Of a stretch of 64,000 nt of DNA, positions 1 through 64,000 are shown piece after piece. The DNA comes from Sulfurospirillum cavolei (lineage in GTDB: Bacteria; Campylobacterota; Campylobacteria; Campylobacterales; Sulfurospirillaceae), in the NCBI RefSeq assembly GCF_001548055.1, contig NZ_AP014724.1:558001-622000 (forward strand), given 5' to 3'. Every line of letters starts with the position of its first letter. Positions within the stretch are counted from its first letter, which is position 1. Below the pieces are notes generated by a model. It did not search any database. It worked only from the letters and a program-made list of their open reading frames with translations, and was not told the DNA's origin. The position numbers and the translations under genes are program-made.

Positions 1-1
1 G

Positions 2-184
2 TATTTTATCGCCGTAAAACCGGGCATTACGGGCTTATGGCAAGTAAGCGGCCGCAACGACATCGAATACGACGAGCGCGTACAACTGGACGTATGGTAT
101 GTACGTAACTGGTCGATAGAACTGGATTTGCAGATTTTGTTCAAAACCGTTTTGGTCGTATTGGGGAGAAAAGGGAGCTACTGA
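2..184 (+). CDS. Polyprenyl-phosphate sugar phosphotransferase, C-terminal end (partial)
   Basis: Only the last 60 codons are in the window; the gene enters from the left edge. The reading frame starting at base 2 gives [15 protein letters not shown] followed by a D-V-W-Y-V-x-N-W-S stretch and ends in RKGSY, the typical end of the bacterial sugar transferase family (WbaP/WcaJ/PglC-like), membrane enzymes that put the first sugar-1-phosphate on undecaprenyl phosphate. The exact sugar cannot be told from this part. The long WbaP type is more likely than short PglC because of the end sequence, but that is inference. Confidence 0.85.
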
Positions 185-247
185 TAAAAGGGTAGTCAAA
201 CGTAAAAAATGTTGGGAAGGGGTATTTGCTAGGGTGAAATAAGGTGG
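185..247. other. Short intergenic stretch
   Basis: Between the sugar transferase stop and the tRNA 3' end (the tRNA is on the other strand). No hairpin or T-run strong enough to call a terminator was seen. Confidence 0.4.
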
Positions 248-323
248 TGGTGGCTGGAGACGGAATCGAACCGCCGACACGGAGATTTTCAGTCTCCTGC
301 TCTACCGACTGAGCTATCCAGCC
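248..323 (-). tRNA. tRNA-Phe (GAA)
   Basis: On the minus strand a full cloverleaf reads from 323 to 248: acceptor GGCTGGA pairs with TCCAGCC, the D-arm has AGCTCAGTCGGTAGAGC, the anticodon loop CTGAAAA carries GAA for Phe, and the T-arm is GGTTCGATTCC. The 3' CCA is encoded (bases 248-250 on the plus strand read TGG). Length is 76 nt. It sits alone, convergent with the preceding sugar transferase gene and upstream-to-downstream with murD on the same strand. Confidence 0.97.
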
Positions 324-341
324 ACGTTTTGAAGAGTTGAA

Positions 342-347
342 ATTATA
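342..347 (-). promoter_or_regulatory. -10 box for tRNA-Phe
   Basis: The minus strand reads TATAAT here, 18 bases before the tRNA 5' end, right for a -10 box. No convincing -35 is visible, which is usual for sigma70 promoters in Campylobacterota. Confidence 0.55.
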
Positions 348-364
348 GCTTAAAAACTTTAATA

Positions 365-1558
365 CTAGCTTAGTGCCAACTCTTTGAAACGATCGCCGCG
401 ATGGGCATAGGATTTAAACTGATCCAAACTTGCCGCCGCGGGAGAAAGGAGGGCGACGGTCTCTTTTGTATGGACAGCGTGAATTTGCTTCATCGCTTCT
501 TCGAGAACAAAGCATTTTGAGAGCCAAACACCCTCTTTTTGCGCCAAAGAAGCCAGTCTTTCGGTATTGGAACCGATAGCAAAAATCTTGACATGTAAGG
601 TTTTCATAAAGTCGAAAAGTTCTTGCAAATCAACGCCTTTGTCATCGCCTCCGAGCACCAGTAAAATCTGCTTGTCTTTATAACGTTTTAACGCTTCTAC
701 GGTTGCATCGACGTTGGTGCCTTTAGAATCGTCGACCCAGAGGCGTCCTTGCGTATCGTGAAACTCTTCGATTTTATAGTGGTCGATTTTAAACGTATTG
801 AGGTGGGCGTAATCGACCGTATCGAGTAAAATTTTTTGTGCACATGCGGCGAGTACGGCATCGAGTAAAAACGGCGATTTGAAGTGGATGCGGTCGATGT
901 CGATTCCTACGTGTTGCGCTAAATCCGTTTCGTTTTCATAAGCCACGATATGGGCAAGCGTTGGCGTATCGGCGAAGGCTTTGGGAACAATGGCTACGCT
1001 GCCTTCTTTCATACGCCCTAAAACGGAAAGTTTTGCTTCGATGTAGGCTTCCATACTTCCGTGCCACGTCAAATGATCAGGTTTGATCGGAAGAAGCAAG
1101 TAAATATCGGGTGCCGTGATTTTCGTATAGTGAAACGTGAACGAACTGGTTTCCAAAATCCATATCGTTGCTTTTTCGTCGATGGCGGCCAAGGGCGTTC
1201 CGATGTTACCGCCGGCACATGCGCCTTTGTCTTGGAGCAGATGTTCGCAAATTTGCGTCGTCGTCGTCTTTCCGTTGGTCCCGCTGATCCAAATCGAAAA
1301 GGGCATTTGCTCTTTAAAAAAGTCGTACTCGCTTGTGACGTGTTTGGCTTTAACGATAAGCGGATGGTTGGATGGAAATCCGGGGCTTGGGATTTCAACG
1401 TCGCTTTGTTCGGGATCGAAGCAAGAGGGCGGTAACAAACGATTACCGTATTCGTCCGTACTTGGTTCGGTAAAATGATCGTCGAAGATCTGACATTGTC
1501 CGCTAAATTTCGCCGCAATGGCTTTAGTTGTTTTTCCGTGTCCAAATAGTGTTATCAT
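365..1558 (-). CDS. murD: UDP-N-acetylmuramoylalanine--D-glutamate ligase
   Basis: Cytoplasmic Mur ligase adding D-Glu to UDP-MurNAc-L-Ala. The start chosen is the ATG at 1558 (protein [15 protein letters not shown], 397 aa), which overlaps the mraY stop in an ATGA; a longer frame upstream lies inside mraY. The ATP-binding P-loop [11 protein letters not shown] is near residue 100, followed by the central-domain ETSSF, the HGS...A region and the C-terminal DDSKGTN and GG-D-KG motifs. The N-terminal form with [11 protein letters not shown] is the short Campylobacterota type. Translation is probably coupled to mraY. Confidence 0.95.
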
Positions 1559-2619
1559 CTGATTTTCAATGCCGTTAGTGCTAAAAGATTTGACATCAAT
1601 GCGAGAATCCAAAATCGCACGATAATCTTGTTTTCCGGCCAACCTTTTACCTCAAAGTGGTGATGGATCGGCGCCATAAGAAAGATCCGTTTTTTGCGTG
1701 TTTTATAACTGCCTACTTGTAAAATAACCGATACGGTTTCTAGGACGAAGACAAATCCGACGAGAAACAACAAAATCTCATTTTTAGAAATAATCGCCAT
1801 ATAACCGATAAACGAGCCGATACTCAGGCTTCCGCTATCGCCCATAAAAACTTCGGCGGGGTAGCAATTGAACCATAAAAAACCGACGAGCGAACCCATC
1901 ACGGCTGTGGCGACGATGACCACTTCACCGCTTCCGCCGACTTTAGGGAGCAATAAATACCCGCTTAAATACGCATTGCCGCCGACGTAAACAAAAACGC
2001 CGAGCGATAAAATGGAGAAAATGGAAGGTACCGTCGCAAGTCCGTCGAGTCCGTCGGTGAGGTTGACCGCGTTACTGGCGGAAACCATGACTAAAATCCA
2101 AAAAGCGATCGCAAAAAGATGCATATCGAAAAGCGGAAATTTGTAAAAAGGAATAAAAAAGTGGGTATTCATGTCGACGGCGAGGTAGAGCGTCAAAGCA
2201 ATCACAAGCGAAGCGGCGATTTGTAACACGAGTTTGCCTCTAGGACTTAGTCCCGCGGTGTTGCTTTTGCCCAAAATTTTGGAGAGATCGTCTTGGACGC
2301 CGATGAGGCCGAAGAGCACTAAACACGCCAAACCTCCGATAACGAACAGATTGTCCATGCGTGCGTTAATTAAAATGGCGATCGTCGAGGCACATAAAAA
2401 GACCAATCCTCCCATCGTCGGCGTTTTGCCTTTTTGTTGGTGGGTTTTGGGGGCAAGATCGTAGATCGGTTGGCTTGCGTTACGCGCTTTTGCCCATCGA
2501 ATAAATTTGGGCATCAGATAAAGCGTCAGAATAAAACTGAAGAAAAAAGCGAATCCCGCTCTAACGGTAATGTATTGAAAAATATTGATCGACGTGAGTT
2601 GGTATAAAAAGTAAAACAT
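1555..2619 (-). CDS. mraY: Phospho-N-acetylmuramoyl-pentapeptide transferase
   Basis: Integral membrane enzyme moving phospho-MurNAc-pentapeptide from UDP to undecaprenyl phosphate (lipid I). The ATG at 2619 ([16 protein letters not shown], 354 aa) has GGAAA upstream; a TTG five codons earlier is possible but less likely. About ten hydrophobic helices. Family signatures are present: [26 protein letters not shown] and the HHHFE block near the C-terminus. First gene of the mraY-murD pair. Confidence 0.96.
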
Positions 2620-2649
2620 AAAGTGTGTTTCCAAAAAGTTAAGGATACT

Positions 2650-2694
2650 AGACCTCTTTTACGGCCTATGCGCGATAGGCTATAAAAGAAGTCT
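2650..2694 (-). promoter_or_regulatory. Long hairpin in the mraY leader
   Basis: The two 20-base arms (2650-2669 and 2675-2694) are inverted repeats with 17 exact matches and a 5-base loop. As minus-strand RNA, two of the three differences become U-G wobbles, so the mraY transcript folds better than the plus-strand one. It ends 31 bases before the mraY ATG. There is no T-run after it, so it is not a standard terminator; a leader control element or stabiliser is possible. Confidence 0.4.
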
Positions 2695-2721
2695 AAAAGC
2701 AACATTTTAGTACCATATTGC

Positions 2722-2735
2722 TTATAAGCTTATAA
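2722..2735. promoter_or_regulatory. 14-bp perfect palindrome between mraY and gpmI
   Basis: TTATAAGCTTATAA is a perfect palindrome inside the 129-base divergent mraY/gpmI intergenic region. It could be an operator or simply overlapping AT-rich -10 elements of two divergent promoters. Confidence 0.3.
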
Positions 2736-2748
2736 CAAAGGGTGGGAT

Positions 2749-4239
2749 TTGAAACCGCAGATTCAAAAAACCTTACTGATTATTACGGACGGTATCGGAC
2801 ACAATGCTTCCGATACCGCCAATGCCTTCGCCATGGCGCATAAACCGACGTATGAGCGGCTTTTTAAAGAAGTACCTTACGCTTTGGTCGCGACTTCGGG
2901 TCTTAGCGTCGGGCTCCCCGAAGGGCAGATGGGCAACAGCGAAGTCGGACATATGTGCATCGGCAGCGGACGTGTTTTGTACCAAAACCTCGTCAAGATT
3001 TCTTTAGCGGCGCAAGACGGATCTTTAGCGAGCAATCCGGCGTTGACGTCTTTGTTACATGTCAAGGGCGATATTCATATCGTAGGGCTTGCAAGCGACG
3101 GCGGCGTGCATTCGCATATCGAACATATTATCGCGTTGGCGCACATTGCGGAAGCTCAAGGTAAAACGGTACGCTTACATGTCATTACGGACGGGCGTGA
3201 TGTTTCGCCGACGTCGGGCGTCTCGTTCGTGGAACGTTTGGAAAGCATTTGCACGGAACATATCGGCATTGCGTCGATTTCGGGACGTTTTTTTAGTATG
3301 GATCGCGACAACCGTTGGGAACGAATCGAACAAGGATACCGTGCTATCGTAGATGCAACGCCTAAAACGACGCTCGGTGCCAAAGACTACGTGCAGTCGA
3401 TGTACGATAAAGGCATTACTGACGAGTTTATCGAACCGGTCGCACTTGAGGGTTTTCAAGGTATTAAAAGCGAAGACGGCGTTATCTTCGCTAATTTTAG
3501 AAACGATCGTATGCGCGAGCTTTCTCGAGCGATCGGTTTTAAAGAGTTCGGCGAGTTTACGCGCACGCTGAACGGTGTGGAATGCGTTACGATGAGCGAG
3601 TACGATAGCACGTATCCGTTTGCGATTTTATTCGAATCGCAAACGCCTCAAAACGTCTTAAGCGACGTGGTTTCGGCGGCGGGACTTTCTCAGTTTCATA
3701 CGGCGGAAACGGAAAAATACGCTCATGTTACGTTTTTCTTTAACGGCGGCGTGGAAGAGCCTAAAGTCGGCGAAACCAGACTTTTAGTTCCCAGTCCCAA
3801 AGTCAAAACGTACGATTTGGAGCCCCAAATGAGTGCAAAAGCCGTTGCCGACGCGGTTTTAAGTGCGATGGACGCAAGGTACGATTTTATCGTCGTTAAT
3901 TTTGCCAACGGCGATATGGTCGGGCATACGGGAAGTCTAGATGCCGCCATCAAAGCCGTTGAAGCGGTGGATGAGGCGTTGGGACGGTTGTTCGACAAAG
4001 CTTCGGCGGCGGATTATTCCGTGGTACTGACGAGCGATCACGGAAATTGCGAGCAGATGTTCGACGAAACGGGAGCCAAATTAACAAACCACACAACCTT
4101 CGACGTCTACGCTTTCGTGATGGACAAGCGCGTCAAACACGTTTGCAAAGGCGCGCTGAATCATATCGCGCCGACGGTTTTAGCGTTGATGGGGCTTGAA
4201 ATTCCATCTGAAATGGATGCACCGTTGGTGTCGTTTTAG
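2749..4239 (+). CDS. gpmI: 2,3-bisphosphoglycerate-independent phosphoglycerate mutase
   Basis: Cytoplasmic glycolytic/gluconeogenic enzyme interconverting 3- and 2-phosphoglycerate, Mn-dependent alkaline-phosphatase fold, 496 aa. Starts with TTG at 2749 preceded by GGTGGGA. Visible motifs: the metal and nucleophile region (GQMGNSEVGHMCIGSGRV), ITDGRDVSP, GR-F-SMDRDNRWER, NFRNDRMRELSRA, and the C-terminal NFANGDMVGHTG and TSDHGNCEQM. Length is slightly below the 500-515 aa usual for the family. Divergent from mraY. Confidence 0.96.
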   Translation: MKPQIQKTLLIITDGIGHNASDTANAFAMAHKPTYERLFKEVPYALVATSGLSVGLPEGQMGNSEVGHMCIGSGRVLYQNLVKISLAAQDGSLASNPALTSLLHVKGDIHIVGLASDGGVHSHIEHIIALAHIAEAQGKTVRLHVITDGRDVSPTSGVSFVERLESICTEHIGIASISGRFFSMDRDNRWERIEQGYRAIVDATPKTTLGAKDYVQSMYDKGITDEFIEPVALEGFQGIKSEDGVIFANFRNDRMRELSRAIGFKEFGEFTRTLNGVECVTMSEYDSTYPFAILFESQTPQNVLSDVVSAAGLSQFHTAETEKYAHVTFFFNGGVEEPKVGETRLLVPSPKVKTYDLEPQMSAKAVADAVLSAMDARYDFIVVNFANGDMVGHTGSLDAAIKAVEAVDEALGRLFDKASAADYSVVLTSDHGNCEQMFDETGAKLTNHTTFDVYAFVMDKRVKHVCKGALNHIAPTVLALMGLEIPSEMDAPLVSF

Positions 4240-4274
4240 ACTCTACATGTCAAGATTTAACAAAGGAAAGATCA

Positions 4275-5018
4275 ATGAAATTTAACGGAAAAAATGTTTT
4301 AGTTACGGGTGCGGCAAGCGGTATCGGTCAAGAGATCGCCTTGACGTTGGCGCAATACGGGTTAAAAGTATGGATCAACTATCGTTCACGCCCCGAGCAA
4401 GCCGACGCAATCAAAGCGCAAATCGAAGCAAACGGCGGCGTAGCGGCGGTGATCGGCTTTGACGTTGCGGACGAAGAAGCCTTTGTCGAAGGTATCAAAA
4501 CGATCGTCGATAGCGACGGAGAACTCTCTTATCTGGTCAACAATGCGGGTATTACCAACGATAAATTGGCGATTCGTATGAAAAAAGAGGATTTTACGTC
4601 CGTCATCGATATCAATCTGACGTCGGCGTTCGTAGGATGCCGCGAAGCACTCAAAACGATGAGCAAAAAGCGTTTCGGTAGCGTCGTCAATATCGCTTCG
4701 ATCGTCGGCGAAACGGGCAATGCGGGACAAGTTAATTACAGTGCGAGCAAAGGCGGTTTGATTGCGATGACAAAAAGTTTCGCGCAAGAAGGAAGTGCCA
4801 GAGACGTACGTTTTAACGCCGTAACGCCCGGTTTTATCGCGACGGAAATGACCGATAAATTAAGCGACGAGATTAAAGAAAGTTATACGTCGAAGATTCC
4901 GTTGAAGCGTTTCGGAACGCCTAAGGACATCGCAGAAGCGGTCGCTTTTTTACTCAGCGATAGTGCCGCTTACATCACGGGGGAAGTGCTAAAAGTCAAC
5001 GGCGGCATGTACATGTAA
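4275..5018 (+). CDS. fabG: 3-oxoacyl-[acyl-carrier-protein] reductase
   Basis: SDR enzyme reducing 3-oxoacyl-ACP with NADPH in fatty acid elongation; 247 aa, usual length. The cofactor motif TGAASGIGQ is near residue 11, NNAGIT near 91, the catalytic Ser in NIASIVG and the Y-x-x-x-K as YSASKGG; C-terminus ITGEVLKVNGGMYM is typical. Starts at ATG 4275 after AAAGGAAAGATCA. First of a fabG-acpP-fabF-accA cluster. Confidence 0.97.
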   Translation: MKFNGKNVLVTGAASGIGQEIALTLAQYGLKVWINYRSRPEQADAIKAQIEANGGVAAVIGFDVADEEAFVEGIKTIVDSDGELSYLVNNAGITNDKLAIRMKKEDFTSVIDINLTSAFVGCREALKTMSKKRFGSVVNIASIVGETGNAGQVNYSASKGGLIAMTKSFAQEGSARDVRFNAVTPGFIATEMTDKLSDEIKESYTSKIPLKRFGTPKDIAEAVAFLLSDSAAYITGEVLKVNGGMYM

Positions 5019-5051
5019 GCGATGCCAAATTCAAATTAAAGTTTTTTTTGA

Positions 5052-5057
5052 TAAAAT
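5052..5057 (+). promoter_or_regulatory. Possible -10 box for acpP
   Basis: TAAAAT after a run of eight T, 28 bases before the acpP start; T-rich upstream sequence followed by a -10 is common in Campylobacterota. An own promoter fits the high ACP demand. Confidence 0.4.
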
Positions 5058-5085
5058 AGTGAAAATTTTTTAAAGGAGCTATTAA

Positions 5086-5316
5086 ATGGCACTATTCGAT
5101 GATGTAAAAGCGGTCGTTGTTGAACAATTAAACGTAAATCCCGACGAGGTAAAAGAAGAGTCAAAATTTGTAGAAGATTTGGGCGCGGACTCTTTGGACG
5201 TTGTAGAACTCGTTATGGCACTTGAAGAGAAATTCGATATCGAAATTCCCGACACCGACGCTGAAAAAATCGTCACCGTCAAAGATGCAATGTCTTACAT
5301 TGAAGCACACAAATAA
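5086..5316 (+). CDS. acpP: Acyl carrier protein
   Basis: Small acidic carrier (76 aa) that holds acyl chains on 4'-phosphopantetheine. The attachment serine is in the conserved [18 protein letters not shown] around residue 38. A strong ribosome-binding site AAAGGAGCT precedes ATG 5086. Lies between fabG and fabF, the standard arrangement. Confidence 0.98.
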
Positions 5317-5331
5317 TTTCATAACGCACAA

Positions 5332-5349
5332 AGCCCGTTTGATCGGGCT
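5332..5349 (+). terminator. Short hairpin after acpP
   Basis: AGCCCG and CGGGCT form a 6-bp GC-rich stem with a 6-base loop 15 bases after the acpP stop. It is followed by C/T-mixed sequence, not a clean T-run, so it may only partly stop transcription or protect the acpP 3' end. Confidence 0.4.
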
Positions 5350-5387
5350 CTCCTACTCCCCATTAGATCACAAAAGAGGATAAAAAT

Positions 5388-6596
5388 TTGAAAAGAGTCG
5401 TTGTTACCGGTATAGGAATGATTAATTCACTGGGTTTGGATAAAGAGAGTTCTTTTAAAGCTATCGTTGAAGGTCAATGTGGCATTAAAAGCATTAGTTC
5501 GTTTGACGCGACCGAACATTCTGTGACTATCGCCGGCGAGATCATCGGCTTTGATCCCAATACGATTATGAATCCCAAAGAAGTCAAAAAAGCCGACCGC
5601 TTTATTCAGTTGGGTCTTGCCGCAGCGAAAGAAGCGATGCATGATGCGAAATTTGAAAGTTTTGAGTCCGAGCGTTTCGGTGTCAGTTCGGCTTCGGGTA
5701 TCGGTGGATTGATCGTCATCGAAAAAAACTCCGTGATCGTCAATACCGCAGGCCCTCGTAAAATTTCTCCGTTTTTTATTCCTTCCGCGTTAATTAACAT
5801 GTTAGGCGGTATGGTTTCGATCGAGTACGGTTTAAAAGGACCGAACCTCTCTTCGGTCACGGCATGTGCGGCGGGAACGCATGCGATTAGCGACGCAACG
5901 AAAACGATTTTAACGGGCGGTGCGAAAAAAATGCTTGTCGTCGGTGCCGAAGCGGCGATTTGTGCGGCGGGTATCGGCGGATTTTCGTCGATGAAAGCAC
6001 TTTCTACGCGCAACGACGATCCCCAACGTGCTTCACGTCCGTTTGATGCGGAGCGTGACGGTTTCATTATGGGCGAAGGTGCGGGGGCGTTAGTCCTCGA
6101 GCTTTACGACGATGCGGTCGCTAGAGGTGCGCACATTTACGGCGAAGTGGTCGGATTCGGTGAAAGTGCCGACGCCAGCCATATTACCTCTCCGAGTATG
6201 GACGGTCCTTACCGCGCGATGAAAGCAGCGTACGAAATGGCGGGTTCTCCTTGTATCGATTATATCAATGCACACGGAACCAGCACGCCGGCAAACGATA
6301 AAAACGAAACGGCCGCGATTAAAGAGCTTTTCGGTGCAAACGTACCGCAAATCAGCTCTACCAAAGGTCAAATCGGTCACTGCTTGGGTGCGGCGGGTGC
6401 GATCGAAGCGGTTATCTGCCTTATGGCGATGCGCGATGAAATTTTGCCTCCGACGATCAATTACGAAAATCCCGATCCTGAATGCGATTTGGATTATATC
6501 CCCAATACGGCTCGAAAATGCAAAGCTCACTATATTATGAGTAACTCATTCGGCTTTGGCGGAACCAACGGCTCCGTCATTTTTAAGCGCGTATAA
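5388..6596 (+). CDS. fabF: 3-oxoacyl-[acyl-carrier-protein] synthase II
   Basis: Condensing enzyme KAS II for fatty acid elongation, 402 aa. Starts with TTG at 5388 behind AAAAGAGGA. Catalytic Cys in VTACAAGTHAI, the two histidines in NAHGTSTPANDKNE and KGQIGHCLGAAGA, and the end GFGGTNGSVIFKR are present. Nine bases separate it from accA, so the two are probably co-transcribed. Confidence 0.97.
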   Translation: MKRVVVTGIGMINSLGLDKESSFKAIVEGQCGIKSISSFDATEHSVTIAGEIIGFDPNTIMNPKEVKKADRFIQLGLAAAKEAMHDAKFESFESERFGVSSASGIGGLIVIEKNSVIVNTAGPRKISPFFIPSALINMLGGMVSIEYGLKGPNLSSVTACAAGTHAISDATKTILTGGAKKMLVVGAEAAICAAGIGGFSSMKALSTRNDDPQRASRPFDAERDGFIMGEGAGALVLELYDDAVARGAHIYGEVVGFGESADASHITSPSMDGPYRAMKAAYEMAGSPCIDYINAHGTSTPANDKNETAAIKELFGANVPQISSTKGQIGHCLGAAGAIEAVICLMAMRDEILPPTINYENPDPECDLDYIPNTARKCKAHYIMSNSFGFGGTNGSVIFKRV

Positions 6597-6605
6597 GGAC
6601 AAAGA

Positions 6606-7544
6606 GTGGCAACCTATTTAGAGTTTGAAAACGGTATTAAGCAAATCGACGAAGATATTGCCGGTGCAAAAATCAAAGGCGATGCGCATGCCGTTGAAAT
6701 CTTGGAAAAGAATCTCGCCAAAGAGATCTCTAAAACCTATAAAAATCTCAGCGAATACCAAAAACTTCAACTCGCCCGCCATCCCGATCGTCCGTACGCT
6801 TTGGACTATATTCGAGGTTTGTTGAAAGAGAGTTACGAAGTTCACGGAGATCGTAATTTTGCCGACGATGCTGCAATTGTCGGCTATATCGGCTATTTAG
6901 CCGGACGAAAGACGATGATTATCGGCGAACAAAAAGGGCGCGGTACTAAAAATAAAATCAAACGAAATTTCGGTATGCCGCATCCTGAAGGCTATCGAAA
7001 AGCATTGCGTTTGGCAAAGATGGCGGAAAAATTTAACCTGCCTATCTTGTTTTTGATCGACACTCCGGGTGCGTATCCGGGGATTGCGGCGGAAGAACGC
7101 GGTCAAAGCGAAGCAATTGCCAAAAACCTTTTGGAATTGAGTCGATTGAATACTCAAAGTGTTGCCGTCGTGATCGGAGAGGGCGGAAGCGGCGGTGCTT
7201 TAGCCATAGGCGTTGCCGACCGTGTGGCGATGATGCGATATTCCGTTTTTTCCGTTATTTCTCCGGAAGGATGTGCCGCCATTTTATGGAACGACCCTTC
7301 TAAGCAGGAAAATGCGACCAAGGCGATGAAAATCACCGCAGACGATCTTTACGGATTGAAATTAATCGATGCCATCGTCGACGAACCGCTTGTCGGCGGT
7401 CATCGCGACAAAGAGAGCGCGATTAAGGCTTTGGGGGATTATTTTATTACGTCGTTAAAAGAGTTAGATCAATTGAGCGATCAAGAACGTATGGATAAGC
7501 GTTACGAAAAGATTCTTTCTATCGGAGCCTACGAAGAACGCTAA
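6606..7544 (+). CDS. accA: Acetyl-CoA carboxylase carboxyltransferase subunit alpha
   Basis: Alpha subunit of the carboxyltransferase that makes malonyl-CoA; works with AccD, which is not in the window. 312 aa, start GTG 6606. N-terminal helical segment ([23 protein letters not shown]), then the crotonase-fold core with [40 protein letters not shown] and [15 protein letters not shown]. Last gene of the fatty acid cluster. Confidence 0.97.
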
Positions 7545-7557
7545 GCGCGTTTTTTTG
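7537..7557 (+). terminator. Weak intrinsic terminator of accA
   Basis: AACGC (7537-7541) pairs with GCGTT (7547-7551) and is followed by a T-run through 7556. The stem is short and overlaps the accA stop codon. Confidence 0.4.
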
Positions 7558-7582
7558 TGTGAGCCTTTTTACTGCATACTAT

Positions 7583-7611
7583 AAAAAAAGAGCCATGCAC
7601 GTGCATGGCTC
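7583..7611 (-). terminator. Intrinsic terminator of the petABC operon
   Basis: Bases 7590-7611 are a perfect 22-bp palindrome (two halves of GAGCCATGCAC). On the minus strand it is followed by seven T (plus-strand A-run 7583-7589), a standard Rho-independent terminator 15 bases past the cytochrome c1 stop. On the plus strand the hairpin lacks a clean T-run. Confidence 0.85.
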
Positions 7612-7625
7612 CTCTTCTTTGCACG

Positions 7626-8495
7626 TTAGTGCACTTCTCTCCAAATTTTGACTTTCCAAGCAAACGCAAGAAGCGTGAAAAGTACCATATAGCCGATTAA
7701 TTTATAACCGAGGTCTTCGCGTTCGGCTTTTTTACGATCGCCGACTTTCTCCATATAGGAGATCACTTGATTTTGTGCTTTTTCGGTTAAACCTACACGC
7801 GGCATCGACGTACCCGCTAACTGTTTTTGAGGATTGTTGATGAACGTTGAAAGGTACTCGTCGCTCTTCGCACGAATCATAATCGAAAGATCCGGAGGCA
7901 AGGTTCCCATATACGCGGTTAATGCCGCTTTATCCGAATGACTCATCGTTTTATCGTATTTCATATCGTGGCATCTGCCGCAGGCGTCTTGAAAGACTTG
8001 CTTGTCGCTTAAAGGCGCAATCGGAGCAATGCTTTGCAAGTAAGCGACGATGTCGGCAACCTCTTGATCCAAATCGCCTCCAAGGCCGTAAAACGCAATC
8101 ATCGGATGCGGACGTGTTTCGTTGAACTTATGCTCGACTTTTAAAGCTTTGGTCGGATCTTTGATCAGTGCGCTTAAAAAGTGTTTGTCGTAAATGGCAC
8201 CCGCATTGCTCAAATCGGGCGGTACGACGCCAAAGCTTGCAGAAGCCGCCGCATCGTCCATCGGTGAAGGCATTCCTTGAGAAGCGACACCGTGGCATCC
8301 CGTACAACCGGCACTTAAAAAGGTCTCGGCACCTTTGCTTGCATTGCCTTTTTTATCGTTTGTGCCTAAATCCTTAAAAGCGAAATCGGCAGGGGCGACG
8401 TGAGGGTGCATCTGAGAATGGGCGAAAGGTTCGACACCCCAATAGACAACGGCAGTAAAGAAAAGAACCACCACTAAAATTTTCAACTCTCTCAT
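7626..8495 (-). CDS. petC: Dihaem cytochrome c subunit of the bc1 complex
   Basis: Cytochrome c1-type subunit of quinol:cytochrome c oxidoreductase, 289 aa. N-terminal hydrophobic segment (about 5-22) anchors or exports it, two haem sites CTGCH (near 69) and CGRCH (near 172), and a C-terminal membrane helix (near 264-283). Two haems instead of one is the Campylobacterota form. Methionines in GLGGDL-type and TSMPRVG contexts may be axial ligands. Start ATG 8495 overlaps the petB stop as ATGA. Confidence 0.9.
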   Translation of the reverse strand: MRELKILVVVLFFTAVVYWGVEPFAHSQMHPHVAPADFAFKDLGTNDKKGNASKGAETFLSAGCTGCHGVASQGMPSPMDDAAASASFGVVPPDLSNAGAIYDKHFLSALIKDPTKALKVEHKFNETRPHPMIAFYGLGGDLDQEVADIVAYLQSIAPIAPLSDKQVFQDACGRCHDMKYDKTMSHSDKAALTAYMGTLPPDLSIMIRAKSDEYLSTFINNPQKQLAGTSMPRVGLTEKAQNQVISYMEKVGDRKKAEREDLGYKLIGYMVLFTLLAFAWKVKIWREVH

Positions 8496-9748
8496 GACTC
8501 GGCTCCTTCGTTTTTGGCTTCAATTTTGGTAATAATCGGAAGGAGGACGAATAAAACAAGGAAAACGATGGTTGCACCAAAGCCTACCCAAGCGTTTGCC
8601 CCCGTCGGAGGAAGCTTACCGTAAACGGTTAAAACGATCATATCGATTAACAATAACCAAAACCAGACGAAAAACATCGGACGTTTGTGCGCCGGTGCCG
8701 TATGCATCGTATTGCGATCTAAAAACGGTAACAGCATAAAAATAACGTTGGCAAATCCAAACGCCGCTAAACCGATATCCATTGCCGCAATACCGCCGAT
8801 ATCAAAGAAGAAACCGCGAAGCACTTCATAACTCCACAAGAAATACCACTCCGGATAAATATGTGCCGGCGTTTTCATATTGTTGGCCGGTTCAAAGTTG
8901 ATCGGATCCATCGCAAAATCGTAGTGGAAACAGACCAAGTAGAAAAAGACGGTTAAGGCAATACCGACAACAAAAAAGTCTTTGGATAAAAAGACCGGCC
9001 AAAAAGGAACCACTTTAGACTCTTTTTTGCGACCTTCCAAATATTTCTTAGCCTCTTTGTCGAAATCAAACTCTTCGGAGTCTTGGTTATTGACATGCGG
9101 AAAGCGCAACGCATAGAAGTGAACGGCGATTAAGAGTAAAATCACTAACGGAAGTAAAAGGACATGTAACATAAAAAAGCGTGTTAACGTCGCATCCGCT
9201 ACCAAGAAATCGCCTCGAATCCAAATGACCAACGCTTCGCCGATAAAAGGAATGCCGCCGAAAAGATTGGTAATAACCTGTGCCGCCCAGTAACTCATTT
9301 GTCCCCACGGAAGCATATACCCGCTAAACGCTTCGGCAGAGAAGATACCAAAGAGTGCCATACCGGTTAACCAGATCATCTCACGGCCTTTTTTGTATGA
9401 GCCGTAATAGATACCCGTAAACATGTGAATGTAGATGACTAAGAAAATAACCGATGCCGCTACGCCGTGCATATGTCTCCATAACCAGCCGTATTCGACC
9501 TCTTGCATAATCGTATAGTTGACGCTATCAAACGCCAATTTTATATCGGGTTTGTAATACATCAAAAGAAAAATACCCGATACGATCAAAATCATGAACA
9601 AGCTCATTAAGACGACACCCATCGCCCATAAGAAATTGATATTCTTAGGAATCCAATACTCGCTCATCATCACTTTGATAAATCCGTTGACCGCCAATCG
9701 CTGATCCAACCAGTCCATCAAGCCCGTTGCTTTTTTTATTTCTGCCAC
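8492..9748 (-). CDS. petB: Cytochrome b subunit of the bc1 complex
   Basis: Quinol-oxidising membrane core, 418 aa, so full length rather than the split b6/subunit IV form. GTG start at 9748 behind AAGGAGAGAC. Haem-ligand helices contain WRHMHGVAASVIF and the later MLHVLLLPL/ VHFYALRFPHVNN; the Qo motif appears as PEWYFLWSYEVLRG. Eight or so hydrophobic helices. Middle gene of petABC. Confidence 0.95.
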   Translation of the reverse strand: MAEIKKATGLMDWLDQRLAVNGFIKVMMSEYWIPKNINFLWAMGVVLMSLFMILIVSGIFLLMYYKPDIKLAFDSVNYTIMQEVEYGWLWRHMHGVAASVIFLVIYIHMFTGIYYGSYKKGREMIWLTGMALFGIFSAEAFSGYMLPWGQMSYWAAQVITNLFGGIPFIGEALVIWIRGDFLVADATLTRFFMLHVLLLPLVILLLIAVHFYALRFPHVNNQDSEEFDFDKEAKKYLEGRKKESKVVPFWPVFLSKDFFVVGIALTVFFYLVCFHYDFAMDPINFEPANNMKTPAHIYPEWYFLWSYEVLRGFFFDIGGIAAMDIGLAAFGFANVIFMLLPFLDRNTMHTAPAHKRPMFFVWFWLLLIDMIVLTVYGKLPPTGANAWVGFGATIVFLVLFVLLPIITKIEAKNEGAES

Positions 9749-9759
9749 GTGTCTCTCCT

Positions 9760-10266
9760 TTACGCTTTCTTAGCTACCATTTTTTTATATTCCGGTCCCT
9801 CTTCGCCGAGAACGAGTTTCGTTCCGTCGATTTTAAAGGGAGGAATATCCATTGGACGAGGAGGCGGTCCGAACGTGTTGACGCCGCTGGCGTCAAATTC
9901 GCCGCCGTGACATGCGCATTTAAACTGTTTGGTGGAGGGTGTCCACGTCGGAATACAGCCTAAGTGCGTACAAAGTCCGATCATCACCGAGTAGCTACTC
10001 CCTCCTGCGATGACGTCTCGTTTCTCGTTCTTTGCCATATCCGCACTTTTCTTCAAAATGAAAATCGGCTTCCCTCTCCATTGTATCGTTTGTACCTCTC
10101 CTTCTTTCATCGGAGAGAGATCAACGGTAATGAATCCGGCGGATTGTACGCTTGGAAGCGGATCCCAAGTCTTCTTCATAGCACCCAGAGCCACAATGCC
10201 CCCTGCCGCTGCAAAACCGCCGAATGCCATGCCGATAAAGTCTCGTCTGCTCTCTTCAACAGCCAT
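9760..10266 (-). CDS. petA: Rieske iron-sulfur subunit of the bc1 complex
   Basis: 168 aa. A Tat-like start (SRRDFIG) precedes a hydrophobic helix (about 12-30), as usual for Rieske proteins. Cluster ligands: CTHLGCIPTW and CACHGGEFDASG, with GPPPRPM following. Start ATG 10266 has GGAAAACAGG before it. First gene of the minus-strand petABC operon; the 102 bases upstream carry a repeated TTGACGT motif. Confidence 0.95.
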   Translation of the reverse strand: MAVEESRRDFIGMAFGGFAAAGGIVALGAMKKTWDPLPSVQSAGFITVDLSPMKEGEVQTIQWRGKPIFILKKSADMAKNEKRDVIAGGSSYSVMIGLCTHLGCIPTWTPSTKQFKCACHGGEFDASGVNTFGPPPRPMDIPPFKIDGTKLVLGEEGPEYKKMVAKKA

Positions 10267-10335
10267 CCTGTTTTCCTTTCTTGTAGTTTAATTTGTGACT
10301 ATTTTATCTTATCATTTATTAAGAAACTATGACAC

Positions 10336-10372
10336 ACGTCAATTATACGAATTTACGTCAATTTTACGTCAA
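10336..10372 (-). promoter_or_regulatory. Three TTGACGT repeats upstream of petABC
   Basis: On the minus strand TTGACGT occurs at 10372-10366, 10361-10355 and 10342-10336, start-to-start 11 and 19 bases apart. The first two, extended to TTGACGTAAA, lie one helical turn apart, the pattern bound by OmpR-type response regulators or other dimeric activators. The set begins on the mnmG stop codon and lies 70-106 bases before the petA ATG. Sequence repeats are plain; the regulator is not known. Confidence 0.5.
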
Positions 10373-12243
10373 GATTTATTTTTTTTATTCAAAAGTTTTA
10401 TAGATACATGTAAAATATCTAAAGCGGCCGGCGTAATACCGCTAATCTCGCTTGCCGCAAACAAAGTCGGCGGGTTGAAGCGTTTGAGCTTTTCGACCAC
10501 TTCGTTGCTCAGACCCGAAATAGATGCAAAATCCATTTCGGCGGGAATGGCAACGTTAATCATCTCTTTCATGACGTCGATTTGCTCTTTTTGCTTTTCG
10601 ATATAATTTTTGTATTTGGCTTCGACCAAAATCTGCTCTTTCGCCTCTTCGCTAAACGCCGCGATGCAAGGTGCGAGTTTTTCGAGCTTCTCGATACTAA
10701 AATCCGAACGCGCGACGATTTTTTGCAATGAGACCTTATCGGTAATTTTGTCTTCTCCGATAGAGGCTAAAAAGGCATTGTTCTCATTGGAAGGCGTGAG
10801 CGTCGTTTCTTCTAAATACGCCAAGCCTTCGCGTAATGCTTGATGCTTTTTAACGACGCGCGCATGCGTTTGCTCGTCGATCAAGCCGATTTTATAGCCG
10901 TAAGGCGTGAGCCTTAAATCCGCATTGTCTTCGCGTAAAAGCAGGCGATATTCCGCGCGGCTCGTGAACATACGATAAGGCTCTTTTGTACCTTTGGTAA
11001 CCAAATCGTCGATCAAAACGCCGATATACGCTTCATCGCGGCGTAAAACCAGCGGTTCTTTTCCTTGAAGGTGCAACGAGGCGTTAATACCCGCCATCAA
11101 TCCTTGTGCCGCCGCTTCTTCGTAGCCGGTCGTTCCGTTGATCTGTCCCGCGCAATAGAGTCCGGAAACTTTTTTGGTTTCCAACGTATGTTTGAGTTCC
11201 GTCGGATCGACGTAATCGTACTCGATAGCATATCCGAAGCGAACAATCTTTGCATTTTCCATTCCTTCTACCGAATGAATCATAGCAAGTTGCGTATCGG
11301 TCGGTAACGAGGTGCTAAAACCGTTAATGTAGTATTCGGTCGCTTCGCGCGTTTGCGGTTCGATAAAGAGATGATGGCGTTCTTTGTCGCGAAAGCGGTT
11401 GATCTTATCTTCGATACTGGGGCAATAACGAGGTCCAATGCCGTTGATTTGTCCCGTAAACAAAGGCGCTCTGTGAAAATTACTTTCGATGATCGTGTGC
11501 GTCTCTTCATTGGTATAGGCGATATAGCAAGGTAGCTGATGCGGATGAAAATCGGTGCGGTCGGTACGAAAACTAAAAGGAATCGGATGTTCGTCTCCGG
11601 GTTGGAGCTCCATTTTGGAAAAATCAATCGTTTTAGCGTCGATTCTGGCACACGTTCCGGTTTTTAGCCGTCCCATCGTAATGCCTAAGCCCTTAATAGA
11701 AGAAGAGAGTTTGAGGGAAGGAAATTCGCCAACGCGTCCGGATTCGTGTCGGTATTCGCCGATATGAATCAGCCCTCGTAAAAACGTTCCGGTCGTGACA
11801 ATAACTTTTGAGGCATGGTAACGGTTGCCGAGTGAGGTGATGACGCCCTTGACGCAACCTTCTTCCGTCAGAATCTCTTCGGCGGTTTCTTGGGCGATAC
11901 TTAAATTTTCGGTATTTAAAAGCGTCGTACGCATGTAGATACGGTAACGGTCCATATCGATTTGCGCGCGGCTTCCGCGAACGGCGGGGCCTTTGGAGAG
12001 GTTTAAGATGCGAAACTGAATGCCGCAAGCATCGGTGGCAAGTGCCATTTGACCGCCTAAAGCGTCGATTTCTTTGACCAAATGTCCTTTGGCGAGTCCT
12101 CCGATGGCGGGATTACAACTTGCCGCGCCGATTTGTTCGGCTAAAATAGAGATCAGAAGGGTTTTATTTCCAAGCCTAGCGGAGGCCAAGGATGCTTCAA
12201 TACCCGCATGCCCGCCTCCGATTACAATCACGTCGTATTTCAT
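10369..12243 (-). CDS. mnmG: tRNA uridine-5-carboxymethylaminomethyl modification enzyme MnmG (GidA)
   Basis: FAD-binding partner of MnmE that modifies U34 of certain tRNAs. 624 aa from ATG 12243; a GTG two codons upstream is an alternative. N-terminal Rossmann motif [10 protein letters not shown], then the family signatures [36 protein letters not shown] and [17 protein letters not shown]-terminal helical domain to the end. Same strand as petABC but the gap holds apparent pet control sites. Confidence 0.96.
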
Positions 12244-12368
12244 AATCACAGTACCTAAAAGATAAATTTTTGAATCACTTTTTTTCTCAAAAGGAAAAAT
12301 GCATGGGAAAAATTTTATTATACTATGATTTGGCTGTATCTTAAGCGTAGAAGCAACGGGAAAGTTGC

Positions 12369-12374
12369 TACAAT
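12369..12374 (+). promoter_or_regulatory. -10 box for pxpABC
   Basis: TACAAT 34 bases before the pxpA ATG, in the divergent mnmG/pxpA gap (about 160 bases). No -35 seen. Confidence 0.45.
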
Positions 12375-12402
12375 ACGTCTAGAAAAGTGAAAGGATCGAA
12401 AA

Positions 12403-13134
12403 ATGAGTCTTAAACTAAATTGCGATGCCGGAGAGAGTTTCGGCTCTTGGAAAATGGGCTTGGACGCGTTAATAATGCCGTATGTGGATATGGCAAATTT
12501 CGCGTGTGGTTTTCATGCGGGCGATCCCGTGATTATGGATAAGTCGATTAAACTGGCATTAAAACACGGCGTGCGTATCGGAGCGCATCCGGCGTATCCG
12601 GATTTAGCGGGATTCGGTAGGCGTAGTATGGCGTGTTCGTTGGAAGAAGTCGAAGCGATGGTTATTTACCAAATCGGTGCTTTGTGGGGATTTGTTAAAG
12701 CCAACGGGGCAAAACTCGAATACGTCAAGCCGCACGGAGGACTCTATAACGATATGATGAAAGACGTGCGTATCTTTAAAGCCGTGCTCTCCGCTATCAA
12801 ACGTATCGATATCGATTTGAAAGTCATGGTACTGTCGATGATGGATATGAAGGCGCATGAAGAAGCCGCCGCGCAAGAAGGTATCACGTTGTTATACGAA
12901 GTCTTCGCGGATCGAGCGTATGACGATGAGGGCTATTTGGTGCCGCGCCATCAAGCCGGTTCCGTGTTACACGACGTCGATGCGGTCGTGGCTCGGTTGA
13001 AACTGTTACAAAACGAGGGCGTTTTAGAAACGATTTCGGGTAAAAAGATTGCACTTCGTGCCGATACTTTATGCGTTCACGGCGATAATGCCGAAGCGGT
13101 AGCGATGGTCGAAACTTTGAGGAAATGCATGTGA
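12403..13134 (+). CDS. pxpA: 5-oxoprolinase subunit A (LamB/YcsF family)
   Basis: 243 aa. Family start LNCDAGESFG, then ANFACGFHAGDP, GAHPAYPDLAGFGRR, VKPHGGLYNDMM and C-terminal LCVHGDN are all present. With PxpB and PxpC it hydrolyses 5-oxoproline to glutamate using ATP, clearing a damage product of glutamine/glutamate. First gene of pxpABC; RBS AAAGGATCG. Confidence 0.93.
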   Translation: MSLKLNCDAGESFGSWKMGLDALIMPYVDMANFACGFHAGDPVIMDKSIKLALKHGVRIGAHPAYPDLAGFGRRSMACSLEEVEAMVIYQIGALWGFVKANGAKLEYVKPHGGLYNDMMKDVRIFKAVLSAIKRIDIDLKVMVLSMMDMKAHEEAAAQEGITLLYEVFADRAYDDEGYLVPRHQAGSVLHDVDAVVARLKLLQNEGVLETISGKKIALRADTLCVHGDNAEAVAMVETLRKCM

Positions 13135-13814
13135 ACGTCGAGTATCGTATTGCTTCGGAGTCGAGCGTCATTCTTTATTTCGGTCATACGATCGATGCTG
13201 CTGTTTCCGACAAAGTGTATCAAGCATATGCGGCGTTGAAACGAAGCGCGCATCCGGCGTTTTTGGAAATAGCTCCTTCGTATGCTTCGTTGATGGTCGG
13301 TTTTAATTCGGTACGGTACGATTTTCAAACGACATGTCGACTGATTCAATCGTTTCTCGAAGATGCGCCGCACATCGATGCACGCGAGCAAAAGGTCGTG
13401 ACGATTCCCGTTTACTACGCGCAAGAAGTCGGTTGGGATTTGGAGGCTCTTGCTTTGGAAAAACGGATGTCGATCGAAGCGATCGTTGCGTTGCATACGC
13501 AAACGACGTACCGAGTTTATGCCATCGGTTTTGCACCCGGATTTGCCTATTTGGGACAAACCGACGAACGCTTGGAAACGGCACGCCTTGCCAATCCTAG
13601 AAAAGCCGTTCCTAAAGGAAGCGTTGCGATTGCGGATCGCCAAAGTGCCGTGTATCCCGCGAAAAGTCCCGGAGGATGGAAAATTTTAGGACGTACGCCG
13701 ATTGCGATGTTCGATGCATCGTATCCAGGACTTTCGTTTGTACATGTAGGAGACGCGGTACGTTTTGAAGCGATTAGCCAAGAGCGTTTTTTGGCATTGG
13801 GCGGTGAACTATGA
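13125..13814 (+). CDS. pxpB: 5-oxoprolinase subunit B (KipI-like)
   Basis: 229 aa. Carries the conserved YAIGFAPGFAYLGQ and the RKAVPKGSVAIADRQSAVYP / GGWKILGRTP stretches of the KipI/PxpB family, cyclophilin-like fold. The start overlaps pxpA by 10 bases (ATG 13125); a GTG at 13131 that overlaps the pxpA stop as GTGA is an equally good start. Forms a complex with PxpC. Confidence 0.92.
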   Translation: MHVNVEYRIASESSVILYFGHTIDAAVSDKVYQAYAALKRSAHPAFLEIAPSYASLMVGFNSVRYDFQTTCRLIQSFLEDAPHIDAREQKVVTIPVYYAQEVGWDLEALALEKRMSIEAIVALHTQTTYRVYAIGFAPGFAYLGQTDERLETARLANPRKAVPKGSVAIADRQSAVYPAKSPGGWKILGRTPIAMFDASYPGLSFVHVGDAVRFEAISQERFLALGGEL

Positions 13815-14740
13815 GTCAAAAACATGTAGGTTTCACGGTACTCAAAGGCGGCGTGCAAAGCACGATTCAAGATAGCGGACGTATAGGATTTTGCGATATC
13901 GGGTTGACGCAAAGCGGGGCGATGGACGAAACGGCGTTCGGTTATGCCAATAAGCTTGCCGGAAACGCGTTTAACACGCCGGTCGTGGAGATTGCCTTGG
14001 GCGGGCTTGCTTTGGTTTCGACATGTAAGCAAACCGTTGCGATTACGGGAGCGGATATGCATCCGACGCTGAATAGCGAACCGATCGGCATGTGGCAAAC
14101 GCACCGTCTCGAAAAAGACGACGTCATACGCTTCGGATTTGCCTCAAAAGGGCAGTTTGCGTACTTAAGCGTCGCGGGAGGTTTTAAAACGCCTTTTGCG
14201 TACGGAAGTTTTTCCACGAGCGTTAAAGAAGGGCTTGGGGGCATTGACGGAAGAAAACTGATCGAAGGGGATTTTTTGCCGACGCAAGGTACGTGCTTGC
14301 CATTAAAACGCCGTCTTCCGAGCGTTCTTATACCTTCGTACTCCGACGAGGCGGTTTTACGCGTCGTTAAAGGATACCAAGAGGCATTGTTCGATGCACG
14401 GGCGCACGAGACGTTTTTTACGACAACGTATCGTTACAAAGGCGAGGGCGATCGTATGGGGTATCGTTTGTGCGGAGAAAAAATCGTACCGAGCGTTACG
14501 GGCATTTTGTCGGAACCGATTTGTTACGGAGCGATTCAGATTCCCAGTCACGGCGAACCGATCGTTCTTTTAAAAGAGCGACAAACGATCGGCGGATACC
14601 CGAAAATCGGCTCGGTCATTGCGGTGGATTGTTTTAAACTCGCGCAATTAAACGTCGGGGGAAGCATACGGTTTCAAAGCGTTACGCCTGAGGAAGCAAG
14701 AGCCGAGGCCCTTGCCTTTCGTGCGCGTTTTACGTTCTAA
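13811..14740 (+). CDS. pxpC: 5-oxoprolinase subunit C (KipA-like)
   Basis: 309 aa. Family start [15 protein letters not shown], then the biotin-dependent-carboxylase-like domain with [24 protein letters not shown] and the C-terminal [15 protein letters not shown]. Start ATG 13811 overlaps pxpB as ATGA. Its 3' end overlaps the convergent chemoreceptor gene by 11 bases. Confidence 0.92.
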
Positions 14741-16685
14741 AGTCGGTTAAAACGTGGTTGAGCTCTTCGGTAAGCGTGCTTAAGTGGCGCGTTGCGCTTT
14801 CCATCTCTTCCATGCTTTTGGCGTTACTGACGCTATACGCGTTCATCTCTTCGATCTTTTGGGCAATACCGTCGATACGTTCGGCGGTTTTGGCGTAATC
14901 GTGAAGCGTTTGTTCGTTGGAAGCGGTGGCGTCGTCCATGATACGGGCGGTTTGGCTGATGTTGTTTTCGACGTCGTGCGCGATTTGCGTCAATTTTTCC
15001 ATACTTTGCGAATTGGTGTTCATATGATCGCTGGCGTCGTTAATCGCTTGAACGATCACGTTAATGGTCGCATTGATCTCCAAAAGGCTTTTTTGCGTAC
15101 GTTCGGCGAGTTTTCTCACTTCATCGGCAACGACCGCAAAGCCTCGTCCGTGCTCGCCCGCGCGTGCGGCTTCGATGGCGGCGTTAAGCGCTAAAAGATT
15201 GGTTTGATCGGCAATGTCGGAGATGACCGTTAAGACGTTTTTCACTTGATCTGCATCGGAGCTGAGTTGTGCGATTTGTCTGGCCAGTTCGACTTCGGTT
15301 TGCGCCGAGTCTTCGACTTGTGCCGCCATTTTCAAAATTTCGTTTTTGGCATTGCCAAGCGTCGTATGCGCATTTTCGATCTCTTTTTTGGACTGCTCGG
15401 CTTTTTGGAGCGAATGTTGCAGCTCGTTTTTGATCGCTTGCGACATCGCGTTGGTTGTTTGGGCGATTTCGGAGGTGCTTTTGACACGTTTGCCGACTTC
15501 GATCGCGGTAGAGCTTAATTGGGTTGCAACCGAAGCGTTTTGAACGCTGGATTCTTTGGCGTGCGCAACGGTTTGGCGGACTTTTTCGATAAAACGGTTG
15601 AATTCCAAAGAGGTTTGTCCGATTTCGTCGCCGCTTTTAATATCGATTTTTTTCGTTAAATCGCCATCACCGCTTGCCAGACTGGCGGCTTTGTCTTTCA
15701 ACTCCTCAAGCGGTCGGCTAACGGCTTTTCGAAGCACGAGAATCAGAGCGACGATTACCAAAATATCGATGAGTGCCATAATGACGATTTGGCGTAACAT
15801 ACCGCTTTGCGCTTCGTTGACCGTTTGATCGACGACGGATTTGGGTACCGCCATCAACACTTCGCCGCAACGATTGCCGTCAAAGCCTTTGAGCTCTTGG
15901 CGAACGACGAAATACGTCGGCGTCATAAAGCGGCTTCCTTGTGCGCTTAAATCGAGGTTTTTAATCTCTTCGAAAAGCTTCATATCGGTATTTTCTTTTT
16001 TTTGCGACAAGGCGGTATCGCGGGCTAAGAGCGCGTCTTTTGCCGAAGCGCTAAGATCGAGTTGTTTTTTATCGGTCAAAAAGATAACGCTAGCACCCAA
16101 ATCTTTTTTAGCACCGGTGACGACCGATTCGAACGATTGGATAAACTCGACCGAACCTAAATACTCTTTGTCTTTGAGAACGGGTGCCAAACCTCGAAGC
16201 GACATGCCAGCAACGCCCATTTCGATGGCATAAAGCGGTTGCTTGCTCTCTTTAACTTTTTTAATCGTATGACGAAACGACGCAAGATCGTCGCCGAATT
16301 TTTCAGGCATCCATGCGCGTAAGAAACTTTTAATATCTTTGGTATGAATGTGAATTTGAACGTTTTTAAAGTCGGTAAACTCTTTATAGGTTTGAGAGAG
16401 CGTTTTAAGCCCTTCGAGCGCAAGCGCGCGATCGTTGCGAAGCAAGGCTTCGATGACGTAATAGTTCGACGCGACGGTAATCGCATTGGTTAAGGCAACG
16501 TCGTATTTGGCATCGAGTTGGTTTTCGACGTAGACGCGAAGCGTTGATTGCTCTTTGGTATAAACGTCTTTTTCGATCGTACGAACGCTCAAATACGTAG
16601 ACGCTAAAATAATCACCATACCCACGATGATCGAAGAGATCAGCGGAAGATGGATTTTGTTGGAAATCGATAGAGCAGAATACAT
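14730..16685 (-). CDS. Methyl-accepting chemotaxis protein
   Basis: Inner-membrane chemoreceptor, 651 aa from ATG 16685, chosen because AAGGAGT lies 7 bases before it; a longer frame to 16724 lacks this. TM1 about residues 13-30, a periplasmic Cache-like sensor of about 270 residues (with [15 protein letters not shown]), TM2 about 299-319, HAMP, then a long coiled coil with the signalling tip [20 protein letters not shown] and [10 protein letters not shown]. No C-terminal CheR-binding pentapeptide is seen. Ligand unknown. Single gene between pxpC and ribE. Confidence 0.93.
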
Positions 16686-16801
16686 GCAAGACTCCTTAAT
16701 GCCATATGGTTTAATTGTAGTCAAGTTTTCTTTAAAATTCTTTATACGTAAGAGGGAACTTTAACATTGCGAGCCTCATCGGCGATCCGCTAAAAAATGG
16801 T

Positions 16802-16807
16802 TATAAT
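16802..16807 (+). promoter_or_regulatory. -10 box for ribE
   Basis: TATAAT; transcription would start near 16814, which makes an upstream start codon at 16814 unlikely and supports ATG 16850 for ribE. Confidence 0.6.
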
Positions 16808-16849
16808 TCACGTATGAAAGAAGTCTATGACGAGGAAGAAGGTCGGAAT

Positions 16850-17458
16850 ATGTTTACGGGATTGATTCGCGAATGTGCCGAAGTGCTGAGTTATCATACC
16901 AATGTTTTACGTTTGAGGGCGCGCTACCGTCCGAAGATCGGCGATAGTATCGCTATCAACGGAGCATGTTTGACGGTTATCGCTTTATTTGAAGACGGTT
17001 TCAGCGTCGAACTTTCGTTGGAGAGCCGTCACGCTTTAGCGATGGAAAATTATGAGGGAAGCGTGCATATCGAACCGGCGATGCGCTTGGACGAACGGCT
17101 AGACGGTCATATGGTGCAAGGGCATATCGACGGTATCGGCGTTATCGAATCGCTCAGTTTGCAAGAAAACGGTTTGGATATTCAAATCGGGCTTCCCGAA
17201 GCTTTGATGAAGTTTGTCGTGCCCAAGGGGAGCATCGCCATCGACGGCGTGAGTCTGACGGTCAATGAAGTGTTTTTGCATGCGTTTCGTTTGACGATTA
17301 TTCCGCATACGCTGGAAAATACCTTGATCCGCTCTTACCGCGTCGGGCGTCGCGTCAATATCGAAACCGACATGTTCGCACGTTACGTCTACCATCTGTT
17401 TCACCGCGAAAAAGCGTTGGATTGGAAAAGCGTGGATCGCATTATGGCATTGTACTAA
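16850..17458 (+). CDS. ribE: Riboflavin synthase
   Basis: Dismutates 6,7-dimethyl-8-ribityllumazine to riboflavin. 202 aa from ATG 16850 (MFTGLIREC, the family's usual start). Two homologous lumazine-binding halves are visible: GDSIAINGACLTV in the first and GSIAIDGVSLTVNEV in the second, with HMVQGHIDGIG between. Stop TAA overlaps the next start as TAATG. Confidence 0.95.
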   Translation: MFTGLIRECAEVLSYHTNVLRLRARYRPKIGDSIAINGACLTVIALFEDGFSVELSLESRHALAMENYEGSVHIEPAMRLDERLDGHMVQGHIDGIGVIESLSLQENGLDIQIGLPEALMKFVVPKGSIAIDGVSLTVNEVFLHAFRLTIIPHTLENTLIRSYRVGRRVNIETDMFARYVYHLFHREKALDWKSVDRIMALY

Positions 17459-18132
17459 TGCGTTTTATGTTTACCGACCGCTTCGGCGGCGTAAGTCCTT
17501 TTCCCTTTGAGAGCCTTAACGTCGCGTATCATGTCGGCGACCGACCCGAGAACGTTGCGCTCAATCGTGAACGTTTACGCGAAAAAATCGGTGCGGAAAG
17601 CTTGGTATTTATGGAACAGGTTCATCAAAACAGCGTCGAGCGTATCGAAACGGGTTTGGAAATGCCCGTTTGCGACGCGATGATCACGAACCGAAAAGGG
17701 ATCGGACTGTGCGTGATGGTTGCCGATTGTATTCCCGTGCTCTTATACGATGCGATAACCCAAAGCATCGGAGTCGCCCATGCGGGGCGTGAAGGAGTGC
17801 GTTTAGGCGTGGTGCAAGCGTGCGCCTTGGCGATGCAAAAGGCATACGGCACGAAACTTGAAGACTTACATGTAAGACTCGGACCTTCGATTCACGCGTG
17901 TTGTTACGAAGTCGGACCTGAGGTAACGTACGGCTTTGAACGCCATCTTTACGTACGGGGAGGACGCTACTTCTTGGATTTGCAACATGCTTTACAAGAG
18001 GCTTTGAGCACTTTGGGAATCGTAACATGTAAGATCGAAATATCGGCGGAGTGCAGTTGTTGCAATAGGGATTATTTTTCGTACCGTCGGGAAAAGCAAA
18101 CGGGACGCTTTGCGGGAGTGATGTGTTTATGA
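17458..18132 (+). CDS. pgeF: Purine nucleoside phosphorylase / peptidoglycan editing factor PgeF (YfiH, laccase-domain)
   Basis: 224 aa from ATG 17458 (TAATG overlap with ribE). Metal ligands of the family are visible: QVHQNSVE, VADCIPVLLYD, VAHAGREGVRLGV and GPSIHACCYEVG. Members act on purine nucleosides and, in E. coli, keep L-Ser out of peptidoglycan precursors. Coupled to ribE and a small downstream ORF. Confidence 0.9.
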   Translation: MRFMFTDRFGGVSPFPFESLNVAYHVGDRPENVALNRERLREKIGAESLVFMEQVHQNSVERIETGLEMPVCDAMITNRKGIGLCVMVADCIPVLLYDAITQSIGVAHAGREGVRLGVVQACALAMQKAYGTKLEDLHVRLGPSIHACCYEVGPEVTYGFERHLYVRGGRYFLDLQHALQEALSTLGIVTCKIEISAECSCCNRDYFSYRREKQTGRFAGVMCL

Positions 18133-18380
18133 ATACGAAAGGTTTAAGTGCGTATCGGGCGTTACAACCGACAAATACGGAGCATGCTAGGCGTGCTCAA
18201 ATGGAAGTGATTTTAAAAAAAGCGACGCTTTACAACGTCGCTTTTTTGCAAAACGAGACCTTACTGACAGCGTTTGCCGCGTTGCCTCAAATCGTGATTC
18301 CGATGCAAACGTTGGAGCAAACGGCGGAGCTTCTCTTGTGGCTTGATAGCGCACAAGAAAAAGCGTTACTCAGCCATTAA
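18129..18380 (+). CDS. Small conserved-looking protein of unknown function
   Basis: 83 aa from ATG 18129, which overlaps the pgeF stop as ATGA; not recognised. Predicted soluble and mostly helical, beginning MNTKGLSAYRALQP and ending with a Leu-rich helix. Its 3' end overlaps the convergent tpx gene by 4 bases. The codons for KKATLYNVAF form a perfect terminator-type hairpin (see 18216-18247), so either the protein is real and its codons are constrained, or the ORF is chance. The coupled start favours a real gene. Confidence 0.55.
   Translation: MNTKGLSAYRALQPTNTEHARRAQMEVILKKATLYNVAFLQNETLLTAFAALPQIVIPMQTLEQTAELLLWLDSAQEKALLSH
18216..18247. terminator. Perfect bidirectional terminator-type hairpin inside a small gene
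   Basis: Two 12-base arms (18216-18227 and 18236-18247; GC part GCGACG/CGTCGC flanked by A and T runs) with an 8-base loop. It has the form of a Rho-independent terminator in both directions. A second 8-bp hairpin with a 3-base loop lies just before it at 18180-18198. Both are inside the 83-aa ORF after pgeF. Confidence 0.6.
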
Positions 18381-18922
18381 TGTCCGCAACTGCAACCGCA
18401 ACCGCTTTTTGCCGCCGCAACCGTTTTGAGGGCTTCTAACGCCGCTTCGTAATTAGGCTCTTCGGTGATTTCGGGGCAAAGTTCTTTGTAAACGATCACG
18501 CCGTGTTTATCGACGATGAAAATCGCGCGTGCACTCAAACCTTTAAGCGGACCATCGGCAATCAAAACGCCGTAAGCGTTTGCGGCGGTTTTGTCTCTAA
18601 AATCGCTACCGACTTGAAGGTTTGCGATACCCTCCGTGGTACAAAAGCGACCCATCGCAAACGGTAAGTCCATCGAAACGACGGTAACGGTTGCGTTGTC
18701 GATACCGGCGGCTTTGGTATTGAACATACGAGTCTCTTGCGCACATACGGGCGTGTCTAATGAAGGGACGATGACGATCACTTGCGTTTTATCGCTTGCT
18801 CCGCCGATCGTAATTTCGCTTAAATCTTTCGCGACGACGCTGATACAAGGTGCTTTATCGCCGACGTTTAATTCGGTTCCCGCTAAGTTTACAAGATTGC
18901 CTTTGAGTTTGGTAGTTGCCAT
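18377..18922 (-). CDS. tpx: Thiol peroxidase with Cys-rich tail
   Basis: Tpx-type peroxiredoxin, 181 aa; family members reduce peroxides, often in the periplasm or cytoplasm, using thioredoxin. Start ATG 18922 with AAAGGA before it. N-terminal LKGNLVNLAGTELNVGDKAP, peroxidatic Cys in SLDTPVCAQETRMF (near 61) and the second Cys region near ASVDLPF-type MDLPFAMGRFC (near 95). The end GCGCSCGH, about 8 residues beyond the usual Tpx end, is unusual and could bind metal. No signal peptide. Monocistronic. Confidence 0.92.
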   Translation of the reverse strand: MATTKLKGNLVNLAGTELNVGDKAPCISVVAKDLSEITIGGASDKTQVIVIVPSLDTPVCAQETRMFNTKAAGIDNATVTVVSMDLPFAMGRFCTTEGIANLQVGSDFRDKTAANAYGVLIADGPLKGLSARAIFIVDKHGVIVYKELCPEITEEPNYEAALEALKTVAAAKSGCGCSCGH

Positions 18923-19026
18923 AGAGTGTTCCTTTAAAAAAGATGTATTCGTGCTTCCATTATAACTAACTCGGATAAATAAACTCTTAATTAAAGAGGT
19001 TAACGCTAAAGAAATAAGCTACTTGT

Positions 19027-19032
19027 TATAAT
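19027..19032 (+). promoter_or_regulatory. -10 box for the EamA-family gene
   Basis: GTTATAAT (extended -10 like) 106 bases before the transporter start, in the 215-base divergent tpx/transporter gap. The transcript would have a leader of about 100 bases. Confidence 0.5.
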
Positions 19033-19137
19033 GCCGCTTTTGAAGAGTGTTTTTGCAAAACGCATACCGCAAAAAAGTGGGAAGTATCCGGAAAAAGTGC
19101 GAGTGGTTTTGCCAAAATGCCATCATAAAGGACGGTG

Positions 19138-20034
19138 ATGCGAATCTATGCGTTGTTGGTTTTATGCGTGCTACTGTGGTCGGGAAATTTTGTTTTGGGA
19201 CGCTTCGTCTCCGATGCGATCGAGCCGTTGGAGTTGGCGTTTTTCAGGTGGCTTGGCGTTTTGATCGTGGGTTTGCCGTTTTTATGCTTACATGTACGAA
19301 ACATTGCACGTGCGCTTAAAGAGCATTTTTTCGTGTTGGCGCTTTTAGCGATGCTCGGGATTGCGGGTTTCAATACGCTTTTGTACGTCGGGTTACATTA
19401 CACCGCTGCGATCAACGCATTGTTGATTAATTCGAGCATTCCGTTATTGATCGTTTTTTTCTCTTTCGTCTTTTTAGGCTTGCCCATCCGCGCGATTCAG
19501 GTTTTCGGCATCGTGCTCTCAACGGCGGGCGTCGCGTTTTTGGTCCTCAAAGGTGATTGGCGCGTTTTGGGTTCGCTTCAGTTCAATCAAGGCGATTTTT
19601 GGGTGATCGCTTCTTCTTTATGTTGGGCTGCTTACAGTGTTTTGGTTAAATTTCGTCCGAAGGCTTTGAGCAGTTTCGAGTTTTTTATGACGACGGTTCT
19701 TTTGGGCGTCATCATGTTGCTACCCTTTTATCTGGCGCAAGGCTATACGCTGGAGCGTGAATATTTCGTTCTCAAACACTACTATTGGGCCATCGCTTAC
19801 GTGAGCCTTTTGACGTCGATCGTTTCGTATTACTTATGGCATTTGGGAATTGCGCGTATCGGAGCGGATAAAACCGGACAGTTTACCCATTTGATGCCGC
19901 TTTTCGGAAGTGCTTTGGCATATCTGTTTTTAGGCGAACGTTTGGAATGGTACCATCTAGGAGGTGCCGTTTTTATAGGATGTGGACTTTACCTGTGTTT
20001 GTTTGTTCGTCAAAAAAGCTGCTCGAAGATTTGA
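19138..20034 (+). CDS. EamA/DMT-family transporter
   Basis: Ten-helix inner-membrane exporter, 298 aa, two EamA repeats of five helices each (helix-rich from residue 3 to about 293). Motifs LLWSGNFVLGR at the N-terminus and NALLINSSIPLLIVFFS at the end of the first repeat are typical. Substrate unknown; family members export amino acids or metabolites. ATG 19138 is chosen for its spacing from AAAGGA. Its last 62 bases overlap the convergent GGDEF/EAL gene. Confidence 0.88.
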   Translation: MRIYALLVLCVLLWSGNFVLGRFVSDAIEPLELAFFRWLGVLIVGLPFLCLHVRNIARALKEHFFVLALLAMLGIAGFNTLLYVGLHYTAAINALLINSSIPLLIVFFSFVFLGLPIRAIQVFGIVLSTAGVAFLVLKGDWRVLGSLQFNQGDFWVIASSLCWAAYSVLVKFRPKALSSFEFFMTTVLLGVIMLLPFYLAQGYTLEREYFVLKHYYWAIAYVSLLTSIVSYYLWHLGIARIGADKTGQFTHLMPLFGSALAYLFLGERLEWYHLGGAVFIGCGLYLCLFVRQKSCSKI

Positions 20035-21562
20035 AAGCGGCGTCGGGTTTGCCGATGTAAAAGCCCTGCGCGTAGTTCACGCCGATCTCTTTCACGCATT
20101 CGAGCACTTCTTTGGAATGCACGTATTCGGCAATGGTTTTGATGCCGAGCTCTTTGGCAAAATTGACGACGGTTTTGGCGATAATCTTCATTTCGTCGTT
20201 GCGATGGATATTTTTAATCAAACTTCCGTCGATTTTGATAAAATCGGCATGCAACTCGCTTAAACGTTCAAAATTGGAATATCCCGCCCCAAAGTCGTCG
20301 ATGGCGATTTTCGCGCCGTAGGATTTGACTTGCGAAATAAAATGCAACACGGCTTCGTAGTTGTCGATACTGTCGCTTTCCAAAATCTCAAAGATAACCC
20401 AAGGTCCGACGTTAAACTCTTCGAGTTTTTCCATGATAAACGTCGTCGTTACCAGATTGGTCATATCCAAATACGAGAGGTTGATCGAAAAGCTGCTCGA
20501 TGAGATTTGGAAGGTCTCAAACGCTTTTTGGATCAACGACATAGAGAGTTTGGAGTAGATTTTCGAATGTTTGGCAACGTCTAAAAACTCGCTAGGAACG
20601 TAATACCCTTCGTTTTCTTTTTGAATACGCATCAAGGTTTCGTATTTTTCGATCTCATACGTACGAACGTTGAGGATCGGTTGGAAAAAAGGAACGACGC
20701 GGTCTTTGGCAAGGGCTTCTTTAAGGGTGTGGTTCATCATCATATTGTGATGGTACTCTGCTTCTTTATGGCTACTTTTGTCGTAAATCATATACGCTAG
20801 GCGTTTATTCTTTGCCTCTTTGCAGGCAATAGAGGCAAGTTTTAAGAGGTTTTTCTTACCTTGGTACGCGCCGATCGAAAGCGTCGTGTCGACTTCGACC
20901 TCTTCGCACATGATGCGATCTTTCGTAATTTTCGTCGAAAGTTTTTTCAGGTACTTTTGAAGGTTAAATTCGCTAAAAGGTACTTTGATCAAAATGGCGT
21001 AAATATCGGCTTCAAACTTGTAAAGCGAAGATTCTACGGGCGGGAGATTGCCTTGTAGCCATTCGCCGATGACTTTGAGAAATTGGTCGCCGAAGCGATG
21101 ACCGTAAAAGTTATTGGTATTTTGAAACGAGTCGATGTTAATAATCATCAGCGTCGAATCGATGGACGGGTCGAGTTTTTTCTTTTCTTGAAGGAGTTTG
21201 AGTCGATTGGGAAGGCGCGTGTTGAGGTCGATATAGAGATTTTTGCGTAATTCGTCTTTGAGTTTATCGTTGGATTGTAAGACCCTGTAAACGCCCCAAA
21301 AGTTTAAAATACCCAGTAGCGCAAGAAGGGCGTAAGCGAGCGTATCGTAATCATAATGTACGGCAATGCCGATCGGGAGCATCAGGCTCGCAAGAAGCAA
21401 TCCCGTCTTTAAAAAAAGTTTATATGAGCGTTTCAATCCAATCCCTAAATACCGATATGAGCCCGCGAGAATGCAAGGAAGGCACTTTAGCACAAAGGGT
21501 TTGAAAAAAAAATAAAGAAGAGCTCTTATCAACGCACGATTGAAACGCACTATCAGGTTCAT
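19973..21562 (-). CDS. GGDEF/EAL protein with degenerate GGDEF
   Basis: 529 aa. N-terminal membrane part with two to three hydrophobic segments (about residues 50-95), a GGDEF domain beginning at NLYIDLNTRLPNRLKL, and a C-terminal EAL domain. The GGDEF signature reads EADIY, so diguanylate cyclase activity is not expected. The EAL domain keeps ETL, an Asn, FEILE, IDDFGAGYSN, KIDGSLI and the final E/QGF, so cyclic-di-GMP phosphodiesterase activity is plausible. Start ATG 21562 (GTG 21565 possible), no good RBS, so a later start cannot be excluded. Confidence 0.85.
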   Translation of the reverse strand: MNLIVRFNRALIRALLYFFFKPFVLKCLPCILAGSYRYLGIGLKRSYKLFLKTGLLLASLMLPIGIAVHYDYDTLAYALLALLGILNFWGVYRVLQSNDKLKDELRKNLYIDLNTRLPNRLKLLQEKKKLDPSIDSTLMIINIDSFQNTNNFYGHRFGDQFLKVIGEWLQGNLPPVESSLYKFEADIYAILIKVPFSEFNLQKYLKKLSTKITKDRIMCEEVEVDTTLSIGAYQGKKNLLKLASIACKEAKNKRLAYMIYDKSSHKEAEYHHNMMMNHTLKEALAKDRVVPFFQPILNVRTYEIEKYETLMRIQKENEGYYVPSEFLDVAKHSKIYSKLSMSLIQKAFETFQISSSSFSINLSYLDMTNLVTTTFIMEKLEEFNVGPWVIFEILESDSIDNYEAVLHFISQVKSYGAKIAIDDFGAGYSNFERLSELHADFIKIDGSLIKNIHRNDEMKIIAKTVVNFAKELGIKTIAEYVHSKEVLECVKEIGVNYAQGFYIGKPDAAFKSSSSFFDEQTNTGKVHIL

Positions 21563-21578
21563 CACACAAAAGTCACGC

Positions 21579-21584
21579 TATAAT
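21579..21584 (+). promoter_or_regulatory. -10 box for ccoI
   Basis: TATAAT 31 bases before the ccoI ATG, in the 52-base divergent gap shared with the GGDEF/EAL gene. Confidence 0.55.
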
Positions 21585-21614
21585 CTGAGCTCAAACTTTA
21601 CGCGAAAGATTACT

Positions 21615-24038
21615 ATGGCTAAACAACGTTGCGATCACTGCCGATTAGAGTACGACGCTTCGGCGTTATTTGAAGATAAGAGCTTTACTCCGTCCAAATA
21701 CTTTTGTTGCAAAGGCTGCCAAGGCGTTTTTCATCTGCTTCAAGACGAAGGATTACAAACGTTTTACGGCAAGATCGGCGAAACGACGCTGGAGCCGCCT
21801 AAGGTGCTTCACGACGACGTTGCGAGGTTCGATTTGGACGGATTCGTTTCCAAGTACGTGAAAGAAAATAAAGAAGGCTTTAACGAAATTTCGCTCATTA
21901 TCGAGGGGATTCATTGCAGTGCTTGCGTGTGGCTTAACGAAAAAGTGCTCTCCAAAAAAGAGGGCATCGTCGAAGCAAGCATTAATTATACGAATCATAA
22001 AGCCAAAATCGTTTGGGACGCAAGCGTTATTAAATTGTCCGAGATTATCGAGACGATTCGAAGTATCGGCTATAACGCGTATCCTTACGATCCTAAAAGC
22101 GGGGAAGAACGCAGTATCGCTCAGCGTAGAGAATATTATACGAAGCTCTTAGTCGGCATTTTTGCGACGATGAACGTGATGTGGATCGCCGTGGCGCAAT
22201 ACGCGGGGTATTTTAGCGGTATGGAAAAATACCATAAAAATATTTTGAATTTTGCGGAGTTCGTTTTAGCCAGTCCGACGCTTTTTTATACGGGGTCGGT
22301 CTATTTTAAAGGGGCATATTACGGCTTGAAACACCGACAGATCACAATGGATTTTTTGGTTGCTACGGGAGCTTCTTTAACCTATCTTTTCTCACTGTAC
22401 GCGATGTTTTCCCAAAACGCCGAAGTCTATTTCGACTCGGTTACGATGATTATTACGTTTGTTTTTGCGGGGAAATATTTAGAAGTTTTGACTAAGAAAA
22501 AAGCCGTCGATACGATGGATGCGTTCGGTAGCGCAATGCCCACGGAAGTCGTATTGGTGAAAGGCGAAGAAAAAATTTTAACCGATGTCGAATCGATCGA
22601 AGCGGGCGAAATCCTTGAGGTCCGTGCCGGCGATAAAATCGTGATCGACGGCATCGTTTGCGAAGGAGAAGGGTCGTTTGATTTTTCGCGTATTAACGGC
22701 GAATCGATTCCCGTTTTACTCAAACAAGGCGATAAAATTTTGAGCGGCTCTATCTGTCTGGACAGCGTGATTCGTTACAAAGCGACGTCGACGTTTGCCT
22801 CTTCGATGCTCTCGAAAATCGTCTCCTTGCTAGAAGACGCGATGAGTAAAAAACCGCAGATCGAGAAGCTAGCAAACCGTATTTCGGGTTATTTTTCGCG
22901 TACGATTTTAACGTTGGCACTTCTGACGTTTTGTTTTTGGTTCTACCAAAGTGCTTCGTTTGAGACCGCGTTGATCGTTTCGATCTCGGTCATCGTCATT
23001 GCCTGCCCGTGCGCTTTGTCTTTGGCGACGCCGATTGCGACGTTGGTCGGCATCTCTTTGGCGGCACGAAGAGGCATTTTGTTTAAAGAGGCAGGATTTT
23101 TGGAAAGTATGGCACAATGCGATACGCTGGTGCTCGATAAAACGGGCACGATTACCAACGCAAAGCCCGAAGTGATCGAAACAATCTTTGAAGACGAATC
23201 GTTTGCGTCTTTAGCGTATGCCCTGACATGTAGCTCTTCGCATCCGATCAGTCAAGGTGTCGGAGCGTATTTAAAAGCGCGATTTCCCAAGATGCCCTCA
23301 CACGCTTTAGAGCAGATCAAAGCGATCGAAGCCAAAGGCGTTAAAGCCCTTTGCGAGACTAAGCGTATCGCAGGCGGTAATGCCCGCTTGATGCACGAAG
23401 AGGGAATCGAGGTTCATATCCCTCAAACGTTGGAAAACCTGACGCATTACTTTTTTGCGGTCGACGGGCAGATCGTTGCGATGTTCGGGCTCAAAGATAC
23501 GCTCAAAAGCGATGCGAAAGAGAGCCTTGAAAAGCTCCAAGCGTTAGGGCTTTCCTTGGTACTGTTAAGCGGCGATCATGCCCATGTCACCGAAAGTATC
23601 GCAAAGGAAGCGGGAATCGAAACGTACGCGTCCGCGCTCTTACCGCACGAAAAAGCCGAATACATCGAAGCGTTGCGCCAAAAAGGGCATAAGGTCGTCA
23701 TGGTGGGAGACGGTATCAACGATACGTTAGCCCTTTCGAGTAGTGAGATCGCCATTGCGATGGGAAGCGGTGCGGACGTGGCGGTCGAAGTGAGCGACGT
23801 CGTTTTGACGCAAGGCGATATGCGCGGTTTGTACGAGGCGTTTGTGATTGCGCGTAAAACATTGCGGATCGTCAAAGAAAATTTGGCGTTTTCGTTGCTT
23901 TACAACGTTTTGACCGTGCCTTTGGCGATGAGCGGTTATATTATCCCTCTGTTTGCGGCATTGTCGATGTCTTTAAGTTCGCTGGTCGTGGTGGGAAATG
24001 CGATGCGTATTAAAACGGTATTGAAAAGGAAAGAGTAA
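21615..24038 (+). CDS. ccoI: Copper P1B-type ATPase for cbb3 oxidase assembly
   Basis: Copper pump (FixI/CcoI type) that supplies copper for cbb3 cytochrome oxidase; inner membrane, 807 aa. N-terminal CDHC and FCCKGC cysteine region (residues 5-38), HMA domain with GIHCSACVWLNEK, eight predicted helices, the CPC metal site in ACPCALSLATP, phosphorylation motif DKTGTIT and hinge GDGINDTLAL. The N-terminal Cys cluster and the ccoS gene directly after (TAATG overlap) mark it as CcoI rather than CopA. ccoNOQP are not in the window. Confidence 0.92.
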   Translation: MAKQRCDHCRLEYDASALFEDKSFTPSKYFCCKGCQGVFHLLQDEGLQTFYGKIGETTLEPPKVLHDDVARFDLDGFVSKYVKENKEGFNEISLIIEGIHCSACVWLNEKVLSKKEGIVEASINYTNHKAKIVWDASVIKLSEIIETIRSIGYNAYPYDPKSGEERSIAQRREYYTKLLVGIFATMNVMWIAVAQYAGYFSGMEKYHKNILNFAEFVLASPTLFYTGSVYFKGAYYGLKHRQITMDFLVATGASLTYLFSLYAMFSQNAEVYFDSVTMIITFVFAGKYLEVLTKKKAVDTMDAFGSAMPTEVVLVKGEEKILTDVESIEAGEILEVRAGDKIVIDGIVCEGEGSFDFSRINGESIPVLLKQGDKILSGSICLDSVIRYKATSTFASSMLSKIVSLLEDAMSKKPQIEKLANRISGYFSRTILTLALLTFCFWFYQSASFETALIVSISVIVIACPCALSLATPIATLVGISLAARRGILFKEAGFLESMAQCDTLVLDKTGTITNAKPEVIETIFEDESFASLAYALTCSSSHPISQGVGAYLKARFPKMPSHALEQIKAIEAKGVKALCETKRIAGGNARLMHEEGIEVHIPQTLENLTHYFFAVDGQIVAMFGLKDTLKSDAKESLEKLQALGLSLVLLSGDHAHVTESIAKEAGIETYASALLPHEKAEYIEALRQKGHKVVMVGDGINDTLALSSSEIAIAMGSGADVAVEVSDVVLTQGDMRGLYEAFVIARKTLRIVKENLAFSLLYNVLTVPLAMSGYIIPLFAALSMSLSSLVVVGNAMRIKTVLKRKE

Positions 24039-24277
24039 TGGACGGTTGGGTTATTGCGATGATGCTCGGTGCTTCGACGCTTTTGGGAGCATTCGGTTTG
24101 TGGGCGTTGATATGGGGCATTCGAAGCGGACAGTTCGACGATCAAACCAAATTTATCGACGGTGCGCAGTTTGACAGCCAAGAGGCATTGAACGATGCGG
24201 TGATGATGGAAAAAAAGCGCAAAGAACTTTTGGAAGAAAAACGTAAAAAAGAGACGGGATACGCCCCGCCGGATTAA
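24038..24277 (+). CDS. ccoS: cbb3-type cytochrome oxidase assembly protein CcoS
   Basis: 79 aa: one N-terminal helix (about 5-27) with GLWALIWGIRSGQFDD, followed by a charged tail, the CcoS/FixS pattern. Start overlaps the ccoI stop as TAATG. Required for cofactor insertion in cbb3 oxidases in other bacteria. Confidence 0.93.
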   Translation: MDGWVIAMMLGASTLLGAFGLWALIWGIRSGQFDDQTKFIDGAQFDSQEALNDAVMMEKKRKELLEEKRKKETGYAPPD

Positions 24278-24285
24278 AAAACGTT

Positions 24286-24322
24286 CATACGGCTACAAGA
24301 GCGCGATGCCCCGTAGCCGTAT
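24286..24322 (-). terminator. Intrinsic terminator between ccoS and the cytochrome c gene
   Basis: ATACGGCTAC (24286-24295) and GTAGCCGTAT (24313-24322) form a 10-bp stem. On the minus strand it is followed by a six-T run (plus A-run 24275-24280), so it ends the cytochrome c transcript; it may also help stop ccoIS. Confidence 0.7.
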
Positions 24323-24327
24323 ATCGC

Positions 24328-24624
24328 TTATTTATAAGAAGCGATGGTCGCGGCTACTGCTTTAAGATCTTCGTCGTTTAAGCCTGACGCGATCGGTTTC
24401 ATAACGCCTTTCATCGGTCCGCCTTCACCGTTTTTGTATCCGTTAACGGAAGCGATGATTTTTGCGGCATCCCAGCCTGCAATAATTTGAGACTTGTTTA
24501 AAGCCGCTTTGGAAGCTTTGTCGCCGTGGCAAGAAAAGCATTTTGATTTGTAGATCGCTTCGCCGTCCGCCGCCATAAGCGTTGAACAAGCCGCAATCGC
24601 CAAGAATAGAGAGAGTTTTTTCAT
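24328..24624 (-). CDS. Small monohaem cytochrome c
   Basis: 98 aa from ATG 24624 (AAGGGG upstream). Signal peptide MKKLSLFLAIAACSTLMA, then the haem site CFSCH near residue 30 and a Met ligand candidate in MKGVMKPIASGLND. Class I, c553-like periplasmic electron carrier; likely receives electrons from the bc1 complex and passes them to cbb3 oxidase, which fits its position next to ccoIS (inference). Confidence 0.9.
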   Translation of the reverse strand: MKKLSLFLAIAACSTLMAADGEAIYKSKCFSCHGDKASKAALNKSQIIAGWDAAKIIASVNGYKNGEGGPMKGVMKPIASGLNDEDLKAVAATIASYK

Positions 24625-24738
24625 TGAAAGCCCCTTGAATGTTGTGTGTGGCAAAATTATAACGCAGGAGACTTTATCCTTGCTTAGCCGATGTGACATT
24701 TCTCAAAAAAGCAAAGAGGGTTTAGGTCAAAGTTTGGG

Positions 24739-24744
24739 TATAAT
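24739..24744 (+). promoter_or_regulatory. -10 box for the TPR-gmhB-hld operon
   Basis: GGTATAATTT, 32 bases before the TPR gene ATG, in the 151-base divergent gap. Confidence 0.6.
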
Positions 24745-24775
24745 TTACCTTAAAATCTAAGGACGGTAGGTCGAA

Positions 24776-25480
24776 ATGTGGCGAATTTTGGGTGTAATCG
24801 CGTGGTGTTTCTCTTTGGCGTACGCTCAAACGCATAGCGTATGCGAGACGGAGCGAATCGACTCTCAAAGTGCTAAAGCAAAGATAGAAAAAATCTTAAT
24901 CGAAGAGCCTTCCAATACGGTTTGCATGCTTCAACTTGCCAATATTTACCTCAAACGCGGGCAAATCGCGCGCGGTTTCGAACTGCTCGTCGATGCCTAT
25001 ACGATCGATCCTCATCATGTGGAAAACAGCCAAATCGCAACGGTTTTACCTTTTGCGCTTAAAGTGACCAATCTCAAACAGCAAGCGGCAAAAAGTAACG
25101 ATAAACGTATCTGGAACGAGCTAGGTGACGGGTATTTTGAAATGGGCATTTTCAGCGAAGCGGCGTTGATGTATAAAAAAAGTTTGGCGGTGGACGGCAT
25201 GCAACATATGATTCGTCTTAAACTCGCCCTTGCCTTGCAAAAAAATACGCAAATTTACAGTGCACTTGAAGCCGTTCAAAAAGTTTTAAACGCAGAACCC
25301 GATCATCTGTTCGCCAATTATTATATGGGAAAATTTTTAGCATACGATATGAAAAATCGCGACGAAGCGCGCGTGTTTTTTAGGCGGGCGAAAGAGTCTT
25401 TGATCGCACAGCAAAAAGAATTTGATTATTTGGAGTACACCAATTTGCTCAGCGACATTACGCAAGAGTTGGAAAAATAG
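24776..25480 (+). CDS. Exported TPR-repeat protein
   Basis: 234 aa. N-terminal signal peptide (about 1-18, WRILGVIAWCFSLAYAQ), then tetratricopeptide-like helix pairs such as ANIYLKRGQIARGFELLVDAYTID-type and NELGDGYFEMGIFSEAALMYKKSLA. Probably periplasmic scaffold. Directly abuts gmhB (no gap), so it heads the heptose operon; a link to envelope assembly is inference. Confidence 0.8.
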   Translation: MWRILGVIAWCFSLAYAQTHSVCETERIDSQSAKAKIEKILIEEPSNTVCMLQLANIYLKRGQIARGFELLVDAYTIDPHHVENSQIATVLPFALKVTNLKQQAAKSNDKRIWNELGDGYFEMGIFSEAALMYKKSLAVDGMQHMIRLKLALALQKNTQIYSALEAVQKVLNAEPDHLFANYYMGKFLAYDMKNRDEARVFFRRAKESLIAQQKEFDYLEYTNLLSDITQELEK

Positions 25481-25987
25481 ATGAACAAAGCGGTGTTTTT
25501 GGATCGTGACGGCGTGATTAACAAAGATAAGGGTTATGTCTATCGGATCGAAGATTTCGAGTTTTGCGAGGGTGTTTTCGAAACCTTGCGTACGTTTCAA
25601 GATTTAGGATATTTGCTGATTATTGTCACGAATCAATCGGGTATCGGACGCGGGTATTACCGTGAAGAAGATTTTCACGTTTTAACGTCGTGGATGTGTC
25701 AAGCGTTTTTACATGTAAACGTCACCATCGACGCGGTGTATCATTGTCCGCACGCACCGGAACTTGGTTGTTCGTGTCGTAAGCCTCGGAGCCAAATGTT
25801 CGAAGAGGCGATCCAAGCGTTTGACATCGACGTGAAGCGTTCTTGGATGATCGGCGATAAACCAAGCGATATGATAGCCGCAAGAGGCGCTCGTATCGAG
25901 CAAACGATTTTCATCGGCGAAGATCAACCGAGCGATGCTAAATATAGGGTTAATTTTCTTTTGGATACAATCAATATTATTAAATAA
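25481..25987 (+). CDS. gmhB: D-glycero-beta-D-manno-heptose-1,7-bisphosphate 7-phosphatase
   Basis: HAD phosphatase of ADP-heptose synthesis, 168 aa. Nucleophile motif FLDRDGVIN, IVTNQSGIGRGYY, the zinc loop CPHAPELGCSCRKP and the final MIGDKPSDM are all present. In operon with hldD, hldE, gmhA, so the complete ADP-L-glycero-D-manno-heptose pathway is encoded here. Confidence 0.96.
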   Translation: MNKAVFLDRDGVINKDKGYVYRIEDFEFCEGVFETLRTFQDLGYLLIIVTNQSGIGRGYYREEDFHVLTSWMCQAFLHVNVTIDAVYHCPHAPELGCSCRKPRSQMFEEAIQAFDIDVKRSWMIGDKPSDMIAARGARIEQTIFIGEDQPSDAKYRVNFLLDTINIIK

Positions 25988-25995
25988 GGTTTTTT

Positions 25996-26997
25996 ATGGT
26001 CGATTTTCATCATAAAACGGTTTTAATTACGGGCGGTGCTGGATTTATCGGCAGTAACCTCGCTTTTTATTTTCAAGAAAACTTTCCGACATGTAAGGTC
26101 GTCGTCTTTGATTGTTTCCGAAGCGAAGCGACGTTTGCCAACGGTCACTTAAAGAGTTTCGGGCATTTTAAAAACCTGATCGGATTTCAAGGCGAAGTGA
26201 TTAGCGGCGATATTAACGATGAAGCGGCGATTGCCAAACTCGTTGCGTACCGCTTTGATTATATCTTTCACGAAGCGGCGATTTCCGATACGACCGTGCT
26301 CGATCAAGGGATGATGATCCAAACCAACGTCAATGCTTTTAAGCATATTTTGGAACTGGCCCATCAAAGCGGTGCGGTCATAGTCTACGCTTCCAGTGCC
26401 GCAACGTACGGCGATGCTCCTTCTCCTCAACGCATCGGATACGAGCGACCTCAAAACGTGTACGGTTTTAGCAAACTTGCCATGGAACATACCGCACGAG
26501 CATTTTGCGTATCGCATCCAAAAATGTCCGTCGTAGGGCTTCGGTACTTTAACGTTTACGGTCCAAGAGAGTACTTCAAACACAAAACGGCGTCGATGGC
26601 GTTGCAACTCGGGCTTCAAATTTTAAGCGGTAATAAACCGCGTCTTTTTTACGGATCGGAAGCGATCCAACGCGATTTTATCTACATCGACGACGTGATT
26701 CAAGCCAATCTTAAAGCCGCGCTTTGCGGCAAATGCGGCGTTTACAATGTCGGAACGGGAAATCCGCGTAGTTTTCAAGAGATTGCCGATACCTTGCAAC
26801 AAGAGCTCGGTACTTCCTTAGGCACGGACTATTTTGAAAATCCTTATATTGGGGCGTATCAGATGCATACGCAAGCGGATATTGCTTTGACATGTCAGGA
26901 TTTGGGTTACCGACCGAGCGTGAGCTTGGAAGAGGGCATCAAAGCGTATGCTCCCGAAATAAAACGCATTTATGAAAGCGAAGTCAAACGTGGATAA
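25996..26997 (+). CDS. hldD: ADP-L-glycero-D-manno-heptose 6-epimerase
   Basis: Extended SDR that epimerises ADP-D,D-heptose to the L,D form used in LPS core. 333 aa. NAD motif GGAGFIGSNLA at residue 11, active-site Tyr/Lys in VYGFSKLAME, and LRYFNVYGPRE. The 3' end overlaps hldE by 26 bases if hldE starts at 26972. Confidence 0.95.
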   Translation: MVDFHHKTVLITGGAGFIGSNLAFYFQENFPTCKVVVFDCFRSEATFANGHLKSFGHFKNLIGFQGEVISGDINDEAAIAKLVAYRFDYIFHEAAISDTTVLDQGMMIQTNVNAFKHILELAHQSGAVIVYASSAATYGDAPSPQRIGYERPQNVYGFSKLAMEHTARAFCVSHPKMSVVGLRYFNVYGPREYFKHKTASMALQLGLQILSGNKPRLFYGSEAIQRDFIYIDDVIQANLKAALCGKCGVYNVGTGNPRSFQEIADTLQQELGTSLGTDYFENPYIGAYQMHTQADIALTCQDLGYRPSVSLEEGIKAYAPEIKRIYESEVKRG

Positions 26998-28408
26998 ATT
27001 ACGAACGTATCGTCCGACTATTTTGGTCATCGGTGACGTAATGTTGGATCATTACCTTTGGGGAAAATGCGAACGCATTTCACCCGAAGCTCCGGTTCAA
27101 GTCGTGGACATTCAAAAAGAGAGCACCGTTTTAGGCGGTGCCGGAAACGTGGTCAATAATCTTTTAAGCTTAGGCGCAAACGTCGGCGTTTTAAGCGTCG
27201 TCGGTCAAGACGAAAACGCCGAAGAGCTGGTACGCATGCTTGAAATTTCCGGTGCCGACGTTGGAGGCATCGTTCGAGAAGTCGGGCGAAAAACCGGCAA
27301 AAAAAGCCGCGTGATTGCGTCGCATCAACACGTCGTACGGTATGACAGCGAATCCAAAGAACCGATTAGCCAAACGTCGATCGAGGCGCTAGTGTCTCAT
27401 TATGAAAAAATGCTTCCCCATGTCGATCTCGTTTTGCTTTCCGATTACGGTAAAGGGGTTTTAACGGAAGCCCTTACATGTCACGTTATTGCGCTTGCAC
27501 GAGCAAAGAGTAAGTTGATTTTGGTGGATCCAAAAGGCGACGATTATCGCAAATATGCCGGTGCAACGCTGGTGACGCCCAATAAAAAAGAGGCGAGCCT
27601 TGCGACGAAAATCGCCATCGTCGATGATGAGAGTTTACAAAAAGCAGGCATGTTGCTCAAAGAGAGTTTGAATCTTGAGTATGCCGTGATTACGCTTTCC
27701 GAAGACGGTATGGCACTGTTTGGCGAGACGTTTATGAAAATGCCCACCGTCGCGCGTGAAGTCTACGACGTCACCGGTGCGGGAGATACGGTCTTAGCCG
27801 CACTCGGCTATGCGCTTGCCTGCGATTTAAGTATTCAAGAAGCCGCATCGTTTGCCAACAAAGCCGCCGCCGTAGTCGTCGGAAAACTCGGAAGTGCTAC
27901 GGTGAATTTCGATGAAATCGAAGCCTACGAGCATACGTTTTGCCGCACGAGCGCGCAAAGTAAGCTGAAAACGAAAGAGCAGATCCTCCGCATTCTTGCC
28001 GAGCAAAAACACCGCACGATCGTTTTTACCAACGGTTGTTTCGACATCTTACATGTAGGGCATGTGAAGTACCTCGAAGTGGCTAAAAGCTTTGGGGATA
28101 TGCTCATTGTGGGGCTTAATTCGGATGCGTCGATTCAGCGTTTAAAAGGAAAAAGCCGTCCGATTAATCCATGGGAAGATCGCGCGTACCTGTTAGCGGG
28201 ATTGGAATCGGTCAGTTACGTCGTTTTGTTTGAAGAAGACACGCCTTTAGAGCTGATCACCGCCCTTAAGCCCGATATTTTGGTCAAAGGAGCGGACTAT
28301 GAAGGTAAAGAGGTCGTGGGAAGCGACATCGCCAAGGAAGTACGATTAGTAAGCTTTATCGAGGGCAAAAGTACGACGAAGACGATAGAAAGGATACGAA
28401 ACGCATGA
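26972..28408 (+). CDS. hldE: Bifunctional heptose-7-phosphate kinase / heptose-1-phosphate adenylyltransferase
   Basis: 478 aa with two domains: ribokinase-like kinase (residues 1 to about 320; [40 protein letters not shown]) and cytidylyltransferase-fold adenylyltransferase (from about 340; [25 protein letters not shown]). Start ATG 26972 overlaps hldD; GTG 26990 is an alternative. Stop overlaps gmhA as ATGA. Confidence 0.95.
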
Positions 28409-28965
28409 TGGAGATGATTTATACCGAAATAAAAGCGCATCAAGCGGTCGTCGAGGCAACGCTTTCGACGTTGCAAAGCCACATCTATACCGCTTCGATT
28501 ATTGCGAGCGAAGCTTTAAAAAACGGGCATAAAATTATGCTTTGCGGTAACGGAGGAAGTGCCGCCGACGCGCAACATATCGCCGCCGAACTGAGCGGGC
28601 GTTATAAAACGGAGCGACGCGGGCTTGCGGGGCTTGCTTTAACGACCGATACGTCGGTTTTAACGGCGGTAGGAAACGATTACGGGTTTGATCGTATTTT
28701 CGATCGTCAAGTCGAAGCTTTGGCGCAAAAGGGCGACGTGCTCATCGGTATATCAACCAGCGGACACAGCAAAAACGTCGTGCGTGCGCTCAGTCTGGCT
28801 CGCAACATGGGATGCCGTACCGTCGGTTTAAGCGGAAGAGACGGCGGCGTGATGAGCGAATTTTGCGACGTCAATATTATCGTTCCGAGCGACGATACGC
28901 CGCGTATCCAAGAGATGCACATTTTGATCGGGCATATTCTATGCCAAGCGATCGACGTAAAATAA
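28405..28965 (+). CDS. gmhA: Sedoheptulose-7-phosphate isomerase
   Basis: First enzyme of heptose synthesis, SIS-domain isomerase, 186 aa. [27 protein letters not shown] and C-terminal [11 protein letters not shown] are family signatures. ATG 28405 overlaps hldE (a second ATG follows at once at 28408). Last of the gmhB-hldD-hldE-gmhA run. Confidence 0.96.
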
Positions 28966-29007
28966 TGCAAATGAGTGTACACATTTAAAAAGCTAAAGGG
29001 CATGGAT

Positions 29008-30015
29008 ATGAAAGAATACGTAAGGGTTAAGTTAATATCGCGCGGAAGTAAACCCGACGGGGAGAGCGGTTTTAAAAAACAATTTGAAACCGACGATGCC
29101 GTATGGGGAGGATGCTCTTTTACGTTTGACCCTTTAGATCAAAACTATGATTGGCTAGTCGTTATCGATGACTTACCTCATTGTATTCCCAATCGAACCG
29201 AACGCCTGCAATGCCCTAAAGAAAATACGATATTAGTCACCACAGAACCCAGTACCATCGCTTATTACGGAGAAGCGTTTGCGAGACAATTTCATTATCT
29301 GATAACCAATCATGATTCAAAAGCACTCCCTCATCCCAATGCGAAACGTTCTCAAACGGGAAATGTTTGGTTCTACGGCAAGCGTTATGATGAAATAGCC
29401 AGCATGATCTATCCCGTTAAAACTAAAAAAATTTCAACCGTATGTTCGATTAAACAACAAGGGCATACGATGCATAAATTAAGGTACGAATTTACGCAAA
29501 AAATGCAAGAAGCTATTTTGGAACTCGAACGATTCGGGCGAGGGTTTAAATGGATTGAAAATAAAGCCGACGCACTTGACGATTATGAATTCCATGTTGC
29601 CGTAGAAAATCATATGGAAGCCCACGTATGGACGGAAAAATTGGCCGATGCCTTTTTAGGATGGTGTATCCCGATTTATTGCGGTTGCACGAACGTTTAC
29701 GACTATTTCCCTGAAGAGAGTCTTATTGCGATCGATATTCACGATATGGAAGGATCTATCGCAAAAATTAAAGAAATTATCGCAAAAGAAGGTGAGTACG
29801 AAAGGCGCTTTGAGGCACTCAAAGAGGCTAGAAGACGTGTACTTGAAGAGTATAATCTTGTAGCGATGGTTGCTCAAATCGTACAAAATTCTCAAACGGC
29901 GCAGTTTACGCCGAATCAGAAAATCTACTCGAGAAGGATGATGCGGGTGAAACACCTTCCCGATCTTTTTCACTATATGGGATTTCGTGCTAAAAATTTT
30001 ACGAAAAATTTTTAA
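29008..30015 (+). CDS. Glycosyltransferase family 10 (fucosyltransferase-like)
   Basis: 335 aa from ATG 29008, 7 bases after AAAGGG; an ATG at 29002 is too close to it. The C-terminal half has the GT10 donor-binding region: YEFHVAVENHMEAHVWTEKL followed by FLGWCIPIYCGCTNVYDYFP. GT10 enzymes use GDP-fucose; gmd and fcl at 43.7-45.8 kb could supply it. The N-terminal part is non-standard and the sequence is AT-richer than gmhA. Fucosylation of the LPS core or O-chain is inferred; another acceptor is possible. Confidence 0.8.
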   Translation: MKEYVRVKLISRGSKPDGESGFKKQFETDDAVWGGCSFTFDPLDQNYDWLVVIDDLPHCIPNRTERLQCPKENTILVTTEPSTIAYYGEAFARQFHYLITNHDSKALPHPNAKRSQTGNVWFYGKRYDEIASMIYPVKTKKISTVCSIKQQGHTMHKLRYEFTQKMQEAILELERFGRGFKWIENKADALDDYEFHVAVENHMEAHVWTEKLADAFLGWCIPIYCGCTNVYDYFPEESLIAIDIHDMEGSIAKIKEIIAKEGEYERRFEALKEARRRVLEEYNLVAMVAQIVQNSQTAQFTPNQKIYSRRMMRVKHLPDLFHYMGFRAKNFTKNF

Positions 30016-30018
30016 TTT

Positions 30019-31224
30019 TTAACGCGGTGACGGTTCGCTCTTTTGTGCAAAAATAAAAAATGCGAACAACGAGAGTGCCGAGAGCATAGGTGCATTGCTG
30101 ATAATACTATGATCAAACTGGCTAACGACTAAAAACGCGACAAAAAAAGCCAATAAAACGGAATTTTTGATTTGAACGATTTTTTCTAAGGCGACGTAAA
30201 GTAAAAAAGAGAAAGCCGCGAAACCGACAATACCCAAAAACAGCATAATTTCCAAGAAGCTATTGTGTACGCTGAACGTATTTTGTGAAGCAATTTTTTG
30301 GTAACTCATCAATCCGTAGCCGACTATCGGATGTGCTTGAATTAAGCGGATACTATCCAGCCATATAATGTCGCGATCGCTTGAATTGAGGTGAATGAGT
30401 TGTACGAATCGTAAAAAAAGCGTATCAAAGTAAAGGAAAAAGCAAACGATCGATACAATGAGTATCAGCAATAACGCGTAATGTTTGTAGGTCAATCGTT
30501 TGTATTCTTTGAAAAGATAGATCGCTAAAAAAACGGTGCAAAAAACCCATGCGGAGCGGGAATAACTGAATAACAACCCGAAAATGAAAAACGGTATAGT
30601 GATGCTTAAAAAGAGTGTTTGATAATGTTTAGGGGAAAGATCGTTTTCGAAAATTAACAAAAGTGTCGATAATGTGATACCTATTGCCATAAAAAGCCCA
30701 AACGTATTGCGGTGAAACATTGCCGCACGGATTCCCCCATTCATACCCTCACCGGCGATCGATCCCAAATGCCCTCGAATGAAATCGATACCGCTAATGG
30801 CTTGATAGAGCCCGTCGATACCTTGAATCGACAAGGCACATAAAATCGAAATGAGCAAAAAGCGCTTCGAAATAACGGCATTTTGATAAAGCACGATTAA
30901 GACGACGAAAAGTAAGAAATAACGAACGACGTATTCAAAAATAATTTTCCATGAGCCAAACGAAACATAAGGACTTAAAAGGTTTGATGTCACCATAGAC
31001 GCAATGACAAGTCCAAATGCAATCAGGAGCTTTTGATAGGTGATGACAAAGTCTTTAAAAGAAAAAAAGAGGCGATTTTTGTAAAAATAAATTCCGCTAA
31101 AAAAGAGGAATAAACTGTAACTAATAGGGTATATCGCCGTTTTCATGGGAATAAAAAGAATAAAAACAGATAAGAAAAAGCGAATGGCGTTTTCCAGTGA
31201 AGCATAATACAGTACCGATCTCAT
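30019..31224 (-). CDS. waaL: O-antigen ligase-like protein
   Basis: 401 aa polytopic membrane protein (about ten or more helices) with a large periplasmic loop. The Wzy_C/ligase region shows HLNSSDRDIIWLDSIRLI, VGYGLMSYQ and HNSFLEIMLFLGIVGF. Family members join O-chains to lipid A-core or polymerise them; ligase is preferred because this is the last gene of an LPS-core operon. Start ATG 31224 overlaps the upstream gene as ATGA. AT-rich. Convergent with the GT10 gene, 3 bases apart. Confidence 0.75.
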   Translation of the reverse strand: MRSVLYYASLENAIRFFLSVFILFIPMKTAIYPISYSLFLFFSGIYFYKNRLFFSFKDFVITYQKLLIAFGLVIASMVTSNLLSPYVSFGSWKIIFEYVVRYFLLFVVLIVLYQNAVISKRFLLISILCALSIQGIDGLYQAISGIDFIRGHLGSIAGEGMNGGIRAAMFHRNTFGLFMAIGITLSTLLLIFENDLSPKHYQTLFLSITIPFFIFGLLFSYSRSAWVFCTVFLAIYLFKEYKRLTYKHYALLLILIVSIVCFFLYFDTLFLRFVQLIHLNSSDRDIIWLDSIRLIQAHPIVGYGLMSYQKIASQNTFSVHNSFLEIMLFLGIVGFAAFSFLLYVALEKIVQIKNSVLLAFFVAFLVVSQFDHSIISNAPMLSALSLFAFFIFAQKSEPSPR

Positions 31225-32327
31225 AAGCCTAAGTATCCTAAAATTTTTTCGTAAGCGGCTTTTGCCGTATAGTGATGAAGGCATGTGTCAAATCCATTGC
31301 GTGCAACGGTTTCTCGTTCGTTCTCATGTGATAAAAAATAACGCACTTTTTCAAGAAGTTCTTCTTTGGTTGCATACGTTTCAATATCTTTTCCCAAGAC
31401 GAAATATTCTTCCAATTCCGAATGGCGTTGGGTGATATAGAATGAACCGGTTAGCGGAGCTTCAAAATCTCGCCCTTTTAAGATAAAAATATCATCGTTG
31501 ATACCGACTCCGGCAAAGCCCAAAATAATTTTGGCTTGATTAAAGAGCACAATCATTTCATCGGGCGTTGCGTTCCCTTCTTCCCAGCCCGAACCTTTGG
31601 TTAAAACCGAAATGCCGTTTTGTCGCAAATACGTGATATACGTCGGGCGGGTTCCGTAGTTTGCTCCGATAAAAACGACATCGTACTTTTTTTCAAGTCC
31701 TAGCTTTTTATAAATTAACGGATTGGCGGCATACGGTTTGTAAAGAACCTTGCCTCCTTCAACGACGTATTTGATAAGAGCACTTTTTGACGTGGTCAGC
31801 GATACGTCAAAATAAGAACAAATCTCACTCATACCGCGATACCTTCCATCAGGACCTTTACGGCTTTTGAATTTGCGTTCGTCATCCAAACTTTCGTTGA
31901 TAATAGGTACGTTGAGCGTTTTAAAAAAGTCCAAAGTTGCTTGCGTGAGCGTTCTTCCCGATAGATAACATATGATAACGTCGATTGTATGTTGAGCCAT
32001 GGTTTCTTGTACGAAACGCACCATCTGACGATTGATTGCTTCTTTTTGGGCGTACCACTGTTTTCGATCGTCTTGCGGATCCATCTCAAAACGAAAGACG
32101 GTACCTAATTCTTGCAACGGCAAATACGTGTTATTAATACTAAACGTACCGTCGTACGACGTAAGATAGATAATATTCAAGCGACGTCTTGAAAATGTGT
32201 TCTCGTGGATTACAAAAGTCTCAAAAGGCGGCAACGGACCGAATTTTTGAATATAGGCTTTTTCGTAGAGAGCATTTTCTCGGTGTAATCGCCATGTGCG
32301 AAATTTTTGTTTGAGCGTATTGAGCAT
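31221..32327 (-). CDS. Glycosyltransferase, CgeB-like group 1
   Basis: 368 aa soluble protein. C-terminal half matches the spore-coat CgeB / Glyco_trans_1_2 pattern: KLGLEKKYDVVFIGANYGTRP, then NQAKIILGFAGV and KGRDFEAPLTGSFYITQRHSELEEYF. Its N-terminal half is less conserved. GT-B fold, sugar unknown. Sits between waaL and an acetyltransferase in the LPS operon. Confidence 0.72.
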   Translation of the reverse strand: MLNTLKQKFRTWRLHRENALYEKAYIQKFGPLPPFETFVIHENTFSRRRLNIIYLTSYDGTFSINNTYLPLQELGTVFRFEMDPQDDRKQWYAQKEAINRQMVRFVQETMAQHTIDVIICYLSGRTLTQATLDFFKTLNVPIINESLDDERKFKSRKGPDGRYRGMSEICSYFDVSLTTSKSALIKYVVEGGKVLYKPYAANPLIYKKLGLEKKYDVVFIGANYGTRPTYITYLRQNGISVLTKGSGWEEGNATPDEMIVLFNQAKIILGFAGVGINDDIFILKGRDFEAPLTGSFYITQRHSELEEYFVLGKDIETYATKEELLEKVRYFLSHENERETVARNGFDTCLHHYTAKAAYEKILGYLGL

Positions 32328-32329
32328 GA

Positions 32330-32962
32330 TTAAAACTTTAAGTTCGTCGGCGTGACGCCGCTTTTGATTATTTTAGCGGGATTGCCCGCGACGATCGTTC
32401 CGTGCGGTACGCTTTTGGTTACGACGCTTCCTGCCGCAATAATGGCATTATCGCCGATAGTGACGCCTTTTAAAATCAAGACGTTATTACCGATCCAGAC
32501 ATTATTGCCGATTTTTACCTCTTTGGTTTTAACGGAGAGACTGCCGTCTTCTAAGGTATATTCATGAAAATCACTGTCTAAAATCGTGACATTCCATGAA
32601 ATAGCACACTGATCGCCGATTGAAATTTTTTGGGCGGAACGAAGAGTCGCTCCGGCGCTGATGTACGTGCTGTTACCTATTTCGAAGACGGCTCCTTCTT
32701 CAAGGGTTAAGGCACTTCCCAATCCTATTTTACTGTTGCCGTTTAAAACGAGTCGGCTGTGTTGCATTAAATTGATATTACATCCCGTATGCGTAAATCG
32801 AGCGATAGCACCGTCGCCGTAACCGACAATCAGCTTTCCTTGCGTACGCTGCGTTACCGAAGCTCCTTTTTTGATACGAATTTTTGCTTTTCCTTTAACG
32901 CAAAGAAAAGAATGCTTCAATTTCCAATATACGATCAGTTTATTCCACAAGGTACTTAGCAT
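32330..32962 (-). CDS. Hexapeptide-repeat acyltransferase
   Basis: 210 aa left-handed beta-helix protein. Repeats of the [LIV]-G-x-x-x-x form are plain: [52 protein letters not shown], then PAKIIK. Likely an O-acetyltransferase for an LPS sugar (maltose/galactoside acetyltransferase-like). Start overlaps the upstream stop by one base (TAATG). Confidence 0.82.
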
Positions 32963-33981
32963 TAAAACCTCTCATTTTGCCATTCGTAATTTTCACTCAA
33001 AGGACGATCAAAAATCGTCTCAATCATATAACGCGTAATTCTTTCGCCGTTAAAGCTTCGGTGGGTTTTTCCCCAACCTTTTTGTGCGATATTTCGGCGT
33101 TCTTGATCGTGTGTATGAAAATAGCGGAGTTTGGCATGTAACTCTTCCGCTGAGTCGACATAAACGACCTCTTCATGCGTGTATAAAAGCTCCATATCGG
33201 GAACTTTAGGTGAAAACGTCAAAATACCGTTTCCCGTAAGTTGTACGATACGATCTGACATGTAAAGATCGACGTCGTTACGGCGATTGTAGCTTAATCC
33301 CATTTTGGCTTGGGATAATTGTGATGTATACGCATCTCCAAAAATCAACGGTTTTCCTAAGCAACCAAAGAATTGTGCGTTGCAAAAAGAGAGGCTTTTT
33401 TCAAGCTCTACTAAAAAAGCTTGACGCTCGGGTTCTTTATAGTCTCTGCCGCAAAAAAGAAAATCGATCGAAAGGTCGCTATGCGCGAAGCATTGGGCAG
33501 TTTCGATGGAAGCATCGGCAATATTGGGAAAATAAGCGACGCGGTTACGGGGGCGTTTGAATGCTTTTAACAGCGTGCCGCTTGTCGTTGCAAAAAAAAC
33601 GTCCAAAGAGTCAATTTTAGATTGAATGTTTAAACAATGGTGCTGAATCCAAAGCGGATCGACAAACCACATAGCAATTTTAATATTCGGCAATAAAAGA
33701 CGAATGCGCTCTAACGTTTCACCGCTGATCAATTCGGCATGCGAAAGCAGTAAAAGGTCCGGGGCAATATTTTTACATGTTTCAATTAGTCGGCGATTTG
33801 TTTTGCCGATCCCCCATCGCTTGGAACCGAAGATATTACCGCATCGCGCCGTGTCTCGATAGCTGAAAGGATAGACAAAGTGCCCGTTACGAATTAAGCC
33901 TTGCTGGATTTTATAATCGGTAGCATAATAGCTTTGCCCGTCTTTGAGATAATTAAAGCTTGCGACATGGACTATTTTCAT
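32962..33981 (-). CDS. Glycosyltransferase, CgeB-like
   Basis: 339 aa from ATG 33981, set by AAAGGAG five bases before it. N-terminus [16 protein letters not shown]-terminal [31 protein letters not shown] and [15 protein letters not shown] are typical of Glyco_trans_1_2. It overlaps the heptosyltransferase gene by 29 bases. Substrate not known; related in kind, not closely in sequence, to the gene at 31221. Confidence 0.72.
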
Positions 33982-35080
33982 CAATCTCCTTTAACAGTTC
34001 GTGCAGTTGTCGTTCTACGGCGTCAGGGGTAATTTCTTTTAAGCAAAGATTATTCTCGCATTGTTTACGAAAACAGCCCGAACAAGAAAGAATTTGCATC
34101 AAAACGGCATTTCCTTTTTCGGGCGGAAACCATTTTGAAGCGAGTTGTCGAGAGCTAAAAAGTGCAACTAAGGGCGTATGAACGGCATAGCATAAATGCA
34201 TCGCTCCGGTATCGTGGCAAATCGCTGCCGTACACGTTTGTAAAAATCCGGCACTTTGCGCAATCGAAAATTGTCCGCAAAAAGTATAGGCGCGATCCAA
34301 ATCGGCAATAATTTTATGTGCGTCTTGCTTCTCTTGTTCTCCTCCGATAACCGCTACGCTAAAGCCTTCTTTGCATAAAGCAACCGCCAACGACCGCCAA
34401 GAAGAAAGCGGCCATTTGTTGGCGGGAACGTTGGTTCCGATGACAAAGGCAACCACCTTGTGCGGTGTTTGAAAAAGTGTGAGTAGTTCGGCAGAAGGAG
34501 CTTCGATCTGCAAAGGATAATCAGGCGTTCCCGTAATAGCGTTGCGCGCTAAGTTTCGTACAAAGCGTTCACTTTCGCGCAAAGGAGGTGCGTACGTTAA
34601 TTGCTCTTTCACAAAGAGCTTGGACATACCTTCATCCCATCCGAAAGCATTTTTGATCCCTAGCAAAAAACGAACGACCAGCATATTGCGTAAGGTCTTA
34701 ATGAGTCCGTAGTTTTGGGGAAGCTCAATGTAAAGATCGTAATGTTCGTGTTTTAAGGCTTTGAGTTCCTTTTTACGGTTTTGTTTTTGAATCAGATAGA
34801 TTTTCGAAAAAAAATCTTTCCGTACAATCGTCGAAAGGTTTAAAGGGGTTGCATACGTCGTAACAAAATCGAGTTGCGCGTGAGGATAGTGCCGACGTAT
34901 GATCGAAAGTGCCGGAAGCGTGACGATGGAATCACCGAATGTTCCGATGCGATGTATTAAGATTTTTGAGACAGGCATTTTAGAAGAAAATAAAAGCTTT
35001 TGAACACACGCAATAATGCGGTAACGTACCGATAAAAGGGTTCTAATCGTCAAGAGTTTTAACATGTAAGTTTGTATCAT
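33953..35080 (-). CDS. GT9 heptosyltransferase-family protein
   Basis: 375 aa from ATG 35080 (ATGA overlap with the GT4 gene). N-terminal HRIGTFGDSIVTLPAL, nucleotide-sugar region with FVIGTNVPANKWPLSSW and CHDTGAMHLCYAVHTPLVALFS are standard for ADP-heptose:LPS heptosyltransferases (WaaC/WaaF/WaaQ). Adds heptose to the LPS core, supplied by the gmhB-hldDE-gmhA products nearby. Which position is added cannot be told. Confidence 0.85.
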   Translation of the reverse strand: MIQTYMLKLLTIRTLLSVRYRIIACVQKLLFSSKMPVSKILIHRIGTFGDSIVTLPALSIIRRHYPHAQLDFVTTYATPLNLSTIVRKDFFSKIYLIQKQNRKKELKALKHEHYDLYIELPQNYGLIKTLRNMLVVRFLLGIKNAFGWDEGMSKLFVKEQLTYAPPLRESERFVRNLARNAITGTPDYPLQIEAPSAELLTLFQTPHKVVAFVIGTNVPANKWPLSSWRSLAVALCKEGFSVAVIGGEQEKQDAHKIIADLDRAYTFCGQFSIAQSAGFLQTCTAAICHDTGAMHLCYAVHTPLVALFSSRQLASKWFPPEKGNAVLMQILSCSGCFRKQCENNLCLKEITPDAVERQLHELLKEIDENSPCRKL

Positions 35081-36162
35081 AGTCGTTTCTGATAGACACC
35101 TATTGTTTTTTCGACCATTTGATCTAACGAAAAATGGCATTTCACGTAAGTATACCCATCAAAGCTTAACTCTTTTGCTTGTGTAATTTTTTGCGCCAAA
35201 TCCTGCGCGTCTTCGATGGCGGAAAAGTAGCCGTTTACGCCTTCTTGAACGATGTCTAAAACGCCGCCGTGACGCGTGGCGACGACCGGCGTGTTCATGG
35301 CGATCGCTTCGGCGACGCTTCTTCCGAAACTTTCGGGTTTTTTGGAGCAGCTGAGCGTAACGTCGCTTAGGGCGTAAATTTCCGCTACGTTATTGGAGCT
35401 TCCGCAAAATAACACCGTATCGTCAAGTTCCAGCGATGCACAAAGAGCCTGAAGTGACGCGGCATAGGCGTGTTTATCTTCGCGGATACCTCCGATAACG
35501 AGTCCGACGATGTTGGGAATCTCTTTTTTAAGAATCGCAACGGCTCGGATAAACGTTTCCAGATCTTTGAGTTGCGTAATGCGTCCGACCGTCGAGACGA
35601 CGAAGCGATCGTGAAGATTAAAGCGCGTTTGAAATGCTTCGATAAACGATCGATCGACCGTTGAAGGATTAAAAACCGTAAGATCGATACCCCTTGGGAT
35701 GACGCTTATTTTTTCATCGGGAACGCCGTAGTGTGTTTGAATAAAGTCTTTGATCGCGCCGCTAACGCAAATCACGTGATCGGTTTTGGTCATGATCGAA
35801 CTGTAAAATCCGACGGAGTTAAAGCCGTGAACGGTTGAGACGACGGGAAGGCGTAAAAAGCGATTGGCGAAAAAGACCATCCACGCCGGTACGCGACTTC
35901 TGACATGTAAAAGATCGGGGCGTATTTTTTTCAAGGTACGGTACAACACAAAGATGCGCCACGGTGCACTGAAGGGGTTTTTCGAGCAGACGTCGACTTT
36001 GACATGTACGCTTCCTTCACGCTCTAATCGCTCGACCAAACGGCCGCCGTTGCTGATGACGACGCTTTCAAATCCGCGTTTGATCAATTCGCGTGAGAGT
36101 TCGACGACGCCGCGCTCCACGCCGCCTTCATTGAGTTCGGGAAGCAGTTGGACGATTTTCAT
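35077..36162 (-). CDS. GT4 glycosyltransferase
   Basis: 361 aa, GT-B fold. N-terminal LLPELNEGGVERGVVEL, central STVGRITQLKDLETFIRAV and C-terminal SKKPESFGRSVAEAIAMNTPVVATRHGGVLDIV with the E-x7-E motif of retaining GT4 enzymes. Likely an LPS-core hexosyl- or N-acetylhexosaminyltransferase. Four-base overlaps on both sides. Confidence 0.88.
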   Translation of the reverse strand: MKIVQLLPELNEGGVERGVVELSRELIKRGFESVVISNGGRLVERLEREGSVHVKVDVCSKNPFSAPWRIFVLYRTLKKIRPDLLHVRSRVPAWMVFFANRFLRLPVVSTVHGFNSVGFYSSIMTKTDHVICVSGAIKDFIQTHYGVPDEKISVIPRGIDLTVFNPSTVDRSFIEAFQTRFNLHDRFVVSTVGRITQLKDLETFIRAVAILKKEIPNIVGLVIGGIREDKHAYAASLQALCASLELDDTVLFCGSSNNVAEIYALSDVTLSCSKKPESFGRSVAEAIAMNTPVVATRHGGVLDIVQEGVNGYFSAIEDAQDLAQKITQAKELSFDGYTYVKCHFSLDQMVEKTIGVYQKRL

Positions 36163-37052
36163 TTACCGATCTCCTGCGCGTAACGTTTAAAGTCGATTTT
36201 ACGGTTGCGGCGTGCAACCGTACCGTCAAACAGGTGCAAGTATCCTTCTTGCTCAAGGTTTTGAGCCATGGCAAAAAATTTAGTGTTTTTTACTTCGTCG
36301 AGCGGCAACACTTCAACGCAAGACGTACCGTAACCGATCGCTTCACTGATCATCGACGTGGAGTCGATCGTGATAAACACGACTTCGCAATGCTCCAAAA
36401 AGTCGGCGATCGGGTTGATAGGTGTTTGGGAAAAAATGACGCGGTAGGCAAAGGGATAACTTTCGACTAAGGCTTCGATCTCTTTGGAGGTTCGAGGGGA
36501 TGTCGTTAGCGCGATTTCGTAGCCTTGAAAGCGTTGAAAGATAGCGTCGAGTTGGTTTTTGAGACGCTCTTTGTTCATTTTCAAAAGAGCGTTGTCTCCG
36601 CCGATAACGATACCCACGGACGGAGCTTTCGGCGTGAACAGACCTTGCGGCCTTGGACGGCTAAAATTTGCCGGAAGCACGACAATGTTCGTCCGTCGTG
36701 GCGGATGATCGTGTTCTTGTGCAAAAATAAGATCGAAGTCGTAACGGTAACCTTGCGGAAGCATCATCGTGACGGACTTGATGTTGAGGGCGCGCGCAAG
36801 CGTTTTGTTCGCATAATAGGTTCCAGAGCCTGCCGAGACGATCAGATCGTAGGTTTGATGAAGCGGCTCAAGATTTTTAAAAAGCCAAAGCGTGTAAATT
36901 TTGAAAAAATCAAGCACGTACGAGAGCAGTTTCAGCGTGCGACATGTAAAGGCAACGGGAAGAATATCGTAATGCGCTTCAAGGTATTCGGCAAATGCGA
37001 CGGATTGGTTGAGATGCCCTTTTCGGGAGTCGCTTAAAATGAGAATCCTCAC
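36159..37052 (-). CDS. ELM1-like (mitochondrial fission ELM1 family) protein
   Basis: 297 aa from GTG 37052, which overlaps the lpxL stop as GTGA; a longer frame continues into lpxL antisense of no sense. N-terminal ILILSDSRKGHLNQSVAFAEYLE, then LIVSAGSGTYYANKTLAR, a GGDNALLKMNKE segment and IDSTSMISEAIGYGTSCVEVLPL. GT-B-like fold of unknown substrate; bacterial members often lie in LPS loci, as here between lpxL and a GT4. A glycosyltransferase role is inference. Confidence 0.75.
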   Translation of the reverse strand: MRILILSDSRKGHLNQSVAFAEYLEAHYDILPVAFTCRTLKLLSYVLDFFKIYTLWLFKNLEPLHQTYDLIVSAGSGTYYANKTLARALNIKSVTMMLPQGYRYDFDLIFAQEHDHPPRRTNIVVLPANFSRPRPQGLFTPKAPSVGIVIGGDNALLKMNKERLKNQLDAIFQRFQGYEIALTTSPRTSKEIEALVESYPFAYRVIFSQTPINPIADFLEHCEVVFITIDSTSMISEAIGYGTSCVEVLPLDEVKNTKFFAMAQNLEQEGYLHLFDGTVARRNRKIDFKRYAQEIGK

Positions 37053-37939
37053 GGGCGAATCCTCCAACGATTGTGCATCCAAAACCACTGTTCTGGATAC
37101 TCCCTCACGACTGCTTCGATAATATCGTTGTAGTGTTGGGTTAAGCGTGCGATTTTGTCCGTTTCGTCCCACGCTTCGCTCAAAGAAAGTTCGGCGTCGC
37201 GACCGATGATCAGTCGGTAGCGACCGCTTGCTTGACGTGCCATAAAAAGCGGTATGACGGGCGGATCGTAGCGTCGTTTTAAGAGCGCGGTGGAACTTAC
37301 GGTATCGGCGGGATGTCCGAAAAAAGAGGCTTGGATGCTATTGGCGCCGCTTGCTTTTTGGTCGATCAACATACCGGCGATACCTTTGGTTTTCAGCGTA
37401 CGTAAAATGGCGTTTATCGCTTGGCTTTTGTTGGCGAGCGCATTTCCGTAGAGGCTTCGAAACGGTGCGGTGATATATTTTTCGATCAAACGGTTGTTAC
37501 CGCTTCGTCCGATAACGACCATCGGATAACCGTGTTTGGCTAGAAAATGGGCTAAGAGTTCCCAATTCCCGAAATGCGCGGTCAAAAGTAAAATGCCTTT
37601 ACGATTATCGGAAAAACGTGCGTGGATTTCCTCAAGCGCTTCGTCGAGGTTTTCGACGGCCGCATCGATATCGAAACGGCGATGGTACATTAGTAAAACT
37701 TCCGCAAGCGTCGTGCCGACACTGGCATATGCTTTTTTTGCCAACGCTAAACGGGAGGAGGCTTCCATCTCCGGAAATGCCAACGCGAGGTTTTTAAGCG
37801 TTAGCGAACGTCTACGACGCTCGAGTCTGAAAAAAAGTGCCGCAAGGAGTTTGAACAAGCCGTAAATTGCGCTTATAGGAAGCAGCTTGGCTAAAAAGAG
37901 CACACTTTTAACGACGGCGTATTCCACGTAAATTCGCAT
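37049..37939 (-). CDS. lpxL: Lipid A biosynthesis acyltransferase
   Basis: 296 aa inner-membrane LPLAT enzyme adding a secondary acyl chain to Kdo-lipid A. N-terminal hydrophobic stretch (about 10-38), catalytic HFGNWE (the HX4E motif) near residue 122, and IDQKASGANSIQASFFGHPA near 190. First gene of the minus-strand operon lpxL to waaL, with every join overlapping or nearly so. Confidence 0.9.
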   Translation of the reverse strand: MRIYVEYAVVKSVLFLAKLLPISAIYGLFKLLAALFFRLERRRRSLTLKNLALAFPEMEASSRLALAKKAYASVGTTLAEVLLMYHRRFDIDAAVENLDEALEEIHARFSDNRKGILLLTAHFGNWELLAHFLAKHGYPMVVIGRSGNNRLIEKYITAPFRSLYGNALANKSQAINAILRTLKTKGIAGMLIDQKASGANSIQASFFGHPADTVSSTALLKRRYDPPVIPLFMARQASGRYRLIIGRDAELSLSEAWDETDKIARLTQHYNDIIEAVVREYPEQWFWMHNRWRIRP

Positions 37940-38002
37940 CTCATCACTTTCATAGTAAAATTAGGCTAAAATTTTAGCTAAAACGAGCCAAGGAGAGACT
38001 TA

Positions 38003-38791
38003 ATGATCTGCGTCTTCGACATAGAGACGATTCCCGATGCCGCGCTGATTCGAAACGTTTTAGGCTACGAAGGAGACGATTATAGCGTCTCGATGTTAGC
38101 GATGAAAGAGCAAGAAGAAAAAAGCGGAAGTTCGTTTTTGCCGCTTCCTTTTCACAAGATCGTCGCCGTTTCCGCGGTGATTGCCGACGATTTCGGAATG
38201 TTCCGAAAAGTCAGCAGCATCGAGGGTGCAAACGAGCATGAAATGGTCAAAAATTTCCTCCATTTTATCAACCAAAAAAATCCGAAATTGGTCAGCTTTA
38301 ACGGACGGAGTTTCGATATGCCGCTTTTGATGCTTCGCGCGATGCAATACAACCTGACATGTAGTGCGTATTTTGAAGCGGAAAACAAAGAGTTAAATAA
38401 AAATAAATGGGAAAATTACCGCGCACGCTATTCGGATCGCTTTCACGTGGACGTGATGGATCATTTGTGCGAATTCGGTGCGGTTCGAGGATTGAAACTC
38501 GATCATGTTTGCGCGATGGCGGGACTTCCGGGAAAATACGACGTTCACGGCGACCAAGTGATGGAGCTTTATTACGCGGGGGAAATCGGCAAAATCAAAG
38601 AGTATTGCGAAAGCGACGTGCTCAATACTTATTGGCTTTTTTTAAAATACGAGCTTTTAAAAGGCAATCTCATTATAGAAGATTATCAGCGCGCATTGGT
38701 TACAATGCAGGAAAATTTAAAACACGACAAATCCTATACCGACGTGTTCGGCATAGCTATTGAAGAAGAATTGTACAAGGAACATCGATGA
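38003..38791 (+). CDS. PolB-like 3'-5' exonuclease
   Basis: 262 aa DnaQ-fold exonuclease (predicted PolB-like exo2 family). Exo I as FDIETIPD at residue 5, Exo II as LVSFNGRSFDMPLL, a DVMDHLCEFG segment and Exo III as YCESDVLNTYWL. Cytoplasmic; DNA repair or processing role is inferred. Overlaps the phosphomannomutase start as ATGA. Confidence 0.88.
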   Translation: MICVFDIETIPDAALIRNVLGYEGDDYSVSMLAMKEQEEKSGSSFLPLPFHKIVAVSAVIADDFGMFRKVSSIEGANEHEMVKNFLHFINQKNPKLVSFNGRSFDMPLLMLRAMQYNLTCSAYFEAENKELNKNKWENYRARYSDRFHVDVMDHLCEFGAVRGLKLDHVCAMAGLPGKYDVHGDQVMELYYAGEIGKIKEYCESDVLNTYWLFLKYELLKGNLIIEDYQRALVTMQENLKHDKSYTDVFGIAIEEELYKEHR

Positions 38792-40164
38792 AGACGATTT
38801 TTAGGGAATATGACATCAGGGGTATCTATCCAAACGAACTGAACGAGCAGACGGTTAAATTGATCGGCTACTTTTTGGGCAAACGCATTTTAGAGGTCGG
38901 AAACGTCGTTTCGATCGGCTACGACGCACGAAGCCATTCGCCTGTTTTATGCGACAATCTAACCAGCGGTTTAAATAAAGCGGGATGTAAAGTGCTCAAT
39001 ATGGGACTCGTGGCGACGCCCGTGAACTACTTTAGCAATTTTCAAACGTTTGAGGGGCTCACGCCTAACGCGTCTATTATGATTACGGGGTCTCACAACC
39101 CGAGCGAGTATAACGGCTTTAAAGTGACGATCGATAAAAAGCCTTTCTTCGGCGAAGATATTTACGCTTTGGGTGCCGAAATTATGCGCAATTACGAGAT
39201 GGAGATCGAAGACGATCTTAGCGCGACGTTTATCAACGCCAAAGAGCGTTATATCGCTTATATGATTCAAGAGTTTGACCATCTCAAAGGCTTTAGCACG
39301 CCGTTTGTCTACGACTGCGGTAACGGCGTTGCGGGGGTTGTCGTACAGGATATTTTCAAAGGTTTAAACTTTACATGTAAAGGTTTGTTCACCGATCCCG
39401 ACGGCACCTTCCCGAATCATCATCCGGACCCCACGGTGGAAAAAAACCTCAAAGACATTAAAAAAGAGCTTGAAGGCGAATTTTCTCTAGGCTTCGCTTA
39501 CGACGGCGACGCCGATAGAATCGCGTTTCTCACGAAGAAAAATAACGTCAAGGGCGACATTATGGCGATTTTGTTCTCCCGTGCAATGCAAAATCCGACC
39601 GTGATCGGCGAAGTCAAATGCTCGCAAATCATGTACGACGATATCAACGCCAGAGGCAAAGCGATTATGTATAAAACGGGACACAGCAACCTCAAAGTGA
39701 TGATCGCCAAAACGGGTGCGGATTTTGCGGCGGAAGTCAGCGGACATCTTTTCTTCAACGACCGCTATTTCGGTTACGACGACGCTATTTACGCGACCCT
39801 TCGTATGATCGAGCTGGTAAAAAACGGTCTTGACGTAGACGCGGAGATCGCAAAATTACCGGTCGTGTATTCGACCGAAGAACTTAAAGTCGAAACCAAC
39901 GAAAACGACAAATTTCCATTGGTCGAAAAAGTCAAAGAACTCTTAAAAAATCCTCCCAAAGATTTTCCGGCGATTAAAGAGATCGTCGACGTCGACGGCG
40001 TTAGGGTTATCTTTAGCGACGGTTGGGGACTGGTTCGTGCCAGCAATACGACGCCCGTACTGGTTACGCGTTTTGAATCGACCGTGCAAGCGCATGCCAA
40101 ACTCTACGAGCAAAAGCTCAATGCGTTGATCGCGCAGGCAAAAGAGATGTTGGCATCGCATTAA
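38788..40164 (+). CDS. manB: Phosphomannomutase/phosphoglucomutase
   Basis: 458 aa, alpha-D-phosphohexomutase. N-terminal REYDIRGIYPNELNE, phosphoserine loop ITGSHNPSEYNGFK (near 103), metal loop YDGDADRIAF (near 240), sugar loop GEVSGHLFF-type AEVSGHLFFNDRYFGYDD, and C-terminal RASNTTPVLVTRFES. Makes mannose-1-phosphate for ManC, or glucose-1-phosphate; AlgC-type dual use is likely. Confidence 0.94.
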   Translation: MKTIFREYDIRGIYPNELNEQTVKLIGYFLGKRILEVGNVVSIGYDARSHSPVLCDNLTSGLNKAGCKVLNMGLVATPVNYFSNFQTFEGLTPNASIMITGSHNPSEYNGFKVTIDKKPFFGEDIYALGAEIMRNYEMEIEDDLSATFINAKERYIAYMIQEFDHLKGFSTPFVYDCGNGVAGVVVQDIFKGLNFTCKGLFTDPDGTFPNHHPDPTVEKNLKDIKKELEGEFSLGFAYDGDADRIAFLTKKNNVKGDIMAILFSRAMQNPTVIGEVKCSQIMYDDINARGKAIMYKTGHSNLKVMIAKTGADFAAEVSGHLFFNDRYFGYDDAIYATLRMIELVKNGLDVDAEIAKLPVVYSTEELKVETNENDKFPLVEKVKELLKNPPKDFPAIKEIVDVDGVRVIFSDGWGLVRASNTTPVLVTRFESTVQAHAKLYEQKLNALIAQAKEMLASH

Positions 40165-40172
40165 GAGTGCCG

Positions 40173-40991
40173 ATGCGTAAGGTTGTTTTTATCTGTTTCG
40201 TATCGCTTTGCTTTTGTTTTGCCGCTAAGCCGGATTTGATGCTTTTGGAAGAGTGGAAAGACCAAAACGTTTCAGGCTGGTTGATGAGCGAGAAAATGGA
40301 CGGCGTACGCGCTTATTGGGACGGGCAAAAGTTGATTTCGCGCGGCGGCGTCGTTTTTGCGGCTCCGACATGGTTTACCGAAGGATTTCCGCCTTTTGCG
40401 GTGGACGGAGAGTTGTGGAGCAGGCGCGGAGAATTTTCGAAAATTGTCTCGATCGTCAAAAAACAAGAACCGCACGAAGGATGGAAGGAGATCGCTTTTT
40501 ACGCGTTTGACGTTCCTTTGGAAAACGGCGGTTTGGTGCAGCGTTTGGTCAAGCTTGAGTATTATCTCAAACTCAATCAAGCCGATTATCTTCACGTCGC
40601 AAAGCAAATGACATGTAAAGACAACGACGATTTGCAACGTTTTCTAAGCGAGGTTGAACAAGGCGGCGGAGAGGGTGTCGTCGTCCGCAATCCCGATGCC
40701 AAATACGTTGCCAAACGCGATCCGAACGCCTTAAAAGTGAAACGTTTTTACGACGCCGAATGTGTCGTCACGGCACTACACCCGGGCGAAGGAAAATACA
40801 AAAAAGTTTTAGGCTCGCTGACATGTCAAAACGACGAAGGCGTTCGCTTCGATATCGGTTCGGGTTTTAGCGACGAAGAGCGAAAAAATCCTCCGGCGAT
40901 CGGAACAAAAATTACGTACACGTACAAAGAGACGACGTCCAATAAAAAACCGCGTTTTCCCGTGTACGTGAGAATCAAAGAAGAGATTTAA
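40173..40991 (+). CDS. Periplasmic ATP-dependent DNA ligase (LigE type)
   Basis: 272 aa from ATG 40173. Begins with a signal peptide (MRKVVFICFVSLCFCFAA), so the product should be exported. Adenylation motif I is EKMDGVRAYW, followed by the motifs around VDGELW, FYAFDVP, GGGEGVVVRNP and ALKVKRFYDAE, then a short OB domain with HPGEGKYKKVLGS. Such small exported ligases occur in Haemophilus, Neisseria and Campylobacter and have been tied to extracellular or incoming DNA. Nine bases after manB. Confidence 0.9.
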   Translation: MRKVVFICFVSLCFCFAAKPDLMLLEEWKDQNVSGWLMSEKMDGVRAYWDGQKLISRGGVVFAAPTWFTEGFPPFAVDGELWSRRGEFSKIVSIVKKQEPHEGWKEIAFYAFDVPLENGGLVQRLVKLEYYLKLNQADYLHVAKQMTCKDNDDLQRFLSEVEQGGGEGVVVRNPDAKYVAKRDPNALKVKRFYDAECVVTALHPGEGKYKKVLGSLTCQNDEGVRFDIGSGFSDEERKNPPAIGTKITYTYKETTSNKKPRFPVYVRIKEEI

Positions 40992-41003
40992 AAGGTAGTG
41001 GTT

Positions 41004-42263
41004 ATGGATAAAATTGCAATCATCGGTCTGGGTTACGTCGGGCTTCCCTTAGCCGCAGAGTTTGCTAAGCAATACCCCGTCGTCGGCTTCGATATTTTTC
41101 AAACGCGTATCGACGAACTTTCTCAAGGGTACGATCGTACCTTAGAACTCACAAGCGATGAACTCAAAGAAGCATTACGTTGCGGCATAAGCTTTAGCAC
41201 GAATCTGGAAGATATGCGTTCGTGTACGATTTTTATCGTTACGGTTCCTACGCCGATCGACGCAAGCAATCGTCCCGATTTAACGCCTCTGATTAAAGCC
41301 AGTCAAAGCGTGGGAAAAGTTTTGAAAAAAGGCGACATCGTCATTTACGAAAGCACGGTGTATCCGGGCGTGACCGAAGAGGTTTGCGTGCCCGTTCTCG
41401 AAGAGGTTTCGGGCTTAACGTTCAATCGCGACTTTTTTGCGGGTTATTCACCCGAGCGTATCAATCCGGGCGATAAAACGCATACGGTTAAGCATATTTT
41501 GAAAGTGACTTCGGGTTCTACGCCCGAAGTTGCCGAAAAAGTCGATGCGCTTTACCGTAGCATTATCGTCGCCGGAACGCATAAAGCCTCTTGCATTAAA
41601 GTCGCCGAAGCGAGTAAAGTCATCGAAAACACTCAACGAGACGTGAATATCGGGCTGATTAACGAATTAGCGCTTATTTTTAATACGATGGGAATCGATA
41701 CCAATGAAGTCTTAGAAGCCGCCGCGACGAAATGGAATTTTATTAAGCTCAAACCGGGGCTTGTCGGCGGACATTGCATCGGGGTCGATCCGTATTATTT
41801 AACGTACAAAGCCGAAGAGTTAGGCTATAAACCCAATCTCATTCTCGGCGCGCGCCAAATCAACAACAGTATGGGAAAATACATCGCCGATAAAACGATT
41901 AAGCTGATGATCGAACACGATACGAAAATTAAAGACGCCAATGTCCTTATTTTGGGCTTGACCTTTAAAGAAAATTGTCCGGACATTCGCAATACCAAGG
42001 TCGTCGATATTATCGAAGAGTTAAAAACGTTCAAATGCAACGTCGATGTTTACGATCCGTGGGTCGATCCGGTTGAAGCAAAATTGCATTACGGCTACGA
42101 TTTGATCGCCGATCCGTTTGCCAACGATAAAAAATACGATGCCATCGTCGTCGCCGTAGGACACCAAGCGTTTGTGACAGTGCCCGAGTCGGAGTACCGA
42201 CGCCTCAGTCACGTTTTAATCGACGTCAAAGGCATCCTCAAAAATCCGACGTGGAGATTGTAA
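41004..42263 (+). CDS. UDP-N-acetylhexosamine 6-dehydrogenase (TviB/WbpO-like)
   Basis: 419 aa from ATG 41004. NAD motif IGLGYVGLPLAAEF, YSPERINPGD, and catalytic Cys in GLVGGHCIGVDPYYL. The YSPERINPGD form places it in the TviB/WbpO/CapL branch (UDP-GlcNAc or UDP-GalNAc dehydrogenases), not the classic WbpA branch. It is the only dehydrogenase in the window and could supply UDP-GlcNAcA for WbpB-E-D-I, or UDP-GalNAcA for another sugar. Confidence 0.9.
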   Translation: MDKIAIIGLGYVGLPLAAEFAKQYPVVGFDIFQTRIDELSQGYDRTLELTSDELKEALRCGISFSTNLEDMRSCTIFIVTVPTPIDASNRPDLTPLIKASQSVGKVLKKGDIVIYESTVYPGVTEEVCVPVLEEVSGLTFNRDFFAGYSPERINPGDKTHTVKHILKVTSGSTPEVAEKVDALYRSIIVAGTHKASCIKVAEASKVIENTQRDVNIGLINELALIFNTMGIDTNEVLEAAATKWNFIKLKPGLVGGHCIGVDPYYLTYKAEELGYKPNLILGARQINNSMGKYIADKTIKLMIEHDTKIKDANVLILGLTFKENCPDIRNTKVVDIIEELKTFKCNVDVYDPWVDPVEAKLHYGYDLIADPFANDKKYDAIVVAVGHQAFVTVPESEYRRLSHVLIDVKGILKNPTWRL

Positions 42264-42319
42264 AGATGGTCGATAGATTATCTTTTCATTGGTGCATAAA
42301 CGTAAATCGTAAAAATATA

Positions 42320-42325
42320 TATAAT
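42320..42325 (+). promoter_or_regulatory. -10 box for manC
   Basis: ATATATAATG: TATAAT 20 bases before the GTG start. Transcription would begin near 42332, just before AAAGGA, giving a very short leader. This rules against an ATG at 42324. Confidence 0.55.
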
Positions 42326-42344
42326 GAGAAGCAAAGGATTTTTC

Positions 42345-43676
42345 GTGATTAATGTCATTTTATGCGGCGGGAGCGGTACACGACTATGGCCGCTTAGCCG
42401 TACGTTGATGCCCAAACAGTTTGTCAAACTTTTTGATCAAAAATCGTTGTTCCAGTTGACGGTTGAACGCAACAGTACGGTGTGTAGCGAACACTTTATC
42501 GTCTCCAATACCGAGCAATATTTCTTAGCACTCGATCAATTGGAAGAGCTTAAAAAGTCGAACAATCGTTATTTGCTCGAGCCGATTGCTCGCAATACAG
42601 CTCCTGCTATTGCCCTTGCATGTATGGCGGTAAACCAAGAAGAGATCGTTTTAGTTACCCCAAGCGATCATTTGATTAAAGATCAAAAAGCATATGAAAG
42701 AGCGGTTAACGAAGCGGAACGCTTAGCCAAAGAGGGCTTTTTGGTGACGTTTGGTATCAAGCCGACGTTTGCCGAAACGGGATTCGGTTATATCGAAGCC
42801 GAGGGTGAAGAGGTGAAAGCTTTTCATGAAAAGCCTGATCATCAAACGGCGGAAGCTTACGTACAAGCCGGAAATTACTACTGGAACAGCGGGATGTTCT
42901 GTTTCAAGGCAGGTGTGTTTTTACATGAGCTTGAAACGTATGCGCCGCAAATTTTCCTGACATGTCAAACCGCTTATGCGCATGCGCGTCAAGAAGTTGT
43001 TTTACGTATCGGTCATGATGATATGTTTACTATTCCCGAAGATAGTATCGACTATGCCGTAATGGAAAAAAGCAAAAAAGTGAAAGTCGTTCCCAGCGAT
43101 ATGGGTTGGAGTGACGTGGGAAGTTTTGATGCGCTTTGCCAAGAACTTGACAATGATGGAAACAATAATTTTATTATGTCCCCTAAACATGTAAGCTTAA
43201 TTGATGTGCATGATTTGATTGTGATTGATACGGAAGATGCCCTTTTGATTAGCCAAAAAGGGTGTTCTCAAAAAGTTAAAGAGATCGTAGGACAACTGAA
43301 AAAAGAGCATGTTGAACTTACCACAACGCATAAAACAACGCATCGGCCTTGGGGAACTTTTACGGTATTGGAAGATAAATTAGGCTATAAAATTAAAAAA
43401 ATTATGGTTAAGCCCGGGAAACGTTTGAGCCTTCAAAAGCATTTCCACCGCAATGAACATTGGATCGTTGTGAGTGGAACAGCCACGGTTCAAGTCGAAG
43501 CGAAGACGTTTCTTGTGAGGGAAAATGAATCGACCTATATTAAAGCAGGTGAAATTCACCGCCTTGAAAATCAAGGTAAAATCCCACTGATTCTGATTGA
43601 AGCACAAGTGGGCAGTTATACGGGCGAAGACGATATCGTAAGAGTTGAAGATGATTATAAAAGGGAAAATGTATGA
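42345..43676 (+). CDS. manC: Mannose-1-phosphate guanylyltransferase / mannose-6-phosphate isomerase
   Basis: 443 aa from GTG 42345, chosen for AAAGGA six bases before it. N-terminal nucleotidyltransferase with [14 protein letters not shown] and FHEKPD; C-terminal cupin isomerase domain with [25 protein letters not shown] (from about 355). Makes GDP-mannose, the precursor for Gmd. Stop overlaps gmd as ATGA. Composition is a little AT-richer than the backbone. Confidence 0.94.
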
Positions 43677-44791
43677 ATCAAAAAGTGGCACTGATTACAG
43701 GTATTACGGGACAAGATGGCAGTTATTTAGCAGAATTTTTGCTTAAAAAAGGCTACATCGTTCACGGTCTTAAACGACGCAGTTCACTTTTTAATACCGA
43801 TAGAATCGACCATCTTTACCAAGATCCACATGTAGAAAATAGAAATCTTATCCTTCATCACGGCGACATGACCGATAGTATGAATTTAACGCGTATCATC
43901 CAAGAGACACAACCTGATGAGATCTATAATCTTGCGGCGATGAGCCATGTGGCTGTTTCATTTGAAACACCCGAATACGTTGCGAATGCCGATGGCACAG
44001 GCACACTTCGTATCTTAGAGGCGGTGCGCCTTTTAGGCTTAGAGAAAAAGACAAAAATCTATCAAGCGAGTACGTCTGAACTTTACGGTAAAGTGCAAGA
44101 AACCCCACAGAGCGAGACCACACCGTTTTATCCAAGAAGTCCTTATGCCGTGGCTAAAATGTATGCGTATTGGATTACGGTGAACTACCGAGAAGCATAC
44201 GGCATGTTTGCCTGCAATGGTATTTTATTTAACCATGAATCGCCCGTACGCGGAGAGACGTTTGTAACGCGTAAAATCACGCGAGCGGCAAGCAAAATCG
44301 CTTTAGGTCTTCAAGATAAACTCTACCTTGGTAACTTAGATGCCAAACGTGACTGGGGTCATGCCAAAGATTACGTGCGTATGATGTGGATGATCCTACA
44401 AGCAGACGCGCCAGAAGATTGGGTTATCGCAACGGGACAAACCACAATGGTACGCGACTTTGTGCGTATGGCGTTTGGCTATTGCGGTATCGAGCTTGAA
44501 TTTAAGGGTGTTGGCGTGAAGGAAGTCGGTGTCGTCAAAGCATGCTCCAATCCACTTTACCAAGTCGAAATCGGAAAAGAGGTTGTCGCAGTTGATCCTC
44601 GCTATTTTAGACCGACCGAAGTGGATTTACTCTTAGGAGACCCCAGTAAAGCGGAACAAAAACTCGGTTGGAAACGTGAATTTAAGCTTGAAGATTTGGT
44701 CAAAGACATGATGGCATCGGATCTAAAATTGATGACAAAAGACGTCTATCTTAAAGAGGGCGGCTATAAAATTATGAGTTATTTTGAGTAG
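43673..44791 (+). CDS. gmd: GDP-mannose 4,6-dehydratase
   Basis: 372 aa extended [19 protein letters not shown] at the N-terminus, HGDMTDS, active site around STSELYGK and [10 protein letters not shown], and [17 protein letters not shown]. Makes GDP-4-keto-6-deoxymannose, the substrate of Fcl. Coupled to manC and overlapping-near fcl. Confidence 0.96.
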
Positions 44792-44795
44792 AAAC

Positions 44796-45764
44796 ATGCA
44801 AAAAACCTCCAAAATTTATGTCGCGGGTCATCGAGGTCTTGTTGGAAGTGCCATTGTCAAAAGCCTTATAGCCCAAGGTTATACCAATATTATCGGTAAA
44901 ACACACGGAGAACTTGATCTTACATGTCAAAAAGACGTGCAAGAATTTTTTGAAAAGGAAAAGCCCGAATACGTTTTTCTAGCGGCCGCTAAAGTCGGAG
45001 GTATCGTAGCCAACAATACCTACCGTGCCGATTTCATCTATGAAAATTTAGCCGTGCAAAATAACGTGATTTACCAAAGCTATGTTCATGGCGTTAAAAA
45101 ATTGCTTTTTTTAGGATCTACATGTATTTATCCTAAAAACGCACCACAACCTATGAATGAAGAATCTTTACTCACAAGTGAACTTGAATACACCAATGAA
45201 CCTTACGCGATAGCTAAAATTGCCGGTATTAAAATGTGCGAGAGTTACAATCTTCAATACGGTACCAACTTCATTTCCGTGATGCCTACGAATCTTTACG
45301 GTCCAAATGATAATTTCGATCTTGAAACGTCGCATGTGCTTCCGGCACTCATTCGAAAAATTCACGAAGCCAAAGTGAATCAAGAGAAGGAAGTCGAAAT
45401 TTGGGGAAGCGGAAAACCGCGAAGAGAGTTTCTCTACTCCGAAGATATGGCAGACGCGTGCGTATTTCTTATGGAAAACGTTGATTTTAAAGATCTGATC
45501 GGCGGTAAAAAAGAGATTCGTAATACGCACATTAATATCGGAACGGGAGAGGATATTAGTATTCGAGAACTAGCGGAATTGGTACGAACGATTGTCGGCT
45601 ATGAAGGAACACTCGTTTACAATACGGATAAACCTGACGGAACGATGCTCAAGCGTACCGACCCTTCAAAGCTGAATGCTTTGGGTTGGAAACATAAGGT
45701 ACGGCTTGAAGAAGGAATCCAAACGGTTTACGGATGGTTTTTGAAAGACAATAGACATATTTAA
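44796..45764 (+). CDS. fcl: GDP-L-fucose synthase
   Basis: 322 aa from ATG 44796; a TTG at 44784 that overlaps gmd is an alternative. [30 protein letters not shown] and [16 protein letters not shown], with the SDR Tyr/Lys pair, are typical GMER sequences. Final step to GDP-L-fucose; likely donor for the GT10 enzyme at 29.0 kb. Confidence 0.95.
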
Positions 45765-45773
45765 TACGCTTAT

Positions 45774-45779
45774 TATAAT
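45774..45779 (+). promoter_or_regulatory. -10 box before wbpB
   Basis: ATTATAATATC: TATAAT 26 bases before the wbpB ATG, at the point where composition turns AT-rich. Confidence 0.5.
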
Positions 45780-45805
45780 ATCACGGCTTGGTGGAAAAAA
45801 CTATA

Positions 45806-46768
45806 ATGAAAAATTTTGCTCTGATTGGAGCTTCTGGTTATATCGCTCCACGACATATGAAAGCGATTAAAGATACAGGGAATGATCTGATTTGTGCTTT
45901 AGATAAAAATGACAGTGTAGGGATTATTGACAGTTATTTTCCAGAAGCAAGCTTTTTTACGGAATTTGAACGTTTTGATCGCTTTGTGGATAAATGGCGA
46001 AGAGAACAAGGGAAAAAAATAGAATATGTTTCTATTGCAACGCCAAATTATTTACACGATGCGCATATTCGTTTTGCACTCAGGAATGAGGCACATGCAA
46101 TTTGTGAAAAGCCTTTAGTTTTAAATCCTCACAATATTGATCAGCTAAAAATTATCGAGCAAGAGAGCGGTAAACGAGTTTATACAATTTTGCAATTAAG
46201 GCTTCATGATTCTATTATTACACTCAAAAATAGAGTTGAAAGTGAATTACGTTTAAATCCTCATAAAATTTATGATATTGATTTAACGTACTTGACCAGT
46301 CGCGGAAAGTGGTATTTTACCAGTTGGAAAGGGGATGAGTCTAAAAGTGGGGGCATCGCAACCAATATCGGCGTACATTTTTTTGATATGCTCGCATGGA
46401 TTTTCGGGACGATAGAAGAAAACAGTGTCCATATCAAAAATGCAGACACCAATGCCGGCTTTATAAAGTTCAAACATGCAAATGTAAGATGGTTTTTATC
46501 CGTTAATTATGAGTATATCCCTGAAGAAATCCAAAAACAAGGTAAACGCACTTTCCGAAGTATGACAGTAGACGGGGAAGAATTTGAATTTAGTGAAGGG
46601 TTTACGGAATTACATACCTTAAGTTATAAACATATTTTTGAAAATGACGGTTTTGGTCTGGACGATGCTCGTAGTTCTATTAATATCGTTTCTACAATTC
46701 GAAAATTAAACCCTATAGGTTTAAAAGGCGAATATCATCCTTTTGCTTCTAAAGTTTTGCACGCATGA
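45806..46768 (+). CDS. wbpB: UDP-GlcNAcA 3-dehydrogenase (Gfo/Idh/MocA family)
   Basis: 320 aa from ATG 45806. The start [18 protein letters not shown] and [18 protein letters not shown] are those of WbpB/WlbA. The catalytic Lys is in CEKPLVLNP and H in GVHFFDML. Oxidises C3 of UDP-GlcNAcA; works in concert with WbpE. Next genes wbpD and wbpE follow with 4-base overlaps, same order as in other WbpBDE sets. AT-rich. Confidence 0.93.
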
Positions 46769-47334
46769 ATACTTTTTTTGTACATGAATCAAGTTATGTT
46801 GATGAGGGTGTATGTATCGGAGAAGGAACAAAAATTTGGCACTTCTCTCATATTTTAAGTGGTTCTTGCATCGGAACAAATTGCTCTTTTGGTCAAAATT
46901 GTGTGGTTGGTCCCCATGTCAAAATAGGACATAGCGTGAAAGTCCAAAATAATGTTTCGATTTATGAAGGTGTTGAAATTGAAGATGATGTTTTTCTAGG
47001 TCCTTCCGTCGTTTTTACCAATGTGATTAATCCACGGGCTTTTATCTCTCGTAAAAATGAATTTAAAAAAACGCTGGTAAAAAAAGGAGCTTCTATTGGA
47101 GCGAATGCAACTGTTATCTGCGGAGTCACAATCGGACATTATGCATTGATAGGAAGTGGAGCCGTAGTCAGCAAAGATGTTCAGCCTCATGCCCTCATGG
47201 TCGGGGTTCCGGCAAAACAAATAGGTTGGGTTGGCATATCCGGTAGTACGCTAATTTTTACCAATGAACAATCGGAAGATGACTATGCGTATTATCACCT
47301 TGTAAACGATGCACTAAAAGTCGTGCTAAAATGA
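46765..47334 (+). CDS. wbpD: UDP-2-acetamido-3-amino-glucuronate N-acetyltransferase
   Basis: 189 aa left-handed beta-helix acyltransferase. [48 protein letters not shown] and [14 protein letters not shown] are the WbpD/WlbB pattern; the C-terminus adds PAKQIGWVG. Acetylates the 3-amino group made by WbpE. Confidence 0.93.
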
Positions 47335-48440
47335 AAATAGATTTTGCTAATTTAAAGTACCAACACGCATTGTACCAAGATGAAATTGAACAAGCCATTT
47401 TAAAGGTTGTTCGAAACTGTAATTTCATTATGGGAGAAGAGGTACAAGAGTTTGAAAAGCACTTAGAACATTTTACGAAAGTAACCTATGCTATTACATG
47501 TAGCAGTGGTACGGATGCTTTATTACTCGCGATGATGGCATTGGATATCACTCCTGGGGATGAAATTATCACAACGCCGTTTACATTTATTGCCACAAGT
47601 GAAACCATGGCATTATTGGGAGTTAAACCTGTATTTTCAGATATTGATGAAAAAACTTATACGCTTGATCCTCTTAAAATAGAAGAAAAAATTACGTCTA
47701 AAACAAAAGCGATTATGCCTGTATCTCTTTATGGGCAACCTGCTGATATGGATGCGATTCAAAATCTTGCCGATGCTTATCGTTTAAAAGTGATCATCGA
47801 CGGTGCTCAGAGCTTTGGAAGTACATGTAAAGGTAGAAGCGATAGCGCATTAGGAGATATATCCTGTACGAGTTTTTTCCCGGCAAAGCCGTTAGGATGC
47901 TATGGCGACGGTGGTGCCGTATTTACCAATGATGAGCACCTCGCTTCAAAACTAAAATCATTAAGAGTGCATGGACAGACAAAACGGTATTATCACGCGT
48001 ATATTGGTCTTGGCGGAAGACTTGATACGATACAAGCTGCTATTTTGAACGTCAAATTAAAATATTATGAAAAAGATTTGGACTTAAGGCAAAACGTTGC
48101 GAAACAATATACGCAAGCTTTACAAGAAATCCCTAATGTAACCTTGCCTTTTCTCTCACAAAATACGACGAGTGCCTGGGCACAATATTCGATTAGGGTA
48201 CACAATCGAGATGTCGTTCAAGAACAATTAAAGCGTGCTGAAATTCCGACAGCTGTACATTACCCTGTACCTCTTCACTTGCAAGAATGTTTTCGTTATT
48301 TGGCATATCAACAAGGTGATTTTCCTATTGCCGAACGTATTGCACAAGAGATCATCAGCTTACCGATGAATCCTTATATCACAAGTGAAGAGATCGCATA
48401 CATTGCTCACACTTTACGAGAAGCAATAATAGATCATTAG
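47331..48440 (+). CDS. wbpE: UDP-3-keto-GlcNAcA 3-aminotransferase
   Basis: 369 aa DegT/DnrJ/EryC1 PLP enzyme. [39 protein letters not shown] and the PLP lysine in [20 protein letters not shown] are visible. Transfers an amino group to C3 after WbpB. Contains two ACATGT sites, unlike wbpB and wbpD. Confidence 0.94.
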
Positions 48441-48479
48441 AACGAGTGTTGGTTTTAAGGAAGTAACAAGCCATACGGT

Positions 48480-48485
48480 TATAAT
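48480..48485 (+). promoter_or_regulatory. -10 box for the MarR-type regulator
   Basis: TATAAT 29 bases before the regulator ATG. Confidence 0.55.
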
Positions 48486-48488
48486 ATT

Positions 48489-48501
48489 CATTCATTGAAT
48501 G
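48489..48501. promoter_or_regulatory. Candidate operator of the MarR-type regulator
   Basis: CATTCA-T-TGAATG is a perfect 13-base inverted repeat just after the -10 box and before the RBS, where a bound repressor would block transcription. Autoregulation is typical of MarR proteins; binding is inferred. Confidence 0.45.
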
Positions 48502-48514
48502 CATAAGGAAATCT

Positions 48515-48844
48515 ATGGCAACTCCCAATTTCCCTGATTCTGAAGCGCTAGCTGTTTTGAGAAGCGCCGAGAATCATTCATCGCAAAGTACCTTAGCAGA
48601 TGAGATAGGTTATAGTGTCGGCAAGGTCAATTACATCCTTAAAGCTTTGATTGAAAAAGGCTTTGTCAAAGTGCAACGCTTCGCAAATAGCGATAATAAA
48701 AAAGGATATAGCTATCTTTTAACAAAAGAGGGGATTAAGCATAAGCTGTATTTGACGGAAAAATTCGTTCAAATCAAAAAGCAAGAGTACGACGAATTAC
48801 AAGCCGAACTTGAAAAATTGAAAAAACAAGCCGATGCTCTCTAG
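48515..48844 (+). CDS. MarR-family EPS-associated transcriptional regulator
   Basis: 109 aa winged-helix protein with a C-terminal coiled coil (about 85-107). The recognition region STLADEIGYSVGKVNYILKALIEKGFVKV matches the small MarR-like group found in exopolysaccharide/O-antigen loci. Likely controls the sugar cluster around it. RBS AAGGAAATCT. Its end overlaps a flippase remnant. Confidence 0.85.
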   Translation: MATPNFPDSEALAVLRSAENHSSQSTLADEIGYSVGKVNYILKALIEKGFVKVQRFANSDNKKGYSYLLTKEGIKHKLYLTEKFVQIKKQEYDELQAELEKLKKQADAL

Positions 48845-48956
48845 CTTTAAACCTAAAAGCGAGTTTAGCCGTAATGTTTTGACCCTTATGACGGGTACAA
48901 CCATAGCGCAAGCAATCCCTATTGCCATTAATCGTATATGTTCAAAAATTTGTTAG
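48834..48956 (+). pseudogene. Remnant: first 38 or so codons of a lost Wzx flippase
   Basis: A frame from ATG 48834 (overlapping the regulator's end by 11 bases) reads MLSSFKPKSEFSRNVLTLM then TGTTIAQAIPIAI, which is the typical N-terminus of polysaccharide flippases; it then breaks off as NRICSKIC and stops at 48956. Intact proteins of this type run over 400 residues. The rest of the gene is missing, replaced by other DNA; a different flippase starts at 49029. Confidence 0.75.
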
Positions 48957-48957
48957 G

Positions 48958-49029
48958 AGTGATAATAGCGGAGTTGTCGGATACTTGGAAAGCAACATGT
49001 TATTATTTGAAAGAAAATTAGGTATTTAA
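48958..49029 (+). pseudogene. Remnant: last 23 codons of an unidentified gene
   Basis: An open frame ends at TAA 49027-49029, sharing its last A with the flippase ATG (TAATG). It reads SDNSGVVGYLESNMLLFER then KLGI. It has no start of its own. The coupled stop/start suggests it was the gene before wzx in the donor cluster. The family is not recognised. Confidence 0.5.
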
Positions 49030-50294
49030 TGTTAAAAAGAAATCTTTATTCACCTTTTTTGAAGAATACAAGTATTTATTTGTGCGGTTCTCTTATTAGT
49101 GCCGGTGTTCCTTTTTTATTATTGCCCATTCTCACAAGACATCTCAATCCAAGTGAGTATGGCTACGTATCAATGTTTACTCTTCTATTATCCATTGTTG
49201 GAGTTTTCACGGGCTTAAGTGTACAAGGTTCTATAGCAAGAGAGTATTTCAATGAAAATATTAATTTTAAAGAGTTTGTTTTTAATTGTATTCTTCTTCT
49301 CTTCATCAGTACTTTATGTGTTATGCTGCTATTTTTACTTTTTATAGAATATATTAGCAAGTGGTCTTCCCTATCAGATTATTATTTATATGCAATTGTT
49401 GGCATATCTTTTTTTCAATTTCTTAGTTTAATAGTTTTAGCTTTATATCAAATTCAAGCGAAAGCAAAAGAATATAGCTTTATGCAAATCTTTCAATCTA
49501 GCGGTACAGTGTTACTTAGTATCTTTTTTATTGTGTATTGTGAGATGGACTGGCAAGGAAGAGCTTTAGCTCAAATACTTACGATGATAACTATAGGCTT
49601 AGTATCATGTAAAATTTTATATAAAGATTGGATTGTTATTCGTGTGAACAAAGAGTATTTAAAAATTGCTTTATCTTTTGGGTTGCCTCTTATTCCTCAC
49701 AGTTTGGGAGGAACACTGGTTGTCGTCGCCGATAGATTAATTATCAATAATTCTTTGGGTGTTTATGATGTGGGCATTTATACGGCAGGGTTACAGATTG
49801 GAAAGATGATGAGTCTAGTGACAAGTTCTATAAGCAATGGGTACACGCCTATTTTTTATAAATGTTTAAATGAAAGCAATGACACATTAAAAAAGAAAAT
49901 TGTTTTGCTGACATATATATATTTTATAGGACTTCTTGTTTTAGCTTTTATAATAGGGTTTTTTGCACCACTCTTAGTAAAGTATATCTTAGGAAAGAAT
50001 TTTTTTGCTTCTGCCAATATAATTTTTTGGATAGCGCTAGGAGAGGCTTTTAACGGTATGTATCTTGCTGTTGTCGGATATATTTTTTATGTTAGGAAAA
50101 CAATAGGTTTGGCAATAATTACTTTTGTATCCGGGGTGACATGTATTGTAAGTACATATCTTTTGGTCCAAATAATGGGGATTGAAGGTGCCGCAATAGC
50201 TTATAGCATAAGTTTATTGACGACGTTTTTATTAACGTGGATATATGCTATTAAAAATTACAAAATGCCTTGGTTTGTAGGTAATGTAAAATGA
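49029..50294 (+). CDS. wzx: Polysaccharide/O-antigen flippase
   Basis: 421 aa polytopic protein of the MATE/PST superfamily with about 12-14 helices; N-terminal FLKNTSIYLCGSLISAGVPFLLLPILTRHL and middle LPLIPHSLGGTLVVVADRLIIN. Moves undecaprenyl-linked oligosaccharide across the inner membrane. Very AT-rich. Follows a recombination scar and overlaps the next gene by 4 bases. Confidence 0.88.
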   Translation: MLKRNLYSPFLKNTSIYLCGSLISAGVPFLLLPILTRHLNPSEYGYVSMFTLLLSIVGVFTGLSVQGSIAREYFNENINFKEFVFNCILLLFISTLCVMLLFLLFIEYISKWSSLSDYYLYAIVGISFFQFLSLIVLALYQIQAKAKEYSFMQIFQSSGTVLLSIFFIVYCEMDWQGRALAQILTMITIGLVSCKILYKDWIVIRVNKEYLKIALSFGLPLIPHSLGGTLVVVADRLIINNSLGVYDVGIYTAGLQIGKMMSLVTSSISNGYTPIFYKCLNESNDTLKKKIVLLTYIYFIGLLVLAFIIGFFAPLLVKYILGKNFFASANIIFWIALGEAFNGMYLAVVGYIFYVRKTIGLAIITFVSGVTCIVSTYLLVQIMGIEGAAIAYSISLLTTFLLTWIYAIKNYKMPWFVGNVK

Positions 50295-52669
50295 TAAAAC
50301 ATAAGATTAAACGAATTATCCATATTTGTGCAAGTTTACAAAAGCGGGATACTTATCAACAGATTGAGCCTTGTGATATTCTTTTTTGTTGTAGTGAAAA
50401 TGATTTAGGCGATGTCATTAATTCAAAATTTTATTCAAAAACGATAGATTATTTATTTGAAACAATGCAACAACATAATATTTCCGTACAAAAAATTTTA
50501 TTGCCTTTTTCGTCTTTATCTCAAAGTAAAATTTATCTCAAAAGCTATTCTGTTAATCGAAGCTATTTTATTGCAAGACTGTTAGATATTTTTTTAAGAA
50601 CAAAAAATAAATTTAGTATCGACGTATATAAAAATATATTAGAGCATTCTCATTGTAAGTGGATTATAGGTATAGGCTTAAATGAGTATCTATGTAAAGC
50701 TGCGGATGAGCTCAATATTTTTAGTGTTGAAGTGCTACACTCCTTAGGATTCCCTAATATACAGCATCCATGGTTCAATAAAGAAGAGTTCTTTTTACCA
50801 AAAGGAATTATGGTGTTCGATGATATATCATATAATACGTATGAAAAAAAATTGTCTAAAAGAACGAAACTTTTACGCTTAGATCCTTTTTGGTTAAATA
50901 AAAAATATTCATTATCTTCAATACCCGAAACTTTTGAGTTTGTAACAAAAGTGCAACGATACCAAAAAACTATACTCGTTTCATTACAATGGGGGTATGA
51001 TGGAGATACGAATTATTTTAATGGCATATTGGACAACGGGATTATCCATCAGAATTTGTTAAAAGCTATAGAGCAAACTCAAAATAAAATTTTGTGGCTG
51101 TTAAGATTGCATCCTGTGCAAGTAAGAGATCAAAAATATCGGCATCATGTCAATTTTGTTCAGTTGTTATGTCAAAAATATAAAAATGTTGAATATTCTT
51201 TTTCAAGTCATTTACCGTTATATGAAATCCTTGCTTTGGTAGATGGTCATATCACTATGTGTAGTATGCTCGCTTACGAAGCTAGTTTTTTTAACATTAA
51301 AACTTTTTTTATGTGTCCAACACTTAGAGCCGGTGGTGTGTATGAAAAATATTTTGAAGATTTAGTCGCAAAAGGTTTAGGAATTAAGAGTGAAGCTAAA
51401 ACAGAAAAAATTTTAGAATGGACGAATACATGCAGTAAAAGCAATATATTAGATGTACAAGTAAGTAGTATAAAATTTCAAATAGAAAGCATATTAAGTT
51501 GGTTAAAAGTGAGTTATGAGGAGCTCTATAAAAATTCTGATCAAATCTGTACCCGTTGTGTCATGGATACGACAGACCCAAAGATCGTGTTTGATGCAAA
51601 CGGTGTTTGTAATCACTGTAGAGAATTTGACGCCATTAGCTCAAAACGGTGGTTTCCGAATGAGGAGGGTGCGAAAACGTTAAATGCTATTTATGAAGGC
51701 ATTAAGCGTGAAAATGCTCACAAGCCTTATGATTGTATTTTGGGGCTTAGCGGTGGAGTTGATAGCTCTTATCTGGCGTTAAAATTACACGAAGCAGGTA
51801 TGCGCCCGCTGGTGGTTCATGTTGATGGTGGGTGGAATAGCGAGCTGGCTGTTGCCAATATTGAAAAAATTGTTCGCTATTGCGGTTGGGATTTACACAC
51901 TATCGTGATTGATTGGGAAGAGATGAAAGATTTGCAACTGGCGTATCTAAAATCGGGAATTGCCAATCAAGACGTTCCGCAAGACCATGCTTTTTTTGCC
52001 TCTTTGTACCATTTTGCCACCAAGCATGGTGTTAGGTATATTATCAGTGGAGGGAATATCGCTACCGAGAGCGTCCTACCGAAATCATGGCACTGGGATG
52101 CGATGGATGCAGAAAATTTGAGAGCAATTCATCAAAAATTCGGTACCCAAAAGCTCAAAAACTATAAAACAATAGGATTTTATGAACTCTATTTTTACTA
52201 CCCTTTTATCAAGAAGATGAGAACCGTTCGACCTTTGAATTTTATGCCTTATATCAAGCGTGAAGCATTGCAAGAACTAAAGGAAAAAATAGGCTATAAA
52301 GAGTATGCAAGAAAGCACGGAGAATCCATTTTTACAAAGTTTTTTCAAAATTATTGGTTGCCTGCAAAATGGGGATACGATAAAAGAAAGCCTCATTTAT
52401 CCAGTTTGATTCTCTCTTCTCAAATGACAAGAGAAGAAGCGTTAGAGGAGCTTAGCAAACCGTTGTATAACGAGCAAGAACTCAACGAAGATAAAGCATA
52501 TGTCGCTAAAAAATTGGGTATAAGTACGGATGAGTTAGAACAAATTTTTCATATGCCAACTCATAGCTATAAGGATTTTGCCAATAGGGAACGAAACTAT
52601 ACGCAAATGAAAAAAATTCAATCTTTTTTAACAAAATTACTCGGCAAAAATTTGTCGCGATATTCGTAA
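50291..52669 (+). CDS. Fusion: glycosyltransferase-like N-terminal domain + WbpG-type N-acetyl sugar amidotransferase
   Basis: 792 aa. Residues 1 to about 410 are a very AT-rich, GT-B-like domain of unknown substrate (contains ILVSLQWGYDGDTNYF, WLLRLHPVQVRDQKY and a VDGHITMCSMLAYEASFF motif). From residue 417 a complete WbpG begins: QICTRCVMDTTDPKIVF, CNHC zinc-type cysteines, then PP-loop LSGGVDSSYLALKL near 480, and the C-terminal REEALEEL...ELNEDKAYVAKKLG part. Base composition rises abruptly near 51540, the domain border. WbpG uses ATP and ammonia from HisH/HisF to make an acetamidino group. A second, free WbpG is at 54059. Confidence 0.85.
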   Translation: MIKHKIKRIIHICASLQKRDTYQQIEPCDILFCCSENDLGDVINSKFYSKTIDYLFETMQQHNISVQKILLPFSSLSQSKIYLKSYSVNRSYFIARLLDIFLRTKNKFSIDVYKNILEHSHCKWIIGIGLNEYLCKAADELNIFSVEVLHSLGFPNIQHPWFNKEEFFLPKGIMVFDDISYNTYEKKLSKRTKLLRLDPFWLNKKYSLSSIPETFEFVTKVQRYQKTILVSLQWGYDGDTNYFNGILDNGIIHQNLLKAIEQTQNKILWLLRLHPVQVRDQKYRHHVNFVQLLCQKYKNVEYSFSSHLPLYEILALVDGHITMCSMLAYEASFFNIKTFFMCPTLRAGGVYEKYFEDLVAKGLGIKSEAKTEKILEWTNTCSKSNILDVQVSSIKFQIESILSWLKVSYEELYKNSDQICTRCVMDTTDPKIVFDANGVCNHCREFDAISSKRWFPNEEGAKTLNAIYEGIKRENAHKPYDCILGLSGGVDSSYLALKLHEAGMRPLVVHVDGGWNSELAVANIEKIVRYCGWDLHTIVIDWEEMKDLQLAYLKSGIANQDVPQDHAFFASLYHFATKHGVRYIISGGNIATESVLPKSWHWDAMDAENLRAIHQKFGTQKLKNYKTIGFYELYFYYPFIKKMRTVRPLNFMPYIKREALQELKEKIGYKEYARKHGESIFTKFFQNYWLPAKWGYDKRKPHLSSLILSSQMTREEALEELSKPLYNEQELNEDKAYVAKKLGISTDELEQIFHMPTHSYKDFANRERNYTQMKKIQSFLTKLLGKNLSRYS

Positions 52670-52677
52670 GGGCATTC

Positions 52678-53286
52678 ATGATAGCCATACTTGATTACGG
52701 AATAGGCAATTTAAAATCTATTCACAATATGTTTAAAAAAATCGGAATTGATGCGGTGATTACATCAGATATTCATGAAATCCAAAATGCCGATAAGTAC
52801 CTTTTACCCGGTGTAGGCTCTTTTGATTATGCGATTATGCGCCTAAAAAACGCTTCTTTTTTTGATGTCTTGGAAAAAGAAGTTTTAGAGGTAAAAAAGC
52901 CCGTGCTTGGCATTTGTCTTGGGATGCAACTTTTGACGCAAAGAAGCGAAGAGGGTAAAGAGCAAGGGTTGGGCTGGATAGATGCGCAAACGATACGATT
53001 TGATTTGGACGATAAAAGTTTGGCGATTCCTCATATGGGTTGGAACAAGGTCATACCAAGAGAAGAGGGAAAGGTGCTCTTTAAGCATTTGCAAGAGAGT
53101 CGGTTCTATTTTGTGCACTCCTATCACGTTGTCTGCAACGATGAAGCAAACATCGCGGCAACAACGTGTTATGGGGATGATTTTACATGCAGTGTTTCTA
53201 AAGGCAATATTTACGGTGTGCAATTCCATCCTGAAAAGAGCCATAAATTCGGTATGCAACTTCTTAAAAACTTCGGAGAACTGTAA
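52678..53286 (+). CDS. Glutamine amidotransferase HisH2 for sugar amidation
   Basis: 202 aa class I glutaminase of HisH type. Cys in [16 protein letters not shown] (near 80), His/Glu in GVQFHPEKSH, oxyanion residues in PGVGSFD. Position between two WbpG genes and before a specialised HisF marks it as the dedicated pair (as in P. aeruginosa wbpG-hisH2-hisF2), not the histidine enzyme, which is at 62733. Gives ammonia to HisF2. Stop overlaps hisF2 as TAATG. Confidence 0.88.
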   Translation: MIAILDYGIGNLKSIHNMFKKIGIDAVITSDIHEIQNADKYLLPGVGSFDYAIMRLKNASFFDVLEKEVLEVKKPVLGICLGMQLLTQRSEEGKEQGLGWIDAQTIRFDLDDKSLAIPHMGWNKVIPREEGKVLFKHLQESRFYFVHSYHVVCNDEANIAATTCYGDDFTCSVSKGNIYGVQFHPEKSHKFGMQLLKNFGEL

Positions 53287-54062
53287 TGCTTCAAAAAAGA
53301 GTGATTCCGTGTCTTTTATTGCATAAAGGGGGATTGTATAAAACGGAAAAATTCAAAAAACCGACGTACATTGGCGATCCCATTAATGCGATTAAGATTT
53401 TTAACGAAAAAGAAGTCGATGAGCTGATGTTTTTGGATATTGATGCAACCATTTTGCACAAAGAGCCAAATTATAAAATGATAGAAGACATTGCCGGTGA
53501 ATGTTTTATGCCTCTGTGCTACGGCGGTGGTGTGAAGAATATAGAGCAGATGAAAAAGATTTATGCCCTAGGAGTGGAAAAAATTTCACTCAGTTCACAA
53601 GCTATTTTAAACCCACCGCTGATCGGCGAAGCGGCCGGTATCTTTGGCAGTCAGTCCGTGATGGTCACCATAGACGTTAAGAAAGATTTTTGGGGAAAGA
53701 CAAAGGTTTTTATCCATAATGGAAAAACCAACACAAAGCTCAATCCCATAGAATTTGTGACCATCGTTGAACGTCTAGGAGCGGGTGAAATCGTTATCAA
53801 TTCAATTGATAACGACGGGATGATGAATGGATATGATATTGAACTGCTAAAAGCACTAAAAGCCGTTTTAAATGTTCCTCTTATCGCGCTTGGGGGTGCG
53901 GGGAAAATGGAACATATCAAAGAGGTGTTTGAACAAGCAAACGTAGATGCCGTTGCCTGCGGCAGTCTTTTTGTGTATCAAGGGCCGCTTAAAGGCGTTT
54001 TGATTAGTTATCCTCCCTATGAGCAGATTCAAACGTTATTGGACGGAGGGACACATTTATGA
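53286..54062 (+). CDS. AglZ/HisF2-type acetamidino modification protein
   Basis: 258 aa TIM-barrel of HisF family, starting RVIPCLLLHKGGLYKTEKF. Canonical HisF has Asp at position 11 in the CLDV motif; here residue 11 is Leu. The second catalytic Asp (VTIDVKK) is kept. The cyclase reaction of histidine synthesis is therefore not expected; the barrel likely channels ammonia from HisH2 to WbpG. Other kept parts: CYGGGVKN, INSIDNDGMMNGYD, ALGGAGKMEH. Confidence 0.88.
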   Translation: MLQKRVIPCLLLHKGGLYKTEKFKKPTYIGDPINAIKIFNEKEVDELMFLDIDATILHKEPNYKMIEDIAGECFMPLCYGGGVKNIEQMKKIYALGVEKISLSSQAILNPPLIGEAAGIFGSQSVMVTIDVKKDFWGKTKVFIHNGKTNTKLNPIEFVTIVERLGAGEIVINSIDNDGMMNGYDIELLKALKAVLNVPLIALGGAGKMEHIKEVFEQANVDAVACGSLFVYQGPLKGVLISYPPYEQIQTLLDGGTHL

Positions 54063-55186
54063 CGTACGATGCAATAAGGGTGTGTACCAGATGCGTGATG
54101 GACTCCACGATCAAAGCGATTGATTTTGATGAGGATGGCGTTTGTAACTATTGCAAAACATACGAACACAGGGTTGCGACGGAATTATACAAAGAACCTG
54201 AGAGAAGCGAAAGACTGTATGCGTTAATTCGCACGATGAAAGAAGAGGGCAAAAATAAAAAGTATGATTGCATCATTGGTGTTAGCGGAGGTGTCGATAG
54301 CAGTTATATCGCTCATTTGGTGCATGAATTTGGTTTGCGTGCCTTAGCCGTACATTTAGACAACGGTTGGAATAGTGAATTGGCGGTAAAAAATATTCAG
54401 TTACTTTTAGACAAGCTTCATATTGATTTGTACACGCATGTTATTGACTGGGTGGCGTTTAAGGATTTGCAAAAGGCATTTATCAAATCCTCTATCGAAA
54501 ATTTAGAAATACCGACAGACCATGCCATCACCGCATTGCTGCTTCAAACGGCGGATAAACACGGCGTGCGCTATATCTTAAACGGAAGTAATTTGGTCAC
54601 GGAAGGCATCTTACCCGTTCAAGGCGGTAGAAGCATCGACGATAGGCTCTTAAAGGATATTCATAAAAAGTTTGGAACCCAAAAATTGAGTAATTATCCC
54701 GTGATGAGTATTTGGAGTTTTGCCTACAAAGTGCTGGTAAAGAGAATTAAATACCTTCCGATTCTAAATTATATGGATTACGATAAAGAGGCTACAATTC
54801 GTTTGCTTGAGGAAAAATACGGCTGGAAAAGGTACGGCGGAAAGCATTATGAGTCTATCTTTACACGATTTTTCCAAGGCTATTTATTGCCGATGAAGTA
54901 TGGTTACGATAAACGAAAAGCGCATTTTTCGACGTTGATTATGTCGGGTCAAATGAGTAGAGAAGAGGCCTTGCAAGAGCTAACACTCAACCCTTATCCT
55001 AGCGAAAGGCTTTTGGAAGAAGACAAGGCGTTTTTTTTGAAAAAGTTTGATTTTACCGAGAAAGAGTTTGAGCATATTATGAAGCAACGTCCAAAAGTAC
55101 CGTCTGATTTTAATTCTTACGAGAGGCTTTTTGAGACATTAAAACCTTTGATGCTTAAAATCAAAGAGTATGCTAAAGGCAATTAG
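54059..55186 (+). CDS. wbpG: N-acetyl sugar amidotransferase (WbpG-type)
   Basis: 375 aa. N-terminal VCTRCVMDSTIKAIDFDEDG with CNYC, PP-loop VSGGVDSSYIAHLV (near 76), HGVRYILNGSNLVTEG, KYGYDKRKAHFSTLIMSGQ. Converts the N-acetyl of ManNAc3NAcA to an acetamidino group with HisH2/HisF2, just upstream; overlaps HisF2 as ATGA. Similar in layout to residues 417-792 of the upstream fusion but clearly diverged. Confidence 0.9.
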   Translation: MTYDAIRVCTRCVMDSTIKAIDFDEDGVCNYCKTYEHRVATELYKEPERSERLYALIRTMKEEGKNKKYDCIIGVSGGVDSSYIAHLVHEFGLRALAVHLDNGWNSELAVKNIQLLLDKLHIDLYTHVIDWVAFKDLQKAFIKSSIENLEIPTDHAITALLLQTADKHGVRYILNGSNLVTEGILPVQGGRSIDDRLLKDIHKKFGTQKLSNYPVMSIWSFAYKVLVKRIKYLPILNYMDYDKEATIRLLEEKYGWKRYGGKHYESIFTRFFQGYLLPMKYGYDKRKAHFSTLIMSGQMSREEALQELTLNPYPSERLLEEDKAFFLKKFDFTEKEFEHIMKQRPKVPSDFNSYERLFETLKPLMLKIKEYAKGN

Positions 55187-55187
55187 C

Positions 55188-56312
55188 GTGAAAAATATCA
55201 ATCTTCATCTCTATCCTAGCACGATGACGAATGAGAGTCGCATTTTTAAAGAAGCCACATTTATAGCGCATCATTTGGATTTTGAGTCTGTTTTGTTGAT
55301 GGGGCTTTGGAAAAAGGGTTTAGCTAAAGAGGAGTGCCTTGATGCCCAGATTCATATTAAGCGAATAGCATTATTTGGCATTCAAAAAAGAGCCGTATTG
55401 TATGTGTATTTGCTTGTGTATGGTTTATTGTTTATTGTGGCGCATAGACCTAGGATGATTAACATTCATACCGTGGAGTTCTTGCCCTTAGCCTTTGTCG
55501 CCAAATGTTTTGGGCTCAAAGTCGTTTACGACACGCATGAATTAGAGACGCAAAAGGCTAATGTTAAAGGATTGAGGCAAAAACTTTCGATGCTTATCGA
55601 GAGCGTTTTTATTCGCTATGCCGATGTTGTTATCGTGGTAGGTGAAATGATAGCCGATGTGTACAAGAAGATGTATCCGAAGAGGCAAAGACCCTATGTC
55701 GTGCTCAACACACCTCCGTATGGTGATGTTGTCAAAAAAAATATTTTTAGAGAGCTGTTTGGTATAAGCCAAGAGCAAATCATCTTCTTATACCAAGGAG
55801 GGCTTGGCAGGGGGCGAGGTGTTGAGATGATTTTAGAGGCCTTTCAAGGTTTGCAAAACACCCCTTACGTGGTGGTTTTTATGGGTTCTGGGGTATTGGA
55901 GGCGAGCATTATTGAGGCATCAAAAAGGTATAAAAATATCTTTTTTCATCATGCCGTTGAACCAAAAGTGCTCTTAGACTATACTTCTTCGGCAGATTTT
56001 GGATTGTTGTTGTATGAAAATACGTGTCTGAATCACGCCTATTGTTGTCCCAATAAACTTTTTGAATACATTATGGCAGAATTACCCGTGATGGTGTCTC
56101 CTTTGCCTGAGATTAGCGCATTGGTCGCACGCCATCAGATTGGTATGGTGCTTGAAGAAGAGAGTGTAGAGGGTTTAAAAAAAGCCATCGATACCATAGC
56201 TTCATGGGATAAACAAGTGCTCATCCATCCGTTAAAAAGGGTTAAAATGGGCTATAATTGGGAAGCGCAAGAAGAGATTTTACGAAAAATTTACCAAGAA
56301 GAAAACCCATGA
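55188..56312 (+). CDS. Glycosyltransferase (GT4)
   Basis: 374 aa from GTG 55188 (AAAGG upstream); ATG 55170, overlapping wbpG by 17 bases, is equally possible. HTVEFLPLAFVAKCFGLKVVYDTHELE, FLYQGGLGRGRGVEMILEAF and the C-terminal CCPNKLFEYIMAELPVMVSPLPEI are GT4 features. Probably adds one sugar of the repeat. Followed by wbpI with a 4-base overlap. Confidence 0.82.
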   Translation: MKNINLHLYPSTMTNESRIFKEATFIAHHLDFESVLLMGLWKKGLAKEECLDAQIHIKRIALFGIQKRAVLYVYLLVYGLLFIVAHRPRMINIHTVEFLPLAFVAKCFGLKVVYDTHELETQKANVKGLRQKLSMLIESVFIRYADVVIVVGEMIADVYKKMYPKRQRPYVVLNTPPYGDVVKKNIFRELFGISQEQIIFLYQGGLGRGRGVEMILEAFQGLQNTPYVVVFMGSGVLEASIIEASKRYKNIFFHHAVEPKVLLDYTSSADFGLLLYENTCLNHAYCCPNKLFEYIMAELPVMVSPLPEISALVARHQIGMVLEEESVEGLKKAIDTIASWDKQVLIHPLKRVKMGYNWEAQEEILRKIYQEENP

Positions 56313-57370
56313 AAATAGTGACGATTTTAGGTGCACGCCCCCAGTTCATCAAAGCTGGAACACTGAGCCGTGCCATTGCATCGCATCCTAGCATACAAGA
56401 GGTCATCGTTCATACGGGGCAACACTACGATGCCACGATGTCGGATATCTTTTTTGAGCAGATGCACATACCCAAACCCAATTATTTTTTAGGTGTCGGT
56501 GGGAAATCGCACGGTGCAATGACGGGGCAGATGATTGAAAAGATTGAAGAAGTTTTGCTCATCGAAAAACCTGATTGGGTTTTGGTTTACGGCGATACGG
56601 ATTCTACGCTTGCGGGTGCACTTGCTGCGAGTAAGTTACATGTAAAGATCGCGCACGTGGAAGCGGGATTGCGGTCATTTAATATGAAAATGCCCGAAGA
56701 AATCAATCGCATTGTAACCGATAGAGTCAGTACGCTTCTTTTTTGTCCGACCGAGGTGGCTGTTCACAACCTCAAACATGAAGGTTTTGAAACCTTTACA
56801 TGTAAGATTGTTCAAAGCGGTGACGTGATGTATGAAGGGGCATTGTTTTATCGCCAATATGCTCAAAAACCAACCTTACATGTAAAGAATGATTTTGTGC
56901 TTTGTACGATTCATCGTGCCGAAAATACTGATGATGAGGTGCGTTTAAAAAGTATTTTTGATGCCCTCAATGAGATAGCCAAACAAAGGCAAATTGTCCT
57001 GCCCATACATCCACGCACTCGAAACGCTCTTAAAGCACAAAAGTATCAACTCTCCCCAAATATTACCTTGATAGAGCCTGTGGGGTATCTTGAAATGATA
57101 TGGCTTATAGACCACTGTTCCCTCGTGATGACGGATAGCGGAGGGCTTCAAAAAGAGGCGTATTTTTTCCATAAGCCTTGCATGACCTTGCGGGATGAAA
57201 CAGAATGGGTAGAGCTTGTGGCATGCGGTGCCAATGTGCTAGTCGGTGCTAATAAAGAAACAATTATCTCTACATTTTCAAATTTCATGTTTAAGCCGAA
57301 AGTTGCAAACCTATACGGCGATAACAATGCGAGTACGCTTATTATTCAGGCCTTGGTATCATATGCCTAA
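56309..57370 (+). CDS. wbpI: UDP-GlcNAc3NAcA 2-epimerase (WecB family)
   Basis: 353 aa from ATG 56309 (ATGA overlap). KIVTILGARPQFIKAGTLS, HTGQHYDATMSDIFF, VYGDTDSTLAGALAA, HVEAGLRSFNMKMPEEINR and TDSGGLQKEAYF are hallmarks of the family. Within this pathway set it is read as WbpI/WlbD, which makes UDP-ManNAc3NAcA, rather than WecB; sequence alone cannot fully tell them apart. Contains three ACATGT sites while neighbours lack them. Confidence 0.85.
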   Translation: MKIVTILGARPQFIKAGTLSRAIASHPSIQEVIVHTGQHYDATMSDIFFEQMHIPKPNYFLGVGGKSHGAMTGQMIEKIEEVLLIEKPDWVLVYGDTDSTLAGALAASKLHVKIAHVEAGLRSFNMKMPEEINRIVTDRVSTLLFCPTEVAVHNLKHEGFETFTCKIVQSGDVMYEGALFYRQYAQKPTLHVKNDFVLCTIHRAENTDDEVRLKSIFDALNEIAKQRQIVLPIHPRTRNALKAQKYQLSPNITLIEPVGYLEMIWLIDHCSLVMTDSGGLQKEAYFFHKPCMTLRDETEWVELVACGANVLVGANKETIISTFSNFMFKPKVANLYGDNNASTLIIQALVSYA

Positions 57371-58577
57371 AAACATTTTAATCATTAACGAATATGCAGG
57401 AAGTCCATCTTACGGAATGACGTTTCGACATTATTATTTTGCTAAAGAATTTATGAAAAAAGGGCATCATACAATAATCGTAAGTGCCTCTTTTTCCCAT
57501 TTTTTAAAGCGTTATCCCGATATGAAAGGTCTTTCTTATAAGCAAGAAACGGTTGAAGGCGTTGATTTTTTATGGATTAAAGTCTTGAAATATACAAAAT
57601 CATTTGATATAAAAAGAGCTTTTAAATGGTTAGATTTCACGTGGAAACTCTTTTTTATAGGCAAGGCTCTACCCACAAAGCCGGATGTTATTATTTGTTC
57701 TACTACAGAGCTATTTGCAATTGTACCGGCTTATTATTTGTCGAAAAAGTATAAAGCTCAATTAGTTTTTGAAGTACGAGACATATGGCCTCTTACATTA
57801 ATTGAGATAGGCGGTTTTTCCAAACATAATATTTTTATTAGGGTTATGGCGTGGTTAGAAAAATTTTCACTTCAAAAATCAGATATATTAATTTCCAATT
57901 TATCGCATTATTCCAAGCATCTTCATGACTTAAACATACATCGAGATGTACATTGGATTCCTAACGGGATTGATCTTGATGAGATGGAGCATCGTGAAAA
58001 TTTACCTGAGCTGCTAAAATCATCTATCCCGAGAGATAAATTTGTCGTGGGATACACTGGTAAATTAGGGACTTCTAATGCGTTGTTATTTTTATTGCAA
58101 GCGGCTAGGATGTTGCGAAACAACCGTGATATTGTATTTGTTCTTGTCGGTAGCGGACAGGAAGAAGAGAATCTAAAGTCTTATGCCGCCGATTTAGAAA
58201 ACGTTGTTTTTATGGAAGCAATTCCCAAGATACAGATTCAATCTATGTTGCAGCTTTTTGATGTTTGTTATTTAGGACTGCAAAAAAAAGATCTTTTTAA
58301 ATTTGGTATTTCTCCAAATAAACTTTATGATTATATGTTGAGCGGAAAGCCTATTTTGCAAGCAATCAATATTCAAAACGATATTGTAGAAATATCGGGT
58401 TGCGGTTTATGTGTACAAGCTGAGGATGCCAATGCCATTGTTGATGCAATAAAAATATTTTACAGTATGCCCAAAGAAATGCGAAAACAATTGGGAGAAA
58501 AAGGTAGGGCATATGTACTTCAGAATTTTACGTATGATCGTCTAGCGCAAGCGTATCTTTCCTGCTTGAGCATTTAG
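57363..58577 (+). CDS. Glycosyltransferase, WbuB-like (GT4)
   Basis: 404 aa from ATG 57363, overlapping wbpI by 8 bases. N-terminal ILIINEYAGSPSYGMTFRHYY, VFEVRDIWPLTLIEIGGFS, GYTGKLGTSNALLFLLQAA and GISPNKLYDYMLSGKPILQAI fit the WbuB/WcaI-like group. In other O-antigen loci such enzymes add N-acetylfucosamine or mannuronic acid residues. AT-rich; last gene of the cassette. Confidence 0.82.
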   Translation: MPKNILIINEYAGSPSYGMTFRHYYFAKEFMKKGHHTIIVSASFSHFLKRYPDMKGLSYKQETVEGVDFLWIKVLKYTKSFDIKRAFKWLDFTWKLFFIGKALPTKPDVIICSTTELFAIVPAYYLSKKYKAQLVFEVRDIWPLTLIEIGGFSKHNIFIRVMAWLEKFSLQKSDILISNLSHYSKHLHDLNIHRDVHWIPNGIDLDEMEHRENLPELLKSSIPRDKFVVGYTGKLGTSNALLFLLQAARMLRNNRDIVFVLVGSGQEEENLKSYAADLENVVFMEAIPKIQIQSMLQLFDVCYLGLQKKDLFKFGISPNKLYDYMLSGKPILQAINIQNDIVEISGCGLCVQAEDANAIVDAIKIFYSMPKEMRKQLGEKGRAYVLQNFTYDRLAQAYLSCLSI

Positions 58578-58611
58578 ATGAGGATACTTTAGATTTTAAA
58601 CTCTTTTAAAC

Positions 58612-58617
58612 TATAAT
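58612..58617 (+). promoter_or_regulatory. -10 box for the wecA-like/pglB operon
   Basis: CTATAATAAT, TATAAT 33 bases before the TTG start, followed by an ACATGTAAGG site at 58633. Confidence 0.5.
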
Positions 58618-58649
58618 AATAGCCTAAACATGACATGTAAGGACGTACG

Positions 58650-59657
58650 TTGGCACTGATCGATACTTTTGTCTTGTTCAAATGCTTGACGGTTTTTAGC
58701 GTATCGTTAAGTTTAAACGTTTTTTTGGTTTATTATCAAAAACGCATCAATATTTTAGATATTCCCAACGATCGTAGTTCGCATGATCGCGTGGTTCCTC
58801 GAAGCGGCGGCATTGCTATTTTTAGTGCGTTTGTTTATGCCTTTGTTCTTTTCAATCCTCTTGAAAACGCGATAGCGTTATTGCCCTTGACTTTGGTTTT
58901 TATAACAGGACTTTGGGACGATATTCGCTCGGTACCCGCAAGGCTTAAGCTACTTATTACGGCATGTGCCGGAGGATTGTTGTATCTGAACGGATTTGAT
59001 ATTCAACGGTTCGGAATCTTTTTTGGGCATGAAATTGTTTTTACTTTCTGGGCAGCATTGGCGTTTTGCGCATTTGCGATTAGCGGATTTGTGAGCGCTC
59101 TTAATCTGATCGACGGCTTAGACGGGTTAGCCTCGTGTATAGCGTTAGTTATCTTAGCGGCATTTTCTTATATCGGATGGAAATATGAAGATCTTTTTTT
59201 GTTTTATACGTCCGTAGGCTTGATCAGTGCTTTGATAGGATTTTTAGTCCTAAATTGGCATCCGGCTAAAATTTTTATGGGTGATAGCGGTAGTTTAACG
59301 ATAGGTTTTATTATTGCGATGCTGACGCTTTATTCGATTCAAAAAGCGTATATAACGGCTATTTCCATTTTGCTTTTAGCGGCTATTCCGATTTTAGATA
59401 CATTGATCGTGATGTTACGACGCATCCTTAACCATCAAAGCCCTCTGCATGCCGATAAAACCCATATACACCATATGATTTTTCAATTGCAAAACGGCAA
59501 TACGCGAAGAACGGTTATTATTTTAGGGCTTTTGCAAGGATTTTTTTCGTATATAGGGTTAGGATTTAAAGTGCGAGACGATGTTTATATTTTCTTTCTT
59601 TATGCTCTTTGCTTTACGATTTTTTATCTTTTACTCACACCCAAAAGAGGTGCTTGA
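58650..59657 (+). CDS. Undecaprenyl-phosphate N-acetylaminosugar-1-phosphate transferase (WecA/WbpL-like)
   Basis: 335 aa, about ten helices, start TTG 58650. Family motifs: ILDIPNDRSSHDRVVPRSGG at the N-terminus, [35 protein letters not shown] and DKTHIHH. Loads the first amino-sugar phosphate onto undecaprenyl phosphate and so starts the glycan. Composition close to the backbone. Stop overlaps pglB as TGATG. Confidence 0.92.
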   Translation: MALIDTFVLFKCLTVFSVSLSLNVFLVYYQKRINILDIPNDRSSHDRVVPRSGGIAIFSAFVYAFVLFNPLENAIALLPLTLVFITGLWDDIRSVPARLKLLITACAGGLLYLNGFDIQRFGIFFGHEIVFTFWAALAFCAFAISGFVSALNLIDGLDGLASCIALVILAAFSYIGWKYEDLFLFYTSVGLISALIGFLVLNWHPAKIFMGDSGSLTIGFIIAMLTLYSIQKAYITAISILLLAAIPILDTLIVMLRRILNHQSPLHADKTHIHHMIFQLQNGNTRRTVIILGLLQGFFSYIGLGFKVRDDVYIFFLYALCFTIFYLLLTPKRGA

Positions 59658-61798
59658 TGGATTTACGTTACAAAAGTTACGTTGCATTATATTGTTTGAT
59701 TGCTTTTGCGTTTAGCATTGCGATTCGTTTGATTTGGGTGTATCAGTTTAGCGATTTTGAGAGTTTTCACTATGCCGATACGTTTATGATTAACACCAAC
59801 GACGGTTATTATTGGGCGGAAGGTGCGCGAGATTTGCTTGCGGGGGTACATCAAAAGTTTGACGGCTCTCCCATAGATCAAGCCCCTGCTCAATTAACGT
59901 TTCTGCTTGCGAAAATAGTACCGGTTTCGTTTGAAACGCTTATTTTTTATATGCCGGCCGTTTTGGGATCGTTGATCGTTTTCCCGATGATGTTGATCGC
60001 GTATAACCTCGGTATGATCGAAGTCGGTTTCCTTGCATCGTTATTGGCGTCGATCGCGGTCAGTTATTACAATCGAACGATGATCGGGTATTACGATACC
60101 GATATGCTCAATATCGTCTTCCCGACACTTCTTTTATGGTCGTTGATTTTGGCATTACGCACAAAAGAAGATAAATACCTTCTGATAACGGCAGTAGAAA
60201 TTATTGCGTATCGATGGTGGTATCCGCAAAGCTATTCGTTGGAATTTGCATATTTGGGGTTGATCTTAGTTTATGCTTTGGTGTTTGAGCGTAAAGAGTC
60301 TTTCCCGATAAAGTTAATCGCAATGATGCTTTTTGCGATGATGGGTTTGCCGATATTGGCCCGTTTGATCGGTGTAAGCGTGCTTTATGCCCTCTTCAAA
60401 CAAAAAAAACTTGCTTCATACGTGTGGTATATTTTAGCGATCGGTAGTATTCTTTTTTTTGCAACGGGAGGGTTCTCTCCGATTTGGGCGCAATTAAAAA
60501 GTTATGTTTTTAAAGATGCGATCGACGTAAGCCAGCAAGGACTCGAACTTCATTTCTTCTCAGTTAACCAAACGATTCGAGAAGCCGGCGATATTCCTTT
60601 TTCGGTTTTTGCGGAGCGAATCAGCGGACATACGATCACGTTTGTTGCTTCGATAGTCGGTTATGTGTTATTGGTACGACGTTACAAAGCGATGTTGTTG
60701 GGATTACCGCTCATGGGACTCGGCTTTTTAGCACTTTGGGGCGGACTACGCTTTACGATTTATGCCGTACCCGTTTGCGCGTTGGGCGTTGCCTATCTAC
60801 TTTTTATACTTAGTAGCTCCATTACGGGACTTTTCGTCAATGAAACATTGGGGCGGATTCTCAAATCGAGCTTTGTCGTAACGGCAAGCTTAGCCGTTTT
60901 ATATCCTAACGTCGCGCATATTATCGAATATAGAGTTCCGACCGTCTTAAATAAAACCGAAGTCGAACAGCTCTCATCATTGCGAAATAACGTCGGTAGA
61001 GAAGATTATATCGTGACATGGTGGGATTACGGCTATCCGTTACGCTACTATGCCGATACGAAGACGTTGATCGATGGCGGAAAACACGGCGGCGACGTGA
61101 ATTTTCCCGTCAGTTTCATGCTCACGAATACGCAAGAAAGTGCGGCGCGACTTGCCCGTTTGGAAGTCGAATACACCGAAAAAGCCTTTGTAACGGCCGA
61201 AGAAAACGAAACGAAAGAACACCCAAAAAAGATCATCAACAATACCGCTCAAATGAGTTTGGATTACGGTTTTAACAATGCCGACGATTTTTTAGATGCG
61301 TTGCAAACGCCTTTGAGCTTACCTCAAAAAACGCGTGAAATCTACTTCTATTTACCGTTTCGCATGCTCAGTATTTTCCCGACCGTCGCACAATTTAGCA
61401 ATTTGGATCTTATGAGCGGCAAAACGGTTCGCCATCCTTTTTTCTACGAAACAAGTCGTTTTCAAGACGGTGCTAAATTGCTTCAACTCGGAAACGGTAT
61501 CGCTTTGGATAAAGAAAAAGGAGCGTTAAAAATCGGCAGTAACGAAGTTGGCGTTCGTACCTTCATTCAAACGGGATACGACGAGCGCGGTACCTTTGTG
61601 AAGCAACAACAATCGCTTCATCCCAACGGTGAACTCAATGTGATCTACATGCAGCCATATAATACCTTTTTAATCGTCGACAACGCTATGTTCGAATCGA
61701 CGTATATACAACTTTTTGTTTTGGAAAATGCGGATGGGCGGTTTTTTGAGCCGATTAGTTTAGAACCGTATGCTAAAATATACCGTTTGAAAATTTAG
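59657..61798 (+). CDS. pglB: STT3/PglB-type oligosaccharyltransferase
   Basis: 713 aa from ATG 59657. N-terminal part with about 13 helices, the first acidic motif in MINTNDGYYWAEG, and a C-terminal periplasmic domain with the catalytic WWDYGYPLRYYADTKTLIDG (near 455). This is the general N-glycosylation transferase acting on Asn of D/E-x-N-x-S/T sites in Campylobacter. Here it follows a WecA-like enzyme; the usual pgl genes (pglA, C, D, E, F, H, I, J, K) are not in the window. Confidence 0.95.
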   Translation: MDLRYKSYVALYCLIAFAFSIAIRLIWVYQFSDFESFHYADTFMINTNDGYYWAEGARDLLAGVHQKFDGSPIDQAPAQLTFLLAKIVPVSFETLIFYMPAVLGSLIVFPMMLIAYNLGMIEVGFLASLLASIAVSYYNRTMIGYYDTDMLNIVFPTLLLWSLILALRTKEDKYLLITAVEIIAYRWWYPQSYSLEFAYLGLILVYALVFERKESFPIKLIAMMLFAMMGLPILARLIGVSVLYALFKQKKLASYVWYILAIGSILFFATGGFSPIWAQLKSYVFKDAIDVSQQGLELHFFSVNQTIREAGDIPFSVFAERISGHTITFVASIVGYVLLVRRYKAMLLGLPLMGLGFLALWGGLRFTIYAVPVCALGVAYLLFILSSSITGLFVNETLGRILKSSFVVTASLAVLYPNVAHIIEYRVPTVLNKTEVEQLSSLRNNVGREDYIVTWWDYGYPLRYYADTKTLIDGGKHGGDVNFPVSFMLTNTQESAARLARLEVEYTEKAFVTAEENETKEHPKKIINNTAQMSLDYGFNNADDFLDALQTPLSLPQKTREIYFYLPFRMLSIFPTVAQFSNLDLMSGKTVRHPFFYETSRFQDGAKLLQLGNGIALDKEKGALKIGSNEVGVRTFIQTGYDERGTFVKQQQSLHPNGELNVIYMQPYNTFLIVDNAMFESTYIQLFVLENADGRFFEPISLEPYAKIYRLKI

Positions 61799-61830
61799 TT
61801 ACAATTACGAAAACTAAAAAGGTAGATGTG

Positions 61831-62736
61831 ATGGTCATTCGAGAAATACAGCAGTTCTCAGAAGTGAGAACGCGGGCAAGAGCCTATTTGTGCTATCTTT
61901 TTACGCGTAATATACCCAATCGCATGCCAGAACCCAATCTGGACGTGATTACCGCGAGCTTAGATAAAATCGTGCATGAAGTCGACGATTTTGAAGCCTT
62001 GTATCTGTTGGATTACAAAGGCGAACAAGTCATTAACAATATCACCGACGATCCGCATAAAAAAGGCGGGCTCGGACAAAATCGTAGCGGTAAATCTTAT
62101 TATTACCGTGCGGTACGTGAAAAACGGTGCGTTTTAAGCGATCCTTACCCTTCAACGTTAACGAACGACTTAACCGTCACGGCGTCGTATCCGATTTACG
62201 ACGAACAAGGAGCGTTACGTTTTATCGCATGTATCGACGTCTCGTTAGAGCATATCTTAAAAATTGCTCACCCCTCGTCGTTGCAATCGGGATTTGGAAA
62301 AACGTCGAAATTGATCTATACGCTTTTTTCGATCTCTTTACTGGCAATCGCGCTTTTACTGCTTTTTAACGGTATGCGAAGTTTGTTTATGCACGGACTT
62401 GCCTTCGAACTTTTGGACATTAAAGCGATGTTCGAATCGACCATTTTGATTACGCTCTCTTTGGCAATTTTCGATCTGGTAAAAACCATTTTTGAAGAGG
62501 AAGTTTTAGGGCGTAACGAAAAAGACGATACCTCCGGAATGCATAAAACGATGGTACGTTTTTTAGGCTCGATTATTATCGCGTTGGCGATTGAGGCGTT
62601 GATGTTGGTGTTTAAATTTGCGATTATCGACGCGTCGCATATCGTCAATGCGGTGTATCTTATCGGAGGCGTGACGTTTTTACTGTTTGGCTTGGCGTTT
62701 TACGTGAAATCCGTGAATCAAAAGAGAGAATTATGA
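61831..62736 (+). CDS. Membrane protein with N-terminal Cache/PDC-type domain
   Basis: 301 aa. Residues 1 to about 150 look like a PDC/Cache sensor (ALYLLDYKGEQVINN, SYYYRAVREKRCVLSDPYPSTLTNDLTVTASYPIYDEQG and FIACIDVSLE) but there is no N-terminal signal or membrane helix before it, so it may be cytoplasmic. Four or five helices follow (about 158-295). No output domain such as GGDEF or histidine kinase. Lies between pglB and hisH with a 4-base overlap to hisH. Function unknown; related proteins in Campylobacterota occur near glycosylation genes (recollection, not checked). Confidence 0.75.
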   Translation: MVIREIQQFSEVRTRARAYLCYLFTRNIPNRMPEPNLDVITASLDKIVHEVDDFEALYLLDYKGEQVINNITDDPHKKGGLGQNRSGKSYYYRAVREKRCVLSDPYPSTLTNDLTVTASYPIYDEQGALRFIACIDVSLEHILKIAHPSSLQSGFGKTSKLIYTLFSISLLAIALLLLFNGMRSLFMHGLAFELLDIKAMFESTILITLSLAIFDLVKTIFEEEVLGRNEKDDTSGMHKTMVRFLGSIIIALAIEALMLVFKFAIIDASHIVNAVYLIGGVTFLLFGLAFYVKSVNQKREL

Positions 62737-63344
62737 TAGGTTTAATCGATTACAATATGGGCAATCTTCGAAGCGTTACCAACGCGTTTGAGAAACTCGG
62801 TACGCGTATCGAAATTGTGAAAGACGCTTCACATGTAGAAGGTTACGACAAGATTATTCTTCCGGGTGTAGGTGCCTTTAAAGATGCGATGGCGTGTTTA
62901 AAAGAGCGCGAGATGGATGAAGCCGTCAAAGCGTTTGCCGCAACGAAAAAGCCTCTTTTAGGTATCTGTTTGGGGATGCAACTGTTGTTTGAAGCCAGCA
63001 CGGAATTTGGAAAAACGCAAGGTCTAGGACTCATTGAAGGGGAGGTCGTTAAATTTGACACGACGCGTTTTTCTCAACACCTTAAAGTACCGCATATGGG
63101 TTGGAACGAGCTTGAAGTGGTGCGAGATACACCGCTTTTTAAGGGGATGGCACCTCGCTTTTACCTCTACTTCGTACACAGCTTTCATGTGCAGTGCGAC
63201 GAAAAATATCAAATCGGAAAAACGACGTACGGCTATACGTTTGCGAGCGCGGTTCAAAAAGAAAATATCTACGGGTTTCAGCCGCACCCTGAAAAGTCGC
63301 ATGAAAACGGCTTGGCTATTTTAAAGAATTTTGTGGAGTTATGA
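62733..63344 (+). CDS. hisH: Imidazole glycerol phosphate synthase glutaminase subunit
   Basis: 203 aa. [34 protein letters not shown], Cys in [13 protein letters not shown] (near 80), [15 protein letters not shown] and [12 protein letters not shown]. The hisA gene following (4-base overlap) marks this as the histidine-pathway enzyme, distinct from HisH2 at 52678. The partner hisF is not in the window. Confidence 0.93.
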
Positions 63345-64000
63345 TGGAAATTTTACCGGCGATTGATTTAAAAGACGGCAAAGCGGTACGCTTGACAAAA
63401 GGACTAATGCAAAGTGCTACGGTCTATTCGAATGAACCGTGGGAAGTGGCAAAAACGTTTGAAGAAATGGGCTCAAAATGGGTTCACTTGGTCGATTTAA
63501 ACGGTGCGTTTGCGGGTGAACCGCGCAATATGGAGCAAATTCAAAAAATTCGTAAGAAATGCAACCTCAAATTGGAATTGGGCGGAGGAATTCGCGACGA
63601 AGAGACGATTCGACGTTATGTCGATCTTGGAATCGATCGGGTTATTTTGGGCTCCGTCGCGCTTAAAAATCCCGCTTTCGTCAAAGAGATGTGTCGAAAG
63701 TACCGTATTGTCGTAGGCATCGATGCGATCGACGGTTTTGTCGCAGTGGAAGGTTGGGCGGAAAAATCGACGATGTTGGCGACGGATTTAGCCAAAGAAT
63801 TTGCGAATGCCGGCGTGGAGGCAATTATTTGTACCGATGTCGGGAGAGACGGCATGTTAAGCGGCGTTAATGCGGAGTTTACGCTTTCCATTGCGGAAGC
63901 TTCGGGGATCGATACGATTGCCAGTGGAGGCGTTAAAAATTTGGACGATATAGTTTTACTAAAACACTCGCGTAAAGTCGCCGGCGTTATCGTCGGAAAA
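63341..64000 (+). CDS. hisA: Phosphoribosylformimino-5-aminoimidazole carboxamide ribotide isomerase (partial)
   Basis: The gene runs off the right edge; about 220 codons are seen, roughly 20 short of the family length. [20 protein letters not shown] at the start, [45 protein letters not shown] and IASGGVKN identify HisA. Catalytic Asp8 (AIDLK) and the second Asp (TDVGRDGM) are present. Start 63341 or 63344 (two ATG in frame), overlapping hisH. Confidence 0.95.

Follow-up and report, generated by a model that had tools for sequence, protein, structure and literature searches.

Probable merger of a GT-B-like transferase gene with wbpG in an O-antigen-type cluster of Sulfurospirillum cavolei

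Results

A 792-codon open frame in an O-antigen-type cluster

We analyzed a 64,000-nucleotide stretch of Sulfurospirillum cavolei DNA (NCBI RefSeq assembly GCF_001548055.1, contig NZ_AP014724.1, positions 558,001 to 622,000), referred to here as the window. The host genome consists of one contig of 2.7 Mb and is 99.99% complete. We found that the window contains an open reading frame of 792 amino acids on the forward strand, which begins with ATG, has no internal stop codon, and carries a transferase-like part followed by a WbpG part (Table 1). The end of a wzx-type gene overlaps the start of this frame by 4 nt. An earlier note made from the same DNA had described a glycosyltransferase-like region joined in frame to WbpG, and our data agree with that description.

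The genes of the cluster are reminiscent of an O-antigen locus of the ManNAc3NAmA type. It includes genes that we take to be wbpA-like (at 40998), wbpB/D/E-like (45788-48440), wbpI-like (56258), and wbpL-like (58650), named by resemblance and from knowledge of the Pseudomonas pathway. HisH2, HisF2, and both WbpGs were tested with profiles, and the remaining cluster members are named by resemblance. Among the latter are a gene for a small winged-helix-like regulator (48515-48844), located between the wbpE-like gene and wzx, and a 729-codon gene for a PglB-like oligosaccharyltransferase (59609-61798). Since the PglB-like gene ends the cluster, the glycan might reach proteins alongside or in place of lipid A.

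Table 1. Features of the merged frame and its neighbors (window positions)
Feature	Position	Strand	Basis or remark
wzx-type flippase gene	49029-50294	+	ORF; homologous to the gene preceding the transferase gene in L104 and L106; named by resemblance
792-codon open frame, transferase-like and WbpG parts	50291-52669	+	ORF listing
N-terminal part, 406 residues up to GTG, complete GT-B-like glycosyltransferase homologue	50291-51508	+	free homologues; fold model and Foldseek; GC 0.29
RLHP motif, transferase residues 272-275	51104-51115	+	alignment, motif check
DxHxTxxSxxxxEA motif, transferase residues 318-331	51242-51283	+	motif check
In-frame GTG, only usable-looking free-WbpG start as sequenced	51509-51511	+	13 codons ahead of first Cys; modest ribosome-binding energy, -4.7
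GAGGAG, orphan ribosome-binding site	51518-51523	+	pairing energy -8.6 relative to the lost start
AT, apparent wbpG start-codon remnant	51528-51529	+	7 codons ahead of first Cys; by-eye alignment with L015 and other starts
TGA in neighboring frame, apparent former transferase stop	51538-51540	+	sequence
WbpG part from first Cys	51548-52669	+	TIGR03573, 326 bits
Tetracysteine (zinc) motif, residues 420-443	51548-51619	+	motif check; PMC10607449
PP-loop SGGVDS, residues 487-492	51749-51766	+	motif check
hisH2-type glutaminase partner	52678-53286	+	TIGR01855
hisF2 partner, AglZ/HisF2 family	53286-54062	+	NF038364
Second, free wbpG	54059-55186	+	TIGR03573, 287 bits; 46% identical to fused WbpG

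The N-terminal part corresponds to a complete, putative transferase

Homologues of the N-terminal part are free proteins of 412-434 codons in Vibrio, Massilia, and other bacteria. The Vibrio hepatarius homologue (412 amino acids, L022:339-1577) aligns with it from end to end, and further free homologues are present in genome G712 (L102:1501-2739), in Massilia (L041:496-1743, 415 amino acids), and in genome G992 (L103:1441-2733, a 434-codon frame). In loci L104 and L106 the transferase gene comes after a wzx-type gene homologous to that of the window, and in L097 of Massilia its predecessor is a membrane-protein gene of comparable size; in these three loci approximately 2.3 kb separate it from wbpG-hisH2-hisF2 downstream. 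L105 has it immediately before hisH2-hisF2-wbpG. Our data thus do not support the earlier description of the N-terminal part as a foreign domain, since it is a whole gene product whose free homologues are normally found near wzx and wbpG/hisH2/hisF2. A viral or plasmid origin was also rejected, given that viral contigs searched as a source returned no match and plasmids returned a single weak match in Azospirillum, with neighbors annotated as neuB and HisF2.

Searches with the N-terminal approximately 410 residues gave no Pfam match (seven family members tested) and no NCBIfam match, which weakens the family assignment and leaves the fold reading untouched. Structure prediction, as the earlier note had proposed, yielded a mid-quality AlphaFold2 model (pLDDT 68; one row from a plasmid record was left out of the alignment) with GT-B-like Foldseek matches to UDP-GlcNAc 2-epimerases, a polysialyltransferase, and TagF (best E 5e-10, TM approximately 0.5, rmsd 7-10). 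Together with the conserved RLHP and DxHxTxxSxxxxEA-type motifs, these matches suggest that the N-terminal part is a GT-B enzyme, which would presumably catalyze sugar transfer. L104 and L105 also carry NeuB-type enzymes and cytidylyltransferases; these genes, and the neuB and HisF2 neighbors of the Azospirillum match, indicate that the sugar transferred there may be a nonulosonic acid. From such neighborhoods, the family may comprise nonulosonic-acid transferases. In L104, L105, and L085 the family gene adjoins genes for NeuB and CMP-sugar synthetase. We found no NeuB in the window cluster, and the sole copy found in the genome is approximately 500 kb away.

The WbpG part retains the features of N-acetyl sugar amidotransferases

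Residues 418-753 of the frame are homologous to WbuX/WbpG (TIGR03573, 326 bits versus a curated NCBIfam cut-off of 203). The WbpG part contains both the CxxC...[GN]xCxxC tetracysteine motif and the SGGxDS PP-loop, which characterize N-acetyl sugar amidotransferases according to the LpNASAT structure paper (PMC10607449), and hisH2 and hisF2 are present in the operon (52678-54062), as expected for such an enzyme. Its nearest named WbpG relative within the phylum belongs to a Sulfurimonas MAG. The fused WbpG departs from the family norm of a free protein of approximately 375 residues, a norm that is an observation rather than a formal definition. LpNASAT has 43 residues ahead of its first cysteine, and a long stretch at its N terminus proved too flexible for modeling; since LpNASAT tolerates this extension, an addition at the N terminus would not necessarily inactivate WbpG (PMC10607449). 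The recognized motifs of both halves are all intact, so that a working fused enzyme is possible, though unsupported.

The two amidotransferases of the operon may share one ammonia-supplying pair while acting on different sugars, and wbpG-hisH-hisF-wbpG quartets were also found in L107, L108, and L109. If both accept the same substrate, the second, free copy would compensate for a partial defect of the fused WbpG.

The fusion has one known occurrence

Across 71 loci in genome contigs, WbpG is free in every locus that could be scored, which leaves aside loci truncated by a contig end or overlooked by the motif search. In the phylum, TIGR03573 matches exceeded the cut-off in 104 of 397 genomes and, among the matches listed, only the one in the window lies above the cut-off within a frame longer than approximately 440 codons. 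Approximately 100 other genomes of the phylum thus carry WbpG as a free gene. These data are consistent with the earlier statement that WbpG is normally a free protein. A search for the same two-domain protein, which had been proposed as a check, gave no second example in the scorable contig loci, the 397 phylum genomes, or the members of the genus, and a widespread fusion was rejected. An unfused, adjacent copy of the same two genes was likewise absent from 24 genus members and 399 order members; distant relatives have both genes unfused, but not directly adjacent.

Base composition changes at the gene border

The N-terminal part has a GC content of approximately 0.29 (GC3 0.22) versus 0.39 (GC3 0.38) for the WbpG part. 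Plotting GC in 100-base windows, another proposed check, revealed a step at the joint, from 0.27 (51420-51519) to 0.42 (51540-51639), so the sharp change noticed earlier near 51540 is real. The N-terminal part is indeed very AT-rich, but it shares this property with the preceding wzx: wzx (0.31) and the transferase part (0.29) form one AT-rich block, and wbpG-hisH2-hisF2-wbpG2 form the next (0.39-0.41). The composition border is a gene border, and perhaps a cassette border too, and it is not a mark of splicing within a gene.

The joint resembles a wbpG start that lacks one base

Free transferases end near residue 406-416 of the frame, and free WbpGs have an ATG 6-8 codons ahead of the first Cys in 31 of 56 cases. 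The joint, at which the frame reads ...SWLKVSYEELYKNSDQICTR..., coincides with both the usual transferase end and the usual WbpG start. It had been noted that no linker Met is present here; this holds for ATG, but not for the in-frame GTG at 51509. Between GAGGAG and the Cys motif there is no in-frame ATG, GTG, or TTG. The AGGAG within GAGGAG has no second copy in the 1.25 kb of the transferase part, and 20.8 kb of sequence contain 13 copies in all.

In an Arcobacter relative (L015), the corresponding region reads GAGGA...TTG-AAA-AAT-T...-CAA-ATT-TGT, with its start codon exactly at the matching spot, and the window reads GAGGAG...AT-AAA-AAT-T...-CAA-ATC-TGT. By this alignment the window resembles a wbpG start minus its last base. 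We compared the remnant with a matched null that demands a one-indel start at the right distance, a stop codon for the upstream frame, and a binding site of equal strength; the null rate was 0.5% for a start at -7 exactly, 1.5% when -6 to -8 was allowed, and 2.3% when the range was -4 to -10, values that serve as guides rather than strict probabilities since the criteria were chosen with the sequence already known. The notion that any one-base change separating the two genes proves a frameshift was rejected, as 80-89% of random codons pass; what carries the case is therefore the remnant of the binding site, together with the resemblance to relatives. Codon bias adds little as proof of a relic: GAG accounts for 7 of 22 Glu codons in the transferase part and is thus not rare there, and of the 36 Glu-Glu pairs encoded in the cluster, 3 are written GAGGAG. 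In L110, where the orthologous wbpG, hisH2, and hisF2 are 74-81% identical, wbpG shares an 11-nt overlap with a different transferase gene, which is read in another frame.

The joint has no flanking repeats, no Rfam element, and an ordinary RNA fold (z +1.6), and an insertion or recombination at the joint was rejected on these grounds. A phase-variable tract was rejected as well, since the joint contains just A5, versus G9/C9 in L114 and L116. In these two loci, from other genomes of the order, a wbpG-type gene breaks into two frames precisely where a G9/C9 run lies (approximately 772 in L114 and 716 in L116), an arrangement that looks like phase variation of sugar amidination.

Discussion

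We hypothesize that two complete operon genes were merged into one frame by the loss of a single base at the wbpG start codon, and we regard this as moderately probable. Such a loss would have deprived wbpG of its start and, at the same time, shifted the TGA of the transferase gene, which lay upstream and overlapped wbpG, into another frame. The border unites a natural gene end with a natural gene start and leaves an orphan binding site, which points to loss of a start and stop through a single-base change or to a sequence error, the latter a case that the earlier note had itself listed as refuting the fusion. Furthermore, free homologues end where the N-terminal part ends and are located near wbpG-hisH2-hisF2. 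The short distance of 4 nt from GAGGAG to the lost start counts against a base loss, as does the lack of a sister genome with the intact pair in our searches; the match to relatives was also made partly by eye with the sequence already known. Other unfused ancestors are possible, for example one with a 4-nt overlap at GTG 51509.

If the base loss took place, the cell would make a protein of approximately 92 kDa from the merged frame. HisH2/HisF2 would deliver glutamine-derived ammonia to the WbpG half, which would convert an N-acetyl to an acetamidino group in an ATP-dependent reaction, and the GT-B-like half with its RLHP motif would add one of the O-unit sugars. Both halves could keep working while tethered.

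A sequencing or assembly error is less probable, though its chance is substantial. Here the base would be present in the organism, and the locus would consist of two ordinary overlapping genes without a fusion. A single base stands between a unique 792-amino-acid frame and an ordinary arrangement, and the evidence comes from one assembly. However, that assembly is a nearly complete single contig, the other genes listed in the window show no obvious breaks, and the frame stays open through 18 long base runs, A8 and four T7 among them, whereas the joint has only A5.

We consider it improbable that the frame encodes a selected bifunctional enzyme in which the transferase is tethered to amidination and the modified sugar is passed on. 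Motifs are kept in both halves, LpNASAT tolerates an N-terminal extension (PMC10607449), and the transferase family recurs near amidination genes of unrelated bacteria, which suggests that the transferase and WbpG may act in connected steps. Against this, the fusion is without a second genome and lacks a linker, a once-separate wbpG still shows a perfect leader and binding site, and the same operon holds a second free WbpG. The more elaborate proposal, that one polypeptide both makes and adds the amidinated sugar, with a previously unmodeled GT-B-like family tethered to WbpG and scaffolded with HisH2/HisF2, is doubtful to a slightly greater degree. We see no sign of selection for tethering. 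The earlier note had left a choice between a tether and a by-product with one active domain; the by-product is the likelier of the two, but neither half shows visible damage to its motifs.

In-frame joining of two gene ends by recombination is very improbable: the GC step at 51.5 kb and the conservation of wbpG-hisH2-hisF2 (72-81% in L007, L008, and L110) next to upstream genes that differ between L008 and L110 make a cassette boundary near the joint plausible, but both proteins are whole, the upstream wzx matches the transferase part in AT-richness, repeats do not flank the joint, and the binding-site remnant suggests that the leader of wbpG survives up to 51518. Thus, of the recent recombination proposed earlier, the joining of two genes stands and is probably recent, while recombination within a gene is unsupported. 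Taken together, these data favor a mostly ordinary accident at the locus, or an error in the sequence, over the recent construction of an enzyme with two parts.

A genuine fusion would amount to a natural experiment, with the hint that the transferase and WbpG act in connected steps. It would also offer the first clue to the function of a transferase family that lacks a Pfam entry and yet turns up close to acetamidino-sugar genes in several groups of bacteria. Should the fusion be an error, the lead from gene neighborhoods stays and the annotation should become two genes.

Among known systems, the WbpG half is most readily compared with WbpG/WbuX/LpNASAT (TIGR03573; PDB 8WEX; PMC10607449), with which it shares the tetracysteine motif, the PP-loop, a full-length match over the cut-off, and adjoining hisH2 and hisF2; those proteins are free and approximately 375 residues long, whereas WbpG here is the second half of a 792-amino-acid frame. 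The free transferases of Vibrio hepatarius, Massilia, G712, and G992 match the N-terminal part over its whole length (22-27% identity), in RxHP, in the D...S motif region, and in their amidination neighborhood, but they are encoded by separate genes and directly contact hisH2 only in L103 and L105. The polysialyltransferase 5WCN, TagF 3L7I, and the UDP-GlcNAc 2-epimerases 3DZC appear to share the overall fold (Foldseek E 5e-10 to 1e-8, TM approximately 0.5, by way of the pLDDT-68 model) and differ in sequence, with 10-14% identity. Finally, long WbuX-like proteins of 607-682 codons (L099:386-2218 and L100:438-2480) likewise combine an amidotransferase core with an extra N-terminal domain. Their core lies below the TIGR03573 cut-off, and in both proteins examined the extra part starts with MCGIFG and is class II glutaminase-like (asparagine-synthase-like) rather than a transferase. 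This domain would represent a self-contained ammonia supply in place of HisH2/HisF2.
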